Shown: positions 1 to 64,000, counted from the stretch's first letter. The stretch is 64,000 bases of DNA from Halobacteriovorax marinus SJ (GCF_000210915.2 NC_016620.1:248001-312000); one strand, 5' to 3'. The notes: generated by a model not told the origin, from the letters alone. A program made the numbers and translations.

Positions 1-270
1 ATTTTTCTCTATGAATGGAGGGGAGAGAAGGTAGAGAAGTCACTGCATAGTGAAAAAGACCTAAGTTCTCTTCAGGAGAAATTGTCACCGGAGCTAGGAG
101 AGTTTTGGACTCACTTTGATGGTGTCATTGATCAAATCTCTCGCTCTAGTGCTCAATTGATTAAGGAGAAACCAGAGGAGGTTTTTTCTTATGTTGCTGA
201 GAGTCAGTTAAGGGAGAAACCCTTTTATTACAGATCTTTAGAAAATGAGTTCCACGTAAGCAATAAATGA
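1..270 (+). CDS. Hypothetical protein, C-terminal part only
   Basis: The reading frame is open from the first base of the window and stops at TGA 268-270, so the start lies upstream and about 89 residues are visible. The visible part is charged and helical-looking, rich in Glu, Lys and Ser, with no signal peptide or membrane segment. I do not recognise a family. A TTG at position 82 could serve as a start, but the frame is already open before it, so truncation by the window edge is the simpler reading. It lies 31 bases upstream of the Psd-like gene on the same strand and may be the first visible gene of that group. Confidence 0.6.
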   Translation: MFLYEWRGEKVEKSLHSEKDLSSLQEKLSPELGEFWTHFDGVIDQISRSSAQLIKEKPEEVFSYVAESQLREKPFYYRSLENEFHVSNK

Positions 271-301
271 CATTGGCGCAATTTGTTGATAGATTTATTG
301 T

Positions 302-919
302 ATGGGATTAACTTACCTTCCTAAATGGATATATTCTTGTATCACTTTTGTGGCATTGCTCTTAATGCTAATTATTGGCGTGTGGGGATTTCTATTTGCG
401 GCCCTTGTCTACGGAATACTCTTTGCCATTTTTAGAAAGCAGAAAGAAGACTTTAGAAAAGATTCGAATGAGAATGTAATTGTCTCACCAGTTAATGGAA
501 GAGTTTATAAGATTGAAAAAAATGTTGATCATGAATTCTTTGGCAAAGATATGACAAGTGTCCTCATTCAAGTTCCATTTTGGAAAGAGTTTGGACTTTT
601 CTTTCCAGTAAAATCAGAGATACATGATGTTCAAGCAAGCTGTGATTCATGCTTAGATCACTTAGTGAAATTTAGACTAGTGAATGGAATGGATATCGGT
701 CTTGCTGTTGGACAAAATATATTGCGCTTAGCTCCTCAAATAATGGTCTTACCAGGTGATAGAGGAAAGCAGAAAGTGAATTTTGGATTTCTTCCAATGG
801 GTGGGGAAGTGAGAGTTTTCATCCCATCTGCATTGGAAGTATTAATTAATGAAAAAGATGAAGTAGTTGCTGGGCAAGGAATCCTTGCAGGTATTCCTAC
901 TGATATTGAGGAAAAATAA
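302..919 (+). CDS. Phosphatidylserine decarboxylase-like protein, catalytic residues not conserved
   Basis: The 205-residue protein has a hydrophobic N-terminus (about residues 11-45, probably two membrane passes) and then a domain resembling the short form of phosphatidylserine decarboxylase. SPVNG at 62-66 sits where Psd has SPADG. A segment around 86-105 matches the SP-hydrophobic-DVH region. MGGEVRVFIP at 166-175 sits where Psd has the FGS-RVDVYLP region. In Psd the Asp, the His and the Ser of that region are catalytic; the Ser is the self-cleavage site that becomes the pyruvoyl group. Here they appear as Asn, a non-His residue and Gly. It directly precedes pssA (one base between stop and start), so a role in phospholipid metabolism is likely, but self-processing and decarboxylation look doubtful. 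No Shine-Dalgarno sequence precedes the ATG. An in-frame stop at 290-292 limits any longer version. Confidence 0.7.
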   Translation: MGLTYLPKWIYSCITFVALLLMLIIGVWGFLFAALVYGILFAIFRKQKEDFRKDSNENVIVSPVNGRVYKIEKNVDHEFFGKDMTSVLIQVPFWKEFGLFFPVKSEIHDVQASCDSCLDHLVKFRLVNGMDIGLAVGQNILRLAPQIMVLPGDRGKQKVNFGFLPMGGEVRVFIPSALEVLINEKDEVVAGQGILAGIPTDIEEK

Positions 920-920
920 T

Positions 921-1679
921 ATGATTGATCAGCCTAAAAGGTTAGCTTTCTTTCTACCTAATACATTTACAGCTTTAAATATGGCCTGCGGTTTTGCGTC
1001 TATAATAATGGCCTGGAAGGGACAATTTTATAATGCAAGTATGATTCTATTGCTGGGGGCGATTTTTGATTCTGTTGATGGGAGAGTTGCCAGAATGACG
1101 GGGACTCAGTCTCAATTTGGTGAGCAATTTGATTCTATTAGTGATGTTGTCTCTTTTGGAATGGCTCCTGCTTTCTTGGTTTATAATTGCTTCTTTAAAG
1201 ATTTAGGGCGACTTGGAATGGTTGTTTCTTTCTTATATCTACTATGTGGTGCTTTAAGACTTGCAAGGTTTAATGCCAATATTGATAAAGTTAGTAGTGA
1301 CTACTTTCAAGGTCTACCAATTCCAACTGCGGCTCTAGGTCTTGTGGGTTATGTTCTTTTAGCGATTGAATTTCATTTAATTAAAACGCTAACGCCATTT
1401 ACTATTTTCTATGTTGTTCTCTATTCTCTTTTGATGATTTCGAATATCCCTTTCTATTCTTTTAAGAATGCGACTTGGGTTAAGACTCATAAGAAGAGAG
1501 TGCTCGCAATTATCTTTTTATTGCTGGCCCTCATCTTCACTTACGAGCAGTTAATGATAGGTGTGATTACTGGAGCATATGTTCTAGGTGGATTAGTTTA
1601 TTTTATAACTCATAAAGGCGCTTTAGAAGATGTCTTTTCATGGAAGAGCGAAAATGATGAAATCAATGAAAGTAATTAA
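921..1679 (+). CDS. pssA: CDP-diacylglycerol-serine O-phosphatidyltransferase (phosphatidylserine synthase)
   Basis: This inner-membrane enzyme transfers the phosphatidyl group from CDP-diacylglycerol to serine. The CDP-alcohol phosphatidyltransferase signature is complete: DSVDGRVAR, then a Gly, then FDSISD, giving the D-G-x-x-A-R-x8-G-x3-D-x3-D pattern within about the first 90 residues. Several hydrophobic segments follow, as expected for a polytopic enzyme, and the length of 252 residues is typical of the Gram-positive/archaeal-type PssA. I chose ATG 921, which is preceded by GAGG at 908-911 and lies just after the stop of the Psd-like gene. The frame can be extended to TTG 867 inside that gene, but no initiation signal supports this. 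The next gene overlaps its 3' end. Confidence 0.92.
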   Translation: MIDQPKRLAFFLPNTFTALNMACGFASIIMAWKGQFYNASMILLLGAIFDSVDGRVARMTGTQSQFGEQFDSISDVVSFGMAPAFLVYNCFFKDLGRLGMVVSFLYLLCGALRLARFNANIDKVSSDYFQGLPIPTAALGLVGYVLLAIEFHLIKTLTPFTIFYVVLYSLLMISNIPFYSFKNATWVKTHKKRVLAIIFLLLALIFTYEQLMIGVITGAYVLGGLVYFITHKGALEDVFSWKSENDEINESN

Positions 1680-2610
1680 AGTAGCATTTACAATTTTACT
1701 CATGAGCGCAAGTTTTGCGCAGGACTTTGGTCAAAGAGTAGATGGTGATATTCCAAATGCAATGGATGAAGTCGAAGGTGGAAATAGTCCTTATATACAA
1801 GGCTCTGATGAGAGGCCTATGGATAAGGTTGAGAAAGGGAAGACTTCGGCGATGGTTCCGGGTGAAAGTGATTATGGAACTAAACAGTCTGAGGGGAAAG
1901 ACGCCACTCAATTTAATATTGGAGCACCATTTAGTGGAACAGAGTCCGATCAGTATATCACTTACACAAATAAAGATATTTTAAAAGGCCTCTCTAAAAA
2001 ATCTAAGTCTTCGTTCTCGTTAAAGTTTTTTCAAAATAATTTTGATTACACAGATAATAGAGGAGTTTACGATAGAACATTCGGAGGAGACTCTGGAGCA
2101 AAGGGTGGCTCAATTCACTTATCAAGAGATAAATTTCTCTACAAAGGTTTTATAAATATTGGCTACGGTGGTGGAGCCGGTGTTGGCTATAGTACAGGAA
2201 AAGGGATTTTCTCTGATGACGGTACTGTGAGTAATACTAGATTTAATCTCTACTCACTTCCTCTCGATTTAAGATTGGTTCTTGAACTTCCAATTGGTGA
2301 AGTCATTAAGCTCTCGGCGGCCGGTGGTCCTAGTGCTATGGGACTTATTCAAAATAGAAGTGACAGAGACGACGGTGATAAAGACAAGGAAAAGAAGCAA
2401 GTTGGATTTGGATATTTTGCTGAGGGAAAATTTAAGTTGAACCTTGGCCATCTGTTTACAGATACAGGATTCGAATTTTATAGAGATCATGAAGTGAGTT
2501 TTATGTCTCTAGATCTTGCTGTTCGTATGCAAAACTATAGTGGTTTCGGTGATGATATCGAGATTAGTGGAATGTCTTACGGAGTAGGTTTTACTTTTGA
2601 GTTTTTATAA
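1657..2610 (+). CDS. Exported protein, probable outer-membrane beta-barrel
   Basis: The N-terminus is a signal peptide (MKSMKVIKVAFTILLMSASF, cleavage expected after Ala-Gln). It is followed by a hydrophilic, low-complexity stretch rich in Asp, Glu and Gly to about residue 110. The C-terminal 200 residues alternate polar and aromatic/glycine-rich strands and end in Phe-Glu-Phe-Leu, as in outer-membrane barrels. I do not recognise a named family. Nested ATG codons occur at 1630, 1654, 1657 and 1666; GGAAGAG at 1642-1648 favours 1654 or 1657. The gene starts inside the end of pssA and its 3' end overlaps the truA start, so it is probably cotranscribed with both. Confidence 0.75.
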   Translation: MKSMKVIKVAFTILLMSASFAQDFGQRVDGDIPNAMDEVEGGNSPYIQGSDERPMDKVEKGKTSAMVPGESDYGTKQSEGKDATQFNIGAPFSGTESDQYITYTNKDILKGLSKKSKSSFSLKFFQNNFDYTDNRGVYDRTFGGDSGAKGGSIHLSRDKFLYKGFINIGYGGGAGVGYSTGKGIFSDDGTVSNTRFNLYSLPLDLRLVLELPIGEVIKLSAAGGPSAMGLIQNRSDRDDGDKDKEKKQVGFGYFAEGKFKLNLGHLFTDTGFEFYRDHEVSFMSLDLAVRMQNYSGFGDDIEISGMSYGVGFTFEFL

Positions 2611-3367
2611 AATAATTCTTAGGTATAAGGGAACTCAATATCAGGGCTGGCAAAAGCAGCCCCACACTAGTCAAACTATTCAAGGTCAATTGGAAAAGGC
2701 TTTGAAGAAAATATCAAAGTCAGATGAAATTCATACGATAGGCTCGGGAAGAACTGACTCTGGGGTACATGCCTTGGGTCAAGTGGTGAGAGTTCAAATT
2801 CCTCTAGAGCTTGAGCCTCTATCACTTCTTAAGGCCCTCAATTCTCACCTTCCAAATGATATTGAATGCATTCATAGTGAAAACTCAAGTGAGCTCTTTA
2901 ATCCAGTTTTTGATGCTAAGGATAAAACTTATAAGTATCTCTTTAGTTTAAATGGAAGAAGAAATGCTTTAGTTGATGATTCTATGACCTGCCTAGATAG
3001 ACCAATGGACATTGAAAAGATGAGAGAGGCGTGTGAGCTCTTTATCGGTGAGCATGACTTTGCTGATTTTTATACTGTTGGAACTGATATTTCTAGCACG
3101 GTAAGAGTTATCTATGATTGTAAGCTGCACTTAGAAAAGCAGCAGGGATTTCTTGGGGAAGTTTATCCAGAGCACTATATTTTTGAAGTTAAAGGGAGCG
3201 GATTCCTAAAGCAAATGGTTAGGCTTATGGTGGGAACTCTCTGGAATATTGGTCTTGGTAAGGTGGAGTTAGCAGACTTGAAAATGGCCTTAAATTCGCC
3301 TTCGGGCGCAAAGCTTGCTGCTGTCGCGCCATCTAACGGTCTCTATTTGTGTGAAGTTAATTATTAA
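2597..3367 (+). CDS. truA: tRNA pseudouridine(38-40) synthase
   Basis: TruA isomerises uridines 38-40 in the anticodon arm of tRNAs. The catalytic-Asp motif GRTDSGVHALGQV is intact at about residues 51-63, and the usual N-terminal KGTQYQGWQ motif is present. The length of 256 residues is normal for the family. The start is TTG at 2597, which overlaps the end of the preceding gene by 14 bases; no ATG lies near, and the family's usual N-terminus (a strand leading into YKGTQY) fits this start. Translation is probably coupled to the upstream gene. Confidence 0.93.
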   Translation: MSFYKIILRYKGTQYQGWQKQPHTSQTIQGQLEKALKKISKSDEIHTIGSGRTDSGVHALGQVVRVQIPLELEPLSLLKALNSHLPNDIECIHSENSSELFNPVFDAKDKTYKYLFSLNGRRNALVDDSMTCLDRPMDIEKMREACELFIGEHDFADFYTVGTDISSTVRVIYDCKLHLEKQQGFLGEVYPEHYIFEVKGSGFLKQMVRLMVGTLWNIGLGKVELADLKMALNSPSGAKLAAVAPSNGLYLCEVNY

Positions 3368-3492
3368 ATGCCAGAATTGAATATCTAACTCTAGCTAGGG
3401 CCTCACTTTCATTGACTTTTGGGCTTATTCCCGATACTTTCAGCACCTATAAATTATACGAAATGATGCAACTAGTTATGCGAGGGTAAGAT

Positions 3493-4773
3493 ATGTCTTA
3501 TACAGTTGAAACGATTAATGATTGTACAAAGAAACTTGTATTTAATTTTGAAACTTTAGATCTAACTGCTGAAATTAAAACAGCAATTATTCAAAAACAA
3601 AAAACAACATCTCTTAAGGGATTTAGAAAAGGTAAAGCTCCTTTGAGCATGGTTGAGCAAGTTTACGGACCTCAGATCCAATCAGAAGCGTTAAATCAAT
3701 TTGTTCAAAATCAATTCTTTGATGCTGTTCAAAAAGAAGAGTTAAGAATTTGTGGATACCCAACTTTTGAAAATATGAATTACGAAGAAGGGAAATCTGT
3801 AAAGTTTGATGCTTTAGTAGAAATTTTTCCAACAGTTGAAGTTAAAAACTTAGATAAAATCACTGTAGCTAAAGAGACAGTTTCTGTATCTGATGAAGAC
3901 GTTGCAGCGATGGAAAAGAATTACCTAGGTTCTAGAGCAGAGATGAAAGAAGTTGAAGGTGATGTTAAGTTAGAAAAAGGTCACTTTGCAGTTCTTAACT
4001 TCCAAGGTGAAAAAGAAGATGGTGAAAGACCAGAAAATATGAAAGGTGAGGAATTCTTACTTGAGATTGGTTCGGGACAATTTATTCCAGGTTTTGAAGA
4101 TGGAATGATTGGAATGAAGAAAGGTGAGAAGAAGAATATTGAATTAACTTTCCCTGGTGACTACCACGTAGAAGATCTAAAAGAAGCTAAAGTTACTTTT
4201 GAAACTGAGCTATTAGAAATTAAGCAAAAGATCTTCCCAGACTTCACTGATGAACTAGCTAAAGAATTTGGTTTTGAGTCAGTAGAAGATTTCAAAACTA
4301 AAACAAAAGATAATCTTTTTAAGCAAAAAGAAAGAGAAGTTGCAGAGAAGATGCACCAAGAAATTCTTGAAAAGCTAATTGAAGCAAATACATTTGATGT
4401 TCCAGCTTCTCTTGTATCTCAACAAGAAGCTAGCTTAAGAGAAGACCTTTCTAGAAACCTTAAAGGACAAGGTTTCAATGATGAGATGCTTAAAGAGTAT
4501 TTTGAGAAGTGGTCTGGAGACATGACTGATAAAGCAACTTTCCAAGTTCGTTCAGGATTAATTTTAGATAACCTTGCTAAGAAATTTAACGTTGAAGCAA
4601 GTGACTCTGACTTTGATGCTAAGATTGAAGAAATGGCCGCTGGATCAGGAATGCAAGCTGATCAAATCAAGAGCTACTATGCTTCTGATGCAAAGTTAAA
4701 AGGAAATTTAATGTATGCGATCAGAGAAGAGAAGACTTTTGAGAAGATCAAAGAAGAAATCAAGTTAAAGTAA
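3493..4773 (+). CDS. tig: Trigger factor, ribosome-associated chaperone and peptidyl-prolyl isomerase
   Basis: Trigger factor binds near the ribosomal exit tunnel and shields nascent chains. The N-terminal ribosome-binding domain has the signature region as SLKGFRKGKAP (about residues 38-48). A central FKBP-type domain follows (about 150-245, with the GSGQFIPGFEDGMIGM core) and then a helical C-terminal chaperone domain. The length of 426 residues is typical. The 125-base gap upstream contains TTGACT at 3412-3417 with TACTTT 17 bases further on as a possible promoter, plus an AT-rich stretch. GAGGGTAAG lies about 8 bases before ATG 3493. A terminator follows. The usual partners clpP and clpX are not next to it here. 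Confidence 0.95.
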   Translation: MSYTVETINDCTKKLVFNFETLDLTAEIKTAIIQKQKTTSLKGFRKGKAPLSMVEQVYGPQIQSEALNQFVQNQFFDAVQKEELRICGYPTFENMNYEEGKSVKFDALVEIFPTVEVKNLDKITVAKETVSVSDEDVAAMEKNYLGSRAEMKEVEGDVKLEKGHFAVLNFQGEKEDGERPENMKGEEFLLEIGSGQFIPGFEDGMIGMKKGEKKNIELTFPGDYHVEDLKEAKVTFETELLEIKQKIFPDFTDELAKEFGFESVEDFKTKTKDNLFKQKEREVAEKMHQEILEKLIEANTFDVPASLVSQQEASLREDLSRNLKGQGFNDEMLKEYFEKWSGDMTDKATFQVRSGLILDNLAKKFNVEASDSDFDAKIEEMAAGSGMQADQIKSYYASDAKLKGNLMYAIREEKTFEKIKEEIKLK

Positions 4774-4800
4774 TATCTTAAAATTTAAATTGATATTTAT

Positions 4801-4830
4801 AAAAGGGCCCACTATGTTGGGCCTTTTTTT
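4801..4830 (+). terminator. Rho-independent terminator of tig
   Basis: AAAAGGGCCCA and TGGGCCTTTT form a stem with one bulged G around a short CTATGT loop, followed by a run of seven T. It begins 27 bases after the tig stop codon. The complementary A-run also makes it plausible in the opposite direction for the convergent small gene. Confidence 0.85.
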
Positions 4831-4833
4831 ATT

Positions 4834-5028
4834 CTAGAAAATATTTAATTTATTAAAAGCTGAGGCCATCTTTTGAACAAACTTAGAAGGCTTCATAAGT
4901 TGTTGCATGGATTCTTTGGCATTTTTTTCGGCCGAGTCCAGAGTGATCTTTGTCTTGGTTGCAATAGAACCTGCTCGATTGATTTCTCTTAATTGTTGTT
5001 GTGCTCTTGTATCATTTGTTACTTTCAT
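4834..5028 (-). CDS. Small hypothetical protein (64 aa)
   Basis: A 64-residue reading frame rich in Lys, Gln, Ala and Ser, predicted mainly helical, with no cysteine, signal peptide or membrane segment. Its amino-acid make-up resembles a real soluble protein rather than a random frame, and it fills the gap between the tig terminator and the aromatic catabolism operon. No good Shine-Dalgarno sequence precedes the ATG, and I recognise no family. It lies 67 bases downstream of the flavin reductase-like gene on the same strand and could be the last gene of that operon. Confidence 0.4.
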   Translation of the reverse strand: MKVTNDTRAQQQLREINRAGSIATKTKITLDSAEKNAKESMQQLMKPSKFVQKMASAFNKLNIF

Positions 5029-5095
5029 AAAGAGCGTATCGGAGGATGTGAGGAAAACTTGAGAGAAAAACTAGGTTTCTCCCAAGTGCTTGAAA

Positions 5096-5728
5096 TTATT
5101 TCTGTATTTGGGCCTTCATTAAACGCTCTCTTTGAATGAGGTGATCACATAGGATCCAATCGTTTCCAGCGCCACGACCGACAGGCTTGAAGTTCTCAGT
5201 TATAATTCTACCTTCTTCAAGTAGTTCCTCATTAACGTGAACTTTAACAACCTCTCCTGTAATAATCTGTCCACATCCTGGCTGGTCACCGTAGCTTAGA
5301 TGGTCTCTATAGATACATTCAAAGTGAATCTTACTCTCGAGAATTCTCTTGGCCTTAACCATGTCTGAATCAATTGGAGTGAGCCCAGCTAACTTGAATT
5401 CATCTTCACCGTATGGAAGTTCAACTGAAGTAGTATTGATTTGGTCGATAATATCTTCACTAACAAAGTTCACTACGAATTCTTTTTCTCTGAAAATATT
5501 TCTTGGAGTATCTTTCATTTCACCAGTAGAGCTCTTAATCATTGGAGAAAAAGCTATAATCATCGGCTTCGCACTTACTGCAGTAAAGAATGAGAAAGGA
5601 GCAACATTATTTGTTCCGTTCTCATTAATTGTTGAAACAACTGCTATAGGTCTTGGAAGAATTGATCCAATTAGAAATTTGTAATTATCTTTAAATTCAC
5701 CATTTGTTTCAAATGTTTTCATCGTCAT
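5096..5728 (-). CDS. Flavin reductase-like, FMN-binding split-barrel protein (DIM6/NTAB family)
   Basis: The 210-residue protein shows the features of the flavin reductase-like split barrel: an ILPRPIAVVSTI strand near residue 23, VAPFSFFTAVSAKP, then SSTGEMKDT and an FVVNFVSE strand. These regions normally bind FMN, and such proteins reduce flavin with NAD(P)H or bind it. AAGGAA six bases before ATG supports the start. It is the last clear gene of a minus-strand operon, 13 bases after the homogentisate dioxygenase gene. The neighbourhood suggests a redox role in aromatic breakdown, but the substrate is unknown. It should not be read as one of the missing pathway enzymes. Confidence 0.8.
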   Translation of the reverse strand: MTMKTFETNGEFKDNYKFLIGSILPRPIAVVSTINENGTNNVAPFSFFTAVSAKPMIIAFSPMIKSSTGEMKDTPRNIFREKEFVVNFVSEDIIDQINTTSVELPYGEDEFKLAGLTPIDSDMVKAKRILESKIHFECIYRDHLSYGDQPGCGQIITGEVVKVHVNEELLEEGRIITENFKPVGRGAGNDWILCDHLIQRERLMKAQIQK

Positions 5729-5741
5729 ATTTAATTCCTTT

Positions 5742-6830
5742 TTACATCCAACTTTTCCAATAATCTTTCACTTCATTTTCCACAAACCAAGTCGTAGGAG
5801 CTAGTGGAAACCTTGTATCAACCATCACTGCAAATTCATCAGTGTGAGTTTTTTCATCTACACTATTAAAGGCCTTTGGATGAGGTCCGTGATGAATCCC
5901 CTGTGGATGAAACGTAAGTGCTCCAGCGTCTATATTGTCCCTGCTGAAGAAATCCCCTTGGTGATAGAAGAGAACTTCATCGTAGTCTATATTTGAATGG
6001 TAGAATGGAACTCGTAAAACCCCATGCTTTGAATCTTCTAGCGGTCTTTCCACAAATGAGCATACGACAAAGTTTCTGCATACAAATGTAGTATGTCCCG
6101 ATGGTGGAATGTGATAGCGATGAGACATGACCGGGCAAATATCATAGATCGATAATTTGCTTGGATAAACAGAACCTTTCCATCCTTTTGCATCAAGAGG
6201 ATTAAATGGATAAGTGATTGTTGTAATATTTCCAAGTCTCTTTACTTCAACTTTATACTCTTCGAGATCTTGCTCTGATCCAATAGCACACTCAGGTGTT
6301 TCAATAACAGTTTGATCATAAAGAGCATTTGGCCCTAGCATCCCTCTATCAGGTTGCTCAAATTCAGACTGAGACTCTATTTTGAAAATCTTTGTCTCAT
6401 TGTCAATAAAGAGCTTGTAAGTGGTACCTCTTGGAATCGTAATATAGTCACCTTTCTTATAACTTAGGTGTCCATAGATTGTTTCAAAGCGTCCTTCTCC
6501 CTGATGAATGAAATATAATTCATCAAAGTCGGCATTTCTAAAAAAGCACTCGAAGCTCTCAGTATAGCGAGCAATATTTATTGTCACATCATTATTAAAA
6601 AGAACGGGTTGAAAGTAATTCGCTTTAAGATGATCGCCGAACATAGGCTTTTGGCATCTTGGTTTTAAATCACCTTCAATATTTGTCCAATTTACAGGAG
6701 GGTTTTGATGATAGATTTGACTTACTCTACCAAAGAATCCCTTTCTTCCGTGCTCTTCTTCGTAGAGGCCTTCTGGAATTTTTACGTGCGCCTGTTTAGA
6801 AAATGTTCCGCTAGATTTAAAACTTTCCAT
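5742..6830 (-). CDS. hmgA: Homogentisate 1,2-dioxygenase
   Basis: This non-heme iron enzyme opens the ring of homogentisate to maleylacetoacetate. The C-terminal cupin region carries the expected iron ligands: a His in FYHSNIDYDEVLFYHQGDF, the Glu of DEVLFY, and the His-rich HPQGIHHGPHP segment. The second cupin-like half around residues 115-150 (FIHQGEGRFET) is also present. At 362 residues it is shorter than the 430-450 residue mammalian and pseudomonad enzymes, so it belongs to the shorter bacterial branch. It overlaps the fumarylacetoacetase gene by 14 bases, which supports coupled expression in tyrosine/phenylalanine breakdown. Confidence 0.9.
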   Translation of the reverse strand: MESFKSSGTFSKQAHVKIPEGLYEEEHGRKGFFGRVSQIYHQNPPVNWTNIEGDLKPRCQKPMFGDHLKANYFQPVLFNNDVTINIARYTESFECFFRNADFDELYFIHQGEGRFETIYGHLSYKKGDYITIPRGTTYKLFIDNETKIFKIESQSEFEQPDRGMLGPNALYDQTVIETPECAIGSEQDLEEYKVEVKRLGNITTITYPFNPLDAKGWKGSVYPSKLSIYDICPVMSHRYHIPPSGHTTFVCRNFVVCSFVERPLEDSKHGVLRVPFYHSNIDYDEVLFYHQGDFFSRDNIDAGALTFHPQGIHHGPHPKAFNSVDEKTHTDEFAVMVDTRFPLAPTTWFVENEVKDYWKSWM

Positions 6831-7830
6831 TCTTTGATCCTATCTTATTCTTTAGTGTTCCGATTCCCTCAACAAATAATTCAATCTCATCACCTGGTTG
6901 AATCCATTTATCAATCTCTAGGCCGCATCCTGTTCCCACAGTTCCCGAGCCAAAGAGATCTCCAGGTAGGACCCACTCATCTTGTGAAACATGAGTGATC
7001 ATTTGCGCGAATGAGAAGTGAGAATCTCCAGACTGTCCTCTAGACCATTCCTCGCCATTAATTTTGGCAGTCATAAGTAGGTCTGGTTCAATTCCATCAA
7101 ATTCATCTATAGTTGTAATTACTGGTCCAATGATAGAGCAGAAATCTTTTCCTTTTGCAGGTCCTAGTCTGATGGCCATCTCTTTCTTTTGAATATCCCT
7201 AGCGGAGATATCATTGAGAATAGTGAAGCCAAAGATATGTTTAAGGGCATCTTCTTCTTTTATATTGATACCCTCTTTTCCTACCACCATTCCTAGTTCT
7301 AGTTCATAGTCTAAGATATTAGTGTAGCCAGGCCATAGTACTTCTTCTTCTGGTCCAATAAAACCGTGAGTCGATCCTTTGTAGTATGCAGGAATTTCAT
7401 ACCAAGCTTCTGGAATAGGTTCGTTTCTTTTCTCAAAACCTTTTGCAACATGTTTTTCGTGAGCATAGAAGTCTCTATATGTTGCAATTTTATCTAGGGG
7501 CTTTGTAAGTGAAATACTTTCATCGTCTAATTTATAAAATGTAGGAGTACCATTTCTTGTCTTTAAGTCTCCAACTAATTTTAAAAACTGAAAGAGTCCA
7601 TAGCTATCTTGAAGAGAGTCTAGAGGGTCATCACATAGATTAAGAACACTAAAGAGTGAACTTGGGAGAGTTCTATTGGCCCTTTCGTAAGGATTATACT
7701 TTCCTTCTCTTTCATAATCACAGGCCCAAACAAAATTCGGATCAATGATAATACCTTCGTTTTCATCAAGGATTCCTAGTCTTGTACTTCCACCTGGAAC
7801 GAGGTTATTTCTGTAGTGACAAATTTTCAT
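6817..7830 (-). CDS. Fumarylacetoacetate hydrolase family protein
   Basis: The 337-residue protein has the FAH-family catalytic core. LDYELELGMVVG supplies the acidic metal ligands, FTILNDISARDIQKKE is the family's N-D-x-S-A-R-D-x-Q motif, and LFGSGTVGTGCGLE is the conserved C-terminal region. The N-terminal domain is also present, so this is a full-length bacterial form. In the homogentisate pathway the enzyme splits fumarylacetoacetate into fumarate and acetoacetate. It starts four bases before the end of the upstream aminotransferase (ATGA overlap), with GGGAGA as ribosome-binding site, and overlaps hmgA downstream. Confidence 0.9.
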   Translation of the reverse strand: MKICHYRNNLVPGGSTRLGILDENEGIIIDPNFVWACDYEREGKYNPYERANRTLPSSLFSVLNLCDDPLDSLQDSYGLFQFLKLVGDLKTRNGTPTFYKLDDESISLTKPLDKIATYRDFYAHEKHVAKGFEKRNEPIPEAWYEIPAYYKGSTHGFIGPEEEVLWPGYTNILDYELELGMVVGKEGINIKEEDALKHIFGFTILNDISARDIQKKEMAIRLGPAKGKDFCSIIGPVITTIDEFDGIEPDLLMTAKINGEEWSRGQSGDSHFSFAQMITHVSQDEWVLPGDLFGSGTVGTGCGLEIDKWIQPGDEIELFVEGIGTLKNKIGSKNGKF

Positions 7831-8966
7831 TTTGTAGGTCTCCCGAATAAATCATTATACTTAGGTAGGATCTTCACCATGGCCTCGAAGTAGTGTTGCA
7901 TTTCTTCTTTATTTCCAAGTGAAACACGAACATACTCAGGCATTTCATTTGCTTTTAATGGGCGAATGATAACACCTTCATTTAATAAATTTTCAAACAT
8001 CCACTCGCTGGCTTCAAGTGATCCAGTTTTATAAGTTATAAAATTTGTAATGGACTTAATAGGGTTGAAGTCATGCTTTGTTAAGAAATCAAAAGTTTCA
8101 TTATATCTCTTCTTATTATTCTTAAGAGTTCTACTTAGATGAGGAGTGTCGTTGAGGGCTCCTTTGGCTCCAAGTTGTCCAATAAGATTCGGTTCAAAGG
8201 GCAACTTAACCTTACTAAGATTTGAAATTAGCTCATCATGCGCAAAACCATACCCAACTCTAATTCCAGAGAGTCCATAGGCCTTAGAGAAAGTTCTAAG
8301 GGTAATGACATTATCATAGCGGTAATCCATTGAGTCTGGATAATCATCACAGTCTTTAGCAAATTCAAAGTAGGCTTCGTCCAGGAGAACGATGACGTGA
8401 TCTGGAACGTATTCCATTAGATAATCAAATTCTTTCTTTGTGATATAGGTTCCTGTTGGATTATTTGGATTTGCTATATAAATTGCCTTCGTCTTACTTG
8501 TAATTGACTTCGCTAGGGCCTCAACGTCAAATCTATAATCACTAGTAAGAGGCACTTTCTTTAAGTTGGCCCCAACACTTCTTGCTAAGATATAGAAACC
8601 AATGAATGTGTTTTCACAAGTTAAAACTTCGTCACCAGGTTGTAGAAAAGCTCTCGCAATATAGGCCATGATCCCTTCACTACCATTTCCTAAAATAATA
8701 TTTCCAGGCTCTAAACTATAGAGGCCACAAAGTGACTTCTTAAGCTGGAAGGCATGCATATCAGGGTAGCGGTGTAGATCCCATAAACCACCAGTCATTT
8801 CTTTAATGGCGTAAGGAGACGGTCCAAGTGGGTTTTCATTACTGGCCAGTTTTGAAATTTTAGTGAGGCCTTTTTCTCTGGCCACTTCATCAATAGGCTT
8901 TCCTGCCTGATAAACTTTTAAGTCTTTCAAATATTCAGGAACCAGCGTTCGCGCCAACTTTTCCAT
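7827..8966 (-). CDS. PLP-dependent aminotransferase, HisC family, probably aromatic aminotransferase
   Basis: The 379-residue protein is a class I/II fold aminotransferase of the histidinol-phosphate aminotransferase type: SNENPLGPSP near residue 43, ANPNNPTGTY near 165, an LDEAYFEF Asp-containing strand, and the PLP-lysine motif TFSKAYGLSGIRVGYG. Sequence family alone would suggest hisC. The gene opens an operon with fumarylacetoacetase and homogentisate dioxygenase, and no histidine genes are near. I therefore infer that it transaminates tyrosine or phenylalanine, as some HisC-family enzymes do. AAGGAGT six bases before ATG is a strong ribosome-binding site. Confidence 0.82.
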   Translation of the reverse strand: MEKLARTLVPEYLKDLKVYQAGKPIDEVAREKGLTKISKLASNENPLGPSPYAIKEMTGGLWDLHRYPDMHAFQLKKSLCGLYSLEPGNIILGNGSEGIMAYIARAFLQPGDEVLTCENTFIGFYILARSVGANLKKVPLTSDYRFDVEALAKSITSKTKAIYIANPNNPTGTYITKKEFDYLMEYVPDHVIVLLDEAYFEFAKDCDDYPDSMDYRYDNVITLRTFSKAYGLSGIRVGYGFAHDELISNLSKVKLPFEPNLIGQLGAKGALNDTPHLSRTLKNNKKRYNETFDFLTKHDFNPIKSITNFITYKTGSLEASEWMFENLLNEGVIIRPLKANEMPEYVRVSLGNKEEMQHYFEAMVKILPKYNDLFGRPTK

Positions 8967-9019
8967 GAGAACTCCTTATTTTTTGTATATAGTTTTCTAT
9001 CATTTCTGAGGCCTTTTGT

Positions 9020-9493
9020 GTGTATGAAATTCAACTTGTAACAAAAGTCCGGGCTTTTTATAATGGTTCAATGACATCAAAATACTATTACGGTCAATTC
9101 ACTGAAGAACATCTTAAGTTACTGAAAACAGGAATATCCCTTTATAATGAAGAGAAGTTCTGGGAGTGCCATGAAGAGGTGGAAGACCTATGGCTTGCAG
9201 ACTATGGTGACGATGCGCGCTACGTTTATTGGGTTGTTATTCAAGTTGCCACCTCACTGTACCACTACCTTGATGATAACTTGAATGGTGCAGAGGGAAT
9301 GATTCGAAAGGCAAAGAGAAAGTTAGAAATCTGTGAGAAGAAGAATGTTGAGACCGAGCTATTATATAAGTATTTAAGCTGGGAAAAATTCAAAAAAATT
9401 ATTAGAAAAATTCCAGAAAAAAGTAAGATTGAAGACTATAATGAATTATATAGTTTCAAATTTAAAAATCCAAACCATTGGGACAAGTTATGA
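9020..9493 (+). CDS. DUF309 family protein
   Basis: The 157-residue protein has the DUF309 hallmark, a helix with FWECHEEVEDLW, in which His and Glu residues are conserved, followed by a helical segment containing WVVIQVATSLYHY. The function of the family is not known. The start is uncertain: GTG 9020 has GAGG eight bases upstream, while ATG 9071 removes 17 residues but lacks a ribosome-binding site. It shares an ATGA overlap with the next gene and probably belongs to a three-gene operon with the EI24-like and GT9-like genes. It is divergent from the aromatic catabolism operon. Confidence 0.75.
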   Translation: MYEIQLVTKVRAFYNGSMTSKYYYGQFTEEHLKLLKTGISLYNEEKFWECHEEVEDLWLADYGDDARYVYWVVIQVATSLYHYLDDNLNGAEGMIRKAKRKLEICEKKNVETELLYKYLSWEKFKKIIRKIPEKSKIEDYNELYSFKFKNPNHWDKL

Positions 9494-10209
9494 AAAGGGC
9501 CGTTAAAGCTATTAGTAAATCATTTGAGATTTTAAAGAGAGATAAAGTCGTTTTTCTCTTATCTTGTATACCTGTGTGTGTTGGAGTCATTGCTTACTAT
9601 TATCTAGGTTCGTACTTCTACCAAGACCTTCTTGAGTGGGGTAATGAACTTGTAAAAAAACAGATTAGTAGTAGTGAGATGTTAAAGTATATCTCATGGC
9701 TATTTACAGCAGTGTTATCAGTAATACTTTACTTCTTAGTTAGCTGGACTTTTGTGCTCTTTGTTTCAATTGTTGCTTCCCCATTTAATGACATTATCTC
9801 GGGTAGAGTAGAAAAGGCCTTACTAGGACAAGTTCCTCAGGACTTTAATTCGGAGAAGTTTTTTAAGCGTGTTCTAAGTGTATTAAAGAATGAATCGAAG
9901 AAAATATTATTAATTATTTTCTTATCCATTCTCTCTTTCTTCATAGGGCTATTCTTCCCACCTATTTCCTTTGCTATCTCGGCTCTCTTACTCGCTGTAT
10001 CTTTCTTGGATTACGCGTGGTCTAGAAAGGAGCTAACATTTGGAGACTGTGTTACAAATATTAGAAAGTCTTTCTTAACGTATTTAGTAACGGGATGTGC
10101 TTTTATGGCCTTATTTTCAATCCCAGTGATCAATCTCTTTGTTCTTCCATTTGCAGTTATTTATTACTCGGTACTCTTTTATTCTAAAGAGAATGGGAAG
10201 ATCATTTGA
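9490..10209 (+). CDS. EI24/CysZ-like integral membrane protein
   Basis: A 239-residue membrane protein with about four to six hydrophobic segments. The layout resembles the EI24/CysZ family: an early KSFEILKRDK amphipathic stretch, a long helix, an ASPFNDIISGRVEKAL loop, and a C-terminal pair of hydrophobic segments. CysZ transports sulfate in enterobacteria. No cysteine-biosynthesis gene is near, so transport of sulfate is not supported here. I chose ATG 9490, which forms an ATGA overlap with the upstream gene. The frame also allows TTG 9478. Confidence 0.72.
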   Translation: MKRAVKAISKSFEILKRDKVVFLLSCIPVCVGVIAYYYLGSYFYQDLLEWGNELVKKQISSSEMLKYISWLFTAVLSVILYFLVSWTFVLFVSIVASPFNDIISGRVEKALLGQVPQDFNSEKFFKRVLSVLKNESKKILLIIFLSILSFFIGLFFPPISFAISALLLAVSFLDYAWSRKELTFGDCVTNIRKSFLTYLVTGCAFMALFSIPVINLFVLPFAVIYYSVLFYSKENGKII

Positions 10210-11186
10210 AAACGAAATTTCTAGTACAATGTCCAAGGAATAGAGATGATATTATGTGTCTCTTTCCCTTCTTTCTAAAACTCAATGAGTTCTACCCTGA
10301 AGCAGAAATTAATGTTGTAGTAGATAAGGGCCTAGAAGAGGTTCTCGAGTTACTTCCCTTTAAAATAAGAATTTACCCACTGCCGGAGAGCTTAAATACA
10401 ATTGCAGGTATTCATAAATTTGCAGTTAATGTTAAAGATGTTTTCAATATAGACTTCTTCTTCGATTTCTCATTTGATCTTAAGGGCGCATTAACAGGAT
10501 TTTGCTTTAGAGCAAAGACGAGAGTGGGAGAGGAGTTAGGAGCAAAGAAATTTCTTTTTAATAAGAAAATGGGTGTTGCTCCAAATAGAACTCCTCTAGA
10601 TCTTATTGCTATAAATTATTTAAATTCAATTTTAGATGTAGAAATAGATGATTTCTTTTACAGGCTTCCAGAAATTGAAGATGGTGAAGAAGAGCAAGAG
10701 AGCAATGTTCATCAGCTCTTTGAAGATACTAGGCCACATTTCTTCCTATTGAAAAATAGCACTAAGAATTTTGAGCTTTGGAAAGAGTTTCTACTACTAA
10801 TGGATAGAGGAATTGTTGTTATTTGGGATATGAAGAATTTAGCTCAGTGGCAGGAGTTTAAAGGACATCCAGAGTTAAAGGTTGAATTAATTATTCAAGG
10901 TGAAGTTGAAGGGCTATCTTTTCTTCCGGACCTTATAAAGAAGTCTGAATACATTGTGACAGACGATAAATACTTAGCACACGCATGTATTTTCTATGAA
11001 AAACGAGCATTCCTCTTTTGTAACGATGACTATACTCAGATAAATTCTAATTATTTTTCAAATATTGAAGACTTAATTATTACTGAGCAAGATGATGTTG
11101 TTGAAATATATAAAAATGGAAAGAGAAAAGAGATAAGAGTCATGGATGAAGTTCAGGACCTCATCCATGACGTTATGAAATTATGA
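10206..11186 (+). CDS. Glycosyltransferase family 9-like (heptosyltransferase-like) protein
   Basis: The 326-residue protein resembles GT9 heptosyltransferases in outline: an N-terminal strand followed by RNRDDIMCLFPFF, a VVVDKGLEEV strand, and FDFSFDLKGALTGFCFRAKTRVG, which recalls the family's D-L-Q-x-L-x-x-S-x3-R-x-S-x-x-x-R-x-G segment. The C-terminal half is less conserved, and the usual donor-binding motifs are hard to see, so activity may be altered. The TTG start at 10206 overlaps the stop of the upstream gene by four bases. It converges with valS, overlapping it by six bases. gmhA, for heptose synthesis, is elsewhere in the window. Confidence 0.6.
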   Translation: MKTKFLVQCPRNRDDIMCLFPFFLKLNEFYPEAEINVVVDKGLEEVLELLPFKIRIYPLPESLNTIAGIHKFAVNVKDVFNIDFFFDFSFDLKGALTGFCFRAKTRVGEELGAKKFLFNKKMGVAPNRTPLDLIAINYLNSILDVEIDDFFYRLPEIEDGEEEQESNVHQLFEDTRPHFFLLKNSTKNFELWKEFLLLMDRGIVVIWDMKNLAQWQEFKGHPELKVELIIQGEVEGLSFLPDLIKKSEYIVTDDKYLAHACIFYEKRAFLFCNDDYTQINSNYFSNIEDLIITEQDDVVEIYKNGKRKEIRVMDEVQDLIHDVMKL

Positions 11187-13847
11187 TTTGAAGTTTTCTA
11201 GGTTCTCAGTAATTGAGCTTTTCTTTTCAAGCAATTCAGCATGTTCTTCTTTTACTTTTGCGATAACTTCTTCTTTTGCATTAGAGATAAATTTTTCATT
11301 GGATAACTTCTTATCAAGTTTATCTAGCTCTTTTTGAGTTTTCGCTAAGTCTTTTTCAAGCTTTTGAATCTGTTCCGTAAGATCAATTGAGCCATCTAGT
11401 GGAATGAAAACCTCTGTATGAGTAGTGGCCTTCATCACAGACTTGGCCGGCTTTTGAGAGCTCTTATCTTGAACCTTAAGCTCTTTAACTCTTGCAAGGT
11501 CAGAAAATCCATTAACATTTGCTTCAAAGAAATCTCTTAATTCTTTGTGATCACTAAAGAGAGATGCACTTATTTCTTCTTTTGGTTTTAAGTTTAGAGA
11601 TGATCTCAAGTTTCTAAGAGAAGTGATAACCTCAATAAACTTATTCATTAAGTCTTGGTCACTTTCAAAGTTTAATTCATCACTGTACTCTGGATACTCT
11701 TGAATGATTAAGAGGTCCTCTTCACTATCTTTTAAATAGCTCCATAGCTCTTCAGTAATAAAAGGAGTAATTGGGTGTAGAAGAGTTACAATTTGTCTAA
11801 ATGTATACTTTAGGACAGTTGATCTTCTCTGGGCCGCTTCCTGGTCTTCACCGTGAAGAATATTTTTAGAAAGCTCTATAAACCATGAGCAGAACTTATC
11901 GTAAACAAATGCATAAATTGCAGCACAAGAATCATCAAATCTATATTCTTCCATCGAGTCATTCATGACCTTCGTCACTTCATTTAACTCTGAAATTATC
12001 CATTTTTCTTGCTGATCTAGATTCTTAGGGAGCGTGATATCTCCTTTCTCTAAGAATGGTGAAATAAATCTAAAGGCATTCCAAATCTTATTAATAAAAT
12101 TTCTGTATCCTGCAATTCTCTCAGGGTCTAGATTTAAACCTCTGTTATAACCAGAACCAGCAGCAAGAGTAAATCTAAAAGCATCGGCTCCGTACTCTTC
12201 AACAGTCTCTAGAGGATCAAGCCCATTGCCTAATGACTTACTCATCTTTCTTCCAAGCTTATCCCTAACGAGGGCGTGTATATAGATATCGCTAAATGGT
12301 TTTTCTCCCGTAACTTTAAGAGACATCATCATCATTCTAGCTACCCAGAAAAAGATAATATCAAAGCCTGTAACTAAGCATGTTGTAGGGAAGAACTTAT
12401 CGTAACCTCTCTCTTTCATTCTCTCTGGGTTTGGCCAGCCTAATGTAGACATTGGCCATAATCCTGATGAGAACCAAGTATCTAATACGTCAGGGTCTTG
12501 AGTGACATTTTCGCTACTACACTTTGAACATTTCGTTTCATCAACTTCACTTGCCCATTGGTGTGAACAGTCAGAACAATTAAACACAGGAATCTGGTGA
12601 CCCCACCACAATTGTCTAGATAGACACCAATTCTTAGGCTCTCTCAACCAAGAGAAGTATGTATTCTCCCATTGTTTTGGAAAGAAATTAGTTTCTCCAT
12701 TCTCAACACACTCAAGGGCTTGCTTGGACATGTCTTGAACATTTAGAAACCACTGCTTTGAAACCATAGGCTCAATGACTGATTTAGATCTATCACCGTG
12801 ACCAACTTGGTGCGTATGTTCTTTTTCTTTAACATAGGCACCGATCTCTTTTAATTTCTCGACTACCTTCTTTCTTGCTACTTTTGTAGTAAGCCCTGCG
12901 AATTCACCTGTAATCTCTGCAAGGGTACCATCTTTATTGAGAATATTTATAATCTCTAAGTTATGTCTCTTTCCAATATCAAAGTCATTGAAGTCATGGC
13001 CTGGAGTTACTTTTAAGCAACCTGTTCCCATTTCAATATCAACGTGCTCGTCACCAACGATAGGGACTTCTCTATTGCAAATTGGAACGATGGCCTTTTT
13101 TCCAATTAGGTGTGAGAATCTTTCATCATTTGGGTTAACTGCAACTGCAGTATCCCCAAGAAGAGTCTCCGGTCTAGTTGTTGCAATCTCTAACTTAATG
13201 TCACTATCTTTTACACTATAAAGAATATGATAGAAGGCACCACTAACTTCTTTGTGCTCTACCTCGGCATCTGAAATTGCAGATTGTAAAACAGTGTCCC
13301 AGTTAATGATGTAATCTGATTGATAGATTAGACCCTCATTGTATAGCATGACGAAAACTTTTCTCACGGCTTCGTTTGCTTCAGGGTCCATCGTAAACAT
13401 TGAGTAGTCCCAATCGGGAGAAGCACCCATTGTTTTTTGTTGTTGAGCTATAATCCCACCGTACTCTTCTTTCCATTTCCAAATTTTTTCAAGAAACTCT
13501 TCTCTAGAAAAATCGTGTCTTGTCTTTCCCTCTTCTGCCTGAACTTGTTTTTCAACAACCGACTGAGTGGCAATACCTGCGTGGTCCATTCCTGGAAGCC
13601 ATAGGGCTTCAAAGCCTTTCATTCTCTTCCATCTAATTAATGTATCTTGATTTGTTACGTCTAGTGCGTGTCCTGCGTGAAGTCTACCAGTCACATTTGG
13701 AGGGGGCATAATAATACAGTAGCTCTCACCGGTTTTTCCAGGTCTTGGTCTAAAGTATTTCCCATCTTCCCACATTTTATACCACTTATTCTCAACCTCA
13801 TTTGGTGAATAAGTCGTAGATATATTATTCATTTCTCCACTAGTCAT
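11181..13847 (-). CDS. valS: Valyl-tRNA synthetase
   Basis: This class Ia synthetase charges tRNA-Val. The 888-residue length is normal. PPPNVTGRLHAGHA near residue 50 is the HIGH-type ATP-binding motif, and KMSKSLGN near residue 535 is the second. The editing (CP1) domain contains TTRPETLLGDTA. Zn-type cysteine pairs (CSDCSHQW and CSKCSSENV) lie near residues 420-445. A C-terminal coiled coil (about 815-885) is typical of ValRS and helps bind tRNA. The ATG at 13847 has AGGAAG seven bases upstream. It is monocistronic and divergent from the Tsx-like gene, and I saw no T-box leader. Confidence 0.96.
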   Translation of the reverse strand: MTSGEMNNISTTYSPNEVENKWYKMWEDGKYFRPRPGKTGESYCIIMPPPNVTGRLHAGHALDVTNQDTLIRWKRMKGFEALWLPGMDHAGIATQSVVEKQVQAEEGKTRHDFSREEFLEKIWKWKEEYGGIIAQQQKTMGASPDWDYSMFTMDPEANEAVRKVFVMLYNEGLIYQSDYIINWDTVLQSAISDAEVEHKEVSGAFYHILYSVKDSDIKLEIATTRPETLLGDTAVAVNPNDERFSHLIGKKAIVPICNREVPIVGDEHVDIEMGTGCLKVTPGHDFNDFDIGKRHNLEIINILNKDGTLAEITGEFAGLTTKVARKKVVEKLKEIGAYVKEKEHTHQVGHGDRSKSVIEPMVSKQWFLNVQDMSKQALECVENGETNFFPKQWENTYFSWLREPKNWCLSRQLWWGHQIPVFNCSDCSHQWASEVDETKCSKCSSENVTQDPDVLDTWFSSGLWPMSTLGWPNPERMKERGYDKFFPTTCLVTGFDIIFFWVARMMMMSLKVTGEKPFSDIYIHALVRDKLGRKMSKSLGNGLDPLETVEEYGADAFRFTLAAGSGYNRGLNLDPERIAGYRNFINKIWNAFRFISPFLEKGDITLPKNLDQQEKWIISELNEVTKVMNDSMEEYRFDDSCAAIYAFVYDKFCSWFIELSKNILHGEDQEAAQRRSTVLKYTFRQIVTLLHPITPFITEELWSYLKDSEEDLLIIQEYPEYSDELNFESDQDLMNKFIEVITSLRNLRSSLNLKPKEEISASLFSDHKELRDFFEANVNGFSDLARVKELKVQDKSSQKPAKSVMKATTHTEVFIPLDGSIDLTEQIQKLEKDLAKTQKELDKLDKKLSNEKFISNAKEEVIAKVKEEHAELLEKKSSITENLENFKS

Positions 13848-14027
13848 AATGTAACTTCCTGATTGGTAAATTCACTTTAAAAATGCTGAAACTATAACAT
13901 AAGAGCTGCCTTAGAGAAATCTTACAGGGCTTAAAAACTGATAAATTTAAAATTGATTGTGCTGTGCGAGAGGCCCCGCGTCCAGAGATTGATTACTATA
14001 TAAGAATTCTTTAATTAAGGGGAGAGT

Positions 14028-14783
14028 GTGAGCAATCAATTAAGAGTTTTGATAGTGTGTTTCTTTATGTCTTCAGTAGGTGCTTATGAGTGGTCTAGGA
14101 CATCGTTGAGTTATTTAAATGGTTCCAGTTTTCAGTTAGGAGACAATAATAGAGTTGAGTACTCCTTTGAACATGCTGGAGGATGGAAGTATGGGGACAA
14201 CTTCTTTTGGTTTGATGTCACAGATCCTCAGTCTTCAAATGACTCAAGTAAAACGGCGATTTATGGCGAATGGGCCCCTAGGCTTAGTTTTGGAAAAATC
14301 TTTGGTTTCTATAACGATGAGGGATTTTTTAAAGATGTCTTGCTCAGTACTACATTTGAGCATGGTAAGAGTGGAGTTGCTTCAAGAGCAAGATTAATTG
14401 GTCTTGGAACAGATCTCAATATTCCTCTCTTTAAGTTCTTTCAAGTAAATTTCTATGTGAGAGATAATTTAGATGCTGAGGGAGTGAGTTTTCAATCAAC
14501 AATAGCCTATAATCTGCCTTTAGACATCTCAGATAGATTGTCTCTTTATTACAGTGCTTATATTGATATTGTAATTGGAGATGAAGGGAATCGATCAGAT
14601 AATTCATATAAAGAATCTCACTGGCACACGGCTCAGCAATTGGCCTACGATGTAGGTAAAATGTATGGCTATGCAGATATTGCTTATCTTGGTGTTGAAT
14701 ACCAATACTGGAATAGAAAATATGGAATAGAAGGTGGTCCAGTAGAGAATAATCTAAAGCTATTAATTAAGTGGATCTTTTAA
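14028..14783 (+). CDS. Tsx-like outer-membrane channel protein
   Basis: The 251-residue protein has a short signal peptide ending near GAYEW and a barrel sequence resembling the Tsx nucleoside-channel and related OmpA-like families: EYSFEHAGGWKYGDNFFWFD near residues 44-63, IYGEWAPRLSFGK, and a C-terminal KLLIKWIF ending in Phe. Tsx forms a substrate-selective pore in the outer membrane. For an organism that imports prey nucleosides this would be a useful pore, but that is inference. GTG 14028 is chosen because AGGGGAG precedes it. The gene converges with the next one and overlaps it by four bases. Confidence 0.75.
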   Translation: MSNQLRVLIVCFFMSSVGAYEWSRTSLSYLNGSSFQLGDNNRVEYSFEHAGGWKYGDNFFWFDVTDPQSSNDSSKTAIYGEWAPRLSFGKIFGFYNDEGFFKDVLLSTTFEHGKSGVASRARLIGLGTDLNIPLFKFFQVNFYVRDNLDAEGVSFQSTIAYNLPLDISDRLSLYYSAYIDIVIGDEGNRSDNSYKESHWHTAQQLAYDVGKMYGYADIAYLGVEYQYWNRKYGIEGGPVENNLKLLIKWIF

Positions 14784-15739
14784 ATATCTAGTAACCAATC
14801 ATTGACTGGCTCTGGAAGGCTCTCAGGCTTTTTGTAGTTTGGATCTGGCTCTGGAAAAAGGTCACCCTTTTTAATTTTAAGCGACTGCATATCATCTTTT
14901 GGTATCCAGTCGTTAGATGGGTTAGGTAAGTCTGAAATATTGGTGCTACTTCCTTTACTTGGAAAAATTTCAATATTCCCTATAACATCATCAATCTTTT
15001 GTAACGTTGACTCTCTATTGGTTAGCTCTCTACTATATTTAAAGAGGGAGAGTTGATTCAACTCCTTCATTGGAGGCATTTTATCAAAGCTAGAAGTTTG
15101 ATAGATTGTCTTGGAAAGAAAAGCTAGTCTCCTAATAATTCTAAAGTGCAATGGTCTAAGGGCCAAGTTAATTTCTTCGCTCGTCGATAAGTTGAAGAGA
15201 CTAATCCAAGGACTAAGTAGAGTTATCTTCTTGTCGAGTTTTAATAATTCGATATTCTTTAGCTTCTTACTCTGCGCTTTCTGCGTAAGGTAAGTCTGGT
15301 AGTATTTATATTTTATAATTGATTGAAGATCTTTTATGACTGCTCTAAGGATCCAGCTTGCAAACGGATTTAGCTCGTCTTTTGCAGTATTCGCTTTTTT
15401 CATTAATTCATTAATGATGGGTTGGTTAACTCGAATAGACTTAATATTTTCAGAGTTGTGATAAGAGAGGACCGCCTTATAGATCTCCATTTTCGTGAGC
15501 AGGAAGAGATCATTTTTCGGAATTTTAGTAAAGAAAGCATCGCTCATTACAATATTAGAGAGAAGGTCATCTTTATCTTCTTTGCTAAGAGGGTAGTGAT
15601 TTATCGATTCAATAAGTATCTTGTACTCAGTGGGCATGTCTTTAACACTTAAATTGATTTTTCCCTTATAGGCATCTCTGAAATCAACTGCATTGATATT
15701 GAAAATAAATATAAGTGCGATTAAAGATTTCATCATCAC
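14780..15739 (-). CDS. Exported hypothetical protein with C-terminal Pro/Asn-Asp-Trp repeats
   Basis: The 319-residue protein begins with a signal peptide (MMMKSLIALIFIFNINA). The body is Lys/Leu/Ser-rich and helical. The C-terminus contains two related motifs, LPNPSNDWIPKD and LPEPVNDWLLDI, separated by a Pro/Asp/Lys-rich stretch. I recognise no family. It is the third gene of a minus-strand group encoding exported proteins: it starts four bases before the stop of the upstream gene (ATGA). The conserved-looking terminal motifs may be peptides that bind a partner, but nothing shows this directly. Confidence 0.65.
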   Translation of the reverse strand: MMMKSLIALIFIFNINAVDFRDAYKGKINLSVKDMPTEYKILIESINHYPLSKEDKDDLLSNIVMSDAFFTKIPKNDLFLLTKMEIYKAVLSYHNSENIKSIRVNQPIINELMKKANTAKDELNPFASWILRAVIKDLQSIIKYKYYQTYLTQKAQSKKLKNIELLKLDKKITLLSPWISLFNLSTSEEINLALRPLHFRIIRRLAFLSKTIYQTSSFDKMPPMKELNQLSLFKYSRELTNRESTLQKIDDVIGNIEIFPSKGSSTNISDLPNPSNDWIPKDDMQSLKIKKGDLFPEPDPNYKKPESLPEPVNDWLLDI

Positions 15740-16803
15740 TGCTTATCCTGCTTCATGCTCTGATTAAGTATTGAGTCGTTATTATTATTTTCTTTTGTCG
15801 CATTTAATAAATAGAATTTTCCGTGCTGAGGAATTATGAGCTTTCCATCCATATTGATAAGGGAGCTAACTGCCCTGAAGCTACTTAAAACTTTAACTTC
15901 TTTCGATGTCGTATTGAGTGAAGCTGCTTCAAAGTGAGCTACTTCTCGTCCATCTTTAATCGATTTAATAAAATAAACTAATTCACTAGAGGCATTACAA
16001 ATAATTGAACCTCTATCATTATCCTTAGAATCATAGAGGATTTTTCCTTTAGATACTTGAAAATTACTTCTAGAGTACTGAGTGATGGAAGAGTACTGGG
16101 AATCCTTTCTTATTCCAAAAGTTCCGAGGTAAATAGAATCTCCAGCTGAGCAAAGTTCATATCGATTAAGTTCATTTTCTGCTTTTAGAATGAGATTTGA
16201 TTTTCCACTCGCTCTATTGAACTCAATGAGACCTGCTACAGCAGAGTTGTTTAAATTAGAAAAGAGTATTCTCTTCTCATCTAACATAACCCTTTGTGGA
16301 ATAAAGTAAGGATTTTTCGAGTTTTGTAGGTTTATTTCAAACTTTGTAGCAATAGAGTTTAGGTTTATAAATGTAAGAGTTGATTTGTATGGGTTAAAGA
16401 ATGAGGCCCAGCTATCATTTAAATGTAGTCTAGAGTCGACACCTTCTCCGATAAGCTTTACTTTCTTTCCTCCGTATGGAGCTACGTAAATCTTATTTAA
16501 TTTTCTAACACTCATATATGTATGAAAGCTCTCATTTTGCTCAATAAGTTGTTTCTTTTGAGCTTCTGAAGATCGAATAGAGTATTGAGTACCTTCTTTT
16601 CCTTTTAAGACTTCCTCTACATTGTAATTGGTTGAAAGAAGTAAACTCCCAGATCGTCTTTGATAGTATGAAAACTTTCCATCCTCGGAGATGAAGCGAA
16701 GATTGTTTGTCGCTTGCTTTGTTGCTATCTCTGGTAGAGTGATCTCTGCTCGAGTTGATAGGCATAAAGTGAGGAGAATAAAAATAAACCTACCTAATTC
16801 CAT
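15736..16803 (-). CDS. Exported hypothetical protein, possible beta-propeller
   Basis: About 355 residues with a signal peptide (MELGRFIFILLTLCLSTRAE). The rest is rich in short beta strands with spaced repeats such as ISEDGKFSYY, LNDSWASFFNP, LDEKRILFSNL and NASSELVYFI, which recalls TolB/WD40-like propellers. This is a pattern-level guess. I prefer ATG 16803 over the in-frame TTG 16821 because the signal peptide then starts directly. It overlaps the upstream 663-residue gene by 14 bases and the downstream gene by four, so the three exported proteins are almost certainly made together. Confidence 0.65.
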   Translation of the reverse strand: MELGRFIFILLTLCLSTRAEITLPEIATKQATNNLRFISEDGKFSYYQRRSGSLLLSTNYNVEEVLKGKEGTQYSIRSSEAQKKQLIEQNESFHTYMSVRKLNKIYVAPYGGKKVKLIGEGVDSRLHLNDSWASFFNPYKSTLTFINLNSIATKFEINLQNSKNPYFIPQRVMLDEKRILFSNLNNSAVAGLIEFNRASGKSNLILKAENELNRYELCSAGDSIYLGTFGIRKDSQYSSITQYSRSNFQVSKGKILYDSKDNDRGSIICNASSELVYFIKSIKDGREVAHFEAASLNTTSKEVKVLSSFRAVSSLINMDGKLIIPQHGKFYLLNATKENNNNDSILNQSMKQDKQ

Positions 16804-18778
16804 ACAACGTCCAAGTTTCAAGAGGGTGAAGTTCTTTATAATTTGCTACAGCGTTAAATACCATATTCCAGGAAATATTCTTGGGAGTGTGAAGATCTGA
16901 AATCGCTCCTCTAAATACAAGGCTTACTTGATCACTTTTTTCTATAACACCATCTATAATGAAAGGAAGAGGTCTGCACTCATTGAGAGAATGCCTCATA
17001 AAAGATTGTGGATAGAGATCTTCAGCGCAACCTATCCCATGTACAATTCCATCTTTTGTGTTGGAGAAGAAGAACTTAATTGCCGTAAGATTTCTTAGAA
17101 CTTTCGACTCTTTTTTTAGGGTGTCATTAATCAAATTTGAAGTTGCATACTTTTCATTTGAAAAAGACGTTGGGAAGTAGTCATAGAGAACTTGACCCTC
17201 ATACTTAAGGTAATCAATTATTTTTGTCTCATAGTAAATCTCTTTAGGACAGTGAATAGATGTACAATTGCTAGGATTGTAAACAATGTGACATCCTGTT
17301 TTATAACCGAGGCGATTAGGGTTATATATTCTAGAGTTTACAAGCTTACAGCTTACCTCAAAAGGAGTTCTCTCTACTTTCTTAAGAATTTTAGCGATGA
17401 CAAAATCCTCTGAGAGTTCAGAGTTCTCAGATGCCCCAGGAACATAAGGATGACATTCCTTTAGATCTGTCGCTAAGTTTTTAAAACAAATTTTAAGCGG
17501 CCATCCCTTAGCATTGTTTGCATTTATATTTAAGTTGGCAAAAGTTAGATTTGATTCTGTTGCGCAAGTAAACTCACTAGAAGCATATTCATCTTTCTTA
17601 AAGTGACTAATTATACGATGAGCATTTACAATACCTTCATTGTCTACAGACCCTGGGCAATCATGATACTTGGTGACTAGTTGGGCATTATTTAATGAGT
17701 TTGAAATTTCATTACAGCTCTCTAGGGGAAAGAGAGATGGATGTCCCTTGCTACCATTTGTTAGACAATATGGTGATTCATTTTTAAATTTTAAGGCACA
17801 TTTTTTTAGATCATTCTTTGTGACTTGATCCTTTCCAAGAGCATTTCGGCATTTATACTTAAGAAGATAATCTGGCTTTTCACCGGTCGCGATTTGAGAC
17901 CAAATATCTTTTGCTAAGTATTTATCACAAAAGTTTTTCTTGTTATCAATATTTTCACAGAGGTTCTTTAAATAAGTTCTCTGAAAGTACGGCACTAAAG
18001 GCACTAGTCTTTGAGCTGTACTTACTCTCGCCTGAAGAACAGATCTTCGTCTTCTTTGAACTGAGCTAAGAGCTGGAAGGATATTTTGTGCTTTCTCTCC
18101 ACGGCTAATTGTTTCGTGGATACCACAAAGAAATGGTGTATTTGGATTCTTTTGCCAATCGTTTAGAATTTGCTGGCATTGCTGATCTGTTGTTGGAGTC
18201 GGAAAAGAAATATTTTTCATTGTTTGAGCGAGGGATTGATTTTCAAATAATTTTCCAAGCTCTTTATTGTTAATACATTTCTTTTTAAAGTAGAGTTCAA
18301 GAAAATTACTTCGAGTTAATAAGGCTCTTTCTCTATTATTATTTTCATCTCTATAATTTACGATAACTCTATTAACGAGCCCTCTTGATGTTTTTATGAG
18401 GTTATTCTGAAAAAGTGAGATCAGTTGACACTCATCTTTTTGATCTTTTAAAAAATTTAAATATTTATTCTCACTATTGAGTAGGAGAGACTTAACAAAG
18501 AAAGGATCTAGCTTTAGCTCTTTTACTTGGTTCTCATCTGTAATGAGTAGGCTCTTTTCTTCAGCTTCTTTAATGAGCGCCGAATATTGATTCTTCTCAA
18601 TCTCAATAATTTCAAGTAAGGACTCAATTATCCCTGGAGTTGTTTCAATTTTTGGCTTTAGATTTTCTTGTGAATAACTTGGAAATATATATGCCTGGAG
18701 CAGTAGCCCCAGGCACAAAGTAATTTTAGAGAATTGTTTTTGCCAATACTGAGGCAACGTCTTCGATTTCAACTTCAT
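16790..18778 (-). CDS. Large exported cysteine-rich hypothetical protein
   Basis: About 662 residues, with a signal peptide (hydrophobic run LGLLLQAYIFPSYSQ) after a basic N-terminus. It contains more than twenty cysteines spread through the protein, for example CKLVNSRIYNP, HIVYNPSNCTSIHC, CAEDLYP and NECRPLPF, suggesting disulfide bonds in the periplasm or outside the cell. No catalytic motif or named domain is recognised. ATG 18778 is preferred over 18796. It overlaps the 3' end of the FadF-like gene by 53 bases, which suggests coupling, although the proteins look unrelated. A predation-related surface role is possible but unproven. Confidence 0.65.
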   Translation of the reverse strand: MKLKSKTLPQYWQKQFSKITLCLGLLLQAYIFPSYSQENLKPKIETTPGIIESLLEIIEIEKNQYSALIKEAEEKSLLITDENQVKELKLDPFFVKSLLLNSENKYLNFLKDQKDECQLISLFQNNLIKTSRGLVNRVIVNYRDENNNRERALLTRSNFLELYFKKKCINNKELGKLFENQSLAQTMKNISFPTPTTDQQCQQILNDWQKNPNTPFLCGIHETISRGEKAQNILPALSSVQRRRRSVLQARVSTAQRLVPLVPYFQRTYLKNLCENIDNKKNFCDKYLAKDIWSQIATGEKPDYLLKYKCRNALGKDQVTKNDLKKCALKFKNESPYCLTNGSKGHPSLFPLESCNEISNSLNNAQLVTKYHDCPGSVDNEGIVNAHRIISHFKKDEYASSEFTCATESNLTFANLNINANNAKGWPLKICFKNLATDLKECHPYVPGASENSELSEDFVIAKILKKVERTPFEVSCKLVNSRIYNPNRLGYKTGCHIVYNPSNCTSIHCPKEIYYETKIIDYLKYEGQVLYDYFPTSFSNEKYATSNLINDTLKKESKVLRNLTAIKFFFSNTKDGIVHGIGCAEDLYPQSFMRHSLNECRPLPFIIDGVIEKSDQVSLVFRGAISDLHTPKNISWNMVFNAVANYKELHPLETWTLYGIR

Positions 18779-20741
18779 CGGTATTAGTTTTCTCATTCTT
18801 TGATGAGTGGAAATTAATCATACAGTAAGAACAAGCTGTTGCTAATTTAGGAGCTTTTGTTTCACCAATTTGCTCAAGCCTCTTTTCTGCAAGGTGAACT
18901 CCCTCTGGAAGTTCATACCACATATTTCCACCGCCCATTCCACAGCACATGGCCTTATCTTTGTTCATCTCCATTTCTTTAATACTAGCTCCTGAGGCCT
19001 TTAAGATTTCTCTTGGAGCGTTGTATTCACCATGGTGACGACCGAGATAGCAAGGGTCGTGGAATGTAAGCTCTTCATTGAGCTTTTTCTCTGGTTTTAG
19101 TTTACCACTTCTGATCAATTCTGCCAGTAATTCAGTGTGGTGAACGGTTTCAAATTGTCCATCTTCGAACTTTCCATACTCTTTACCGATAGTGTGGAGA
19201 CAGTGAGGACAGTGAGTAACTACTTTTCCAAAGTCGTATTGGTTCATATTTGCGATATTTTCAATGGCAATTTCATAGAATGTGTACTCATCACCAAATC
19301 TTCTGATCGGATCACCATTACACTTTTCTGTTTTCCCCATAACGGCAAAGCTAACACCTGCTTTAGTGAGAAGCTTAACAGTATCTTGAACAACTTTTTG
19401 GTTATTGGCATCATAAGAGCCTGCACAACCAACATAGTAAAGGTAATCAACCTTTTTACCTGCTTCAATTACTGGAACATCCATTCCATCGGCCCACTTG
19501 AAACGATCATCTTGAGTGATCCCCCAAGGGTTCCCGTTTACTCTAACCTTATTTACAGCATCAGCAGCGGCTGGAGGGATATCTCCTAGAGTAAGAGTTT
19601 TATATCTCTTCGCTTCCATAATGATATTAACGTGTTCAATATTTGCCGGACACTCTTCCATACAAGCACCACAAGTTGTACAAGCATCAAGTTCATTAGA
19701 GGCATAAAGAGGATTTTCCCAAATATCAGCGTCTTTTTCACCTTTAGCTTCAACTTCAAAAACGAAGTCTCTAGCTTTTGTGATGATAGTCTTTGGATTT
19801 AGATTCTTTCCTGCATTTAGAGCAGGGCAAACATTAGTACATCTACCACACTCTACACATGTAAGGAGGTCAATTCTATTCTTAGAAGTTAGCTCTGATA
19901 GTTTTCCAAGACCAAATGTTTCAGCATTTTCGTCTTCAAAATCCATAGGTTGTAATACGGCCCCTCTTCTTTGAGGTGTAATGAGTGCTTGAAAAGGAAG
20001 CATAAAAATATGTGCAAATTTTGAATGACCAATACTTGCTACAAAGGCCATTGTGTTGGCCATGTGAAAGAACCAAAGGACTCTATAGATTGTAGCCAAA
20101 GTTCCATCACCCATATTGAATGTTTGAAAGAGACTCGCTAGACACCATCCGATTGGGGCCCAAGTTCTTTCTCCCTCTGGCATACCTGTACCAAGAATTC
20201 TAATACCTTCAATAAGATATCCAATGACTACTAAAGAAGTAAGCATTCCATACATGAAGAGTTCTTGCTTTGGTTTTGTTGCCTGTAGGTAGTCTGGCTT
20301 GTTGATATATCTTCTCTTAAATGCCATGGCGATCCCTGCAAGAACCATAAGTCCTGCGAAGTCGGCAGCAAATGAGACAACAATATAAAGTGGTCCCTTG
20401 AAGATTTTAAAAGGAGTATCGTAGTGAATGGCAACAAGGTCTGTTGCAATCCATAGGATGAAGAATCCCCAGAAGATAAGACCATGAAAGATTTTAACAT
20501 CTTTAGATCTAGGTACTTTCCCTGTTAATAGAGCTGTTTTAAAAAATGCTCCCCAGTTTAGTTTTTCTGGAAGTAATTTCTTTAGTCCCTTAATACCTTC
20601 GCCAGCAGTGATAAACATGATCTTTCCATGAAATCCATAGGCCATGTAGGCGAGACTTGCAAAAAATAAAACATACATCGCCACTTTGAATGACGGCGGT
20701 ATGTTCCACATAATTTCGCGCGTTGCCATAGTTGCATCCAT
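18726..20741 (-). CDS. FadF-like membrane iron-sulfur oxidoreductase (heterodisulfide reductase-related)
   Basis: The 671-residue protein combines about five to six N-terminal membrane segments (residues 18-270), resembling the haem-binding NarI-type subunit, with two 4Fe-4S motifs (CVECGRCTNVCP and CTTCGACMEECP). Two C-terminal CCG domains follow (YYVGCAGSYD, CPHCLHT, HDPCYLGRHH and AMCCGMGGGN). This layout is that of Bacillus FadF and related proteins, which are thought to pass electrons from electron-transfer flavoprotein to quinone during fatty-acid oxidation. No etfAB or acyl-CoA dehydrogenase gene is in the window. Its 3' end overlaps the following exported-protein gene. Confidence 0.85.
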   Translation of the reverse strand: MDATMATREIMWNIPPSFKVAMYVLFFASLAYMAYGFHGKIMFITAGEGIKGLKKLLPEKLNWGAFFKTALLTGKVPRSKDVKIFHGLIFWGFFILWIATDLVAIHYDTPFKIFKGPLYIVVSFAADFAGLMVLAGIAMAFKRRYINKPDYLQATKPKQELFMYGMLTSLVVIGYLIEGIRILGTGMPEGERTWAPIGWCLASLFQTFNMGDGTLATIYRVLWFFHMANTMAFVASIGHSKFAHIFMLPFQALITPQRRGAVLQPMDFEDENAETFGLGKLSELTSKNRIDLLTCVECGRCTNVCPALNAGKNLNPKTIITKARDFVFEVEAKGEKDADIWENPLYASNELDACTTCGACMEECPANIEHVNIIMEAKRYKTLTLGDIPPAAADAVNKVRVNGNPWGITQDDRFKWADGMDVPVIEAGKKVDYLYYVGCAGSYDANNQKVVQDTVKLLTKAGVSFAVMGKTEKCNGDPIRRFGDEYTFYEIAIENIANMNQYDFGKVVTHCPHCLHTIGKEYGKFEDGQFETVHHTELLAELIRSGKLKPEKKLNEELTFHDPCYLGRHHGEYNAPREILKASGASIKEMEMNKDKAMCCGMGGGNMWYELPEGVHLAEKRLEQIGETKAPKLATACSYCMINFHSSKNEKTNTDEVEIEDVASVLAKTIL

Positions 20742-20884
20742 AACTCTTCTCCTAGAGTGATTAAGCTAATCAATTTTCTTTTCAGTTTCCTTAATAGAAT
20801 AGTTGATTTAGGGTAATAATTGAATGAGAAATTTTAGGCACATAGCCTATTTACGTCGATATCTCTCTGCTTAGGAAAGAAATT

Positions 20885-21415
20885 TTGATTAAATTCATCT
20901 TAGAGTCCCATTACTTAAGTATTAATTTAATACTACCTGTCTTTTTCGCCCTGCTTCGAATGAGAAGAGAGCTGAAAATGACGACTAAGTTATTTGAGTA
21001 TTTGAGCTTAATGCTCTTCTTTTTGACGCCATCTCTACCTTTAGCTTTAAACCTAAAAGTTAATCTCTCAGTCACGGCGCTTGGAGGCTATATTGCTTGT
21101 TTAGTCTATCCAATGATTGAATCTCAATTGAACGAAAATACTCTGAGACAGAAGAGAAGGGCACTAAAAAAATTGCCTTTACTCTTTATGGTTATATTTT
21201 TCACTATGTCTAATCATGTGGAGATGATTTACATATTTCCATTCGCTGCTTTAATTATTTTATTTTTGAAGCGCAATTTAGCGGGAGTCTTTTTTTCCTG
21301 GCCGCTGTTGCTTTCGGGGTTTTTGGAAAGTTCAGCTATAATAAATATTATAACAATTATTTCATTTGCTCTCGCAATATACTTATTTGAGGAAAAGAAT
21401 GTTCAAGAACATTAA
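20885..21415 (+). CDS. Small integral membrane protein, unknown
   Basis: A 176-residue protein with about five hydrophobic segments separated by short basic loops (RMRRELK, RQKRRALKK). No family recognised. The apparent start is TTG 20885; the in-frame ATG 20959 (residue 26, within RMRRE) or ATG 20978 would remove the first membrane segment. Its 3' end overlaps the lipoprotein gene downstream by 17 bases, and that gene's ribosome-binding site lies within this one. The pair is divergent from the FadF-like gene. Confidence 0.6.
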   Translation: MIKFILESHYLSINLILPVFFALLRMRRELKMTTKLFEYLSLMLFFLTPSLPLALNLKVNLSVTALGGYIACLVYPMIESQLNENTLRQKRRALKKLPLLFMVIFFTMSNHVEMIYIFPFAALIILFLKRNLAGVFFSWPLLLSGFLESSAIINIITIISFALAIYLFEEKNVQEH

Positions 21416-22427
21416 TATACTTTCATTAATTTTTTTACTCGCTTCTTGTTCTAAAGTTGAAACCATAGGACTTAAAACACATAGTTTTAATTCAAAACCA
21501 AAGAGAATTATTTGGATTCAAGCAGCTGGCGTCACTGAGGAGCACTTCGCACTTTCTAAATTTACAAGAAGTGTCGTGGAAGAGAAGACTTCATTTGAAA
21601 AGTCTCTTTGCATGGGAAAGATTTGGAACTTTAATTTATATCAATTAAGACCGGACTCTAAGTCTGGTTTCTTGGCCCAGTCATTTGGTACAAAGAATAT
21701 CACTGGTCAATGTAGTGATTATGAAAATAAACCAATGTGGTCATACTTTAAAAGCATTGGATTTAAAGTGAGTGCTCTTGAGAATGGAGTTAATGATAAG
21801 CAATCATTATTAAATGCTTGGAAGTGCAATTCGACAAGAAATGAAATACCTAAGTCTATGAGCTTGTGGAAGATGACAGATACTTCAAATCAGTCTGCTA
21901 AGAGGTTCCACTTTCAAGAGGAGATGAACTTTACTGATGGTGAAGTTCTATATGATAGAAGTTGTAGGGCCGGAATTTGTTATGCGAGTCTTTACAATAA
22001 TGCTGTTGAGATTTCTAAAAACTTACAAAAGAATTCAGTGCGAAGCCTTCTTATTATTAGAGACTTTAGTATCGAAAATGCGATAGTTAGAAAAGATGTT
22101 GAGGGCTTAAGAGATAGAGTTAATAGTTTAGAAAAGCTTTATAACTACTTCCTCGCTGAAGCGAATAATTCAAACGATACTCTTGTTGTACTAACAGGTT
22201 CTGGTGGTAGAAATATTGAATTGCCAAGAAGAGGAAAGCAATGGGAGAGGTTTGATCAGAAAGGAAGCTATGTTCTTTATAAGAGAAACTCTCTAATGTC
22301 TCCGGTTCTTGCAGATGGAGCGGGTGCAGAGAATTTTTGTGGACTTTATGAAGAGAGTGATATTTTTAAGCGTTTTCTTTGGTCTCCAGAGGAAAAGAAA
22401 GTTCCTCTGGATTTGATTAACCTTTAA
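21399..22427 (+). CDS. Lipoprotein, possible alkaline-phosphatase-like fold
   Basis: From ATG 21399 (GAGGAAAAG upstream) the protein has 342 residues. It begins with a lipoprotein signal and lipobox (MFKNINILSLIFLLASC), so Cys17 should be lipidated. The early KRIIWIQAAGVTEEHF segment and the later NDTLVVLTGSGGRN strand plus turn recall the alkaline phosphatase/sulfatase superfamily, in which such segments supply metal ligands. The full metal-site pattern is not visible, so this is tentative. It overlaps the upstream membrane protein gene and converges with hslO, overlapping it by four bases. Confidence 0.6.
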   Translation: MFKNINILSLIFLLASCSKVETIGLKTHSFNSKPKRIIWIQAAGVTEEHFALSKFTRSVVEEKTSFEKSLCMGKIWNFNLYQLRPDSKSGFLAQSFGTKNITGQCSDYENKPMWSYFKSIGFKVSALENGVNDKQSLLNAWKCNSTRNEIPKSMSLWKMTDTSNQSAKRFHFQEEMNFTDGEVLYDRSCRAGICYASLYNNAVEISKNLQKNSVRSLLIIRDFSIENAIVRKDVEGLRDRVNSLEKLYNYFLAEANNSNDTLVVLTGSGGRNIELPRRGKQWERFDQKGSYVLYKRNSLMSPVLADGAGAENFCGLYEESDIFKRFLWSPEEKKVPLDLINL

Positions 22428-23269
22428 GAGTTTAAATTACTAATCTCATCTTTTGTAATGAGGTAATATGTTTTGCAGTAATCACATTTTGCCTCTAATT
22501 CATTCTTATTTTCAAAGATTTCATTGAGACCTGATGAGTTGCAGAGAGAGGCAATTGATTGAACCATTCTCTCTCTCGAGCAGTTACACTTAAACTCAAC
22601 TAACTTACTTCCTAAATATGTAAAACCAAGTGCTTCAAAGTGAGATTGGATATCCTCTTGCTTAGTAGTCGACTTGGAAAACAGATCTTGAATATGCTTT
22701 TGGTTCTTAAGCCAATACTCTTTCGGAGACAGTTGTGTAACAACTGCTTCTTCTTTATCAATATTCGCTTTTGGTAACTGCTGTACCATGACACTTTGAT
22801 CAGACTCCTCACTAATATGAATGTCTGCTTTTAATTGGTAAGAGTCTTGAAGTATCTTATTAACAACTTGATGAAAATCAATGTCATTTAGCTCAATTAC
22901 AGAAGTATATGGAGTAGGGTTGTTTGGAAAAACTTTAGAGAGTCTACATGTTCCAGTAATTTTCTTTGGAAAAGTATTGAACTCTTCAGGCATAAGAAGT
23001 GTTCTCATTCTTCCTGCAAAATTCATCTCTATTTTCAATTTAAAATATGGGTCAATTGAATCAATAAAGAGTCCCATTCCTTCACCTGCTTTCAATAAAG
23101 AGATCAGATTTTGTGCAGTGAGAATGGAGTCTCTAAAATAAGCGAATCCCTTGGCCTTAACATCGTGAATAATTGCAAGGTCATGAATGAGTTTCTGACC
23201 ATCAAGGAAATGAACTGTGAAGTTATTTTCTCTATCTAAAAAACTGTAGAGGCGGCTTTCATCTAACAT
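22424..23269 (-). CDS. hslO: Hsp33 redox-regulated chaperone
   Basis: Hsp33 is a holdase activated by oxidation. The C-terminal zinc-binding switch is complete: C228-N-C230-S followed by C262-DY-C265. These four cysteines bind zinc when reduced and form disulfides under oxidative stress. The FKCNCSRERM and KCDYCKTYYL contexts match the family closely. The N-terminal part (SLLKAGEGMGLFIDS) is divergent from the E. coli sequence, but the length of 281 residues is normal. It stands alone on the minus strand and is divergent from addB. Confidence 0.85.
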   Translation of the reverse strand: MLDESRLYSFLDRENNFTVHFLDGQKLIHDLAIIHDVKAKGFAYFRDSILTAQNLISLLKAGEGMGLFIDSIDPYFKLKIEMNFAGRMRTLLMPEEFNTFPKKITGTCRLSKVFPNNPTPYTSVIELNDIDFHQVVNKILQDSYQLKADIHISEESDQSVMVQQLPKANIDKEEAVVTQLSPKEYWLKNQKHIQDLFSKSTTKQEDIQSHFEALGFTYLGSKLVEFKCNCSRERMVQSIASLCNSSGLNEIFENKNELEAKCDYCKTYYLITKDEISNLNS

Positions 23270-23350
23270 TATGCTTTTAACCTTTTTTTGATATGATTGA
23301 CTCTGAAATCTTTAACATAACGAGACAAGTTGTGTCATGGGGAAATTCTT

Positions 23351-25711
23351 GTGCTTAGCGTTTATTTATATGAGAAATCTACAGAAATATATAACTTAGA
23401 CTTCATTGAGAAATCTAATAATAAGTTAGTTATTATTTGTCCTCATCCTGCGGCAGCGGATTCACTGCGCTCAAAAATGACTGACCCAAATGCTGTAGAA
23501 GTAATAACGATTTCAAAATTTTCAAATGATCTACTTCAAAAAGTTGATCCAGACATTTCTCTTAGAAGAAAAGCTGATCTCTTAGGGGAGATGGCCACTA
23601 TTTGGAAGAAGGGTCTTGAGAATTATCCTGCGGACTCATTTTTCGACAGTTTTAATTTATTTACAGAACTTAGAGGCTACACTCTTGATTTTGAAATGAT
23701 TAAGGAAGTTCTTCCTTTCTATGATGAGGCCATTCAAAAAAGTCTTCCAGTCTATTGGATGTACTTTGAACAGTTGGGAATTGTTGACGAACATAAGGCC
23801 AATGAAATTCTCACTCATCATTTGAAATTAGGAATTGAAGAGGAGAGTGAGAAGAAATATCTCTTCTGGGGCTTTAATCACGTAAACTCAGGACAGATTG
23901 ATTTAATAAATGCCCTAGGCATTAGAAATACTGTCTATATACCATTTTCAAAAGAAGTATTTAAACAAACGCGATCAACAGATTGGATTCGTTGGTTTGA
24001 AGCCGCCGATTTGAATGAGGAAGTTAACGACTTTAAAGCAAAGGTTGCAAGTTATACTTTTGCGAAGAAGAGGCTGTCTCAAAAACTTAAGTCCATACTT
24101 TCAAAAGAAGACTTTTCTCAAATAGTTCTAGGAGAGAAAAAGGTAAGTGTTGATTCTTGCCTTGAAATAAGTCACGGAAGCACACAGTTTAGGGCGGGTG
24201 CAGATCTCTTCAATGCTTACTCTAAGAGAGTGATGGATCAAGTTGAAAGATTTATAGGCAATGGAGTCTCAGTAGATGAGTTGGTTGAAGAGCTTGAGGG
24301 AGAGTCAAAGAGTATTTTATCTCAAGATATTGCCAAGAAAGATTTCAGACTTTTAAAAATTTATAAACTCTTATTAGATATTATTAGGGACTATAGAGAG
24401 TTGTCCGACGATAACGAAACAATAAAATTCTATGACCTACAAGTTTTTAGAGAAATTCTTCAATTGAATTTACCAAGAGATTATTTTATTCCAATCAACG
24501 AAGGCGAAGCTCAAAGTACGATCAGTGGTCTCAATGACTTGGAATCTTTAGTGAATGAGAAAACAATCTTCTTATTGAATGATTCTTATCAAGGAGTAAA
24601 GAAGGGTGGAAGTAAATATCAAGAAGATATTATGAAGTTCCTTTCTTCACTAGGCCCAATTCAGAGACCGGAATTAGAGTTTTTGATTGTAAGGGAAAAG
24701 TTTAGGGAAATAATCATTGATTTAAACCCAACCTTTTGTCTCCAAGAAGGATATGTTGAAGGGGATAGAAGTTGGAGTGAATTCTTTAGAGGTGTCGAGT
24801 TTGAAGAGTTAAATACTTTGGAAGATGGAGAACTAGTAAAGAAAGATATTCTTGAAGTAGATGAAGTGCATTTTGGGGAAAGGATATCAGCCAGTAAAGT
24901 TCAAACATTCCTAGATTGTCCAAGAAAGTTTTATTACTCTTACATGGATAGAAAAGAGATAGAAGTAATGAATTCTTCAGATCTGAAACCAAATGAAATA
25001 GGAACTCTAGAGCATGAAGTTATTGAAAAGTATTTTGAGAAAATAAAGTCTTGGGATGCTCAAATCCTTAAGGAGACAGTTCAAGAGGTATTTCTTGAAT
25101 ACACCCTGAAGAATAGAAAGAGTTTAAACTCTGTAAAAGAGAAAATCTCGCTCTACGAAATTAGTAACTATAGTGAAAATGGAATTAAATATATTCTGCA
25201 TATACTTGATGAATTACCTGGAAGTGAAGTTGCTTTTGAGGTGTCTCTTTCAAGTGAAGGAAATGTTGCAGGAAAAATAGATTGTTTAATTAAGTATCAA
25301 GATATGTTCGCTATCTTAGACTTTAAGAGATCAAAGGCGAGTGTCGCAAATAAATCTGAAATAGAGAAGTTTTCAAAGATTCAATTACCATTTTATTTAA
25401 ACCACTTTGGTGGAGATGTGAGCAAAGTTCTCTTTTGGGGATATGTAAATCTATCTGACTTAGATGAGTGCTTAATTTTAAAAGGTGGAGCAGAGTTGGC
25501 AGAAGACTTTATGAGCAAGGTAGGTTTTCCTCTTTCAAAGAGGAAGAGTTCATTAGATGATACCTTGGGATGGTTCTCTGAGTATCGAGATTTTGAAGAG
25601 AAGTTAGTAGCTGAACTTAGAGAACAGAGCTCATGGCCAGCAATTCCGCAAAAGGATGATGTGTGTACCTTTTGCTCTGTTGGAAATTTATGCAATAGAG
25701 GGTCGATGTAA
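23351..25711 (+). CDS. addB: AddB-like subunit of the double-strand-break repair helicase-nuclease
   Basis: AddAB processes DNA ends before RecA loading. This subunit of about 786 residues has a UvrD-like N-terminal half without a recognisable Walker A motif, as in AddB proteins that have an inactive helicase fold. The C-terminal PD-(D/E)XK nuclease shows SKVQTFLDCPRKFYY, GTLEHEVIEKYF, KIDCLIK, AILDFKR and a terminal CTFCSVGNLC, giving the four-cysteine iron-sulfur pattern. GTG 23351 with GGGGA upstream is preferred to TTG 23330. The stop codon overlaps the ATG of addA by one base, so the two subunits are cotranslated. Confidence 0.85.
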   Translation: MLSVYLYEKSTEIYNLDFIEKSNNKLVIICPHPAAADSLRSKMTDPNAVEVITISKFSNDLLQKVDPDISLRRKADLLGEMATIWKKGLENYPADSFFDSFNLFTELRGYTLDFEMIKEVLPFYDEAIQKSLPVYWMYFEQLGIVDEHKANEILTHHLKLGIEEESEKKYLFWGFNHVNSGQIDLINALGIRNTVYIPFSKEVFKQTRSTDWIRWFEAADLNEEVNDFKAKVASYTFAKKRLSQKLKSILSKEDFSQIVLGEKKVSVDSCLEISHGSTQFRAGADLFNAYSKRVMDQVERFIGNGVSVDELVEELEGESKSILSQDIAKKDFRLLKIYKLLLDIIRDYRELSDDNETIKFYDLQVFREILQLNLPRDYFIPINEGEAQSTISGLNDLESLVNEKTIFLLNDSYQGVKKGGSKYQEDIMKFLSSLGPIQRPELEFLIVREKFREIIIDLNPTFCLQEGYVEGDRSWSEFFRGVEFEELNTLEDGELVKKDILEVDEVHFGERISASKVQTFLDCPRKFYYSYMDRKEIEVMNSSDLKPNEIGTLEHEVIEKYFEKIKSWDAQILKETVQEVFLEYTLKNRKSLNSVKEKISLYEISNYSENGIKYILHILDELPGSEVAFEVSLSSEGNVAGKIDCLIKYQDMFAILDFKRSKASVANKSEIEKFSKIQLPFYLNHFGGDVSKVLFWGYVNLSDLDECLILKGGAELAEDFMSKVGFPLSKRKSSLDDTLGWFSEYRDFEEKLVAELREQSSWPAIPQKDDVCTFCSVGNLCNRGSM

Positions 25712-28700
25712 TGAGAGCACCTAATGATGAGCAGAAATTAGCAATAGAGCATACTGGGGGAGTTCTCCTTAGTGCTGGTGCTGGTTCAGGAAAAACTTTT
25801 GTTTTAGTTGAACATGTTATTTATCTTGCTTCGAAGTTTATTAGTGAAAATAAGAAAGATGATCTATTAGAGTTTGAGCTAAGTATTCAGTCATATTTTT
25901 CAAAAATTGTCTTAATGACATTTACTAAGAAGGCTGCCGGAGAAATTTATGAGCGACTTATTCATCGTGTTGAAGCTCAAATTGAATATGTAGAGAGCGA
26001 TATTGAATACTGGGTCGTAGTGAAAAATGCTATTGATTTTATGACAATTAGTACAATTCATGGCTTTTGCTATAAATTAATCGGGCAAGGTCTAATTCCG
26101 GGTCTATCTTCTAGTGTCGCAATTATTTCAGAAAGTGAGTATAGAGAAAAGATCAGTAAGCTATACGAAAGATGGTTTGAAAATCATATTGAAGAAATTC
26201 CAAGTGAAGAGTTTCGAAAGATAATCTCTCTAAATTCAAATCAAATTATAAACTCTATGTTAAGTGTATTTGGCTCCCCTGAAATTAGGTTAATGTGGAA
26301 GAGATTGGACTTTGACTCATTTGACGCTGAAGTAAAAGAAGCATGGCCAAAGATATGGAGTTTATTGGGAGTAGATGAAATTTGGAAGAGTCCAATTGAT
26401 CTGGTTGCCTATAGTGAGTTTTCCGATAAGCCGTGGTTCGTTGCGATGTCAACAATTCAAAGAAAGCACCGAGAAAAAGCAAAGTGGGAGAGTTCTGATT
26501 TTGAAGAAGTCATTTCCATGTTTGATGGAATATCGAGGCTTACTGCTCCAGGTAAGAAGATTAAAACGCCTGATCTAGAAGATCACTTCAATCTCGTAAA
26601 AGAATATAGAACATTCATAAAGAAATATTCGGAAGATATTATGGAGTCTCTAAATTCTCGAGAGGGAGAATTGAAGAAGTGGTGGGATTCAATATTCTTA
26701 ATTTTTAATTATATTGAGGATCATTATAGAGATATTCCGGGGGTGACTTTTTCGGATTTAGAGTACTACGTGTCTTTAAGTCTTGAAGATAAAGAAAATC
26801 GAGAGAGTATTGCCTCAAATTATAAGTACTTCATAGTGGATGAATTTCAAGACACATCTGAAATCCAATTTGAGATGCTCTCAAATATTATAGATGGAGA
26901 CTTTAATAAGCTCTTTACTGTCGGTGATATGAAACAGGCCATATACGGCTTTAGAGGGGGAGAGCTAGGTGTCTTTAAAGAATGTATGGATAAGACACCA
27001 ACGACTCTAAAGTTATCAAATAATTATCGCTCCAAGGCTGGAATTATTGACTTTAACAATTATGTCTTTGATTACTTATTTAAAGTAGGTCTTAACTTTG
27101 AGGGAGTCGACTCTCACAGTGTACCTGTAGATTACCAGAAATTTCCATTTGAAAGAGATAGTGAAAACTTTGGAAAAATAATCTCTACTAAGTTTGATGT
27201 GAAGGAGTTTTATAAAGATGATGAAAAGCCTAAATCAGATGATTTTTCAATTTTTGAATCCAGTATTTTTATAGATCAGATCAAAGATATACTCGATAGC
27301 ACAGATGAAAATATCTGTATTCTGTATAAAAATTTATCACCTTCAAAGTATTTAATTAATGAGCTAATTAAAGAGGATATTGGCTTTACTGCACAGGTGA
27401 AAGTTCCATTAGGTGAAGATCCAATCCTTTCGATATTTAGAAGCTTAATTGATTATCTTCTCTCTAGTCGTGATAGAGTGAGTTTAAATAATTTAGAGTT
27501 TTACCTAGGTGGCTTCTTCTCATTACTTGGTATAGCAAGGACTCAAAGTCTGGAGAGTTTTATCTTACAATTTTGTGAAGATATTAAAACACTTGGAGTC
27601 TATAATAGTTTTTTAAAGTTTTGCCATGCTGTGGGCGTTTTAAATTCTAACCATACGAATAATGGACAAATTGTTAAAGAGCTATGTGAAATGTGTGGTG
27701 ATAGTATTGAATTTATCCAAGTGAAGCTACTAGGTTATTCTTCAATACGTTACTCGATTGACTTTGAGTATGGGAAAGATTCAAAAAGAGTTCAAATAAT
27801 GACGGCCCACGCTTCTAAAGGACTAGAGTTTGAAAATGTATTTCTTGGTGGAATACACAATAATGGTCACACAGTTCCAGACTTAAACTTCTTTGGAAAG
27901 CTCCCTTGGAGTTTTAAGTGGAAGAAAAGCTCAAGACAAAAAAGCGGTTATTCAACACCTATTCTAATTTATGAAAACTTACTAAATAAGAAGAAGGGCT
28001 TTGCTGAATCTAAAAGACTTTTCTATGTTGCAGCTACAAGGGCCCAGAAGAATCTTTATTGGGCCGATTTATCTTTTGATGGAAAGCCTCTTGAATCTTC
28101 AAAGAATAGTTGGATCTGTGGTCTTAGAAAGTGGCAGGAAGAGGACTTAATAAATAAGATCGACTTTATGGAGGCCATAAAGAGTGAACAAAGAAGTCTT
28201 GAGGAGCTAGATGTTCAATTTGTAAAATTAAAGGCGCCTTTATTTCATATGGATAGTTTGGGAATATCTTCTCCATCGGTTGAGTCGGTAAGAGAGCTGG
28301 GAGTTATATCTGAACTTTCTGTCACTAGGCTAGCGACACTCTCTCAGTGCCCACGAAAGTTTTATCTATTAAATGTATGTAAGTTTAACGAAGAAGATGT
28401 AAACGAAATAACTGGAAAAGATTCCGTCTTTAGCGGTGTTAAGAAATCTGAAAGTATAGAAGAGGGCGGTGTTATTGTTTCGAGTGCTCAAAGAGGAACA
28501 GAGATACATGAAGCGCTAAGCTTTGCCATTAAAAGAAATTGGATTGCTCCGGCATCATTTATTGATAGAGGAGTGAAGAGAGACTTGAACTCGTTTAACT
28601 GGGCAGTCTCAAAACTAAAAGAAAAAGAAGTTGATTTTAAATTTGTCTCAGAAGAGATGATTAAGTTTCCTTTCTTTGGACAAATGATTTCTGGAACGCC

Positions 28701-29031
28701 TGACCTCGTTCTCATACCAAATGACTCTGGTAAAGGTCTGGAAATTTGGGACTTTAAAACAGGAAACAGAGAAGAGAGCAAAGAAGTACCGTATTGGTTC
28801 CAATTAAAATCCTACGCTTATGCCTACCAAACACTGTATCCTGAGTATAAAGATCAAAGTGTTAAACTTGTTTTATCTTTTGTTGATATGGGTGAAAATG
28901 TTGAAATCGATATATCCCATTCGCAACTAAAGGAATCTCTTCATCAGGAATGGGTAAAGACATCTAAACCTGACCTAATTAATCAATCTCATTGTGATCA
29001 ATGTACATTTGGAAATTTATGCCACCCTTAG
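25711..29031 (+). CDS. addA: AddA-like UvrD helicase-nuclease subunit
   Basis: The 1106-residue protein has superfamily 1 helicase motifs in order: GAGSGKT (Walker A, about residues 22-28), LMTFTKKAA, IVDEFQDTSE (Walker B), GDMKQAIYGFRGG, MTAHASKGLEF and YVAATRAQ. A C-terminal nuclease domain follows: GTEIHEAL, GTPDLVL, IWDFKTG and YAYAYQ. Unusually for AddA, the nuclease also carries CPRKFYLLNVC near residue 880 and CDQCTFGNLC at the very C-terminus, a cysteine layout normally seen in AddB. This suggests an iron-sulfur cluster in both subunits. The stop codon lies inside a terminator hairpin. Confidence 0.92.
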   Translation: MRAPNDEQKLAIEHTGGVLLSAGAGSGKTFVLVEHVIYLASKFISENKKDDLLEFELSIQSYFSKIVLMTFTKKAAGEIYERLIHRVEAQIEYVESDIEYWVVVKNAIDFMTISTIHGFCYKLIGQGLIPGLSSSVAIISESEYREKISKLYERWFENHIEEIPSEEFRKIISLNSNQIINSMLSVFGSPEIRLMWKRLDFDSFDAEVKEAWPKIWSLLGVDEIWKSPIDLVAYSEFSDKPWFVAMSTIQRKHREKAKWESSDFEEVISMFDGISRLTAPGKKIKTPDLEDHFNLVKEYRTFIKKYSEDIMESLNSREGELKKWWDSIFLIFNYIEDHYRDIPGVTFSDLEYYVSLSLEDKENRESIASNYKYFIVDEFQDTSEIQFEMLSNIIDGDFNKLFTVGDMKQAIYGFRGGELGVFKECMDKTPTTLKLSNNYRSKAGIIDFNNYVFDYLFKVGLNFEGVDSHSVPVDYQKFPFERDSENFGKIISTKFDVKEFYKDDEKPKSDDFSIFESSIFIDQIKDILDSTDENICILYKNLSPSKYLINELIKEDIGFTAQVKVPLGEDPILSIFRSLIDYLLSSRDRVSLNNLEFYLGGFFSLLGIARTQSLESFILQFCEDIKTLGVYNSFLKFCHAVGVLNSNHTNNGQIVKELCEMCGDSIEFIQVKLLGYSSIRYSIDFEYGKDSKRVQIMTAHASKGLEFENVFLGGIHNNGHTVPDLNFFGKLPWSFKWKKSSRQKSGYSTPILIYENLLNKKKGFAESKRLFYVAATRAQKNLYWADLSFDGKPLESSKNSWICGLRKWQEEDLINKIDFMEAIKSEQRSLEELDVQFVKLKAPLFHMDSLGISSPSVESVRELGVISELSVTRLATLSQCPRKFYLLNVCKFNEEDVNEITGKDSVFSGVKKSESIEEGGVIVSSAQRGTEIHEALSFAIKRNWIAPASFIDRGVKRDLNSFNWAVSKLKEKEVDFKFVSEEMIKFPFFGQMISGTPDLVLIPNDSGKGLEIWDFKTGNREESKEVPYWFQLKSYAYAYQTLYPEYKDQSVKLVLSFVDMGENVEIDISHSQLKESLHQEWVKTSKPDLINQSHCDQCTFGNLCHP

Positions 29032-29046
29032 GTGGCATGGTTTTTT
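29019..29046 (+). terminator. Terminator overlapping the addA stop codon
   Basis: ATGCCACC (29019-29026) pairs perfectly with GGTGGCAT (29031-29038) around a CTTA loop, followed by GG and six T. The TAG stop codon at 29029-29031 is within the loop and first stem base, so the last addA codons form half of the hairpin. Confidence 0.85.
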
Positions 29047-29128
29047 GAACTCCTCTCATATGATAGAATAAGTGCATGAATATAGAAGGGCAGGAGCCCC
29101 GATTTTAATTTAGCAGGACGCGCATTGT

Positions 29129-29839
29129 ATGAATAAATTCATAGTATTCTCTTTTTTACTAGTTACTTCTTTATTTTCATTTCAATCATACGCAGCAGAA
29201 GGTGATGCTTATGATTTTTCATGGCTTGATCCAGATAAAGAGGTTTTCGTATTACAAAATCGAAAATTTAGAAAGGCCGGAAGACTCCATGCCACAGGAG
29301 GTTTTGGATTTACGACCTCAGGTGCATTCGTAGATGCAAAAGCATTTCAAGGCCGTGTTGGATACTTTATAAAAGAAGAATTTGGTGTTGAGTTTCTATA
29401 CTCTAAAAATAGCGGAGAAGAAAATTCTACTGCAACATCAGTTCGAAACCCTGGTGGACCAGGTTCATTTCCATTTAGAAGAATTGTCGATAACTACATG
29501 GGAGCGATGTTCTTATGGTCACCTTTCTATAACAAGATAAATACATTTAATAAAATCATTTACATGGATTGGATTCTTGGAATTGGTTTTGCAAAATTAG
29601 AAGAGACAAATAATAGAAATGAAATTACTTCTAGTGGTGGAGATACTTCACTTACTACTGAATCTCATACTGGTCTTATGTGGGACATTGGAGCTAAGTT
29701 CTATATCACTGAACGTTGGGATATAAGAATTGACCTTACTTCTGTTAACTACAAAGCGATGGAAGCGAAAACTGTTGGCGCTGAAGAAATTCTTTATAGT
29801 AATTATGATCTGACAGTGGCTTTAGGTATAACTTTCTAA
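29129..29839 (+). CDS. Outer-membrane beta-barrel domain protein, first gene of Glt-like operon
   Basis: The 236-residue protein has a signal peptide (cleavage near SYAAEG) and then a barrel of alternating strands (GRLHATGGFGFTTSGAF, GRVGYFIKEEFGVEFLYS), ending in LTVALGITF with a terminal Phe. This matches the OMP beta-barrel domain found in deltaproteobacterial gliding and envelope clusters, including barrels that sit beside Glt genes. It starts the six-gene operon, after the addA terminator. An outer-membrane anchor or channel for the trans-envelope complex is the likely role by context; no ligand can be inferred. Confidence 0.78.
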   Translation: MNKFIVFSFLLVTSLFSFQSYAAEGDAYDFSWLDPDKEVFVLQNRKFRKAGRLHATGGFGFTTSGAFVDAKAFQGRVGYFIKEEFGVEFLYSKNSGEENSTATSVRNPGGPGSFPFRRIVDNYMGAMFLWSPFYNKINTFNKIIYMDWILGIGFAKLEETNNRNEITSSGGDTSLTTESHTGLMWDIGAKFYITERWDIRIDLTSVNYKAMEAKTVGAEEILYSNYDLTVALGITF

Positions 29840-29863
29840 ATAAGGATGAACAGGATGTTCTTC

Positions 29864-31288
29864 ATGAAGAAAAAAATAGCGCTCGCATTGACTTTTTTAA
29901 GTCTGAGCACGATGGCAAATACGGATGTAGCATGGAAGTACCTTGTTCAGAGCAAGGGTAGTGTTCGCTATTATCCAAGTGTTATTCAAAATCTAGTTAA
30001 AGAGAAACTTTACTTTGCTTCTATTCCTTATATTAAGGAATTACTGGCAAGAGGAAAAAGCTTTAACAATAAAGAGCTGGATTCATTAATTGATGAAGTT
30101 GTCACTAATGTAGGTGTGAAGCAATTTGAGGTTTTACCTGTATCTTTCCTAGAGAAGTCAAAAGCTCCAACGTTGAGATATATTCTTGCTAAAAAGTATT
30201 TTAGAGCAGGGAAGTATGATCAAGCTCTTAAAGAACTCAATGGCACTATACCAGCGAGACATTCATCGAAGCCTTTTGCTCTATTCTTAGAGGGTTCAAT
30301 CTTTTCAGTTACAAAGAAATATTCATCTGCAATTAAGACATATGATGAGTGTATTTCTAAGTCGGAATCAATTAGCAATCAAGGTAATGAGAATAGAAAG
30401 AGACAGCTCAATATTAATAGAGATTACTGTATTGTAGGTAAGGCTAGGGCCAACTTCTCTCAGGGGAAGTATGAACAAGCGAATCTCGACTATTTAGATC
30501 TAACAAAGTCATCACATATTTGGCCTGAGATTCTATTTGAAGAAGCCTGGAACAGTTTCTATATGAGAGATTATAATAGAACTCTAGGAAAACTCGTGAC
30601 TTATAATTCACCATTCCTATCATTTATATTCAATCCAGAAATTGATGTTCTAAGATCTCTTACATATATGGAGCTTTGTCTTTGGCAAGATACATTGAAA
30701 GTCGTGGATGATTTCTATAGAAAGAATGAAAAGAACCATAAAGATATTGAATCTTTTCTAAGAAAACATGGAAAAGATTATAAATACTTCTACCTTCTTG
30801 CAAAATCAAAGATGAGCGGAAAAGAAAGTGGAAATGAACTTCTAAATAAAATGCTTCACTCTATAACGAGAGATCCAACCTTTAGAGAAATGTTTGATTT
30901 CTTTCATACTGGGCGTGATGAATTTGAAGTGATTAATAAACTTCCAAAGAGTCAGATGAAAAATATCTTAAAGTTAAACTTGAAAGAAGCACTAGTTCTT
31001 CAAAGAAATCTTGTAGGTGCTTATGTGAGAAAGAGGCTTCATCTTGGATGGCATCAAGTAAGAAAAACATTCTTAGATATGAGTTACATTAAATTAGAAG
31101 TACTTTCTCGTAGAAAGGAAAGTCTATATTCTCCAGATGTCTCTATGAATAGGGGACGTGGTGATATTAGAAACTTAAAGCGTACTGATAAGCAATATTT
31201 TTGGAATTTTAATGGAGAGTTTTGGGCAGATGAGCTTGGTGATTATGTCTTCTCTCTAAAATCGGAGTGTAGTGGTAATGCTCTTTAG
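29864..31288 (+). CDS. Periplasmic tetratricopeptide-like protein, Glt-like operon
   Basis: About 474 residues. The signal peptide (MKKKIALALTFLSLSTMA) favours the third of three closely spaced in-frame ATGs (29846, 29855, 29864), the last having AGGA eight bases upstream. The body is helical with TPR-like pairs, for example YDQALKELNG, YSSAIKTYDEC and YEQANLDYLDL at spaced intervals. This matches TPR proteins encoded next to GltE/GltG in gliding clusters (GltC/GltD type). It probably forms part of a periplasmic scaffold. It overlaps the next gene by 11 bases. Confidence 0.75.
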   Translation: MKKKIALALTFLSLSTMANTDVAWKYLVQSKGSVRYYPSVIQNLVKEKLYFASIPYIKELLARGKSFNNKELDSLIDEVVTNVGVKQFEVLPVSFLEKSKAPTLRYILAKKYFRAGKYDQALKELNGTIPARHSSKPFALFLEGSIFSVTKKYSSAIKTYDECISKSESISNQGNENRKRQLNINRDYCIVGKARANFSQGKYEQANLDYLDLTKSSHIWPEILFEEAWNSFYMRDYNRTLGKLVTYNSPFLSFIFNPEIDVLRSLTYMELCLWQDTLKVVDDFYRKNEKNHKDIESFLRKHGKDYKYFYLLAKSKMSGKESGNELLNKMLHSITRDPTFREMFDFFHTGRDEFEVINKLPKSQMKNILKLNLKEALVLQRNLVGAYVRKRLHLGWHQVRKTFLDMSYIKLEVLSRRKESLYSPDVSMNRGRGDIRNLKRTDKQYFWNFNGEFWADELGDYVFSLKSECSGNAL

Positions 31289-34163
31289 AACTTATTTAAG
31301 AAAGATTATCTTATTGATGGTTATTTGTAGCTCTCTTGGAGTTTACGGTAATGATAATGCTCGAAGAAGCGAGCTAGTGAAAGTTATTGATCTAGAGCTT
31401 AGAGAAGTTACACGTCTTAATAAGCAGTCGAGAACTTCTGATCCAGATCTCTTACTTCGTATGGCCGAATTGTTACTAGAGAAGGCTAGACTTGTAAAAG
31501 AATTAGAAAACTCTCGATTTATGCAATACGATGCTGAGAAGAGGCAGAAAATAGATAAGAAGAAATTTTTTAAACAATCTAATAGCTACTTTGTTCAAGC
31601 ACAGAAAACATGTCACTTAATTCTGAAGAAGTTTCCAAGATTTAAGGGGAAGGCCGATGTTTATTATATAATGGCCTATAATGCAAAAGAGTTTCAGCAG
31701 GACAAGAAAGCACAAGCTTACTTCTCTAAATCTGTTAAATCTACAGGTAAAACGACTTTTACATCAACGAGATCAAAGGTTGCTCTCGCAGAGATTTACT
31801 TTAATCAAGGTCAGTATAAGCAGGCAATACCTCTATATGAAAATGCTTTTAGAAATAAGAAATTTAGAGATAAATGGTACACAAAAGATAGTGTAAACCT
31901 TGCTTGGTCATATTATAGAGTCGGTAAAACAAAGAGCGCGATACGTTTAATGCGTGAAGCTTATAAGTTAAGTAAGAGTCCAAATTATGTTGATATGAGT
32001 TTCTCAATTGAAAGAGATCTTGCTTACTTCTATACAGACTCTGGAAGAGTTAATGAAGCCGTTCAATTTTATAAGAGTATTGGGAAGAATATAGCTTCAA
32101 ATCTTTTAAAGGTTTCTACTTACTTAATGAATAGAGGAAAGTATTCCCCTGCTGAAAAGACATTAAAGCAGGCCTTGAATTATAAAGTTTCTGAGCAAGA
32201 GGATATTGAAATCAATATCAAGCTCTTAAGTTTATACGAAAGATTTGGAAAGTATCATAATCACCAAAAAGTGGCGAAAACACTTCTTAAGTATCATGAG
32301 CAAAAGAAGCTTAACCCTGAGCAGGTGAAGGTATTAGAGTATCAGTTAAAAAGAATTAGTGGGATTGTTCAAAAGCAGGTGAGTGGAAAACAGTATAAGA
32401 GTCAAAAGAAGACTTTATACAGTAAGGCCAGACTTGCGGTAGGATACTTTGCATTATTATCTCAATTTGATCCTTTGAATGCCCACAAGTATACATTTCT
32501 TGGTGCTGAAACGTACTTTGCAGCGGGGATGAATAATAGTGCCGTTGAAGAATACGCGAACTCTCTACAAAGAGCTCAAGATATTAAGAATGCGAAATAT
32601 ATTAAGTTATCTAATGAAGGAATGATGGCCGCACTAGGTGGTAAGAATATTTCGAAAAAGAGTAAGGATAAGTATGTAGAAATAGCATATTTAAATTCTC
32701 TAAGAGCTGATAATAAATCAAAGCAGGCAGATAAAGTATATCAAAGGTTATTCGGCCTTTACTTCGATAGAGGAGATATTCCTAATTGTGAGAAAACACT
32801 TCTCTCATATAAGAATAGTTTCCCAAGAAATTACTCTACTCAGGAGGCGATGCTTGCCAGAATTCTAGATCATCATAAAAAGAAGGGTGACTTAGAAAGT
32901 ATTAAGACTTGGGTTGCTCGTATTAATAGTGGTGATTTTAAAGTTACACCTAAATTTGCTAAGAAGACGAAGATTATTATGCTTTCTCTTCAATTTGATA
33001 ATGTAGAAAAGGCGACTAGTAAAGGTGATAAGAAGAAGGCCCTTGCTCTTTATGTTGCAATTTATAAAGATCCTACAACAACTGACAGTGGTCGTGAGAA
33101 TGCGTCTTATAATATTGCCACTCTCTTTCATGAGTTAGGCGATACCTATAGAAGTTTTGCTTGGTCAAAAAGAGCACTTAGTCATATGAATTCAAAGAAT
33201 GTTAAAAGGTTTCAAGGCTCATTTTTGAAAATCTCAAATGATTTATTTGAACATCAAAAAACAAAAGAGAGTGTTGAGCTTTACGCCACTGTATTGGATA
33301 AGATTTGCTTAGAGAGAAGTAGTAATAAAGCAACTTTTTTAAAGAATGCAGTAAACGTCGCACTTGCTGATGGAGATGCAAAAACGGCTAGAGCTGTCTT
33401 GAATAATAGTTATAGATGTAGAATATCTTCGTCAGTCTTGGATGAACTAGAGCTTGAGATGCTTAGGTTTGAAGTTGAAAATAATAATTGGTCAGATGCC
33501 TTAGCTCAAATTAGAAAACTAAGTAAATCAACTCGAATATACCCAGACTTAATCTATCCGCTCTCTAAGGTGAGAAATGCGTATATAGCAGCTGGTAGAG
33601 TTAGTAATGCTAGAGAGCTTGAGAGAGAGATTCTTTCTTATTACTCAAAAATTAGAAATAAGCGAAAAATAGAAATTGAAGGACTAGATGAAGTTGCTCT
33701 AATTAGAATTCAACTCTTAGAGAGTAGAATTCAGTCCTACAAAAGTATTGAACTAGCATTTCCAGATTCAAAGTTTAATAGCTTACTACAAAGAAAGTTC
33801 AAACTTCTAGACGGACTAACAACAGATTTAATCAATGTCATGAGTGTTGGATCTGGGAAGGGAATGATTAAGAGTTATGATCACTTAGTAGATGTTTATA
33901 AGCATATGATTCATTCTATTGATTCTTTTGTTCCTCCTGGAAAGTCTCCTGAATATGTAAGTACTTTTAAAAAGAGTATGAATAATATTTTATTACCTCT
34001 TAGAAAGAAAGTAGATGACTTTAAGAGAGAGGCCATAGCTAAAATCAATAAGGATAATATCTTATCAGATGATAATAAGAATATTATTTTCGAGGGTAAA
34101 TTCTCACCAGAATTTATACTTGGAAATAATGGAGTGTTAATGGATAGAGGTGGAAGCAGATGA
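31278..34163 (+). CDS. Large tetratricopeptide repeat protein, Glt-like operon
   Basis: About 961 residues with an N-terminal hydrophobic signal (YLRKIILLMVICSSLGVYG) and many TPR-type helical repeats, such as KVALAEIYFNQGQYKQAIPL, SYYRVGKTKSAIRLMREAY and AYFYTDSGRVNEAVQFY. No enzymatic motif is seen. In Myxococcus gliding clusters a large TPR protein (GltD-like) spans the periplasm as part of the machinery, and the position here fits. ATG 31278 is chosen over GTG 31272 because of the GGAG upstream. It overlaps the next gene by four bases. Confidence 0.75.
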   Translation: MLFRTYLRKIILLMVICSSLGVYGNDNARRSELVKVIDLELREVTRLNKQSRTSDPDLLLRMAELLLEKARLVKELENSRFMQYDAEKRQKIDKKKFFKQSNSYFVQAQKTCHLILKKFPRFKGKADVYYIMAYNAKEFQQDKKAQAYFSKSVKSTGKTTFTSTRSKVALAEIYFNQGQYKQAIPLYENAFRNKKFRDKWYTKDSVNLAWSYYRVGKTKSAIRLMREAYKLSKSPNYVDMSFSIERDLAYFYTDSGRVNEAVQFYKSIGKNIASNLLKVSTYLMNRGKYSPAEKTLKQALNYKVSEQEDIEINIKLLSLYERFGKYHNHQKVAKTLLKYHEQKKLNPEQVKVLEYQLKRISGIVQKQVSGKQYKSQKKTLYSKARLAVGYFALLSQFDPLNAHKYTFLGAETYFAAGMNNSAVEEYANSLQRAQDIKNAKYIKLSNEGMMAALGGKNISKKSKDKYVEIAYLNSLRADNKSKQADKVYQRLFGLYFDRGDIPNCEKTLLSYKNSFPRNYSTQEAMLARILDHHKKKGDLESIKTWVARINSGDFKVTPKFAKKTKIIMLSLQFDNVEKATSKGDKKKALALYVAIYKDPTTTDSGRENASYNIATLFHELGDTYRSFAWSKRALSHMNSKNVKRFQGSFLKISNDLFEHQKTKESVELYATVLDKICLERSSNKATFLKNAVNVALADGDAKTARAVLNNSYRCRISSSVLDELELEMLRFEVENNNWSDALAQIRKLSKSTRIYPDLIYPLSKVRNAYIAAGRVSNARELEREILSYYSKIRNKRKIEIEGLDEVALIRIQLLESRIQSYKSIELAFPDSKFNSLLQRKFKLLDGLTTDLINVMSVGSGKGMIKSYDHLVDVYKHMIHSIDSFVPPGKSPEYVSTFKKSMNNILLPLRKKVDDFKREAIAKINKDNILSDDNKNIIFEGKFSPEFILGNNGVLMDRGGSR

Positions 34164-35080
34164 AGTATTTATTACCTTTAACTCTATTATTGCTGAGTGC
34201 CTGTTCATCAACTTCAAAGAATGATGTGACGGCCAGCTTTTCTCAAGGCGCTATTGACGAGTTCTCTTGGGTTGAGAATTCAGACTTTCAAAAAGTTCCT
34301 GAGGTGCCTTTTAATTCAAGGTCAGACTCTTATACTGGAGAGGTTTCAACACAAGATTCACTATCAACTGAATCCTTGGCGAGAATCCCTGAACCTAAAC
34401 TAGAGCAAGTAGAAAAGAGTAATGATCTCCTTGTGCAAGGAATGACTCATTGTTATAGAAGAGATTTTGATGCTGGTATAAAAATCTTTCAAGACCAGTA
34501 TAAGAGATATGCATCCCACCCAGGTTATTGGAACTTTGTAGCCAATTGCTATTATCTTCAAGGGAATATGAGAAAAGCGACTCTCTACTATAATAAGTCT
34601 AGGGCCCAAAAGAAAAACTATGCTCCACCAATTAATAATTTAGGAGTTATCTATCAAGCCCAAGGTCGTGACCAAAAGGCATTGGCTGCTTATAAAAGGG
34701 CTTCTGAGGTTGGTGCATTTAGTATGACGCCAATGTTTAATCTTGGTCAGTTATATCTGAAGTATCACCTTGTTAATGATGCAAAGATCATTTTCTCTAA
34801 GTTGTTAAAAAGAAATGCTACAGACGTAGATGCTCTTAATGGTTTAGCAACAAGTTATTTGATGGAAGGTAATGCTAAGGCTGCAGTAAGTCTATTCTCA
34901 AGACTTACTTCTGTTCATTATGCAAAACCACAAGTTGGGATAAACTTCTCATTAGCACTATCTGATGTGGGTAGAAGTAAAGATGCGCATACAATCCTTT
35001 CGTCTATTGATACGGCGAAACTTGGCGGCTATGCGAGTTATTATAATAAAGTACTAAGTAAAGTTTCGGGAGCGAAATAA
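34160..35080 (+). CDS. TPR lipoprotein, GltE-like
   Basis: The 306-residue protein has a lipobox (MKYLLPLTLLLLSACSS, Cys16) and a C-terminal block of TPR repeats (GYWNFVANCYYLQGNMRKA, PINNLGVIYQAQGRDQKAL, PMFNLGQLYLKYHLVNDA). A Ser/Glu-rich linker of about 80 residues follows the lipidated Cys. A TPR lipoprotein is a regular member of Glt operons (GltE/AglT type). The ATGA overlap with the upstream gene and the one-base overlap with the next gene (TAATG) indicate tight coupling. Confidence 0.78.
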   Translation: MKYLLPLTLLLLSACSSTSKNDVTASFSQGAIDEFSWVENSDFQKVPEVPFNSRSDSYTGEVSTQDSLSTESLARIPEPKLEQVEKSNDLLVQGMTHCYRRDFDAGIKIFQDQYKRYASHPGYWNFVANCYYLQGNMRKATLYYNKSRAQKKNYAPPINNLGVIYQAQGRDQKALAAYKRASEVGAFSMTPMFNLGQLYLKYHLVNDAKIIFSKLLKRNATDVDALNGLATSYLMEGNAKAAVSLFSRLTSVHYAKPQVGINFSLALSDVGRSKDAHTILSSIDTAKLGGYASYYNKVLSKVSGAK

Positions 35081-35337
35081 TGAAGATTCTTGCACCATTA
35101 TTTATTTTATTGATGGCCTTTACTTCTGTTAAAGCTCAGGAGTCTAATAAGAAAGTTGTCTATAGATATAAGAAATATGAGAAATTCGACTTTGAAGATT
35201 TAGTAATTGAAGGTGAGACTGGTAATCCTGGAGACCTTTCAATTGCTCCAAGATATCAGAGGAAATTTAAAAATAAACTACCATATAGAAAGAACTTCAA
35301 TGCCGAGATTAGAAAAGGTGTTGAAAGAGTTCGTTAA
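35080..35337 (+). CDS. Small exported protein, CglF-like
   Basis: An 85-residue protein with a signal peptide (MKILAPLFILLMAFTSVKAQ) followed by a basic/acidic stretch containing VVYRYKKYEKFDFEDLVIEG. This tyrosine/lysine-rich pattern followed by an FEDLxIEG motif resembles the small CglF protein found between gltE and gltG in gliding clusters of deltaproteobacteria. The short length makes the match uncertain. It lies between the TPR lipoprotein and the FHA-AgmX protein, 13 bases before the latter. Confidence 0.62.
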   Translation: MKILAPLFILLMAFTSVKAQESNKKVVYRYKKYEKFDFEDLVIEGETGNPGDLSIAPRYQRKFKNKLPYRKNFNAEIRKGVERVR

Positions 35338-35350
35338 CAGGGATTGATAC

Positions 35351-37393
35351 GTGAACATAGATGTTCTAACAGAGCTTAGTGAAGCTTATGAGTTATTACC
35401 AGTAGGAGTAACTCACGGCCAGGAAGGTAAATTAATCAAAAAGAGAAGAGTTCTTGTAGGAAGTACAAGTGCTTGTGATGTTCAGATTAATCACCCTTCT
35501 ATTAATTCTATTCATGCCGTAATTGAAATTTCCAATGGCGTATTTAAAGTATTCGATATGGATACGGCGATGGGAACATATGTAAATGGTAAGAAAGTTA
35601 TTTCAGAAAAATTTGAATTAAATGATACGATTAAATTTGGTTCACTCGAATTTGCCTTTAAAGTTTATTCTAAGGACGATCTGCCTCCTCCGCTAGATAT
35701 GCTTGCAGTAGAATTACCTCCAGTAGTAGCAAGCACTCCTGTAGTTGATACTCCAGTGAAGAGCGAAGCCCCTGAATCTATTGAGCAAGCCGAATTACCA
35801 AAAGCTACTCCAAAGCTTCCAAAGAAGTCACCAGTTTCGTCAACTAAGACAGAAACACTACCAAGAGTAGAATATCCACTGGGAGCTGACCCAAAAGCTG
35901 ACTTTTCAGAATATATTTTTGAAGATGTTGAAACTCTTTATCCTATCTTTGATTACGCACCATCAAAGAGGTCAGTTGAAGTTATTATTTTACATAAGGA
36001 TAGAATCCATAGTGTTGATTATTTAGCTTATAAAGAAGGGATCTATCATTTTGTTGGGGCCAATCCGGGTGCAAGAGATGTTGAGTACGCCTACCTCGGT
36101 AAGAAAGAAAAGATTCCATTTGTGGAAGTTAAAGGAAGTGATGTTTATCTATCATCACTGCCTGGCTATAAAGAGATATGTTTAAATGATTCCAATAAGA
36201 CATTTGCTGGTGGTCAATATCTTTTAAATGATAGTGATATTGTTAGATATGTTAATGGGGATCTACAGGTCTATGTAAGGGGAACGGATGCACCACCTAG
36301 AGTTGCACATGCACCAATCTTACGTAGAGACAAAGAGTTTATGAAGTGGCTCTTTCTAGTCTTTTTATTCTGTCTGATCTTTCTTGGTTTCTTCACTTTC
36401 TATGCTGTTGATGAAGAGCTTGAAACAGAAAAGGCTCCAGAGAGAATTGCAACGATACTTTATAAGCCTAAGAAGTTAACTATGTCTAAATCTAAGGCCA
36501 TAGATAAAACTAAGAATAAACCTAAGAAGGTTATTCAAAAATCTCCTAAGCAGGAAAAGATAAAAGTTACTAAGGAAGTAAAGAAGATTACTCCTAAACC
36601 TGCTAAGAAGAATGTTGCTAAAACTGGTTCTAAGAGCGCAAAGTCTACGGCACCAGCAAAGAAGGCAACTGCTAATAAGGGAAGAGTTAATAAGAATATT
36701 AATAAAGTCTCACCAACTAAGAAAACGGGAGGAAGCCCGACACAAGCTAGAAACTCAGTGAGAAAGGCAAGAGCAAACCGTAATGCTAAGGGAGCAGTAG
36801 ATACATTTAAGTCAGCAGATTTCTCTAGTACACTAAGCTCGCTTATGGCCAAAGGTGGTGGAGCAAAATCTATTCAGGCCGTAAATACTGTTAGTGCTAA
36901 TCCTGGAAGTGGATCTAGTATTGGAGGAAGTGAATCATCTACTCTTACAAGAGCAAAGGTTTCTAATAATGTTGGAAGCTTAACAGGTGTTGCCTCTGGA
37001 AAGTTAGATTCTTCAAAGGGTGTAAGTGGACTTGTAAATAAGAAGAGTATTTATACAGCAGGTGTTCCGTACGAAGAAGTTGTCCTCGGAGGAATGGACC
37101 CTGATGTAATTAGAAAAATTCTCGTAGATAATATTCCTCAGTTTAGATATTGCTATCAGCAAGAACTAGATAAGGCGCAAGCTGCGTTCAATGGGGTTGT
37201 TAGATTAGACTTTGTTATTGGTGCCTCTGGGAATGTCACAAAAGCCAGTGTGGAGTCTGCTTCAAGAGGATTGCCGAGTAAGGTTAAAGGATGTGTTGTT
37301 AACGTCCTTAGAGGGATTAAGTTTCCTGAACCACTTGGCGGTGGAGTTGTTGAGGTTAATCAACCATTTAATTTCTATCCTAAGAGAAAATAA
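35351..37393 (+). CDS. FHA-transmembrane-AgmX/TonB protein, GltG-like
   Basis: The 680-residue protein joins a cytoplasmic FHA phosphothreonine-binding domain (RRVLVGSTSACDVQINHP, INSIHAVIE, MGTYVNGK, about residues 32-85), a linker, and a second folded cytoplasmic stretch. One membrane segment follows at about 332-352. A Lys/Pro/Ala/Thr-rich periplasmic spacer leads to a C-terminal AgmX/PglI-type TonB-like domain (NIPQFRYCYQQEL, GVVRLDFVIGASGNV, about 590-680). This architecture is that of GltG in the Myxococcus gliding machinery, which links motor and envelope complex. GTG 35351 has AGGGA seven bases upstream. A strong terminator follows immediately. Confidence 0.85.
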   Translation: MNIDVLTELSEAYELLPVGVTHGQEGKLIKKRRVLVGSTSACDVQINHPSINSIHAVIEISNGVFKVFDMDTAMGTYVNGKKVISEKFELNDTIKFGSLEFAFKVYSKDDLPPPLDMLAVELPPVVASTPVVDTPVKSEAPESIEQAELPKATPKLPKKSPVSSTKTETLPRVEYPLGADPKADFSEYIFEDVETLYPIFDYAPSKRSVEVIILHKDRIHSVDYLAYKEGIYHFVGANPGARDVEYAYLGKKEKIPFVEVKGSDVYLSSLPGYKEICLNDSNKTFAGGQYLLNDSDIVRYVNGDLQVYVRGTDAPPRVAHAPILRRDKEFMKWLFLVFLFCLIFLGFFTFYAVDEELETEKAPERIATILYKPKKLTMSKSKAIDKTKNKPKKVIQKSPKQEKIKVTKEVKKITPKPAKKNVAKTGSKSAKSTAPAKKATANKGRVNKNINKVSPTKKTGGSPTQARNSVRKARANRNAKGAVDTFKSADFSSTLSSLMAKGGGAKSIQAVNTVSANPGSGSSIGGSESSTLTRAKVSNNVGSLTGVASGKLDSSKGVSGLVNKKSIYTAGVPYEEVVLGGMDPDVIRKILVDNIPQFRYCYQQELDKAQAAFNGVVRLDFVIGASGNVTKASVESASRGLPSKVKGCVVNVLRGIKFPEPLGGGVVEVNQPFNFYPKRK

Positions 37394-37397
37394 AATG

Positions 37398-37423
37398 AAG
37401 GGCCTTTTAAAGGCCCTTTTTTT
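37398..37423 (+). terminator. Terminator of the Glt-like operon
   Basis: AAGGGCCTTT and AAAGGCCCTT form a perfect 10-bp inverted repeat with a one-base centre, followed by five more T. It starts four bases after the stop codon of the GltG-like gene. Confidence 0.9.
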
Positions 37424-37485
37424 GGCAATAATTGATTGGTATGCCCACTCGAACATTTGTTGTATCATGAAAATATGAGGTTCGT

Positions 37486-37722
37486 ATGATAAAGCAAATG
37501 AGTCGTTTGAAAATAGGCGAGAAAGCAATTATTGATAGTTTTCCAGAAAACTCTGAAGAGTCATTAAGGTTATTATCCTTGGGTATTCTACCTGGAGATG
37601 AAATCGAAGTTACTTCGAAGGCCTTATTCTTTGGACCTCTTTCCTTGAAACATTGTAACGACACTTTCTTTGCAATTAGACGTAGTCATGCGAGTAAAAT
37701 TTTCGTGAGAGTGATAGAATGA
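37486..37722 (+). CDS. feoA: FeoA-domain protein
   Basis: A 78-residue SH3-like FeoA domain: RLKIGEKAII, LRLLSLGILPGDEIEV and FFAIRRSHASKIFVRV match the family. FeoA supports ferrous iron uptake through FeoB, but its biochemical role is not settled. GAGG lies five bases before ATG 37486. The gene overlaps feoB by four bases. I looked for a Fur operator in the short upstream region and saw no convincing one. Confidence 0.9.
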   Translation: MIKQMSRLKIGEKAIIDSFPENSEESLRLLSLGILPGDEIEVTSKALFFGPLSLKHCNDTFFAIRRSHASKIFVRVIE

Positions 37723-39686
37723 AAGAAGCTAGAGTCCTAATTGTTGGCTTTCCTAATTCAGGGAAGTCTTCTCTTTTTAATTTATTAAGTGGTCAAAAGC
37801 GAAAAGTCACAAATTATTCAGGGATAACAGTTGATGCTGCCGAGGGCATGCTCTTGTCTAATTCTAGTTACGAAGAGAAAGTGAGTATTGTCGATCTTCC
37901 AGGGATGTATAATCTAGTTCCAACGAGTATTGATGAAGGAGTTTCTCTTCATGCTCTATTAAATTTATCTGTAGATAAACCTTATGATCTAGTAGCACTT
38001 GTTGTAGATTTAGAGAGGTTTGAATCATCAATGTCTCTTTGTCTTGCTCTAAAGGAATTAGTTGGCGAGAAGATGGTTTTAATTATCAATAAAGATGATA
38101 AGGGCGAAATTACTAGAGAGCAGTTAAAAGTTCTCGAAGAGCTAACTGGATGTCGTGCTCTTTCTACTTGTTCAAAAAAAGAAAGATCAAGAGAAATTGA
38201 TCGCTTTTTAAGGGATAATCTTCAGAGAGAAGGGAAAGTTGAGCTAGGAGAGATCACACTTTCAAAAGAGTCTCTCTCCTATATTCCAGACTTTAAAGAA
38301 ATCAAATCAATAAAGATAGAAGAAGACCAAAGGGAAGTCATCTCTAAGCTAGATAATTACCATAAGAGAGCGAGAGAGATTGTTGATAAAGTCGTAAAAC
38401 CCGACACAAGAAAAATTAAGGTTACAAAGAAATTAGATCAAATCCTTATTCATCCTCTCTGGGGATCATTGATCTTTGTCGCAGTTTTCTATTTAATCTT
38501 CAATTCAATCTATGAATGGGCAGGACCCTTAATGGATATGATCGATAATCTCGTTGCAATATTTGGTGACTGGGTGGCCAGTACTTTACCTGAAGGGTAT
38601 TTGAAGAGCTTAATTGTTGATGGAATTATTGCAGGAGTTGGTGGGGTTATAATCTTTGCTCCTCAAATTGGAATCCTCTTCTTTTTACTAAGTCTTTTAG
38701 AGCAATCGGGCTATATTTCTAGAGCTGCAGTGCTAAGTGATAGAGTCATGAGTATTTTTGGTTTAAATGGTAAAGCGTTTCTTCCCTATCTCTCCGGCTT
38801 TGCTTGTTCAATTCCTGGAATAATGGCAGCGAGAACAATACCTAGTAAGAAAGAGAGAATCGCTACAATAATGACTCTACCAATGATTACTTGTAGTGCA
38901 CGCCTTCCTGTTTACATCTTGCTAATTGGAACTTTTGTTCCAGAAAAAAAGATTTTTGGCTTCTTAAACTCTCAGTCTCTATCTTTCTTCTTTCTTTATT
39001 TCTTAGGAAGTTTTTTTGCTCTAACCATGGCCTTAGTCTTTAGACTTTCATATTTTAGAGGAGAGACAAGCTCCTTCTTTATCGATCTACCATATTATCA
39101 AAGACCAAGGTTGAGGATTGCATTTGGAAGTGCATTACAAAAAGTTAAGTTCTTTTGTAAGAAGGCTGGCTCAATTATTCTAGTTCTCTCTATAGGTATC
39201 TGGTTTGCATCTACCTTTCCAAGGTTAGATGCCAACTCTATAGCAGGGTTGTCTGATGATGCTGTCGCCTCAATGCAATTGGAACACTCATTGATAGGGA
39301 AGATAGGTAAAACTCTTGAGCCTGCGCTAGAGCCAATTGGGATGGATTGGAAGATGGGTGTAGGGTTATTAGTGGCCTTCGGAGCGCGAGAGTTATTTGT
39401 TTCTACGATGGGAACGATATATGCCCTAGGTGAAGTAGATGAAGAGTCGTCTACACTTAGGCAAAGATTAAAGATGGAAAAAGATAGTGTGACTGGTGAG
39501 CCTAAGTTTAATCTTGCTGTTGCTTGGTCAATTCTTATTTTCTTTGTCTTCTCTTTGCAGTGTACGAGTACATTGGCAATTCTTAGAAGAGAGCTTGGAA
39601 ACTGGAAGCAGCCTACTTTTATGTTTCTTTATATGGGGGCCTTAGCTTGGTTGGGGTCATTTATTACATATAATATTCTAAGTTAG
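37719..39686 (+). CDS. feoB: Ferrous iron transporter FeoB
   Basis: The 655-residue protein has an N-terminal G-protein domain with GFPNSGKSSLFN (G1, residues 9-20), a Thr-containing switch region (NYSGITVDA), DLPGMYNL (G3) and INKDD (G4). The polytopic FeoB membrane domain follows, with repeated gate regions around SGFACSIPGIMAARTIPS and GARELFVSTMGTIYA. Transport of Fe(II) across the inner membrane is the established role. It is shorter than the roughly 770-residue E. coli FeoB. The FeoC subunit is absent. It forms a feoAB pair set between the Glt-like operon and the AglRQS-like genes. Confidence 0.95.
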   Translation: MKEARVLIVGFPNSGKSSLFNLLSGQKRKVTNYSGITVDAAEGMLLSNSSYEEKVSIVDLPGMYNLVPTSIDEGVSLHALLNLSVDKPYDLVALVVDLERFESSMSLCLALKELVGEKMVLIINKDDKGEITREQLKVLEELTGCRALSTCSKKERSREIDRFLRDNLQREGKVELGEITLSKESLSYIPDFKEIKSIKIEEDQREVISKLDNYHKRAREIVDKVVKPDTRKIKVTKKLDQILIHPLWGSLIFVAVFYLIFNSIYEWAGPLMDMIDNLVAIFGDWVASTLPEGYLKSLIVDGIIAGVGGVIIFAPQIGILFFLLSLLEQSGYISRAAVLSDRVMSIFGLNGKAFLPYLSGFACSIPGIMAARTIPSKKERIATIMTLPMITCSARLPVYILLIGTFVPEKKIFGFLNSQSLSFFFLYFLGSFFALTMALVFRLSYFRGETSSFFIDLPYYQRPRLRIAFGSALQKVKFFCKKAGSIILVLSIGIWFASTFPRLDANSIAGLSDDAVASMQLEHSLIGKIGKTLEPALEPIGMDWKMGVGLLVAFGARELFVSTMGTIYALGEVDEESSTLRQRLKMEKDSVTGEPKFNLAVAWSILIFFVFSLQCTSTLAILRRELGNWKQPTFMFLYMGALAWLGSFITYNILS

Positions 39687-39782
39687 GGCACAATTACCTA
39701 TTTTCTTGGCAATATTAAGACCAGATGGCCGATGTAAGTGCTGGATTTTTAGTAGGGCGCTGATGTCCTATATAATTCAGGC

Positions 39783-40307
39783 ATGATACAGAAAATTAAG
39801 AGCTTCACTGACTTTAGACTGAAGCTCGTTCTCACTATTTTATTTGCGGTACTTTGTATTCTAGAGTTTGTAGACGGTAGGGTTGATGTTTCAGACTTCA
39901 CGATACCAGCTCTATTATTCATTGTATTCAGTGAGATTATCTACACCTTTATCCGTACTCGCGGTGTAAGTAATGTTGAGTATAGTGATTCATCAACACA
40001 ATTAAGTATTTTTGAAAGAGGGAATTTAGGCTTTATTGGGTGGGTAAGGCTCTTAGATAAGAGACAATTATCTAGATTTATTTTTAATATAACTATCTTT
40101 TTTATTTTTCTAGTCGCTCTTATTTTAGATCTTAATATAGTTGCCCATGGGACAAATGATCTTGTGGTGAATATCTTTATGGTCTTGTGGGGGAGTGTCT
40201 TCTTTCTTGTTTCAATTAAGGAGCTACAAAAGGCATTTAGTTACTATAATGTATTTATAACTCAAGTGGCCTTTTGTTTAATTATGAGCTTTTTATTCTT
40301 GCTGTAA
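39783..40307 (+). CDS. Integral membrane protein, unknown
   Basis: A 174-residue protein with about four to five hydrophobic segments separated by short polar loops and no recognised family. The stop lies one base before the end of the convergent TolR-like gene. TATAAT at 39771-39776 lies only six bases before ATG 39783, with no Shine-Dalgarno sequence, so the transcript could be nearly leaderless; the -35 region is poor. The position beside the TolQ-TolR-TolR genes is suggestive but convergent, so it gives little functional information. Confidence 0.62.
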   Translation: MIQKIKSFTDFRLKLVLTILFAVLCILEFVDGRVDVSDFTIPALLFIVFSEIIYTFIRTRGVSNVEYSDSSTQLSIFERGNLGFIGWVRLLDKRQLSRFIFNITIFFIFLVALILDLNIVAHGTNDLVVNIFMVLWGSVFFLVSIKELQKAFSYYNVFITQVAFCLIMSFLFLL

Positions 40308-40308
40308 G

Positions 40309-40821
40309 TTACTCTTCAGACATCACGACAAATTTATACTTTCCAAAGCCCGCTTCTGCTGTCGTGTACATCAATTTCTTTATGTAGCTATATTTGATTG
40401 TTTTATCGACAACGAGGTTAACAACGCCTGAGAACTTCTTGGCATTTGGTGAAGACTTTTCAATCTGCTTAATAACTTCTTTCTTTTTAACGAGCTCGTT
40501 ATAAAGAGGAATGATTCTTCTACCCGTTTTGTCTTCAGCTAGTGAATCATTCTCGGCTTCGAGAATAATTTTATTATCAACCCAGATAGTAGAAGGGGAG
40601 ACTTGTATAATAATCCCAGAAGTATTGAGAGATTGTGATTGAGAGCTTGGAAGCTCAATTCCCTTAGGGACGTTGAGAACGATTCCAGAGGCATTATAGT
40701 TCTTAAGTAGAAAAACGAGAAGAATTACGAGAATATCTAGAAGAGAAGTGATATCGATATCCATCACTTTCTTCTTTCTTCTTACTTTTCCTCTTGCTGA
40801 TATTGATCTAACTCTACTCAT
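40309..40821 (-). CDS. ExbD/TolR-family motor protein (AglS/AglQ-like), second copy
   Basis: A 170-residue ExbD/TolR protein with one N-terminal membrane helix containing the essential Asp (SLLDILVILLVFL, Asp29), a basic cytoplasmic tail before it, and a periplasmic domain. In TolQR/ExbBD/MotAB-type machines this Asp carries the protons that power the motor. It is the third gene of a TolQ-TolR-TolR set on the minus strand, starting two bases after the first TolR-like gene. The arrangement matches AglR-AglQ-AglS of Myxococcus gliding. Confidence 0.88.
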   Translation of the reverse strand: MSRVRSISARGKVRRKKKVMDIDITSLLDILVILLVFLLKNYNASGIVLNVPKGIELPSSQSQSLNTSGIIIQVSPSTIWVDNKIILEAENDSLAEDKTGRRIIPLYNELVKKKEVIKQIEKSSPNAKKFSGVVNLVVDKTIKYSYIKKLMYTTAEAGFGKYKFVVMSEE

Positions 40822-40823
40822 AA

Positions 40824-41354
40824 TTAACTCTGAATGTTTCCAAAAACAATATTGTTAAATAATTCTTTAACTCTAAGATCCATCCCGTCTTTTGTTTTGG
40901 TCCAAATATCAGGATCTGTTTTCTTAAGGTCTCTAACTGTGTCCATGATCTTAACAATATCTTCGTAACTCAGATCAACTTTTGGCTCTAAAACAACTGT
41001 ATTCTCGTCGACGTTTTTTTGTTTTAGGTCAATAAGATAGTCTCTTAGTGCTTGTAGGTCGTAATCACCCTCAGCATTCTTACCAATAGTTTTTCTAACG
41101 TACCCTGGAACACCTGTTAGGATTTGAATTCTTGTGTTGAGAATTTGAAGTGTAAGAGCAAGTGGTTTCTTATTGCTCTTAGGTGGCTGCCTATCTGAAA
41201 CGATAGGCACATCACTTGGTATTTCATTAATATTTAAAAAACGAGATGACATGAGAAGAAAGAAGATGAATATAAAAACCGCATCTAATATAGGAATTAG
41301 ATTTGGCTTTTGAACTTCTTTTTGAATCTTTCTTCTACTAGGTGCTCTATACAC
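40824..41354 (-). CDS. ExbD/TolR-family motor protein (AglQ-like), first copy
   Basis: A 176-residue ExbD/TolR protein. A basic N-terminal tail precedes one membrane helix with the proton-carrying Asp (LIPILDAVFIFIFFLLM, Asp24), and the periplasmic domain follows. It differs clearly from its neighbour, so the pair is an old duplication rather than a recent one. It starts 24 bases after the stop of the TolQ-like gene. A one TolQ, two TolR set is characteristic of the Agl motor. Confidence 0.88.
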   Translation of the reverse strand: MYRAPSRRKIQKEVQKPNLIPILDAVFIFIFFLLMSSRFLNINEIPSDVPIVSDRQPPKSNKKPLALTLQILNTRIQILTGVPGYVRKTIGKNAEGDYDLQALRDYLIDLKQKNVDENTVVLEPKVDLSYEDIVKIMDTVRDLKKTDPDIWTKTKDGMDLRVKELFNNIVFGNIQS

Positions 41355-41378
41355 TGTAACCTCTATCTCAATACTTTC

Positions 41379-42038
41379 TTAGTTTTCTTTTTCTTGTTTT
41401 GTTCCAAGTAGGTCTAGAAGCTTAACAGAGAATTCATCAATCTCATTAATGATCTTCTCTGACTTTGAAGCTAAGAAAGCATGAAGCATCATAACTGAAA
41501 TTGCTGCAAGTAAACCTAGGAATGTTGTGTTCATCGCCTTAGAGATACCTAGAGCAAGTAGTTCTTGCTTTTGTGCTGGGTCAGCTGAACCAACAGCTGT
41601 AAATGTTTCAATTAGACCTTGAATAGTTCCAAGGAGTCCAAAGAGAGTAGAGATGTTTGCAATTAATTGCAGGTAATTCAGTCTAAGCTCTACCTTTGGG
41701 ATCACTTCAAGTGCAGTGGCATCAATTGCATTTTGCATTTGAGCAGTTGATTGATTAGATCTCTTTAATCCGCTTTTTAGAACCTTCGGTAGTGCAGCCA
41801 CTGATCCCGAGCAGACTCTAATCGCGCCTTGAATATCATTTGATAGGATGTATCTTTGAAGCTCGTTCATAAACGATGCACCATCTACATCTAGCTTAAA
41901 AGATAATTTTGAAAAACGTTCTATGGCAATTGCAATTCCGATGGCCCAGATTAGTAGGATAACCCACATGAAGATACCACCACTTTGGATGAATTGTGCA
42001 ATTCCGTTCATTGATGTCGATACAGCTGTTGCTTCCAT
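41379..42038 (-). CDS. MotA/TolQ/ExbB-family proton channel (AglR-like)
   Basis: A 219-residue protein with three membrane segments (about 20-40, 125-150 and 165-190) and the family's conserved LQLIANISTLFGLLGTIQGLIETF and GISKAMNTTFLGLLAAISVMM regions. It would form the pentamer around the TolR dimer. First gene of the motor set on the minus strand. The ATG 42038 is preceded by an AAGGAG-type site. By gene order with two TolR-like proteins, and a GltG-like protein about 4 kb away, a gliding motor is the best inference; ExbB or TolQ proper is less likely, since no tolAB or pal is nearby. Confidence 0.88.
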   Translation of the reverse strand: MEATAVSTSMNGIAQFIQSGGIFMWVILLIWAIGIAIAIERFSKLSFKLDVDGASFMNELQRYILSNDIQGAIRVCSGSVAALPKVLKSGLKRSNQSTAQMQNAIDATALEVIPKVELRLNYLQLIANISTLFGLLGTIQGLIETFTAVGSADPAQKQELLALGISKAMNTTFLGLLAAISVMMLHAFLASKSEKIINEIDEFSVKLLDLLGTKQEKEN

Positions 42039-42144
42039 AGAAACAAAACTCCTTGTTTATTCCAACTAGTTATAATTACATTGTAGTGGAAAATAGAAGT
42101 TTCGCTATGGTTTCATTTTGGGGCAAATACTGCCCCTGAGGCTT

Positions 42145-42726
42145 CTAGTAGTGCTCTGGAAATAGCTCTCGCTCAATTCCTTCGATGAAGTTATGAATAA
42201 TTTTAATGTGAATTTCTTGGATTCTATCAGTAAGTTTAGACTCAACAATAATTGGGATATCAACCATATCTTTTAGTTTCCCACCATCTTTTCCTAGTAG
42301 GCCAATCGTTGTTACTCCTCTTGCTTTTGCTTCATTAACAGCATTGATAACATTTGGAGAATTACCACTTGTAGAAATTGCTAGGAGGCTATCACCTTTT
42401 TGTCCAAAGGCTTCAACCATTTTTTGAAAAATGGCATCGTAACCAAAGTCGTTTCCAACACAACTCATATGACTTGGATCGCTAAAAGACATTGCGGCCA
42501 AGGCCCTTCTATCTTTTCTATATCTTCCTGTAAGTTCCTCTGCGAAATGCATCGAATCACACATTGAGCCACCATTTCCGCAGCTATATATTCTTCCACC
42601 ATTATTCAATGTTTCAATGAAGACTTTAATAGACTTCTCCATTGCAGCAATATTAGTTTCATTTGAAATAAATTTTTCAAGTGTATTCTTTGCGTCGTTT
42701 AAGGCTTCAAGGATAAATGTAGACAA
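42145..42726 (-). CDS. gmhA: Sedoheptulose 7-phosphate isomerase
   Basis: GmhA converts sedoheptulose 7-phosphate to D-glycero-D-manno-heptose 7-phosphate, the first step of LPS inner-core heptose synthesis. The 193-residue protein has the SIS fold with SCGNGGSMCDSMHFAEEL (phosphosugar-binding and catalytic Glu), AISTSGNSPNVINAV and the C-terminal HIKIIHNFIEGIE helix. The start is TTG 42726 with AGGAG upstream; this site sits directly at the end of the trxA terminator T-run. The GT9-like protein at 10.2 kb may act in the same LPS core. Confidence 0.92.
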   Translation of the reverse strand: MSTFILEALNDAKNTLEKFISNETNIAAMEKSIKVFIETLNNGGRIYSCGNGGSMCDSMHFAEELTGRYRKDRRALAAMSFSDPSHMSCVGNDFGYDAIFQKMVEAFGQKGDSLLAISTSGNSPNVINAVNEAKARGVTTIGLLGKDGGKLKDMVDIPIIVESKLTDRIQEIHIKIIHNFIEGIERELFPEHY

Positions 42727-42736
42727 GACCTGCTCC

Positions 42737-42765
42737 TAAAAAAAAAGCGGAAGATAACTTCCGCT
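42737..42765 (-). terminator. Terminator of trxA, abutting the gmhA ribosome-binding site
   Basis: On the minus strand AGCGGAAG and CTTCCGCT (perfect 8 bp) enclose TTAT and are followed by nine T. The T-run passes directly into AGGAG of the gmhA start. gmhA expression would therefore need read-through or a promoter inside the hairpin region. Confidence 0.85.
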
Positions 42766-42795
42766 CAAATTAATTATATCTGTAAGTTTAGCAAA

Positions 42796-43119
42796 TTAAG
42801 CTAATTCTTCCAAAGTCTTTTTGATTTCGTCTTTACCTTGAAGACCAACTAAAGTTTTTGCTGGCTCACCATTCTTAAAGAAAATCATTGTTGGGATACC
42901 ACGGATACCGTACTTCTGTGCTAGGTCTCCATTTTCATCAACATTAACTTTTAAAATTTTAGCGTTTTCACCAACTTCTCCTGCAACTTCATCTAATACT
43001 GGAGCAAGTGTTCTACATGGTCCACACCACTCGGCCCAAAAGTCTACTAGGACAGGCTTGTCAGAGTTAATTACATCAGTGTCAAAGCTAGCTTGATCAG
43101 TTTTTCCTACGTTACTCAT
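42796..43119 (-). CDS. trxA: Thioredoxin
   Basis: The 107-residue protein has the classic thioredoxin sequence: VDFWAEWCGPCRTLAPVL with the active-site Cys at 32 and 35, KVNVDENGDLAQKYGIRGIPTMIFF with the cis-Pro, and a C-terminal helix. It is a cytosolic disulfide reductase. It has its own terminator downstream and is divergent from the RDD protein gene, so it is probably monocistronic. AGGAG lies just before the ATG. Confidence 0.96.
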   Translation of the reverse strand: MSNVGKTDQASFDTDVINSDKPVLVDFWAEWCGPCRTLAPVLDEVAGEVGENAKILKVNVDENGDLAQKYGIRGIPTMIFFKNGEPAKTLVGLQGKDEIKKTLEELA

Positions 43120-43275
43120 ATTTTCTCCTACTCTTTTCTTAAAAGCTTGAATATATATTTGTATCTTATTAGTGCTCGCTTGTATAGATGTGTTACAATG
43201 ATGCTGTAGGTTAGGTTGAACAAATGCAAATAATTCCTCGTATTTGATAAGAAATCAATAGGATAGAATATCGAT

Positions 43276-43773
43276 ATGGATAGAAAATATTTATTAAAAT
43301 CTTCGATTAAAGTTGCACGCATATCTCGTATGATAGCTAAGGCGATTGATTTATTTATTGCACTTATTTTATCTGTTTTCTTCTATCCTGTTGGGACAAT
43401 TTTGGCCCTCTTCTATATTGCAATTGCAGACAGCCTGCAAAATGGTCAGAGTGTTGGAAAGAAGTTTATGGGCTTCGCTGTAATTTCTCTAGAGGACGGT
43501 AAGCCTTGCTCTTTAAAACAATCTGTCATTAGAAATCTCCCGTTTCTCATTCCTTTATTTTTTGCAATTATTCCTATTTGGGGATGGATCTTTGCCATTT
43601 TACTGGGAATACCTCTCTTGATATTAGAAATTTATTTACTTCATAAATTAGATTCAGGTCACCGCTTGGGAGACGTTATGGCAGACACTTCTGTGATGGC
43701 CAACGATGGTTCAGGCGAGCAAATTAAGAAAAGAAAAGATAGTTGGTTTGACCCTGATAGCCAAATGACTTGA
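43276..43773 (+). CDS. RDD family membrane protein
   Basis: The 165-residue protein has the family's Arg, Asp and Asp residues in the first helix region (SRMIAKAIDLFIALILS) and the later GQSVGKKFMGFAV, with about three membrane segments and a polar C-terminus ending DSWFDPDSQMT. RDD proteins are often linked to ion or proton transport, but this role is unproven for most. It is divergent from trxA, and polA follows about 70 bases downstream. Confidence 0.82.
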   Translation: MDRKYLLKSSIKVARISRMIAKAIDLFIALILSVFFYPVGTILALFYIAIADSLQNGQSVGKKFMGFAVISLEDGKPCSLKQSVIRNLPFLIPLFFAIIPIWGWIFAILLGIPLLILEIYLLHKLDSGHRLGDVMADTSVMANDGSGEQIKKRKDSWFDPDSQMT

Positions 43774-43843
43774 TTCCTTTTCAACATCATTAATTGTCGG
43801 TACATTTATATCCTCAAAATTCAAATTTCGAATGGGAATAAAT

Positions 43844-46483
43844 ATGGCCAAAAATCGTTTAATTATCGTTGATATTAGTAGTTTTATATTTCGTGCTTTC
43901 TATGCAATACGCGTTTTACATTCACCTGAGGGCGTTCCTGTAAATGCTGTTCACGGTGTTTTGTCGATGCTTCTAAAATTACTTTCAAAATATCAGCCAT
44001 CTCATATTCTCTTGGCCCGAGATACAAAGGGTGGATCTTTTAGAAACGAGCTCTTTGATCAGTACAAGGCGAATAGGTCAGAACCACCTGAAGAGTTAAA
44101 ACCTCAATTCGATCTTATAAAGCAATTGATAGACCATATGGAACTTCCAAGCTCTACTGTAGAGGGCTTTGAGGCCGATGACTTAATTGGTTCCGCTTGT
44201 GTGCAATGGAAGTCTGACTTTGATGAAATTCTCATTGCCTCTGGCGATAAAGATCTTATGCAATTTGTTGGTGATAATATAAAGATGTTAGACACCATGA
44301 AAGATAAGACCTACGACCGCGAAGGTGTTTTTGAGAAAATGGGAGTTTATCCAGAGCAAATTGTAGACTACCTCTCTATGGTTGGGGATGCTTCAGATAA
44401 TATTCCAGGTATGAAGGGAATTGGTGCTAAGGGTGCTGCTAAACTTCTTGCCGAGCATGGAACTTTAGAAAAGTGTATTGAGATTAAAGATACTCTAAAA
44501 GGAAAAAAGCTAACGACAGCTTTTGGTGAGTATTTAGAGGATGGACTTCTCTCAAAGAGCCTAATTGAAATCAAAACAGATGTTGACCTTGGATTAAAGT
44601 CGACGGACTCTAAATTTAGTTTCTACCCTGCTGACTCTCTCTTTGATTTCTTGAGAGGTCTTGGTTTTAAGTCAGCACTTGTAAAGCTAGAGGATTTGAA
44701 ATTTGCACATCATCAGTCAGAGCAAGACGGAGAGTTCTCCGTTAATGTCGATGGGCCAAGTATTAAAGTTGGTGAGTGGAGTGATGCTGAGTTAGAGTGT
44801 GATACATACTTAGGCCTAGACGTTCAGTATACGAACCTAGATACGCGCAGTCTTGATATTCACTCGCTTTCTATTTCTAAAAATAAGAATGAAGCTTTTT
44901 ATATTAAAGAAGAGCAGGCAAAGCCTCTCTTAGAAAAGATCTTAACGACAGACACTCTTAAAGTCGCAACAGCAGATTATAAGTCTCTACTTTATTACTC
45001 TCTAAGAAATGAGATAGAAATTAGTGCTGAGGTTTTTGATGTCGTTCAAGCGCAATTTGTGGCCAACCCTGGAGAGAAGAACACTATTGAATCTCTTAGC
45101 GAAAAGTTTCTTGGAAGCTCTATACCAGCTTTCGAGAAGAAGAAGCCTCTTCCAAGTGAAAATGAAGAAGACCTTGTTCAAGAGATCTCAACAGCGAGGG
45201 CACACTCATGTTTTAGAGTGAGTGAGTTCTTACTTGAAGAGTTAGAGAGAAAAGAACTTCTTAATGTCTTTCATGATATTGATAATAAACTTACTCCAGT
45301 CCTAGCGGCAATGGAGTATGAAGGTGTTCACATTAATAAAGCATTCTTTAGTGAGTATGAAAAAGAGCTGCAAACGAAGCTAGATGAACTTCAAGCAAGT
45401 GTGGATAAATTCTCTAAGGAGCCTGTTAATCTGAATTCACCAAAGCAAGTAGGGGTTCTCTTATTTGAAGAGTTAGAGCTTCCGGTAGGAAAGAAAACAA
45501 AGACAGGCTACTCTACAGACTCTTCTGTACTAGAAGATTTAGCTGCAAAGGGATTAAGTGAAGTTCCAGCTCTAATTCTAGAATATAGAGAGGTCGGAAA
45601 AATTCTTTCTACCTATGTTAAGGCCATTCCAGAATTATTGAATGAAGCTTCTGGTAAGATTCATACGCACTTCAACCAAAATGTTGCGGCGACAGGTAGA
45701 CTCTCTTCTAATCATCCTAATCTACAAAATATTCCAATTAGAAGTGAGTTAGGTAGAAGAGTGAGAAAAGGTTTTATTGCAGGTCCAGGAAAGATCCTCT
45801 TGGCCGCTGACTACTCTCAAGTAGAGCTTAGACTTTTGGCACACTTTTCAAATGACAAGACAATGATAGACGCTTTTAAGAAGGGTGTTGATATTCATAG
45901 AAGAACAGCTTCTGAGATAATGGGCGTACCAGTTGAGGAAGTTGGCTCTAACGATCGCTCTAAGGCCAAGGCCGTAAACTTTGGACTAATGTATGGACAG
46001 TCATCATTTGGTCTCGCTGCTGCTTTAAAGATTCCTAGAAAAGAAGCTAAGGAGTATATTACAAATTACTTCGAAAGATTCTCTAGCGTTAAGGGTTACC
46101 TTGATCACTTAAAAGAAGAGTGTGAAAAGACTGGCTACGCAATAACGCTAAAAGGAAGAAAGAGATATCTCGCAGATATTCACTCGACCAATAGAACAAT
46201 TAAGGCCAACGCAGAAAGGGTTGCCATTAATAGCCCAATCCAGGGAACGGCGGCAGATATCATCAAGCTTGCGATGATTAATATTCAGAAAGTTCTAGAT
46301 GACAAAAAACTTAAATCTAAAATGATTCTACAAGTTCACGATGAGCTAATCTTTGAAGTGGTTGAGAGTGAATTGGAAGAGATGAAAACTATCCTTAAGG
46401 ATGGAATGGAAAAAGTGGTTTCTCTATCAGTTCCCTTAGATGTCGACATGGGTGTTGGGGTTAATTGGTTTGATCTAAAATAG
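43844..46483 (+). CDS. polA: DNA polymerase I with degenerate 3'-5' exonuclease
   Basis: About 879 residues in three domains. The N-terminal 5'-nuclease (about 1-290) is intact: DISSFIFRAFYA, EGFEADDLIG, SGDKDLMQF and GDASDNIPG. The middle proofreading fold (about 305-470) has lost its metal-binding acids: the D-T-E motif appears as LDVQ near residue 325, and the later Asp-containing motifs are not visible. The C-terminal polymerase (about 480-879) is complete, with AADYSQVELRLLAHF (motif A), KAKAVNFGLMYGQSSFG (motif B) and QVHDELIFEV (motif C). ATG 43844 with GGGA six bases upstream is preferred to ATG 43832. Loss of proofreading in Pol I is known in some other bacteria. Confidence 0.94.
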   Translation: MAKNRLIIVDISSFIFRAFYAIRVLHSPEGVPVNAVHGVLSMLLKLLSKYQPSHILLARDTKGGSFRNELFDQYKANRSEPPEELKPQFDLIKQLIDHMELPSSTVEGFEADDLIGSACVQWKSDFDEILIASGDKDLMQFVGDNIKMLDTMKDKTYDREGVFEKMGVYPEQIVDYLSMVGDASDNIPGMKGIGAKGAAKLLAEHGTLEKCIEIKDTLKGKKLTTAFGEYLEDGLLSKSLIEIKTDVDLGLKSTDSKFSFYPADSLFDFLRGLGFKSALVKLEDLKFAHHQSEQDGEFSVNVDGPSIKVGEWSDAELECDTYLGLDVQYTNLDTRSLDIHSLSISKNKNEAFYIKEEQAKPLLEKILTTDTLKVATADYKSLLYYSLRNEIEISAEVFDVVQAQFVANPGEKNTIESLSEKFLGSSIPAFEKKKPLPSENEEDLVQEISTARAHSCFRVSEFLLEELERKELLNVFHDIDNKLTPVLAAMEYEGVHINKAFFSEYEKELQTKLDELQASVDKFSKEPVNLNSPKQVGVLLFEELELPVGKKTKTGYSTDSSVLEDLAAKGLSEVPALILEYREVGKILSTYVKAIPELLNEASGKIHTHFNQNVAATGRLSSNHPNLQNIPIRSELGRRVRKGFIAGPGKILLAADYSQVELRLLAHFSNDKTMIDAFKKGVDIHRRTASEIMGVPVEEVGSNDRSKAKAVNFGLMYGQSSFGLAAALKIPRKEAKEYITNYFERFSSVKGYLDHLKEECEKTGYAITLKGRKRYLADIHSTNRTIKANAERVAINSPIQGTAADIIKLAMINIQKVLDDKKLKSKMILQVHDELIFEVVESELEEMKTILKDGMEKVVSLSVPLDVDMGVGVNWFDLK

Positions 46484-46592
46484 TCTTATTCTTGGCAGGG
46501 GTCTTATGGACCTATCTCGTATAAGTTATTGATAGTATGAGGGTTATTGTTTTTTATTTAGCTTATTTAACTAAATAACCGATAATAACTCT

Positions 46593-47606
46593 ATGTTAAT
46601 AACGAATTTCAAAAAGCAGTACTTACTTATTTTGATTCTTCTCTTTTCCATCTCTTGTAAAAAGGATGGTAATACTCAAAGTGATATTATCTTTGGTCCT
46701 AGTGCGGGGAATGATACGCCCTACGTGCCAAGTACCGGAGAAGTTACTGACGTTATTGAGCCTGGAGTAGGAGGACAGAATAGCTGTCCCGATGTTCGAG
46801 TTGATAGTGATGGAAATATCTCTCTACCAAAAATTTCACCAACAGGTTGGAAGGGAGAGTGGTCAAAGAAAGTTATTAGCGTACTAGAAAATAAGAAAGA
46901 AATTTCAGATTCAATGCTAAAAGATCCTAACTTAATTAATAATAAATCTCTTAGTAAAATTAATTGTCAGGGTTACAAGTATGCAACAGAGAATGAACGC
47001 AAGCAGTTTTGGGTCACTCTTATAGCTGCTATGACCTATGCTGAAAGTGGCTACTCACCTAAGAAAGGTTACAAAGAAGCAAATGGAACGATCTCTGCGG
47101 GTTTACTGCAGATAGATTATTATAATGCAAATGCATACTGTTCTGAGGCGAGGTCTATGGGGAGAAGGTTCACTCATAGAGATATGCTGAATCCAGAGTT
47201 GAACCTTGAGTGTGGAATCCATATTCTTCAACAGCAATTAACTGCGAGAAGACCTCGCGCAATTAGAAGAGTTGGAAAGGGGAATTTATTCGTTGAGCAA
47301 TCGTGGGGAGACAGTACAAATTGGTCTGTTCTTAAACTGGGTAGAAATGGTAACACTAAGGTTTTAAAGCAGTTTAGAAATCATCTTGGGCAATTACCAT
47401 TTTGCTCTAGAAACAAACCGCTACCAAGGAAATTATCTAACCACAATTGTTCTGATGATAATGAACTTTGTGTGAATGAGATTATGGTCGGTGAGATGAA
47501 TAGTGAATGCTCAGATATCTACGATTCAAAAATTGCTAAGGCTGAAATTGTAGATGAAACTGAAGAGGAAATCATCGGTGCTCCACAATTAAATAGAGAG
47601 CAATAA
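46593..47606 (+). CDS. Lipoprotein with lytic transglycosylase-like domain
   Basis: The 337-residue protein has a lipobox (LLILILLFSISC, Cys22), a Gly/Thr/Asn-rich linker, and a lysozyme-like fold from about residue 135. AAMTYAESGYSP supplies the probable catalytic Glu (near residue 151), and SAGLLQIDYYNANAYC is the G-L-x-Q-I substrate-cleft motif. Later cysteines (ECGIHILQ, PFCSRN, HNCSDDNELC) may form disulfides. It likely cleaves peptidoglycan from the inner face of the outer membrane. In a predator such an enzyme could remodel its own or prey wall; which one cannot be read here. Confidence 0.78.
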   Translation: MLITNFKKQYLLILILLFSISCKKDGNTQSDIIFGPSAGNDTPYVPSTGEVTDVIEPGVGGQNSCPDVRVDSDGNISLPKISPTGWKGEWSKKVISVLENKKEISDSMLKDPNLINNKSLSKINCQGYKYATENERKQFWVTLIAAMTYAESGYSPKKGYKEANGTISAGLLQIDYYNANAYCSEARSMGRRFTHRDMLNPELNLECGIHILQQQLTARRPRAIRRVGKGNLFVEQSWGDSTNWSVLKLGRNGNTKVLKQFRNHLGQLPFCSRNKPLPRKLSNHNCSDDNELCVNEIMVGEMNSECSDIYDSKIAKAEIVDETEEEIIGAPQLNREQ

Positions 47607-47630
47607 AAAAGAGGAGGCGCTATGGCCTCC
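47605..47630 (-). terminator. Terminator of the small secreted protein gene
   Basis: On the minus strand GGAGGC and GCCTCC enclose CATAGC and are followed by TCTTTTTT. It lies 70 bases beyond the stop of the small secreted protein. The plus-strand reading lacks a T-run, so it is mainly one-directional. Confidence 0.7.
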
Positions 47631-47699
47631 CCTTCATTCACAAAAAAACACCATTCAATTTATCAAACACTAAAACTAAATTGAATAGTATGAGAGGGA

Positions 47700-48092
47700 T
47701 TAGAATTCGAGTCCTTCACAAAGACTCTTATCTACAGGAGTTGCTTTATCTTTTTCGAGCTCGCAGTCATTGGTATAAACTTTTGCCTTTCCATTTTTCA
47801 TTCCACATTCTGGCCTATAAATTTCATAGCAAAAAGTTGGGCCATCAAAACATTGGTCCACACTTAGTAGAGTAACATCTTCAGATGCTCCCCAATTATT
47901 TCTTACGACTGTAAAAATCCCTTCTTCGCAAGCAGCTTGCTTGGAAACATTCTCCGATACTTTTAAGGTGACTTCATCAGTCGTCAGGGTTCTTTGATCA
48001 CTCGAAAGTGTCCCTTCGACTTGAAATGCAAGGTTTGCATTTGCGTTATTAAAAGATAGAAGCAGGATTACTGTTGATAAAATTGTTTTCAT
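47700..48092 (-). CDS. Small secreted hypothetical protein
   Basis: A 130-residue protein with a signal peptide (MKTILSTVILLLSFNNANA) and six cysteines in the mature part (QAACEEG, VDQCFDGPTFCYE, PECGMKN, NDCELEKD, KSLCEGL), so disulfides are likely. No family is recognised. It converges with the transglycosylase-like lipoprotein gene and is divergent from groES. The region between it and groES holds the candidate groES promoter. Confidence 0.68.
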   Translation of the reverse strand: MKTILSTVILLLSFNNANANLAFQVEGTLSSDQRTLTTDEVTLKVSENVSKQAACEEGIFTVVRNNWGASEDVTLLSVDQCFDGPTFCYEIYRPECGMKNGKAKVYTNDCELEKDKATPVDKSLCEGLEF

Positions 48093-48245
48093 AAAACCTC
48101 CAATGCGTAAGATTTTGCAATGAGGGGGCCAAAAATATATCCAGTAAAATTAGATACTTAGATTGAGTCTGTTCCAATATGGGAACGCGGAGAGTCTAAA
48201 ACTGTGCTTAGAGAAGAGCATTTTCCTATTTTTTTTTGACGGCAA

Positions 48246-48276
48246 CCCTTGACGATGATCAAATAGCTACCATTTT
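48246..48276 (+). promoter_or_regulatory. Candidate heat-shock (sigma-32-like) promoter of groES-groEL
   Basis: CCCTTGACG at 48246-48254 and CTACCATT at 48267-48274 resemble the sigma-32 consensus (CTTGAA and CCCCATNT elements) with a spacer of about 12 bases. A sigma-70-like TTGACG also starts at 48236 and 48249, so ordinary promoters cannot be excluded. An imperfect inverted repeat GTTCC-N6-GGAAC lies upstream at 48171-48186. No CIRCE element was seen. Confidence 0.5.
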
Positions 48277-48325
48277 ACGCACATATAAATTTTATGAATT
48301 TCTATATTAACTTTAAGGAGGACCT

Positions 48326-48613
48326 ATGCAGGTTAGACCACTTCAAGACAGAGTTCTAGTTAAGAGACTAGAAGAAGAAACAAAGACTGCCGGAGGAATT
48401 ATTATTCCAGATAACCACACAGAAAAACCAGTTCAAGGTGAAATTGTTTCTGTTGGGCCAGGTTATAGAAAGGAAGACGGATCTTTTAGAGAATTAGATG
48501 TTAAGGCCGGAGACAAAGTTCTTTTCGGAAAATATGCTGGAACTGACGTAAAAGTAGAAGGTGTAGATTATTTAATAATGAAAGAAGACGACATCCTAGG
48601 TGTGCTTCAATAA
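48326..48613 (+). CDS. groES: GroES co-chaperonin
   Basis: The 95-residue protein is a full Gro[19 protein letters not shown], the mobile loop [40 protein letters not shown] and the C-terminal [14 protein letters not shown]. It caps the GroEL chamber during protein folding. AAGGAGG precedes the ATG. groEL follows 31 bases downstream, forming the usual operon. Confidence 0.97.
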
Positions 48614-48641
48614 TAACTAACAATCTTTATTAGGAGATTAA

Positions 48642-50291
<1,650 letters not shown>

Positions 50292-50293
50292 CC

Positions 50294-50533
50294 GCGCGTG
50301 CAAAACGCGAAAGCGTTTTGACGTCGCTAGGCACCTTGGCACATGACAGAAGCGTTAGCGCCTGTCGTGTGAGCAAGGAGCACGTACAAAATGCGTAGCA
50401 TTTTGACGGTCGCTTTACCGTTGTGCATTTGCGAAACGTCAGTTTCGTAATGCATGGGCGGATCGCGTGCAAGCAAGGAGCACGTACAAAATGCATGAGC
50501 GGATCGCGTGCAAGCAAGGAACACATCCAAAAA
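50294..50533 (+). repeat. Array of structured repeats between groEL and its terminator
   Basis: The region begins two bases after the groEL stop codon and is visibly richer in GC than its neighbours. It holds three repeat units (50294-50379, 50380-50479, 50480-50520) and part of a fourth (from 50521). Each starts with a GC-rich GTGC/ACGTAC-AAAA element and ends in a GCAAGGA element. Units 1 and 2 each carry a hairpin: CAAAACGC-GAAA-GCGTTTTG (50301-50320) and CAAAATGC-GTA-GCATTTTG (50387-50405). One stem pair changes from C-G to T-A, a compensatory change. Each unit has further hairpins (50340-50371; 50425-50453). Units 2 and 3 overlap a 41-bp tandem repeat (50452-50492 and 50493-50533). Confidence 0.75.
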
Positions 50534-50557
50534 GCATCAAAAGAAATAAGTAAGAGA

Positions 50558-50582
50558 GACCACCAGAATTGGTGGTCTTTTT
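50558..50582 (+). terminator. Terminator of the groES-groEL transcript
   Basis: GACCACC (50558-50564) and GGTGGTC (50571-50577) enclose AGAATT and are followed by five T and then TATTT. It lies 267 bases after the groEL stop, on the far side of the repeat array, so the array is part of the transcript. Confidence 0.88.
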
Positions 50583-50799
50583 ATTTCCCGCTTCAACACT
50601 TCATATTGAGTTAGAGTAAAACTTTCACTTTTCTTATATCTTTATTTGATGTTCTAGATCGATAGGACTATTTTGAGAGTAGCTATTCTATTTTAGGGGA
50701 GCTGCTCAACTTTTTCTGCCTAGAAAGGTTCGTAACTTTTACCTAAAATATATTTAAGGTATTAACGCAAAGTCCTCGCGCTTGCAAAAGAAGTTACTA
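50583..50799 (+). other. Intergenic region between groEL terminator and ClC gene
   Basis: With the repeat array this gives about 500 bases without a gene after groEL. The terminator-to-gene part is AT-rich and shows no coding frame or strong hairpin. It presumably carries the promoter of the ClC gene, but no clear -35/-10 pair stood out. Confidence 0.4.
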
Positions 50800-52563
50800 A
50801 TGAAGTCGTTTATAAAAGTAAGATACATTCTCCTTGGGAAATTTCTAAAAGATTCTATAAGTGAAGATAGAACTTACTTTGCACTCACATTAATTGTTGG
50901 GTTTATTTCTGCGATGGTGGTTATAGCACTTCACCATGGGGTGCTATACCTGAGAGAAGTATTTAAGACATCGGGCTCATTTACTTGGGAGAGTTTTCTC
51001 TACGGTGGTGTGGCCATTTTTGTTTCAGGTTGGCTTACCACACGCAAGTTACCTTGGACGGCTGGCTCAGGTATTCCAAATGTTCGAATTGCTCTTGCCG
51101 TATTTCATGGGAAAATCTCTCTTAAGGATACTGTCGGAAAGTTCTTTACCTCTCTTCTATCATTAGGATCTGGAGTCTCTCTTGGTTTAGAAGGCCCTGC
51201 GGTTGCGACCTGCTCGGGACTCGGTTCATTTCTAGGTAATTACTTTTCGCTCTCTAAGAAGAGAGTTCAGGCCTTAGTTGCAGTGGGAAGTGCCAGTGGA
51301 GTTGCTGCTGCTTTTCATACACCAATCTCCGCCGTTGTCTTTACTCTTGAAGAAGTTGTGGGTGACTTAAATGCTAAAATATTGGGATCCATTATTATCT
51401 CAAGTGTTATTGCCGTTGTAACTTCTCAGATGCTCACTAATACCACGGAAATCTTTCAAGAAGTACATTACAGATTAGTTGATCATAGAGAGCTTATCTT
51501 CTATCTCGTGATAGGTCTTACGGCATCAGTCATTGGGCCAATCTGGATGAATACTGTTTTAAAGTTTCGTGAATTCAATCAAAAATATATGAACAATCAT
51601 AAGCTTAGCTTTATAATGATTGCTTTTTGTTGCGTAGGTCTTTTAAGCCAAATTCATCCAGGTGTAATTGGGAGTGGAAGTGGAACTTTAGAGGGAACCC
51701 TTCTTTCATTAATTCTTGATCCAAAGATTCTCATTACGCTCTTTCTATTAAAATTTATTTCAACATCTATTTGTTATTCGAGTGGAATGAGTGGTGGTCT
51801 ATTTATGCCAACTCTTTTTATGGGGGCGACAATGGGAAGTTTTATTGGAGTGACGTGCTCTTATTTCTTCCCTGAGATCACAACCATGAGCGGTGCCTAT
51901 GCTCTTGTTGGAATGGGAGCCTTCTTTGCTACTGTGATTAGAGCGCCCTTTACTTCAATACTAATGGTCTTTGAGCTCACTCGTGATTACAATATTATGC
52001 TTCCTTTAATGATTGCCAATATCACTGCTTATGTTATTTCTGCGAAAATAGAGAATAAATCTATTTATGAGAAAATTTCTGAACAAGACGGAATCCATCT
52101 GCCGAGTCATGAAGATAATGAAATCCTCGAGTCTCTTAATGTTGAAGATGCGATGGAGAGAAATGTCATTAGTTTAAATTCTTCTCTCACATTAATTGAA
52201 GCATATAAGGGTGTGAGAAAGGAGAGTATCTCCGGTTATCCTATTCTTAAAAATGGTAGATTGATTGGAATGATTGCTAAGTCTGATATGAGTGCTGCTA
52301 TTGGACGAAAGGAATTTCAAAAGAAGCTAGAACATCTTTGTGAGAAGAAAGTTATTAAAATATACCCTGATCAATCCCTTATGGTGGCCTTTCATAGGTT
52401 GAAGAGATTTCAAATATCAAGACTACCCGTTGTAAGTAGACTAGATGATAAGAGAGTCGTCGGAGTTATTACTGCACAAGATATCGTTAAGAAGTTTGGC
52501 TATGAGTTAAATGAAACTTCTAAAGAGATGGAAGATCTATTAGAAGACACTGAAATTACATAG
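50800..52563 (+). CDS. ClC-family chloride channel/transporter with CBS pair
   Basis: About 587 residues. The membrane part shows ClC selectivity-filter motifs: TAGSGIPNVR (first), GLEGPAVATCS with the gating Glu (second, Leu replaces the common Arg), and SGMSGGLFMPTLFMG (third). HTPISAVVFTLEEVVG has the paired Glu of transporter-type ClCs. A C-terminal pair of CBS domains (about 450-575) may bind nucleotides and regulate it. ATG 50800 is preferred over TTG 50782. The gene stands alone between groEL and the DUF481 protein. Confidence 0.88.
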   Translation: MKSFIKVRYILLGKFLKDSISEDRTYFALTLIVGFISAMVVIALHHGVLYLREVFKTSGSFTWESFLYGGVAIFVSGWLTTRKLPWTAGSGIPNVRIALAVFHGKISLKDTVGKFFTSLLSLGSGVSLGLEGPAVATCSGLGSFLGNYFSLSKKRVQALVAVGSASGVAAAFHTPISAVVFTLEEVVGDLNAKILGSIIISSVIAVVTSQMLTNTTEIFQEVHYRLVDHRELIFYLVIGLTASVIGPIWMNTVLKFREFNQKYMNNHKLSFIMIAFCCVGLLSQIHPGVIGSGSGTLEGTLLSLILDPKILITLFLLKFISTSICYSSGMSGGLFMPTLFMGATMGSFIGVTCSYFFPEITTMSGAYALVGMGAFFATVIRAPFTSILMVFELTRDYNIMLPLMIANITAYVISAKIENKSIYEKISEQDGIHLPSHEDNEILESLNVEDAMERNVISLNSSLTLIEAYKGVRKESISGYPILKNGRLIGMIAKSDMSAAIGRKEFQKKLEHLCEKKVIKIYPDQSLMVAFHRLKRFQISRLPVVSRLDDKRVVGVITAQDIVKKFGYELNETSKEMEDLLEDTEIT

Positions 52564-52663
52564 AGAAGTTCATCATATCCTATCTAACTAAACAAATTAT
52601 TTACAAATAAATCCATGAGGGATAATTTCCTTGCACTATTATTTATTAAACAAGGAATACTCT

Positions 52664-53365
52664 ATGAAATTTGTTTTCATAATGCTGTTTTCAGCAATTT
52701 CAATGTCATCTTTTGCTCAATTTAAAAGTGAAGACTCGGCGTCAGTGAATATAACTGGTGGAAATACAGATCTAAAAACTTATACATTTAAATCGGATAA
52801 CTCATATACAGTTGAGAAATCAGTCTATAGAGCACATGGTAGTTATCACTATGGTGAATCTGATAGCGTAAGAAGTGCTGAGAATTGGGACTTTGGTCTT
52901 CGTTATGATTATAACTTTCTTCCTACTACAGGTATGTATGTTGGAGAGCTGATTGAAGCGGATAGATTTGCAGGATACGATAGAAGATATAATACTGACT
53001 TGGGTTTAACTCACATCTTCTATAAGTCTGACTCTGCTACATTCTTAGCTGAAGCAGGTTTAAGATATGCAATTGAAAAGCCTCTCGATAACTCTGAAGA
53101 TAAGAAAGATTTTAAAGGAAGAATTTACACAGAAATTACAGAGAAACTTCAAGACAATCTAAAAGGAAAGTTTTGGATTGAATATCTTCCAAACTTCTCA
53201 GAGAGCAAAGACTACTTAGTTAATCTTGAGCCTTCTCTTATTATTACTCTTACAAAGACTTTCTCAATGAAGACAGCTTATCTTTGGAAGTATGATAATG
53301 AACCTCCTACTGGTAAGAGTAAGTACGATCATAATTATACTCTGTCACTACTTGCAAACTTTTAG
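52664..53365 (+). CDS. DUF481-family outer-membrane protein
   Basis: About 233 residues. A signal peptide (MKFVFIMLFSAISMSSFAQ) is followed by a barrel-like sequence with DUF481 features: SVNITGGNTDLKTYTFKSD, WDFGLRYDYNF, and a C-terminal YTLSLLANF ending in Phe. DUF481 members are small outer-membrane barrels of unknown function. AAGGAAT before ATG 52664 supports this start over TTG 52631. The MscS gene follows nine bases downstream. Confidence 0.78.
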   Translation: MKFVFIMLFSAISMSSFAQFKSEDSASVNITGGNTDLKTYTFKSDNSYTVEKSVYRAHGSYHYGESDSVRSAENWDFGLRYDYNFLPTTGMYVGELIEADRFAGYDRRYNTDLGLTHIFYKSDSATFLAEAGLRYAIEKPLDNSEDKKDFKGRIYTEITEKLQDNLKGKFWIEYLPNFSESKDYLVNLEPSLIITLTKTFSMKTAYLWKYDNEPPTGKSKYDHNYTLSLLANF

Positions 53366-53374
53366 GAGATATAA

Positions 53375-54196
53375 ATGAATACATCTATGGATAACTTACA
53401 AAAAATTTTAATGGATAAGGCTATCGCAGTAGCTCCGAAATTAGCTCTCGCACTAGTTACGCTTGTTATTGGTCTTTATATCGCAAACTTCGTCACTAAG
53501 TTATTTACTAAGGCCTTAGGAAAAAAGAAGGTAGATACAGCAGTTTCTCATTTTCTATCAGCAATAATTGGAGTCTGCTTAAAGGTTGCAGTATGCCTCT
53601 CTGTTCTTGGAATCTTGGGAGTTCAAACAACTTCTTTTATCGCTGTTCTAGGTTCTGTTGGTCTTGCTTTTGGTCTAGCACTGCAAGGAAGTTTATCAAA
53701 CCTTGCTGGTGGAGTTCTTTTAATTCTTTTAAAGCCATTTAAAGCAGGTCATGTTATCGAAGCTCAAGGTGTGATCGGGAAAGTTGAGTCTATCTCAATG
53801 GTTTACACTAAGCTTAGAACTCCAGATAATAGAATTTTAACAATTCCAAATGGTCCTCTAGCCAATGGAGTGATTAATAATATTACTTCTCAGTCTACTC
53901 GAAGAGTTGATTTTATTTTTGGTGTTGGATACGGAGATGATCTTAAGAAAGCAAAGGAAGTTATTTTTAAAACAATTACTTCTGACTCAAGAGTTATGTC
54001 TGAGCCTGAGCCATTTATCGCTGTATCAGCACTTGCAGACAGTAGCGTAAACTTTGTTGTAAGAGTTTGGACAAAGAGTGATGATTACTGGGGTGTAAAC
54101 TTTGATGGAATCGAAAATGTTAAATTAGCATTAGATGAAAACGGAATCAGTATTCCATTCCCTCAAAGAGATGTTCACGTCATCAAAGACTTATAA
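53375..54196 (+). CDS. Small-conductance mechanosensitive channel (MscS)
   Basis: The 273-residue protein has three membrane segments and the MscS pore helix and beta domain: GSVGLAFGLALQGSLSNLAGG (Gly/Ala-rich TM3), LKPFKAGHVIE and TIPNGPLANGVINN. It opens under membrane tension to release solutes during osmotic downshock. The length is close to the 286 residues of E. coli MscS. AGGAG precedes the ATG. It may be cotranscribed with the DUF481 gene; a terminator follows. Confidence 0.93.
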   Translation: MNTSMDNLQKILMDKAIAVAPKLALALVTLVIGLYIANFVTKLFTKALGKKKVDTAVSHFLSAIIGVCLKVAVCLSVLGILGVQTTSFIAVLGSVGLAFGLALQGSLSNLAGGVLLILLKPFKAGHVIEAQGVIGKVESISMVYTKLRTPDNRILTIPNGPLANGVINNITSQSTRRVDFIFGVGYGDDLKKAKEVIFKTITSDSRVMSEPEPFIAVSALADSSVNFVVRVWTKSDDYWGVNFDGIENVKLALDENGISIPFPQRDVHVIKDL

Positions 54197-54206
54197 AAAT
54201 AGAATG

Positions 54207-54236
54207 GGCCCGACAAATTGTTGGGCCTTATTTTTT
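54207..54236 (+). terminator. Terminator of mscS, shared with the convergent protease gene
   Basis: GGCCCGACA (54207-54215) pairs with TGTTGGGCC (54219-54227), with one G-U, around AAT, followed by TTATTTTTT. The stop codon of the convergent protease gene lies in this tract, so the hairpin probably serves both directions. Confidence 0.82.
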
Positions 54237-55010
54237 AAACCAACAACTTGGTCTACTTCCTATTCCACTTAAACATGCCCACTCTTCCATAGAGGAAAAA
54301 TCATTCTGACATAGAGAGCCTTCAAGTATTGTATCAAGTCTACATTGTGCTTCTGGATAGCTCGCTAGAACACTTTCTTCAACCACTGAGGTACTCGGTG
54401 TTTCGAGGCTTAGCGCAGGAGTGTCTCTGTAGAGATATGTGATGATCTTTGAAAAACTTTCTGCTGCTTTCGCACTATTTAAACAGTGCTCATCATTATT
54501 GCATTTATCGATAACCCCAGGGCCTAGGTGGACTTCATCACCTAGATAAGGAAAGGCCTCAAAGTAACGCTTGAGACAATGTGCACTTGCAAAGTAGTCG
54601 GCTTGACCCTCAGCACTTCCCCATGCGAAGTGAGGTAGAGAGTTCATAGGTTCTCCTCCGAGAAGGTGACCTACTTCATGACAGACAACAAAGGCCCAGC
54701 CATACTCATTCACTCCAGGGATTCTGGCCATTCCTCCCCAGAAGTTTAACGAGAAGAGTGGAGGGTTATCATTGTGGGCCCAGGCACTAAAGTAGCTCGT
54801 ATCCCAGTCCGCATTAAATAGGACAGCGATTCCTTTTTGAGCAAACTCTAATCTGTATAGCGACTCTACTCTGTTAATAATCGAGTAAAATAAATCTTCG
54901 TTAATAGTGGACGTCGTAGGGTCCGTAGGTAGGATTTCCCATCTTGATCGGTCAGCGCTCCAAGTTAGAATAGAGCTTAAAAGACATGTAAGTATAAGAA
55001 ATTTCTTCAT
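54228..55010 (-). CDS. Secreted zinc metalloprotease-like protein
   Basis: The 260-residue protein has a signal peptide (MKKFLILTCLLSSILTWS) and a zinc-protease motif FVVCHEVGHLLGG (His111, Glu112, His115). SAEGQADYFAS follows at 132-142, giving the third-ligand Glu and an Asp as in gluzincins with an E-x-x-A-D pattern. The C-terminal half has several Cys (HCLKRYF, DKCNNDEHC, QCRLDTI, LCQNDF, WACL, SCWF), consistent with disulfides. Its length suggests a compact enzyme without a separate propeptide. Substrate is unknown; exported proteases are common in predatory bacteria. Confidence 0.78.
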   Translation of the reverse strand: MKKFLILTCLLSSILTWSADRSRWEILPTDPTTSTINEDLFYSIINRVESLYRLEFAQKGIAVLFNADWDTSYFSAWAHNDNPPLFSLNFWGGMARIPGVNEYGWAFVVCHEVGHLLGGEPMNSLPHFAWGSAEGQADYFASAHCLKRYFEAFPYLGDEVHLGPGVIDKCNNDEHCLNSAKAAESFSKIITYLYRDTPALSLETPSTSVVEESVLASYPEAQCRLDTILEGSLCQNDFSSMEEWACLSGIGSRPSCWFKK

Positions 55011-55162
55011 AATTACTCATATCTCTTGAAGAGGAAATTATGAAGTGTCCGGGTCATTTTTTCATAGTGAACCGCGTCCTATTAGACAATCTTTGGCACG
55101 AGATAGGTGACGGATATGAATAAAAAGATTAAGATAGGCACCTAGAATTACGGGGAATAGAA

Positions 55163-55918
55163 ATGGAAGAGAATAATCAGAATACAGAAGCTCCAGTGGA
55201 TCCATCTGTAGAGAAACTAACTAAGATTAAAAAAGAATTACTTTCTTGGATTTATATAATTGTAACGGTCTTTGCATTTAAATCTTCATTTTTTGAGCCA
55301 AACCATATTCCTTCGGGATCTTTACTTCCAACAAATGCCATTGGGGATTTTATTCTCGTAAATAAAATGTCTTATGGATTTAAGCTTCCTTACTCAGATT
55401 TATTTGGTGACCCAATCTATTTGACGACACCATCTGACCCAAAAAGGGGAGATATTATCGTATTTAGATACCCAAGAGATAGAAATATCCTCTACGTTAA
55501 GAGAGTGATTGGTTTACCAGGTGACGAGGTTGAAGTTTATAATAATAAGGTTTACTTGAACGGTAAATTGATTGAAACAAAGCCGGTAGCAAAGGAAGAG
55601 TATATAGACCTATTTGACGATAAATTCGACAAGAAGGGAATAGAGTTTGAAGCCGTTGAATTAGACGGTAAGAAGTTTGTTACAGCTGTGAATAATAGCA
55701 TGCCTTATCACTTGAATATCCCTAAGGTTAAGGTTGAAAAAGGTCATTTCTTTGTAATGGGTGACAATAGAGATTACTCTAGTGACTCAAGAGTTTGGGG
55801 ATTTGTACCTTTTGGTCATATTCGCGGAAGGGCCATGCTTGTATGGTTCAACATGGTTTACCCATGGTCAAAGGAGAAATTCCACTTTAGACCATGGAGA
55901 ATTGGGACGCTACTCTAG
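55163..55918 (+). CDS. lepB: Signal peptidase I
   Basis: Signal peptidase I removes signal peptides at the outer face of the inner membrane. The 251-residue protein has one N-terminal membrane segment (about 28-45), IPSGSLLPTNAIGDFILVNK with catalytic Ser53, YVKRVIGLPGD with catalytic Lys113, and the conserved MGDNRDYSSDSRVWGFVP near residue 205. It fits the family with a long insert between Lys and the GDN motif. GGGGAATAG precedes the ATG. The convergent small gene overlaps its end by four bases. Confidence 0.95.
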   Translation: MEENNQNTEAPVDPSVEKLTKIKKELLSWIYIIVTVFAFKSSFFEPNHIPSGSLLPTNAIGDFILVNKMSYGFKLPYSDLFGDPIYLTTPSDPKRGDIIVFRYPRDRNILYVKRVIGLPGDEVEVYNNKVYLNGKLIETKPVAKEEYIDLFDDKFDKKGIEFEAVELDGKKFVTAVNNSMPYHLNIPKVKVEKGHFFVMGDNRDYSSDSRVWGFVPFGHIRGRAMLVWFNMVYPWSKEKFHFRPWRIGTLL

Positions 55919-56208
55919 CCTCTTGTTCTCGCTTCGAGCTCAGCAATGAGCTCGGAGGTATCAATATCTTTTAAGAGTTCTGCCTTATCTCTTTCTAAGT
56001 AACTATTTGTCTTTCTAATTCCAGCTAAGTAGAGCAGTGAGAAGTACTGCTTTCTGTCTAGAGCATATCCACCTAGTTTGGGGTAGAGGTCGTCATGATC
56101 CATTTTAAGCTTCTCTAGCATCTCATTTGGATTTATTCCTGCTCTAGAAGAGTGGGTGAAGAATATTGGCTGTGGGACTATAAAAATTTCTTTAATTTCA
56201 TTATTCAT
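55915..56208 (-). CDS. Small hypothetical protein (97 aa)
   Basis: A 97-residue charged protein with a fairly hydrophobic start (IKEIFIVPQPIFF) that does not look like a signal peptide, then a helical Lys/Leu/Glu-rich body. No family is recognised. The composition resembles coding sequence, but the ribosome-binding site is weak. It is convergent with lepB, overlapping by four bases. Confidence 0.55.
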   Translation of the reverse strand: MNNEIKEIFIVPQPIFFTHSSRAGINPNEMLEKLKMDHDDLYPKLGGYALDRKQYFSLLYLAGIRKTNSYLERDKAELLKDIDTSELIAELEARTRG

Positions 56209-56300
56209 GTGGAATTTATAGTGAAAAATTGGTTATGTGAAAAGTCTCAAAAGAAGAAGATAGTAAAAATAACTTGATCTATGAAGTGCTTGTTCATAGT

Positions 56301-56385
56301 CTAAGTATTCAATCGACAACTTATGTGAAGCTAGTGAAATTCTAGCGCTGTCCAGCAACGGTAGAGCCCGATCCATACTTTGTTT
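56301..56385 (+). promoter_or_regulatory. Cobalamin riboswitch of the btu operon
   Basis: Core elements of the adenosylcobalamin aptamer occur in order: GUGAA-N4-GUGAAAUUCU (56325-56342), GCGCUGUCCAGCAACGGU (56345-56362), and AGCCCGAUCCAUAC (56365-56378), corresponding to the consensus GGGAA, GUG-A-A-UCC, GC-G-CC-GCNAC-GU and the AGYCMG B12 box. AAGTAT at 56303-56308 can pair with ATACTT at 56375-56380 to close the aptamer. The gene downstream is the btuB-type receptor, with its ribosome-binding site (GAGGAGG, 56398-56404) about 13 bases beyond the aptamer, so translational control by cobalamin is plausible. It lacks some variable stems, so it is a compact version. Confidence 0.85.
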
Positions 56386-56408
56386 TAGTCTATCCCTGAG
56401 GAGGAATC

Positions 56409-58199
56409 ATGAAGCTATCGTTTATTGTAGCAACACTTCTGTGCTTTAATTTACAAGCACAAACTAATATTCTGGTGAGTGCAGAAAAAATTTCTTTGGA
56501 TAAAGATCAAACGGTCTCTGATGTCGACGTCATTGATGCTGCAGAGATTGAGGCCTCTGGAGAGAGTTCTCTAGTGGACTTACTTGCTGATAGAGCATCT
56601 CTTTATATTAATTCAAATGGTGGTTTCGCAAAAGCAACCTCTCTATTCTTAAGGGGAGCTGACTCTAGTTATACATTGATTGAAATTGACGGCGTTGAAT
56701 ATAATGATAGAAGCTCTGTTGGTGGAGCAGCTATTCTAGAGCATATTGATTTATCTAATATTGAAAAAGTTGAAATTCTTAAGGGAGCACAAAGTGTTCT
56801 CTACGGCTCTGATGCAATGGCAGGTGTAATTAAAATTACGACGAAGACTCCAGGGAAGTATGTTGGAGCAAATGCTTCTATTGGTTATGGGAGTTACGAT
56901 AATAAAAGGGCTTCCTTTTCTACATCTCAAAAAGGTAAGACGATGAATTATGTTTTGGGAATGAGCTTTCAAGATGTCGAGGGCTTCTCAAGCTATAATG
57001 AAAAACGAGCTCCTTTTGCTGAAAGAGATGGTATGAACAATTTGACTGCCACATTTAAAGGGATAAAGAAGCTAGGCTCTACTGATCAACTGATGTTTAA
57101 TGTCAGAGGGGTAAAGGCACAAAGTGACTTTGATGCAAGTACATCTGACAAGCTAGACTATATGGGAAGGGACGAGCAACTTATTGCCGGAGTGAGCTAT
57201 AAGAAGCGTATTGGTGATTACTGGATACCAGAGTTAAGCATTACTTATAACAAGTCAGATCGTCTCTCTAATTCTTTTTCTCTTTCACGACTTGTTGCCG
57301 AGACAAAGAAGGTTGAACTTAAAAACCCTCTCTATATCAATGAATCGATTACAATATTGAATGGCCTTGAATATGAAGATATAGAGGCGAGTATTGAGAA
57401 TATAAATAATAAGAAAAATTATAATTCATATGCAACCTATCTCAATTCCCATTTACAAAGAGGGGACTTAAAGCTGCAGGCAGGACTCAGGTGGTCAAAA
57501 GAGAAAAGTCTAAGTGATCAGATCGTGTGGAAGGGAGGGGCGAGTTATAGGTTGTTTGAGAACACTTTCGCAAAACTGAATGCTTCTACAGGATATAAAA
57601 GTCCGAGCCTTTATCAGCTCTTTAGTATTTATGGAAATGAGCAACTTAGAGCGACTAAAAGTAAGAGTTATGACTTTACTCTTGAGCAAAGATTTAGCGC
57701 TTTCGTTTTGAGTGGAACTATTTTTCAGAATGAATATGAGAATGTTATCGACTTTGATAGCACACTTAATAAATATACCAATACATTTAAATCTGAGACT
57801 AAAGGAGTTGAGCTTGGTTTGGATATTTCTACAGAGAAATTCGACCTTAGCAGTAGTGCAACTATCCTAAGGGCCTTTAATAAATCAGCGGGAAGTGATG
57901 GGGTTTATTTGGCGAGAAGACCAAGAGAGAAATACTATCTGGGACTTAAGTATAAATTTAATGAGAAGCTTTCATTGAGTAATGACTATAATTACGTAGG
58001 AAGACGGGAAAATAGTGACTTTGATACTGTTGTTCTTAGCTCTTACTTGCTGGTGGGCCTAAATCTAAATTATGAAATATCAAATGATCAAGCAGTTCTA
58101 TTAAAGATTGATAATGCTCTAGATAAAGAATATGAGCAAATCCATGGATTTGGAACAGCTGGGAGAAGTTTCTTCCTTAGGTATAACTTTAAACTATAA
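56409..58199 (+). CDS. btuB: TonB-dependent cobalamin receptor (BtuB-like)
   Basis: The 596-residue protein has a signal peptide ending near LQAQ, a TonB-box region (DKDQTVSDVDV), a plug domain (about 38-150, with GESSLVDLLADR, LFLRGADSSYTLIEIDG and EKVEILKGAQSVLYGSDAMAGVI), and a 22-strand barrel ending in RSFFLRYNFKL. TonB receptors carry vitamin B12 or iron chelates across the outer membrane. The cobalamin riboswitch and the following btuF, btuD and btuC genes identify B12 as the substrate. The stop overlaps the tonB start by one base. Confidence 0.9.
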   Translation: MKLSFIVATLLCFNLQAQTNILVSAEKISLDKDQTVSDVDVIDAAEIEASGESSLVDLLADRASLYINSNGGFAKATSLFLRGADSSYTLIEIDGVEYNDRSSVGGAAILEHIDLSNIEKVEILKGAQSVLYGSDAMAGVIKITTKTPGKYVGANASIGYGSYDNKRASFSTSQKGKTMNYVLGMSFQDVEGFSSYNEKRAPFAERDGMNNLTATFKGIKKLGSTDQLMFNVRGVKAQSDFDASTSDKLDYMGRDEQLIAGVSYKKRIGDYWIPELSITYNKSDRLSNSFSLSRLVAETKKVELKNPLYINESITILNGLEYEDIEASIENINNKKNYNSYATYLNSHLQRGDLKLQAGLRWSKEKSLSDQIVWKGGASYRLFENTFAKLNASTGYKSPSLYQLFSIYGNEQLRATKSKSYDFTLEQRFSAFVLSGTIFQNEYENVIDFDSTLNKYTNTFKSETKGVELGLDISTEKFDLSSSATILRAFNKSAGSDGVYLARRPREKYYLGLKYKFNEKLSLSNDYNYVGRRENSDFDTVVLSSYLLVGLNLNYEISNDQAVLLKIDNALDKEYEQIHGFGTAGRSFFLRYNFKL

Positions 58200-58702
58200 T
58201 GAATAGCTCGCTCATCTTTGGAATATTTATATCTCTAGTTTTTCACTCACTATTAGTGATTGATCTAAGTATTAAGAGTGAAGCAGAAGTAACGATGAAG
58301 ATGAGCTCTTCAAAATCATCATTTAAAGTTAACTTGAATAAGGAGAAGAAGTCCCCTGAGCGTAAAGGTATTGGTCAGAATAAGAAAGTTAGCAATGAAG
58401 TTAAAACAGATGAATCTAATTTGGCTAAGACTTCCGTCCACGTTGCGAATCAATTTAAGCCTCAATATCCCTATCGCTCGAGACTCTTCTCAGAAGAGGG
58501 AGTTGTCTTTGTGAATGTTAAAATTGATAAGAGCGCTAAGGTTATTGATGCAAGTATTGCAAAGAGTAGCGGGTTTGAGAGACTTGATAATGCAGCACTT
58601 GAGGCGGCAAGAAAGAGCTTTTTTACGGTCACGCAAAAGGGAAGGGAGAGTGTCGTAGAATATGTGTTAGAATTTAATTTCAAATTAAATGAGGGAGAGT
58701 AA
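58199..58702 (+). CDS. tonB: TonB, dedicated energy transducer for cobalamin uptake
   Basis: A 167-residue TonB-like protein. The N-terminal membrane anchor has the conserved His in a Ser-x3-His arrangement (SLVFHSLLVID). A short Ser/Lys/Glu-rich linker replaces the usual Pro-rich spacer. The C-terminal domain (about 90-165) matches TonB (YPYRSRLFSEEGVVFVNVKIDKSAK, then SGFERLDNAALEAARKSFF). It probably energises the btuB-type receptor. No exbB/exbD gene lies in this operon, so it would borrow a motor from elsewhere. Start overlaps btuB stop. Confidence 0.85.
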   Translation: MNSSLIFGIFISLVFHSLLVIDLSIKSEAEVTMKMSSSKSSFKVNLNKEKKSPERKGIGQNKKVSNEVKTDESNLAKTSVHVANQFKPQYPYRSRLFSEEGVVFVNVKIDKSAKVIDASIAKSSGFERLDNAALEAARKSFFTVTQKGRESVVEYVLEFNFKLNEGE

Positions 58703-58704
58703 GA

Positions 58705-59532
58705 GTGCTACTAAGGATTTTGGTTATTTTTGTACTTTCTTTTGCTGCTTTAGGTGAGCAAAGAATAAGTAGTACTGTTCCAAGTCTTAGTGAAACTTTA
58801 TATGAGCTTGGACTTGATTCTGAGGTCGTTGGTGTGAGTAGGTTTTGTCTATTCGATAAGAAATTTTGTAGTAAAGATAAAATTGGAACATCTCTAGATA
58901 TTAATTATGAAAAAATATTGAAGCTAAATACAAGTATTGTACTTCTTAGTTCTAAGGCCTCATCTAAACAAATTAATAACTTGAAAAAGTTAGGTGTTGA
59001 GACAATAGCACTTGCTCATGACAGATTAGATGATGTCTTCCATTCCATCAATTTCTTAGGAAAGAAGTTCTCTAGAGAGAAAAGGGCCAAGGAATTAATT
59101 GATAATTTAAATAAGTACTTAACAAAGAAGTCCAAGAAAAAGCCTTTGAAAGTGTTATTTCTGATCTCGAGCTCTCTTCGTGATGGTGAGATTGTAAAGG
59201 CATTGGCCGCTGGAGAGGAAACTTTCTACTCTGATATCCTAGATAGAATTGGACACCAAAATGTGCTATCTGGAGGAAGTGCCGCCTATCCAGAAATAGG
59301 AAGAGAGAGACTTCTATCTCTAGAATACGATGTTATTTTTGAAATCTATGGCGCTCATAATAAGGACTCTATGAAGAGTCATGAGCAAGCTTGGAAAAAA
59401 ATATTGAAAGAAAGTAAAAAGACTAAGTATATTCAACTTTATGGAGACTATCACTTTATCCCTGGTCCTAGAGTATGGAAGATTGCAGAGGATATAAAGA
59501 ATTCTTTAGAGGTGAGCCATGTTAAAAATTAA
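58705..59532 (+). CDS. btuF: ABC transporter substrate-binding protein for cobalamin (BtuF-like)
   Basis: The 275-residue protein has a signal peptide (MLLRILVIFVLSFAALG) and the two-lobed BtuF/FecB fold: RISSTVPSLSETLYELGLDSEVVGVS at the start, LKLNTSIVLLSS, LKKLGVETIAL in the middle, and FIPGPRVWKIAEDI near the end. It would carry B12 through the periplasm to BtuCD. GTG 58705 starts just after the tonB stop. btuD starts 14 bases before its end. Confidence 0.88.
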   Translation: MLLRILVIFVLSFAALGEQRISSTVPSLSETLYELGLDSEVVGVSRFCLFDKKFCSKDKIGTSLDINYEKILKLNTSIVLLSSKASSKQINNLKKLGVETIALAHDRLDDVFHSINFLGKKFSREKRAKELIDNLNKYLTKKSKKKPLKVLFLISSSLRDGEIVKALAAGEETFYSDILDRIGHQNVLSGGSAAYPEIGRERLLSLEYDVIFEIYGAHNKDSMKSHEQAWKKILKESKKTKYIQLYGDYHFIPGPRVWKIAEDIKNSLEVSHVKN

Positions 59533-60292
59533 GAACCTCTCATTAAGTATTGATAAGAAGGAAATCTTAAAAGATATCTCTCTAGAATTTCTCCCAAACT
59601 CTCAGACGACAATTCTTGGCCCAAATGGTTCAGGAAAATCTTCTCTTATTAAATGCATTATTGGTATTAATGATATGTGGAGTGGATCAATTGAGCTAAA
59701 TGGAGTCGATATAAGAGAGTTAACTTATTTAGAAAGAGCAAAAATTATCTCTTATGTTCCACAGTTTCTTGAGGTTCATGCAGATTATAGTGTTTGGGAT
59801 TTTATGGAGATGAGTTATTACCCTCATCTCGAAGATATGCGAACTCTTAATAATTTTGAAATTGAAAAAGCAGATTCGATATTAAATGACTTTAATCTTT
59901 TAGATTTTAAACATCGCTCTCTTCTTAGTCTTAGTGGTGGAGAGAGGCAGCGAGTCTTTATTGCAGCTTCAATTTTTCAATCTCCAAAAATACTCCTCTT
60001 AGATGAACCGACATCTTTCTTAGATCCTAAAATTCAAGATGAAATAAATAAAATAATCTTCTCTTTAGAGAAGAGGATGAGTGTTGTTCTCGTCTCACAC
60101 GATATTAATTCTTCAATTTTAAATAGTAAGAGAATTATTGCACTTAAGAAGGGAGAGCGCTTCTATGATGGAAGTGCAGTTGAATTTATTAGTAAGAAAT
60201 ATCTAGATGAGTTATTTGAGAAGTCTTTCACTCTTGTAAATCACCCTGAAGAAAAAATGAAAATGATTGTGCCGGAGATTTATAAGTCATGA
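59519..60292 (+). CDS. btuD: ABC transporter ATP-binding protein for cobalamin (BtuD-like)
   Basis: The 257-residue ATPase has GPNGSGKSS (Walker A, residues 35-43), the Q-loop in YVPQFLEVH, the signature LSGGERQRV, ILLLDEPTSFLD (Walker B) and the switch His in LVSHDINSS. It powers import through the BtuC permease. GAGGTGA upstream of ATG 59519 lies in the end of btuF. Its stop overlaps btuC by four bases (ATGA). Confidence 0.93.
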   Translation: MLKIKNLSLSIDKKEILKDISLEFLPNSQTTILGPNGSGKSSLIKCIIGINDMWSGSIELNGVDIRELTYLERAKIISYVPQFLEVHADYSVWDFMEMSYYPHLEDMRTLNNFEIEKADSILNDFNLLDFKHRSLLSLSGGERQRVFIAASIFQSPKILLLDEPTSFLDPKIQDEINKIIFSLEKRMSVVLVSHDINSSILNSKRIIALKKGERFYDGSAVEFISKKYLDELFEKSFTLVNHPEEKMKMIVPEIYKS

Positions 60293-61245
60293 AATTAAAA
60301 TTTCTCGCCCTTTTCTTTCTTTTAGTTATAGTTTCCCTTTTTTCAATAATGATTGGCCCTGGAGATTTTAAATTTTCGGATCCTGGGTTTTCTAATATTG
60401 TTTGGAATATAAGGCTTCCACAACTCTTAATGTCCTTTCTTGTTGGAGGTTTACTTTCCTTGAGTGGACTTCTCTTTCAGGCCATGTTTAAGAACTCTCT
60501 TGCAACACCTTATACGCTGGGAGTAGCTAGTGGTGCAGCTCTAGGGGCTTCTCTTTATTTTACTCTTGGTCTCTCTCTCTCCTTTACTTTCTTTAATGGT
60601 GTTACAATTTTTAGTTTTATAAGCGCACTTCTTTGTGTTGTGATCGTATACTCGATGGCGATTAAAAGAGGTAGAGTGAGCACTCACTCATTATTATTAT
60701 CTGGTGTCGTACTCTCAATGATTTGCTCAAGCCTAATTCTCTTCTTACAGTTCATGGGACAGGAGAGGGATGCTATTCAAGTGGTTAGGTGGCTAATGGG
60801 AGGAATTGATGTGGTAGGATTTAGTTCTCCAGTGCGCTTGATTCCAGTAGTTCTTATTTCTCTTTTTTATTGTTCTTTTAACGCGAGAAAATTGAATATT
60901 ATGTATCTAGGTGATGATATTGCTCTTACTCGTGGAGTAAATATTTATAAGTTTAGAAAGTCTCTCTATATTGTTAATTCAATAGTAGTGGCGATGGTAG
61001 TAGCAGAGTGCGGTCCAATAGGCTTTGTGGGGCTTCTAGGGCCTCATATGGCAAAGAAAGTCTTTGGTCACAAGCATCAGCAATTGATACCTGCGAGCTT
61101 TATGGTGGGCGGAATACTCCTTAATCTTTGCGATCTTCTTTCAAGAAATATTATGGAGGAAACTCTATTGCCTGTAGGAGTTATGACTGCTCTGTTGGGT
61201 GGACCATTCCTCTTGTATCTTCTTTCTAGGCCTACAAAAAGCTGA
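60289..61245 (+). CDS. btuC: ABC transporter permease for cobalamin (BtuC-like)
   Basis: The 318-residue permease belongs to the FecCD/BtuC family, with about eight to ten membrane helices. Family motifs include RLPQLLMSFLVGGLLSLSGLLFQAMFKNSLATPYTLGV, split here over neighbouring helices, the LLLSGVVLSMICSSLIL helix, GPIGFVGLLGPHMAKKVFGHKHQ, and a C-terminal LPVGVMTALLGGPFLLYLL. It is the last gene of the btu operon. About 600 bases without a clear gene follow. Confidence 0.92.
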   Translation: MKLKFLALFFLLVIVSLFSIMIGPGDFKFSDPGFSNIVWNIRLPQLLMSFLVGGLLSLSGLLFQAMFKNSLATPYTLGVASGAALGASLYFTLGLSLSFTFFNGVTIFSFISALLCVVIVYSMAIKRGRVSTHSLLLSGVVLSMICSSLILFLQFMGQERDAIQVVRWLMGGIDVVGFSSPVRLIPVVLISLFYCSFNARKLNIMYLGDDIALTRGVNIYKFRKSLYIVNSIVVAMVVAECGPIGFVGLLGPHMAKKVFGHKHQQLIPASFMVGGILLNLCDLLSRNIMEETLLPVGVMTALLGGPFLLYLLSRPTKS

Positions 61246-61488
61246 GTGAAATTGTTGTAAGATTTTATGTGGGGTCAAAAAAATGTCTCTTTAAGGTTTC
61301 TTTTGACACCTAATTTTCTTAATTATTTAAAGAACTTAAATAGTCTTTATGTAGTTTCTTCTGCTGTTATCTTTGCAAGCTTCCGTGAATAGGTAGGGCC
61401 AGAAAATGTAAGATCACTTACTTTCAATGTATTGGACTACTAGTGGCAATTTGCCTGTTTCTAATCCCATGAAATCAGGAATATCTTA

Positions 61489-61519
61489 ATATTGCCCCTA
61501 TGGTTCGTAGGGGCAATAT
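61489..61519. repeat. Perfect 12-bp inverted repeat, function unknown
   Basis: ATATTGCCCCTA (61489-61500) and TAGGGGCAATAT (61508-61519) are exact complements around the seven-base loop TGGTTCG. No T-run follows on either strand, so an ordinary terminator is unlikely. It lies in the gap after the btu operon and could be an RNA hairpin or a protein-binding site. Confidence 0.75.
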
Positions 61520-61773
61520 GCTACTCCTATGGGGATTTTGACAGTTTATTAAGGGGAAAACTTGGCATCAGCTTTGCTATATATAAAGCAAGAGTAATCA
61601 AGGAAGAATACTCGAGAATATCAAGGAAGATAAAGCCGATTTATGAAGTTTCTACGGATGGAGACGAAGTAGTAAAAAGGTTGGTTAAGATTTACAGGAA
61701 GTGAGTCGAGACAAAGAAAAAAGAGTTAGACGATCCTAGTTTCCCTCTCTCTAGTTAGGAAGATCAACTCACC

Positions 61774-61839
61774 AAAAAAGTATTGGTACCCGTAGACCTG
61801 ATGATAGAAGTAACTTAAATAAACAGTCTATCGGGTACC
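61774..61839 (-). terminator. Terminator-like hairpin after the chemotaxis receptor gene
   Basis: On the minus strand GGTACCCG-A-TAGAC (61839-61826) pairs with GTCTACGGGTACC (61797-61785), with one bulged base. A roughly 28-base loop separates the arms, and AATACTTTTTT follows. It lies just beyond the stop of the MCP gene. The long loop is unusual for a plain terminator. Confidence 0.7.
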
Positions 61840-61850
61840 TTTCTTCTTAA

Positions 61851-63410
61851 TTATGCCACAAGTTTTTTCAATTCATCAATACTACCTTCAAGACTAACAG
61901 CAACACTAATTAACTCTTTTGAAGACTCTTCTACTTGATGAGCACTCTTAGTTGTTAGTTGGTTTGCACTATCAATTTCTTGAACCGCTGTATTGATCTC
62001 ACCAACACCTGAGCTTTGCTCTTGAGAAGCAGTAGCAATCTCATTGGTTGATTCAGTAACTCGTATAAACATTTGATCAATTTCTTTTAGAGTTTGTTCA
62101 CATCTCGCAGAAATATCTAAGGTTTGAGTGATGATTTCTTCACTCTTTTTTACAGCACTGCTTACTTCTGATTTAGAGTTCTCGATCATCGAAGAGATAT
62201 TCGAAAGACTTCCCTCAAGAAGCTCTGAGATTTCATTCGCAGAGTTACCACTCATGTGAGCAAGGTTCCCAACTTCTTCCGCTACAACAGAGAATCCCTT
62301 TCCATGTTCACCAGCTCTTGCGGCCTCAACTGAAGCGTTGAAAGAGAGTAGCTTTGTTTGGAAAACAATATCGTTGATAACACTTGTCTTATCTTGAACG
62401 TTATTAAATACTCCTAAGATCTCTTCAAATCTTTTGTGGTTATTATCAACTTTCGTAATAAGCTCTGAAGAAGCTGTGTTCATATCTTTAACTTTTTCAG
62501 CTAGGTTTAGAATCATTTGTAGACCCTTATCTAGTTCTCTCTTTCCTGTATTTACTAGGTCAGCACTAGATACTGCCGTTGAAGTATTCTTATTCACCAT
62601 TTCTGAAATCTCATGTAGTGAAGAAGATGTCTGAGTTACACTCGCTGACTGCTGCTGAGACGCCGAAGCAAGCTCTGTCGCTCTTTGACCTAGAAGGCCA
62701 GAAATATTATTAAGAGTTAAACTCTCATTAGTAACGTTGTTGATTGTACTTTCAATTTTTTGCTTAATGCTTCTGATGAAGTAGAAGCTCAGTCCAATTG
62801 TAAAAAGAAGACATCCACCTAGGATTGAGAACATAAGAAGTTCAACTTCCTTATAGTGTTCTCTCGCAACATCAAAGTCTACTTTTGCTTTTGTTTGAAT
62901 AACTTCTTGAAGTGCATCGAGCTGGTCTCTACTGCTTTCAAATGCTGGACCAGTTACGTTGAGAGATGTATTCATTAGAGTAGCGTGATCTCCCTCGTAT
63001 CCACTTTCTGTAAGTGGCATTGATGTATCACTGATCGTTACCCAATCTTGATATTTCGTCTTGAATACTTCAATGATTTCTTTCTCTTCTTTAGTTTTTG
63101 CAAGCTTTTCGTATACAGAGAATCTTTCTAGAACTTGCGCTCTATTCTTATAGTATTCTCCAACTTGTTTCTTCTTTTGTTCACTATCAAGACCAGATAG
63201 AAGAAGTGTTCTCTCCGCAACTAGAGATTGTTGAAAATCTCTGTCGGCCTGAACAAGGTTATCAATAGAAGGTAGACTCCTAGAGAATACGCTATCTAGC
63301 TCCTCACTTATGCTGGTTAAGCCAATGTAGCTAATCGCACAGATGATGACCTGAAAAGCAAATAGAAATGAAACCAGTGTAATGATTTGTGTTTGAATTT
63401 TTAATTTCAT
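61851..63410 (-). CDS. Methyl-accepting chemotaxis protein without HAMP domain
   Basis: About 519 residues. An N-terminal membrane helix, a four-helix-bundle-like periplasmic domain (about 35-185, 4HB_MCP type), and a second membrane helix (about 190-215) precede a long cytoplasmic signalling coiled coil. The hairpin tip [24 protein letters not shown] is strongly conserved, and adaptation-type Glu/Gln-rich helices surround it. No HAMP domain is visible between the second membrane helix and the signalling domain. ATG 63410 with GAGGG upstream is preferred over 63428. It senses an unknown signal. Confidence 0.92.
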
Positions 63411-63586
63411 GGTTAGCAGCCCTCTCAATTAATTATGAAGCAATCAATAACTCTTCGGTGAAAACGTAATTTATTTTACTAAAAGTTTTCCTTAAGATTT
63501 CTTAAGCTATGGGCAATCTTTTCCATCGAACTCCTCTGGACTCTAAGTTTCTCAACCCTCCTTAGAAGTAAACCGATTCGTAAATT

Positions 63587-64000
63587 ATGATAAACTCTAG
63601 TCGAGAAATATTTATATTCTACTTAAAAAATGACAATCAAATGTCAGAGAATTATTTCTATCTTGCTGATTTATTTAAGAATTATGGGATTTCTCTTGTT
63701 CCTGTAACACTTCGAGAACTGAAGGATATCAAGCATAATAATAGAGAATATATCGTATCTATAAACTCAAGTATCACTAAGTATGCTAATTTTCTTAAGG
63801 CCAGAAAGAACTTCTTAGACCACATGGTTCTTAGTAAGAAGTTCTGCCTCTTTGATCTATCAAGTTTTGCTATGGCCGATATTGCGGCCAAAGGATTTAG
63901 AAATAAGTCCTACCATTATTTCCAACTACCTGTTGAGTTGAAAGAAGTGGTAAAATTAATAGCACTTACTATTTATGAAGATAGAAGAACAAAGTTGACA
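63587..64000 (+). CDS. Hypothetical protein, N-terminal part (runs off the window)
   Basis: An open frame starts at ATG 63587 and is still open at the last base, giving 138 visible residues. It contains alternating hydrophobic and charged segments, such as EIFIFYLKND, FKNYGISLVPVTLREL, FLKARKNFLDHMVLSKKFCLF and FQLPVELKEVV, with a coding-like composition. No signal peptide and no recognised motif are seen. It is divergent from the chemotaxis receptor gene, which starts 176 bases away. The ribosome-binding site is weak. Confidence 0.6.
   Translation, partial: MINSSREIFIFYLKNDNQMSENYFYLADLFKNYGISLVPVTLRELKDIKHNNREYIVSINSSITKYANFLKARKNFLDHMVLSKKFCLFDLSSFAMADIAAKGFRNKSYHYFQLPVELKEVVKLIALTIYEDRRTKLT

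Follow-up and report, generated by a model that had tools for sequence, protein, structure and literature searches.

The locus described here raises the question of whether Halobacteriovorax marinus SJ carries a machine related to the Agl/Glt gliding machinery of Myxococcus and, if so, what that machine does. A 2026 review lists the gliding motor of the Bdellovibrionota as still unidentified and as a major open problem (PMC13104615), and a comparative study of predators from 2024 makes no mention of gliding. We analysed a stretch of 64,000 nucleotides (hereafter the window) and studied the genes at positions 29129-42038, which we call set A, together with their relatives in other genomes.

Components of the locus

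The ORFs called on the window are intact and tightly packed over set A (Table 1). A first-pass annotation, made from the DNA alone, had described a six-gene operon of OM barrel, TPR, CglF-like and FHA-AgmX proteins that ends at a terminator and is followed by feoAB and by TolQ-TolR-TolR on the other strand. Pfam identified an OMP barrel, TPRs, an FHA domain, ExbD twice and MotA_ExbB over the locus, and together with NCBIfam it bears out the six-gene operon. A hairpin with a T run was found just after the GltG-like gene, where the operon closes, and the ORF coordinates and Pfam agree with the described arrangement of feoAB and the opposite-strand genes. A 174-aa membrane protein adjoining AglS had been missed. 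It has no family match in Pfam or NCBIfam, and its place is conserved in part of the loci: a homologue was detected in 10 of the 39 that contain the whole interval from GltG to AglS.

Table 1. Features of set A in the window, and the position of set B elsewhere in the genome
Feature	Position	Strand	Evidence or remark
OM beta-barrel protein, GltA/GltB-type, 236 aa	29129..29839	+	NCBIfam OMP_myx_plus 4.3e-32, over cut-off
GltC-like periplasmic TPR protein, 480 aa	29846..31288	+	NCBIfam GltC 6.2e-36, below equivalog cut-off
GltD-like periplasmic TPR protein, 963 aa	31272..34163	+	TPRs (Pfam); homology to other sets
GltE-like TPR lipoprotein, 306 aa, lipobox LLSAC	34160..35080	+	GltE model, weak hit (0.0096)
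CglF (=GltF)-like small exported protein, 85 aa	35080..35337	+	NCBIfam CglF 2.7e-6, below equivalog cut-off
GltG-like protein, FHA - single TM - K/P-rich linker - TonB-fold tail (predicted), 680 aa	35351..37393	+	NCBIfam GltG 4.7e-38, below equivalog cut-off; AgmX/PglI tail 8.6e-19, over cut-off
Terminator-like hairpin AAGGGCCTTTTAAAGGCCCTT, then T run	37398..37425	+	just after GltG, closes six-gene operon
feoA	37486..37722	+	
feoB	37719..39686	+	
174-aa membrane protein adjoining AglS	39783..40307	+	missed in the first-pass annotation
AglS-like TolR/ExbD protein, Asp29	40309..40821	-	Pfam ExbD 3.9e-13
AglQ-like TolR/ExbD protein, proton-site Asp	40824..41354	-	Pfam ExbD 3.8e-13
AglR-like TolQ/ExbB protein	41379..42038	-	Pfam MotA_ExbB 8e-24
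Set B (L012)	C1:1.344-1.355 Mb	one strand	

The TPR and FHA proteins did not fall into unrelated families: the GltC, GltG and CglF models all matched, with scores that are significant yet well under the equivalog cut-offs and so indicate homology, not certified identity. The CglF match spans nearly the full length of the protein, CglF and GltF are one protein (PMC4488436), and the position of this gene is conserved in set A and set B. The profile searches were less successful for the other two TPR proteins, with a weak match for GltE and no match to a curated GltD model in NCBIfam. The GltD-like protein aligns with set B GltD (E 2e-79) and with its positional counterpart in the Bd0828-type set (E 7e-17), the GltE-like lipoprotein aligns with the protein at the GltE position of the latter set (E 5e-9), and both have the right size and place. 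NCBIfam detected one OMP_myx_plus barrel in the set A cluster, and this protein is 36% identical to the set B OMP. The essential TolR Asp, reported earlier for both TolR copies, was found as D29 in AglS_A, where it is invariant in 52 aligned rows, and within the motif 'NLIPILDAVF' in AglQ_A. The sequence itself shows the components of set A, their order, the motor family, the key Asp residues and the duplication described below.

Conserved gene order and two sister sets

In 80 named relatives we observed the recurring order AddA-like helicase, OMP, GltC, GltD, GltE, CglF and GltG, followed on the motor side by convergent AglS, AglQ and AglR and then GmhA, Trx and PolA. The gene order of set A is not due to chance, because it recurs in dozens of genomes, and the comparison showed that its convergent layout is conserved through the Bacteriovoracia. 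Of 41 genomes sampled from the family, 37 had a GltC homologue, and of 144 sampled from the phylum, 141 did. As nearly all Bdellovibrionota sampled have one, GltC does not go with any single life style.

The genome comprises two contigs (3,435,933 and about 1,973 bases), in which AgmX-tail proteins and GltC homologues are each encoded exactly twice; they define set A in the window and a second set, B. The first-pass annotation had taken the co-location of envelope and motor genes as the sign of a compact version of the machinery. This idea had to be abandoned, as a convergent motor at the same locus is the rule in Bacteriovoracia and the same genome has a second full set. Both AgmX-tail proteins are GltGs and the genome has no further AgmX-type tails, and hence it has no GltJ. 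Set B has the order VWA/MIDAS adhesin-like lipoprotein, OMP, GltC, short CglF-like ORF, AglR, AglQ, AglS, GltD, GltE and GltG, and across relatives it keeps this conserved order of its own, with the adhesin first. For the first gene, the model of the Bdellovibrio MIDAS adhesin (1.9e-21) and that of CglD (2e-9) gave matches, both below the cut-offs. Set B carries its own MIDAS/VWA surface protein.

Phylogenetic trees were computed for AglR (73 rows) and GltC, neither of which contains M. xanthus sequences. Sets A and B formed sister clades in the AglR tree (97/88 for A, 100/98 for B and 100/98 for the two joined) and were again sisters in the GltC tree (100/99), outside the Bd0828 and Bd1473 groups. 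Because they are sisters in both trees, the two sets derive from a duplication within the Bacteriovoracia, and neither corresponds one to one to a particular Bdellovibrio operon. An assignment from gene order, with set A as the orthologue of Bd0828-0838 and set B as that of Bd1473-1483, was ruled out by the same sister relationship. The locus is a newly found member of a known family and one of two class-wide duplicates.

Predicted structures, proposed mechanism and role

Structure prediction had been suggested as a check together with the first-pass annotation. The AlphaFold2 model of the GltG tail has a mean pLDDT of 75, with averages of 68-95 over blocks of ten residues from residue 31 onwards, and matches mainly TonB and TolA C-terminal domains. 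The Z values are modest (best 6.6), and the match list is dominated by this fold. In the AglS model, the periplasmic part matches ExbD/TolR periplasmic domains with Z values of 8.0-9.6 for the top five. The models thus predict a TonB-type fold for the GltG tail and an ExbD/TolR fold for the periplasmic part of the TolR-like AglS.

We consider it likely that set A is an Agl/Glt-type trans-envelope force machine, one of the two Bacteriovoracia sister sets, whose most probable role is to exert force in surface adhesion. Points that weigh against this reading are the GltC, GltG and CglF scores far under the equivalog cut-offs, the lack of a GltJ in the genome and the near-universal presence of GltC in the Bdellovibrionota sampled. 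In such a machine, protons would pass the AglR ring around the AglQ/AglS helices via the two Asp residues, and the proton flow through AglR/Q/S would work the single TM helix of GltG. The FHA domain of GltG would represent the cytoplasmic, regulatory side, and the long linker and TonB-fold tail would cross the periplasm and pull the OMP-GltC-GltD-GltE-CglF assembly, which would occupy the outer membrane and the space beneath it. The force applied at sites of surface adhesion could then let the cell glide or crawl over surfaces, within biofilm or on prey. The proton drive, the assembly and gliding as the output are what we infer from these components.

Gliding or surface adhesion appears to be the most likely output, with a chance slightly better than even, because of results on the nearest Bdellovibrio relative of sets A and B, which by the AglR tree is the Bd1473-1483 type. 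Predation on biofilm is reduced by insertions in Bd1481 (aglR) and Bd1483 (PMC2277423), and surface growth induces bd1480 (PMC9140294). However, a Glt-like envelope machine might perform a job other than movement, such as remodelling of the envelope, export or compaction of a surface polymer (as for Nfs in Myxococcus sporulation), or an energised step of prey entry or growth. Core complexes occur in non-gliding bacteria, and Nfs serves sporulation (PMC3169522). The agl operons of HD100 differ in expression pattern, Bd0412-0420 being induced during predation (PMC2797640), and the set A cluster, unlike set B, lacks an adhesin gene. We regard a non-movement role as possible but rather doubtful, given that set A appears to have the AglRQS, GltC-G and CglF/GltF genes whose joint presence Luciano et al. 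associated with likely gliders, and given the surface and biofilm phenotypes of the Bdellovibrio set nearest to it in the motor tree. The analysis narrows the gliding-motor candidates of the Bacteriovoracia to two orthologous, class-wide sets.

Identity of the motor

The three minus-strand genes could also be an ordinary Tol-Pal or Ton energiser located beside Glt-like genes by chance. The top-scoring curated names for the single genes are indeed TolQ and TolR. In the AglR tree, however, the Glt-linked AglR proteins all came together in a single clade (99/100) that excludes E. coli TolQ and ExbB as well as the TolQ-type protein of the window genome, and the AglR-like protein of set A sits inside this clade. 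That TolQ-type protein is encoded at a separate locus (C1:2.735 Mb) and groups with TolQ. Furthermore, the motor has two TolR-like genes without TolA, TolB or Pal alongside, and its pairing with set A is conserved over the class. A PDB sequence search returned only TolQ/ExbB for AglR, along with a match in the FHA region for GltG. An ordinary energiser is contradicted by these observations and is highly improbable. The motor tree and the family models instead agree with a trans-envelope set of the Agl/Glt family that brings an AglRQS-type motor of its own, as the first-pass annotation had proposed, and the motor did not group with TolQR/ExbBD, the outcome that would have spoken against that proposal.

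The feoAB genes

Among the 39 loci spanning GltG to AglS, FeoB lies between the modules in only one (L053). Within the genus, feoAB is found there in three of five genomes, namely the window genome, G002 and G080 (the L053 assembly); feoB is located elsewhere in G097, and G170 has no full-length close copy. Because feoAB occupies this place only in these genomes, it is a recent genus-level insertion and an incidental bystander, not a part of the machine. A functional tie, such as a gliding module that senses iron or is driven by it, would agree with the location of feoAB between the two modules, but it is contradicted by gene order, which rules out feoAB as a machine part (three of five genus genomes only, absent from all other spanning loci), and we assign it next to no probability.

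A probable motor exchange in one Bacteriovorax lineage

Outside the window, set A stops after CglF in Bacteriovorax-like genomes (L074, L079, L085, L086 and others), and GltG and AglRQS are missing between CglF and GmhA. A whole-genome AgmX-tail search of these genomes found no FHA-sized GltG and returned short tail proteins instead. Their set B consists of VWA, OMP, GltC, CglF, GltD, GltE, ExbB, ExbD and a TonB-like protein, and a second ExbB-ExbD-TonB-like trio is present at another locus. All four MotA/ExbB-family genes of one genome (G162) could be accounted for, and none of them encodes an AglR-type motor. The ExbBs of both trios formed one clade (98/98) beside an ordinary ExbB-ExbD pair, which the window genome encodes at 1.00 Mb. 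The possibility that these Ton-like motors are diverged AglR was discarded, as their joining with the A+B AglR clade was rejected (p-AU 6e-11).

The TonB-like proteins of the two trios are composite. In the tail tree, the sequences from the set B trio are nested within the GltG_B clade (100/100), and the tails of the other trio fall on the GltG_A side. The two kinds of N-terminus share homology (shuffle Z 18.5) and showed none to GltG (shuffle Z 1.5 and 2.0). An SxxxH motif in the TM helix is present in 9 of 9 chimeric TonBs, which represent one lineage and not nine independent events. The motif was absent from all 28 set A/B GltGs and all nine Bd-type GltGs, and the TM helix of E. coli TolA has it as SAVLH.

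The simplest reading is that AglRQS and the FHA half of GltG were replaced by a Ton-type motor in both sets, each of which kept its own tail. The unlinked trio would then co-function with set A, as its tail suggests. The Agl/Glt machinery is probably modular, with an exchangeable motor, and both sets in this lineage would now be driven by duplicated ExbB-ExbD and chimeric TonBs that carry the old set-specific GltG tail. If this is true, specific coupling resides in the GltG tail, and a Ton-type motor with a single TolR is able to drive a Glt complex. The exchange fits the TonB-like model proposed for Myxococcus GltG (PMC5349195), because the tail was kept with each set and the membrane and cytoplasmic half was exchanged, and it provides strong comparative support for GltG as a TonB-like force transducer. 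A literature search with incomplete coverage found no earlier report of an exchanged motor in Bacteriovorax, and we consider it new.

Comparison with known systems

Four motor-bearing sets and a motor-less GltC locus were found in G092, which we take to be B. bacteriovorus HD100, and a single set was found in G043, presumably B. exovorus JSS. Such operons were already known in Bdellovibrio, and the four sets in G092 agree with the four operons published in 2010-2011, Bd0412-0420, Bd0828-0838, Bd1473-1483 and Bd2368-2377 (PMC2797640, PMC3169522). Bd0828-0838 (L191) shares with set A the order OMP-GltC-GltD-GltE-CglF-GltG and a motor after GltG, whereas its motor lies on the same strand and it has two OMPs; by the motor and GltC trees it is not a one-to-one orthologue of set A. 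Bd1473-1483 (L193; VWA Bd1483, aglR Bd1481, aglQ Bd1480) has a VWA gene as in set B and the closest Bdellovibrio motor to A and B in the AglR tree, although the GltC tree gives it no such special place. Unlike set A, it has a different gene order and an AglQ-like protein with Ala at the proton site.

The Nfs sporulation complex of M. xanthus, likened here by description, is a paralogous Glt-type envelope complex whose function is known only in sporulation, and it illustrates that duplicates take other tasks (PMC3169522). The Agl/Glt core complex comprises GltC, GltD, GltE, GltG, AglR, AglQ and AglS (Luciano et al. 2011). In M. xanthus, AglR interacts with GltG (PMC3169522), and GltA, GltB and GltC form a sub-complex (PMC4488436). 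Bdellovibrio is without GltJ, GltH, GltI and GltK (PMC3169522). Set A resembles the M. xanthus AglRQS-Glt system (G1/G2/M1 clusters) in its OM barrel, its GltC, its proteins at the GltD and GltE positions, its GltF/CglF, its FHA-TM-TonB-like GltG and its three-gene TolQ-TolR-TolR motor. It differs in that its scores lie below the equivalog cut-offs, its genome is without a GltJ-type tail protein, its cluster has one OM barrel in place of the GltA/GltB pair, and its motor and envelope genes are convergent within one locus.

Probable motor exchange and further Glt-like sets

In Glt sets of one Bacteriovorax lineage, ExbB-ExbD and a chimeric TonB with a GltG-type tail and an SxxxH helix had supplanted AglRQS and FHA-GltG, and the sister of these swapped motors was an ExbB-ExbD pair of H. 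marinus SJ, which has no adjoining TonB. A membrane protein of 174 aa without a family match, encoded in the window, adjoins AglS or GmhA in several relatives and was retained in relatives even after the loss of GltG and AglRQS.

The proton-site Asp was replaced by Asn in both the AglQ-like and AglS-like proteins of one otherwise complete set A. Ala occupied the TolR Asp position of the AglQ-like protein in the Bd1473-1483-type set of two Bdellovibrio genomes.

Genome G092, of the size of Bdellovibrio bacteriovorus HD100, contained a motorless OMP-GltC-CglF-like cluster. One Bacteriovorax genome carried an additional Agl/Glt-like set including a VWA gene; its motor is of the type of the Bdellovibrio operons Bd0412 and Bd2368, which suggests that this type of set was transferred to, or retained in, genomes outside Bdellovibrio.

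Positions of the features (set A, Agl/Glt locus; set B, sister set with the VWA/MIDAS gene first)
Feature	Locus	Position
Motor-exchanged set A	L074, L079, L085, L086	region after CglF
Motor-exchanged set B	L204, L205, L220, L228, L229	
Second ExbB-ExbD-TonB-like trio	L224-L227	
ExbB-ExbD pair	L015	4385-5407
174-aa membrane protein	window	39783-40307
Asn-bearing AglQ-/AglS-like proteins	L129	16472-17399
Ala-bearing AglQ-like protein	L193	13847-14401
Ala-bearing AglQ-like protein	L208	14682-15224
Motorless cluster	L192	6755-10076
Additional Agl/Glt-like set	L203	678-11900
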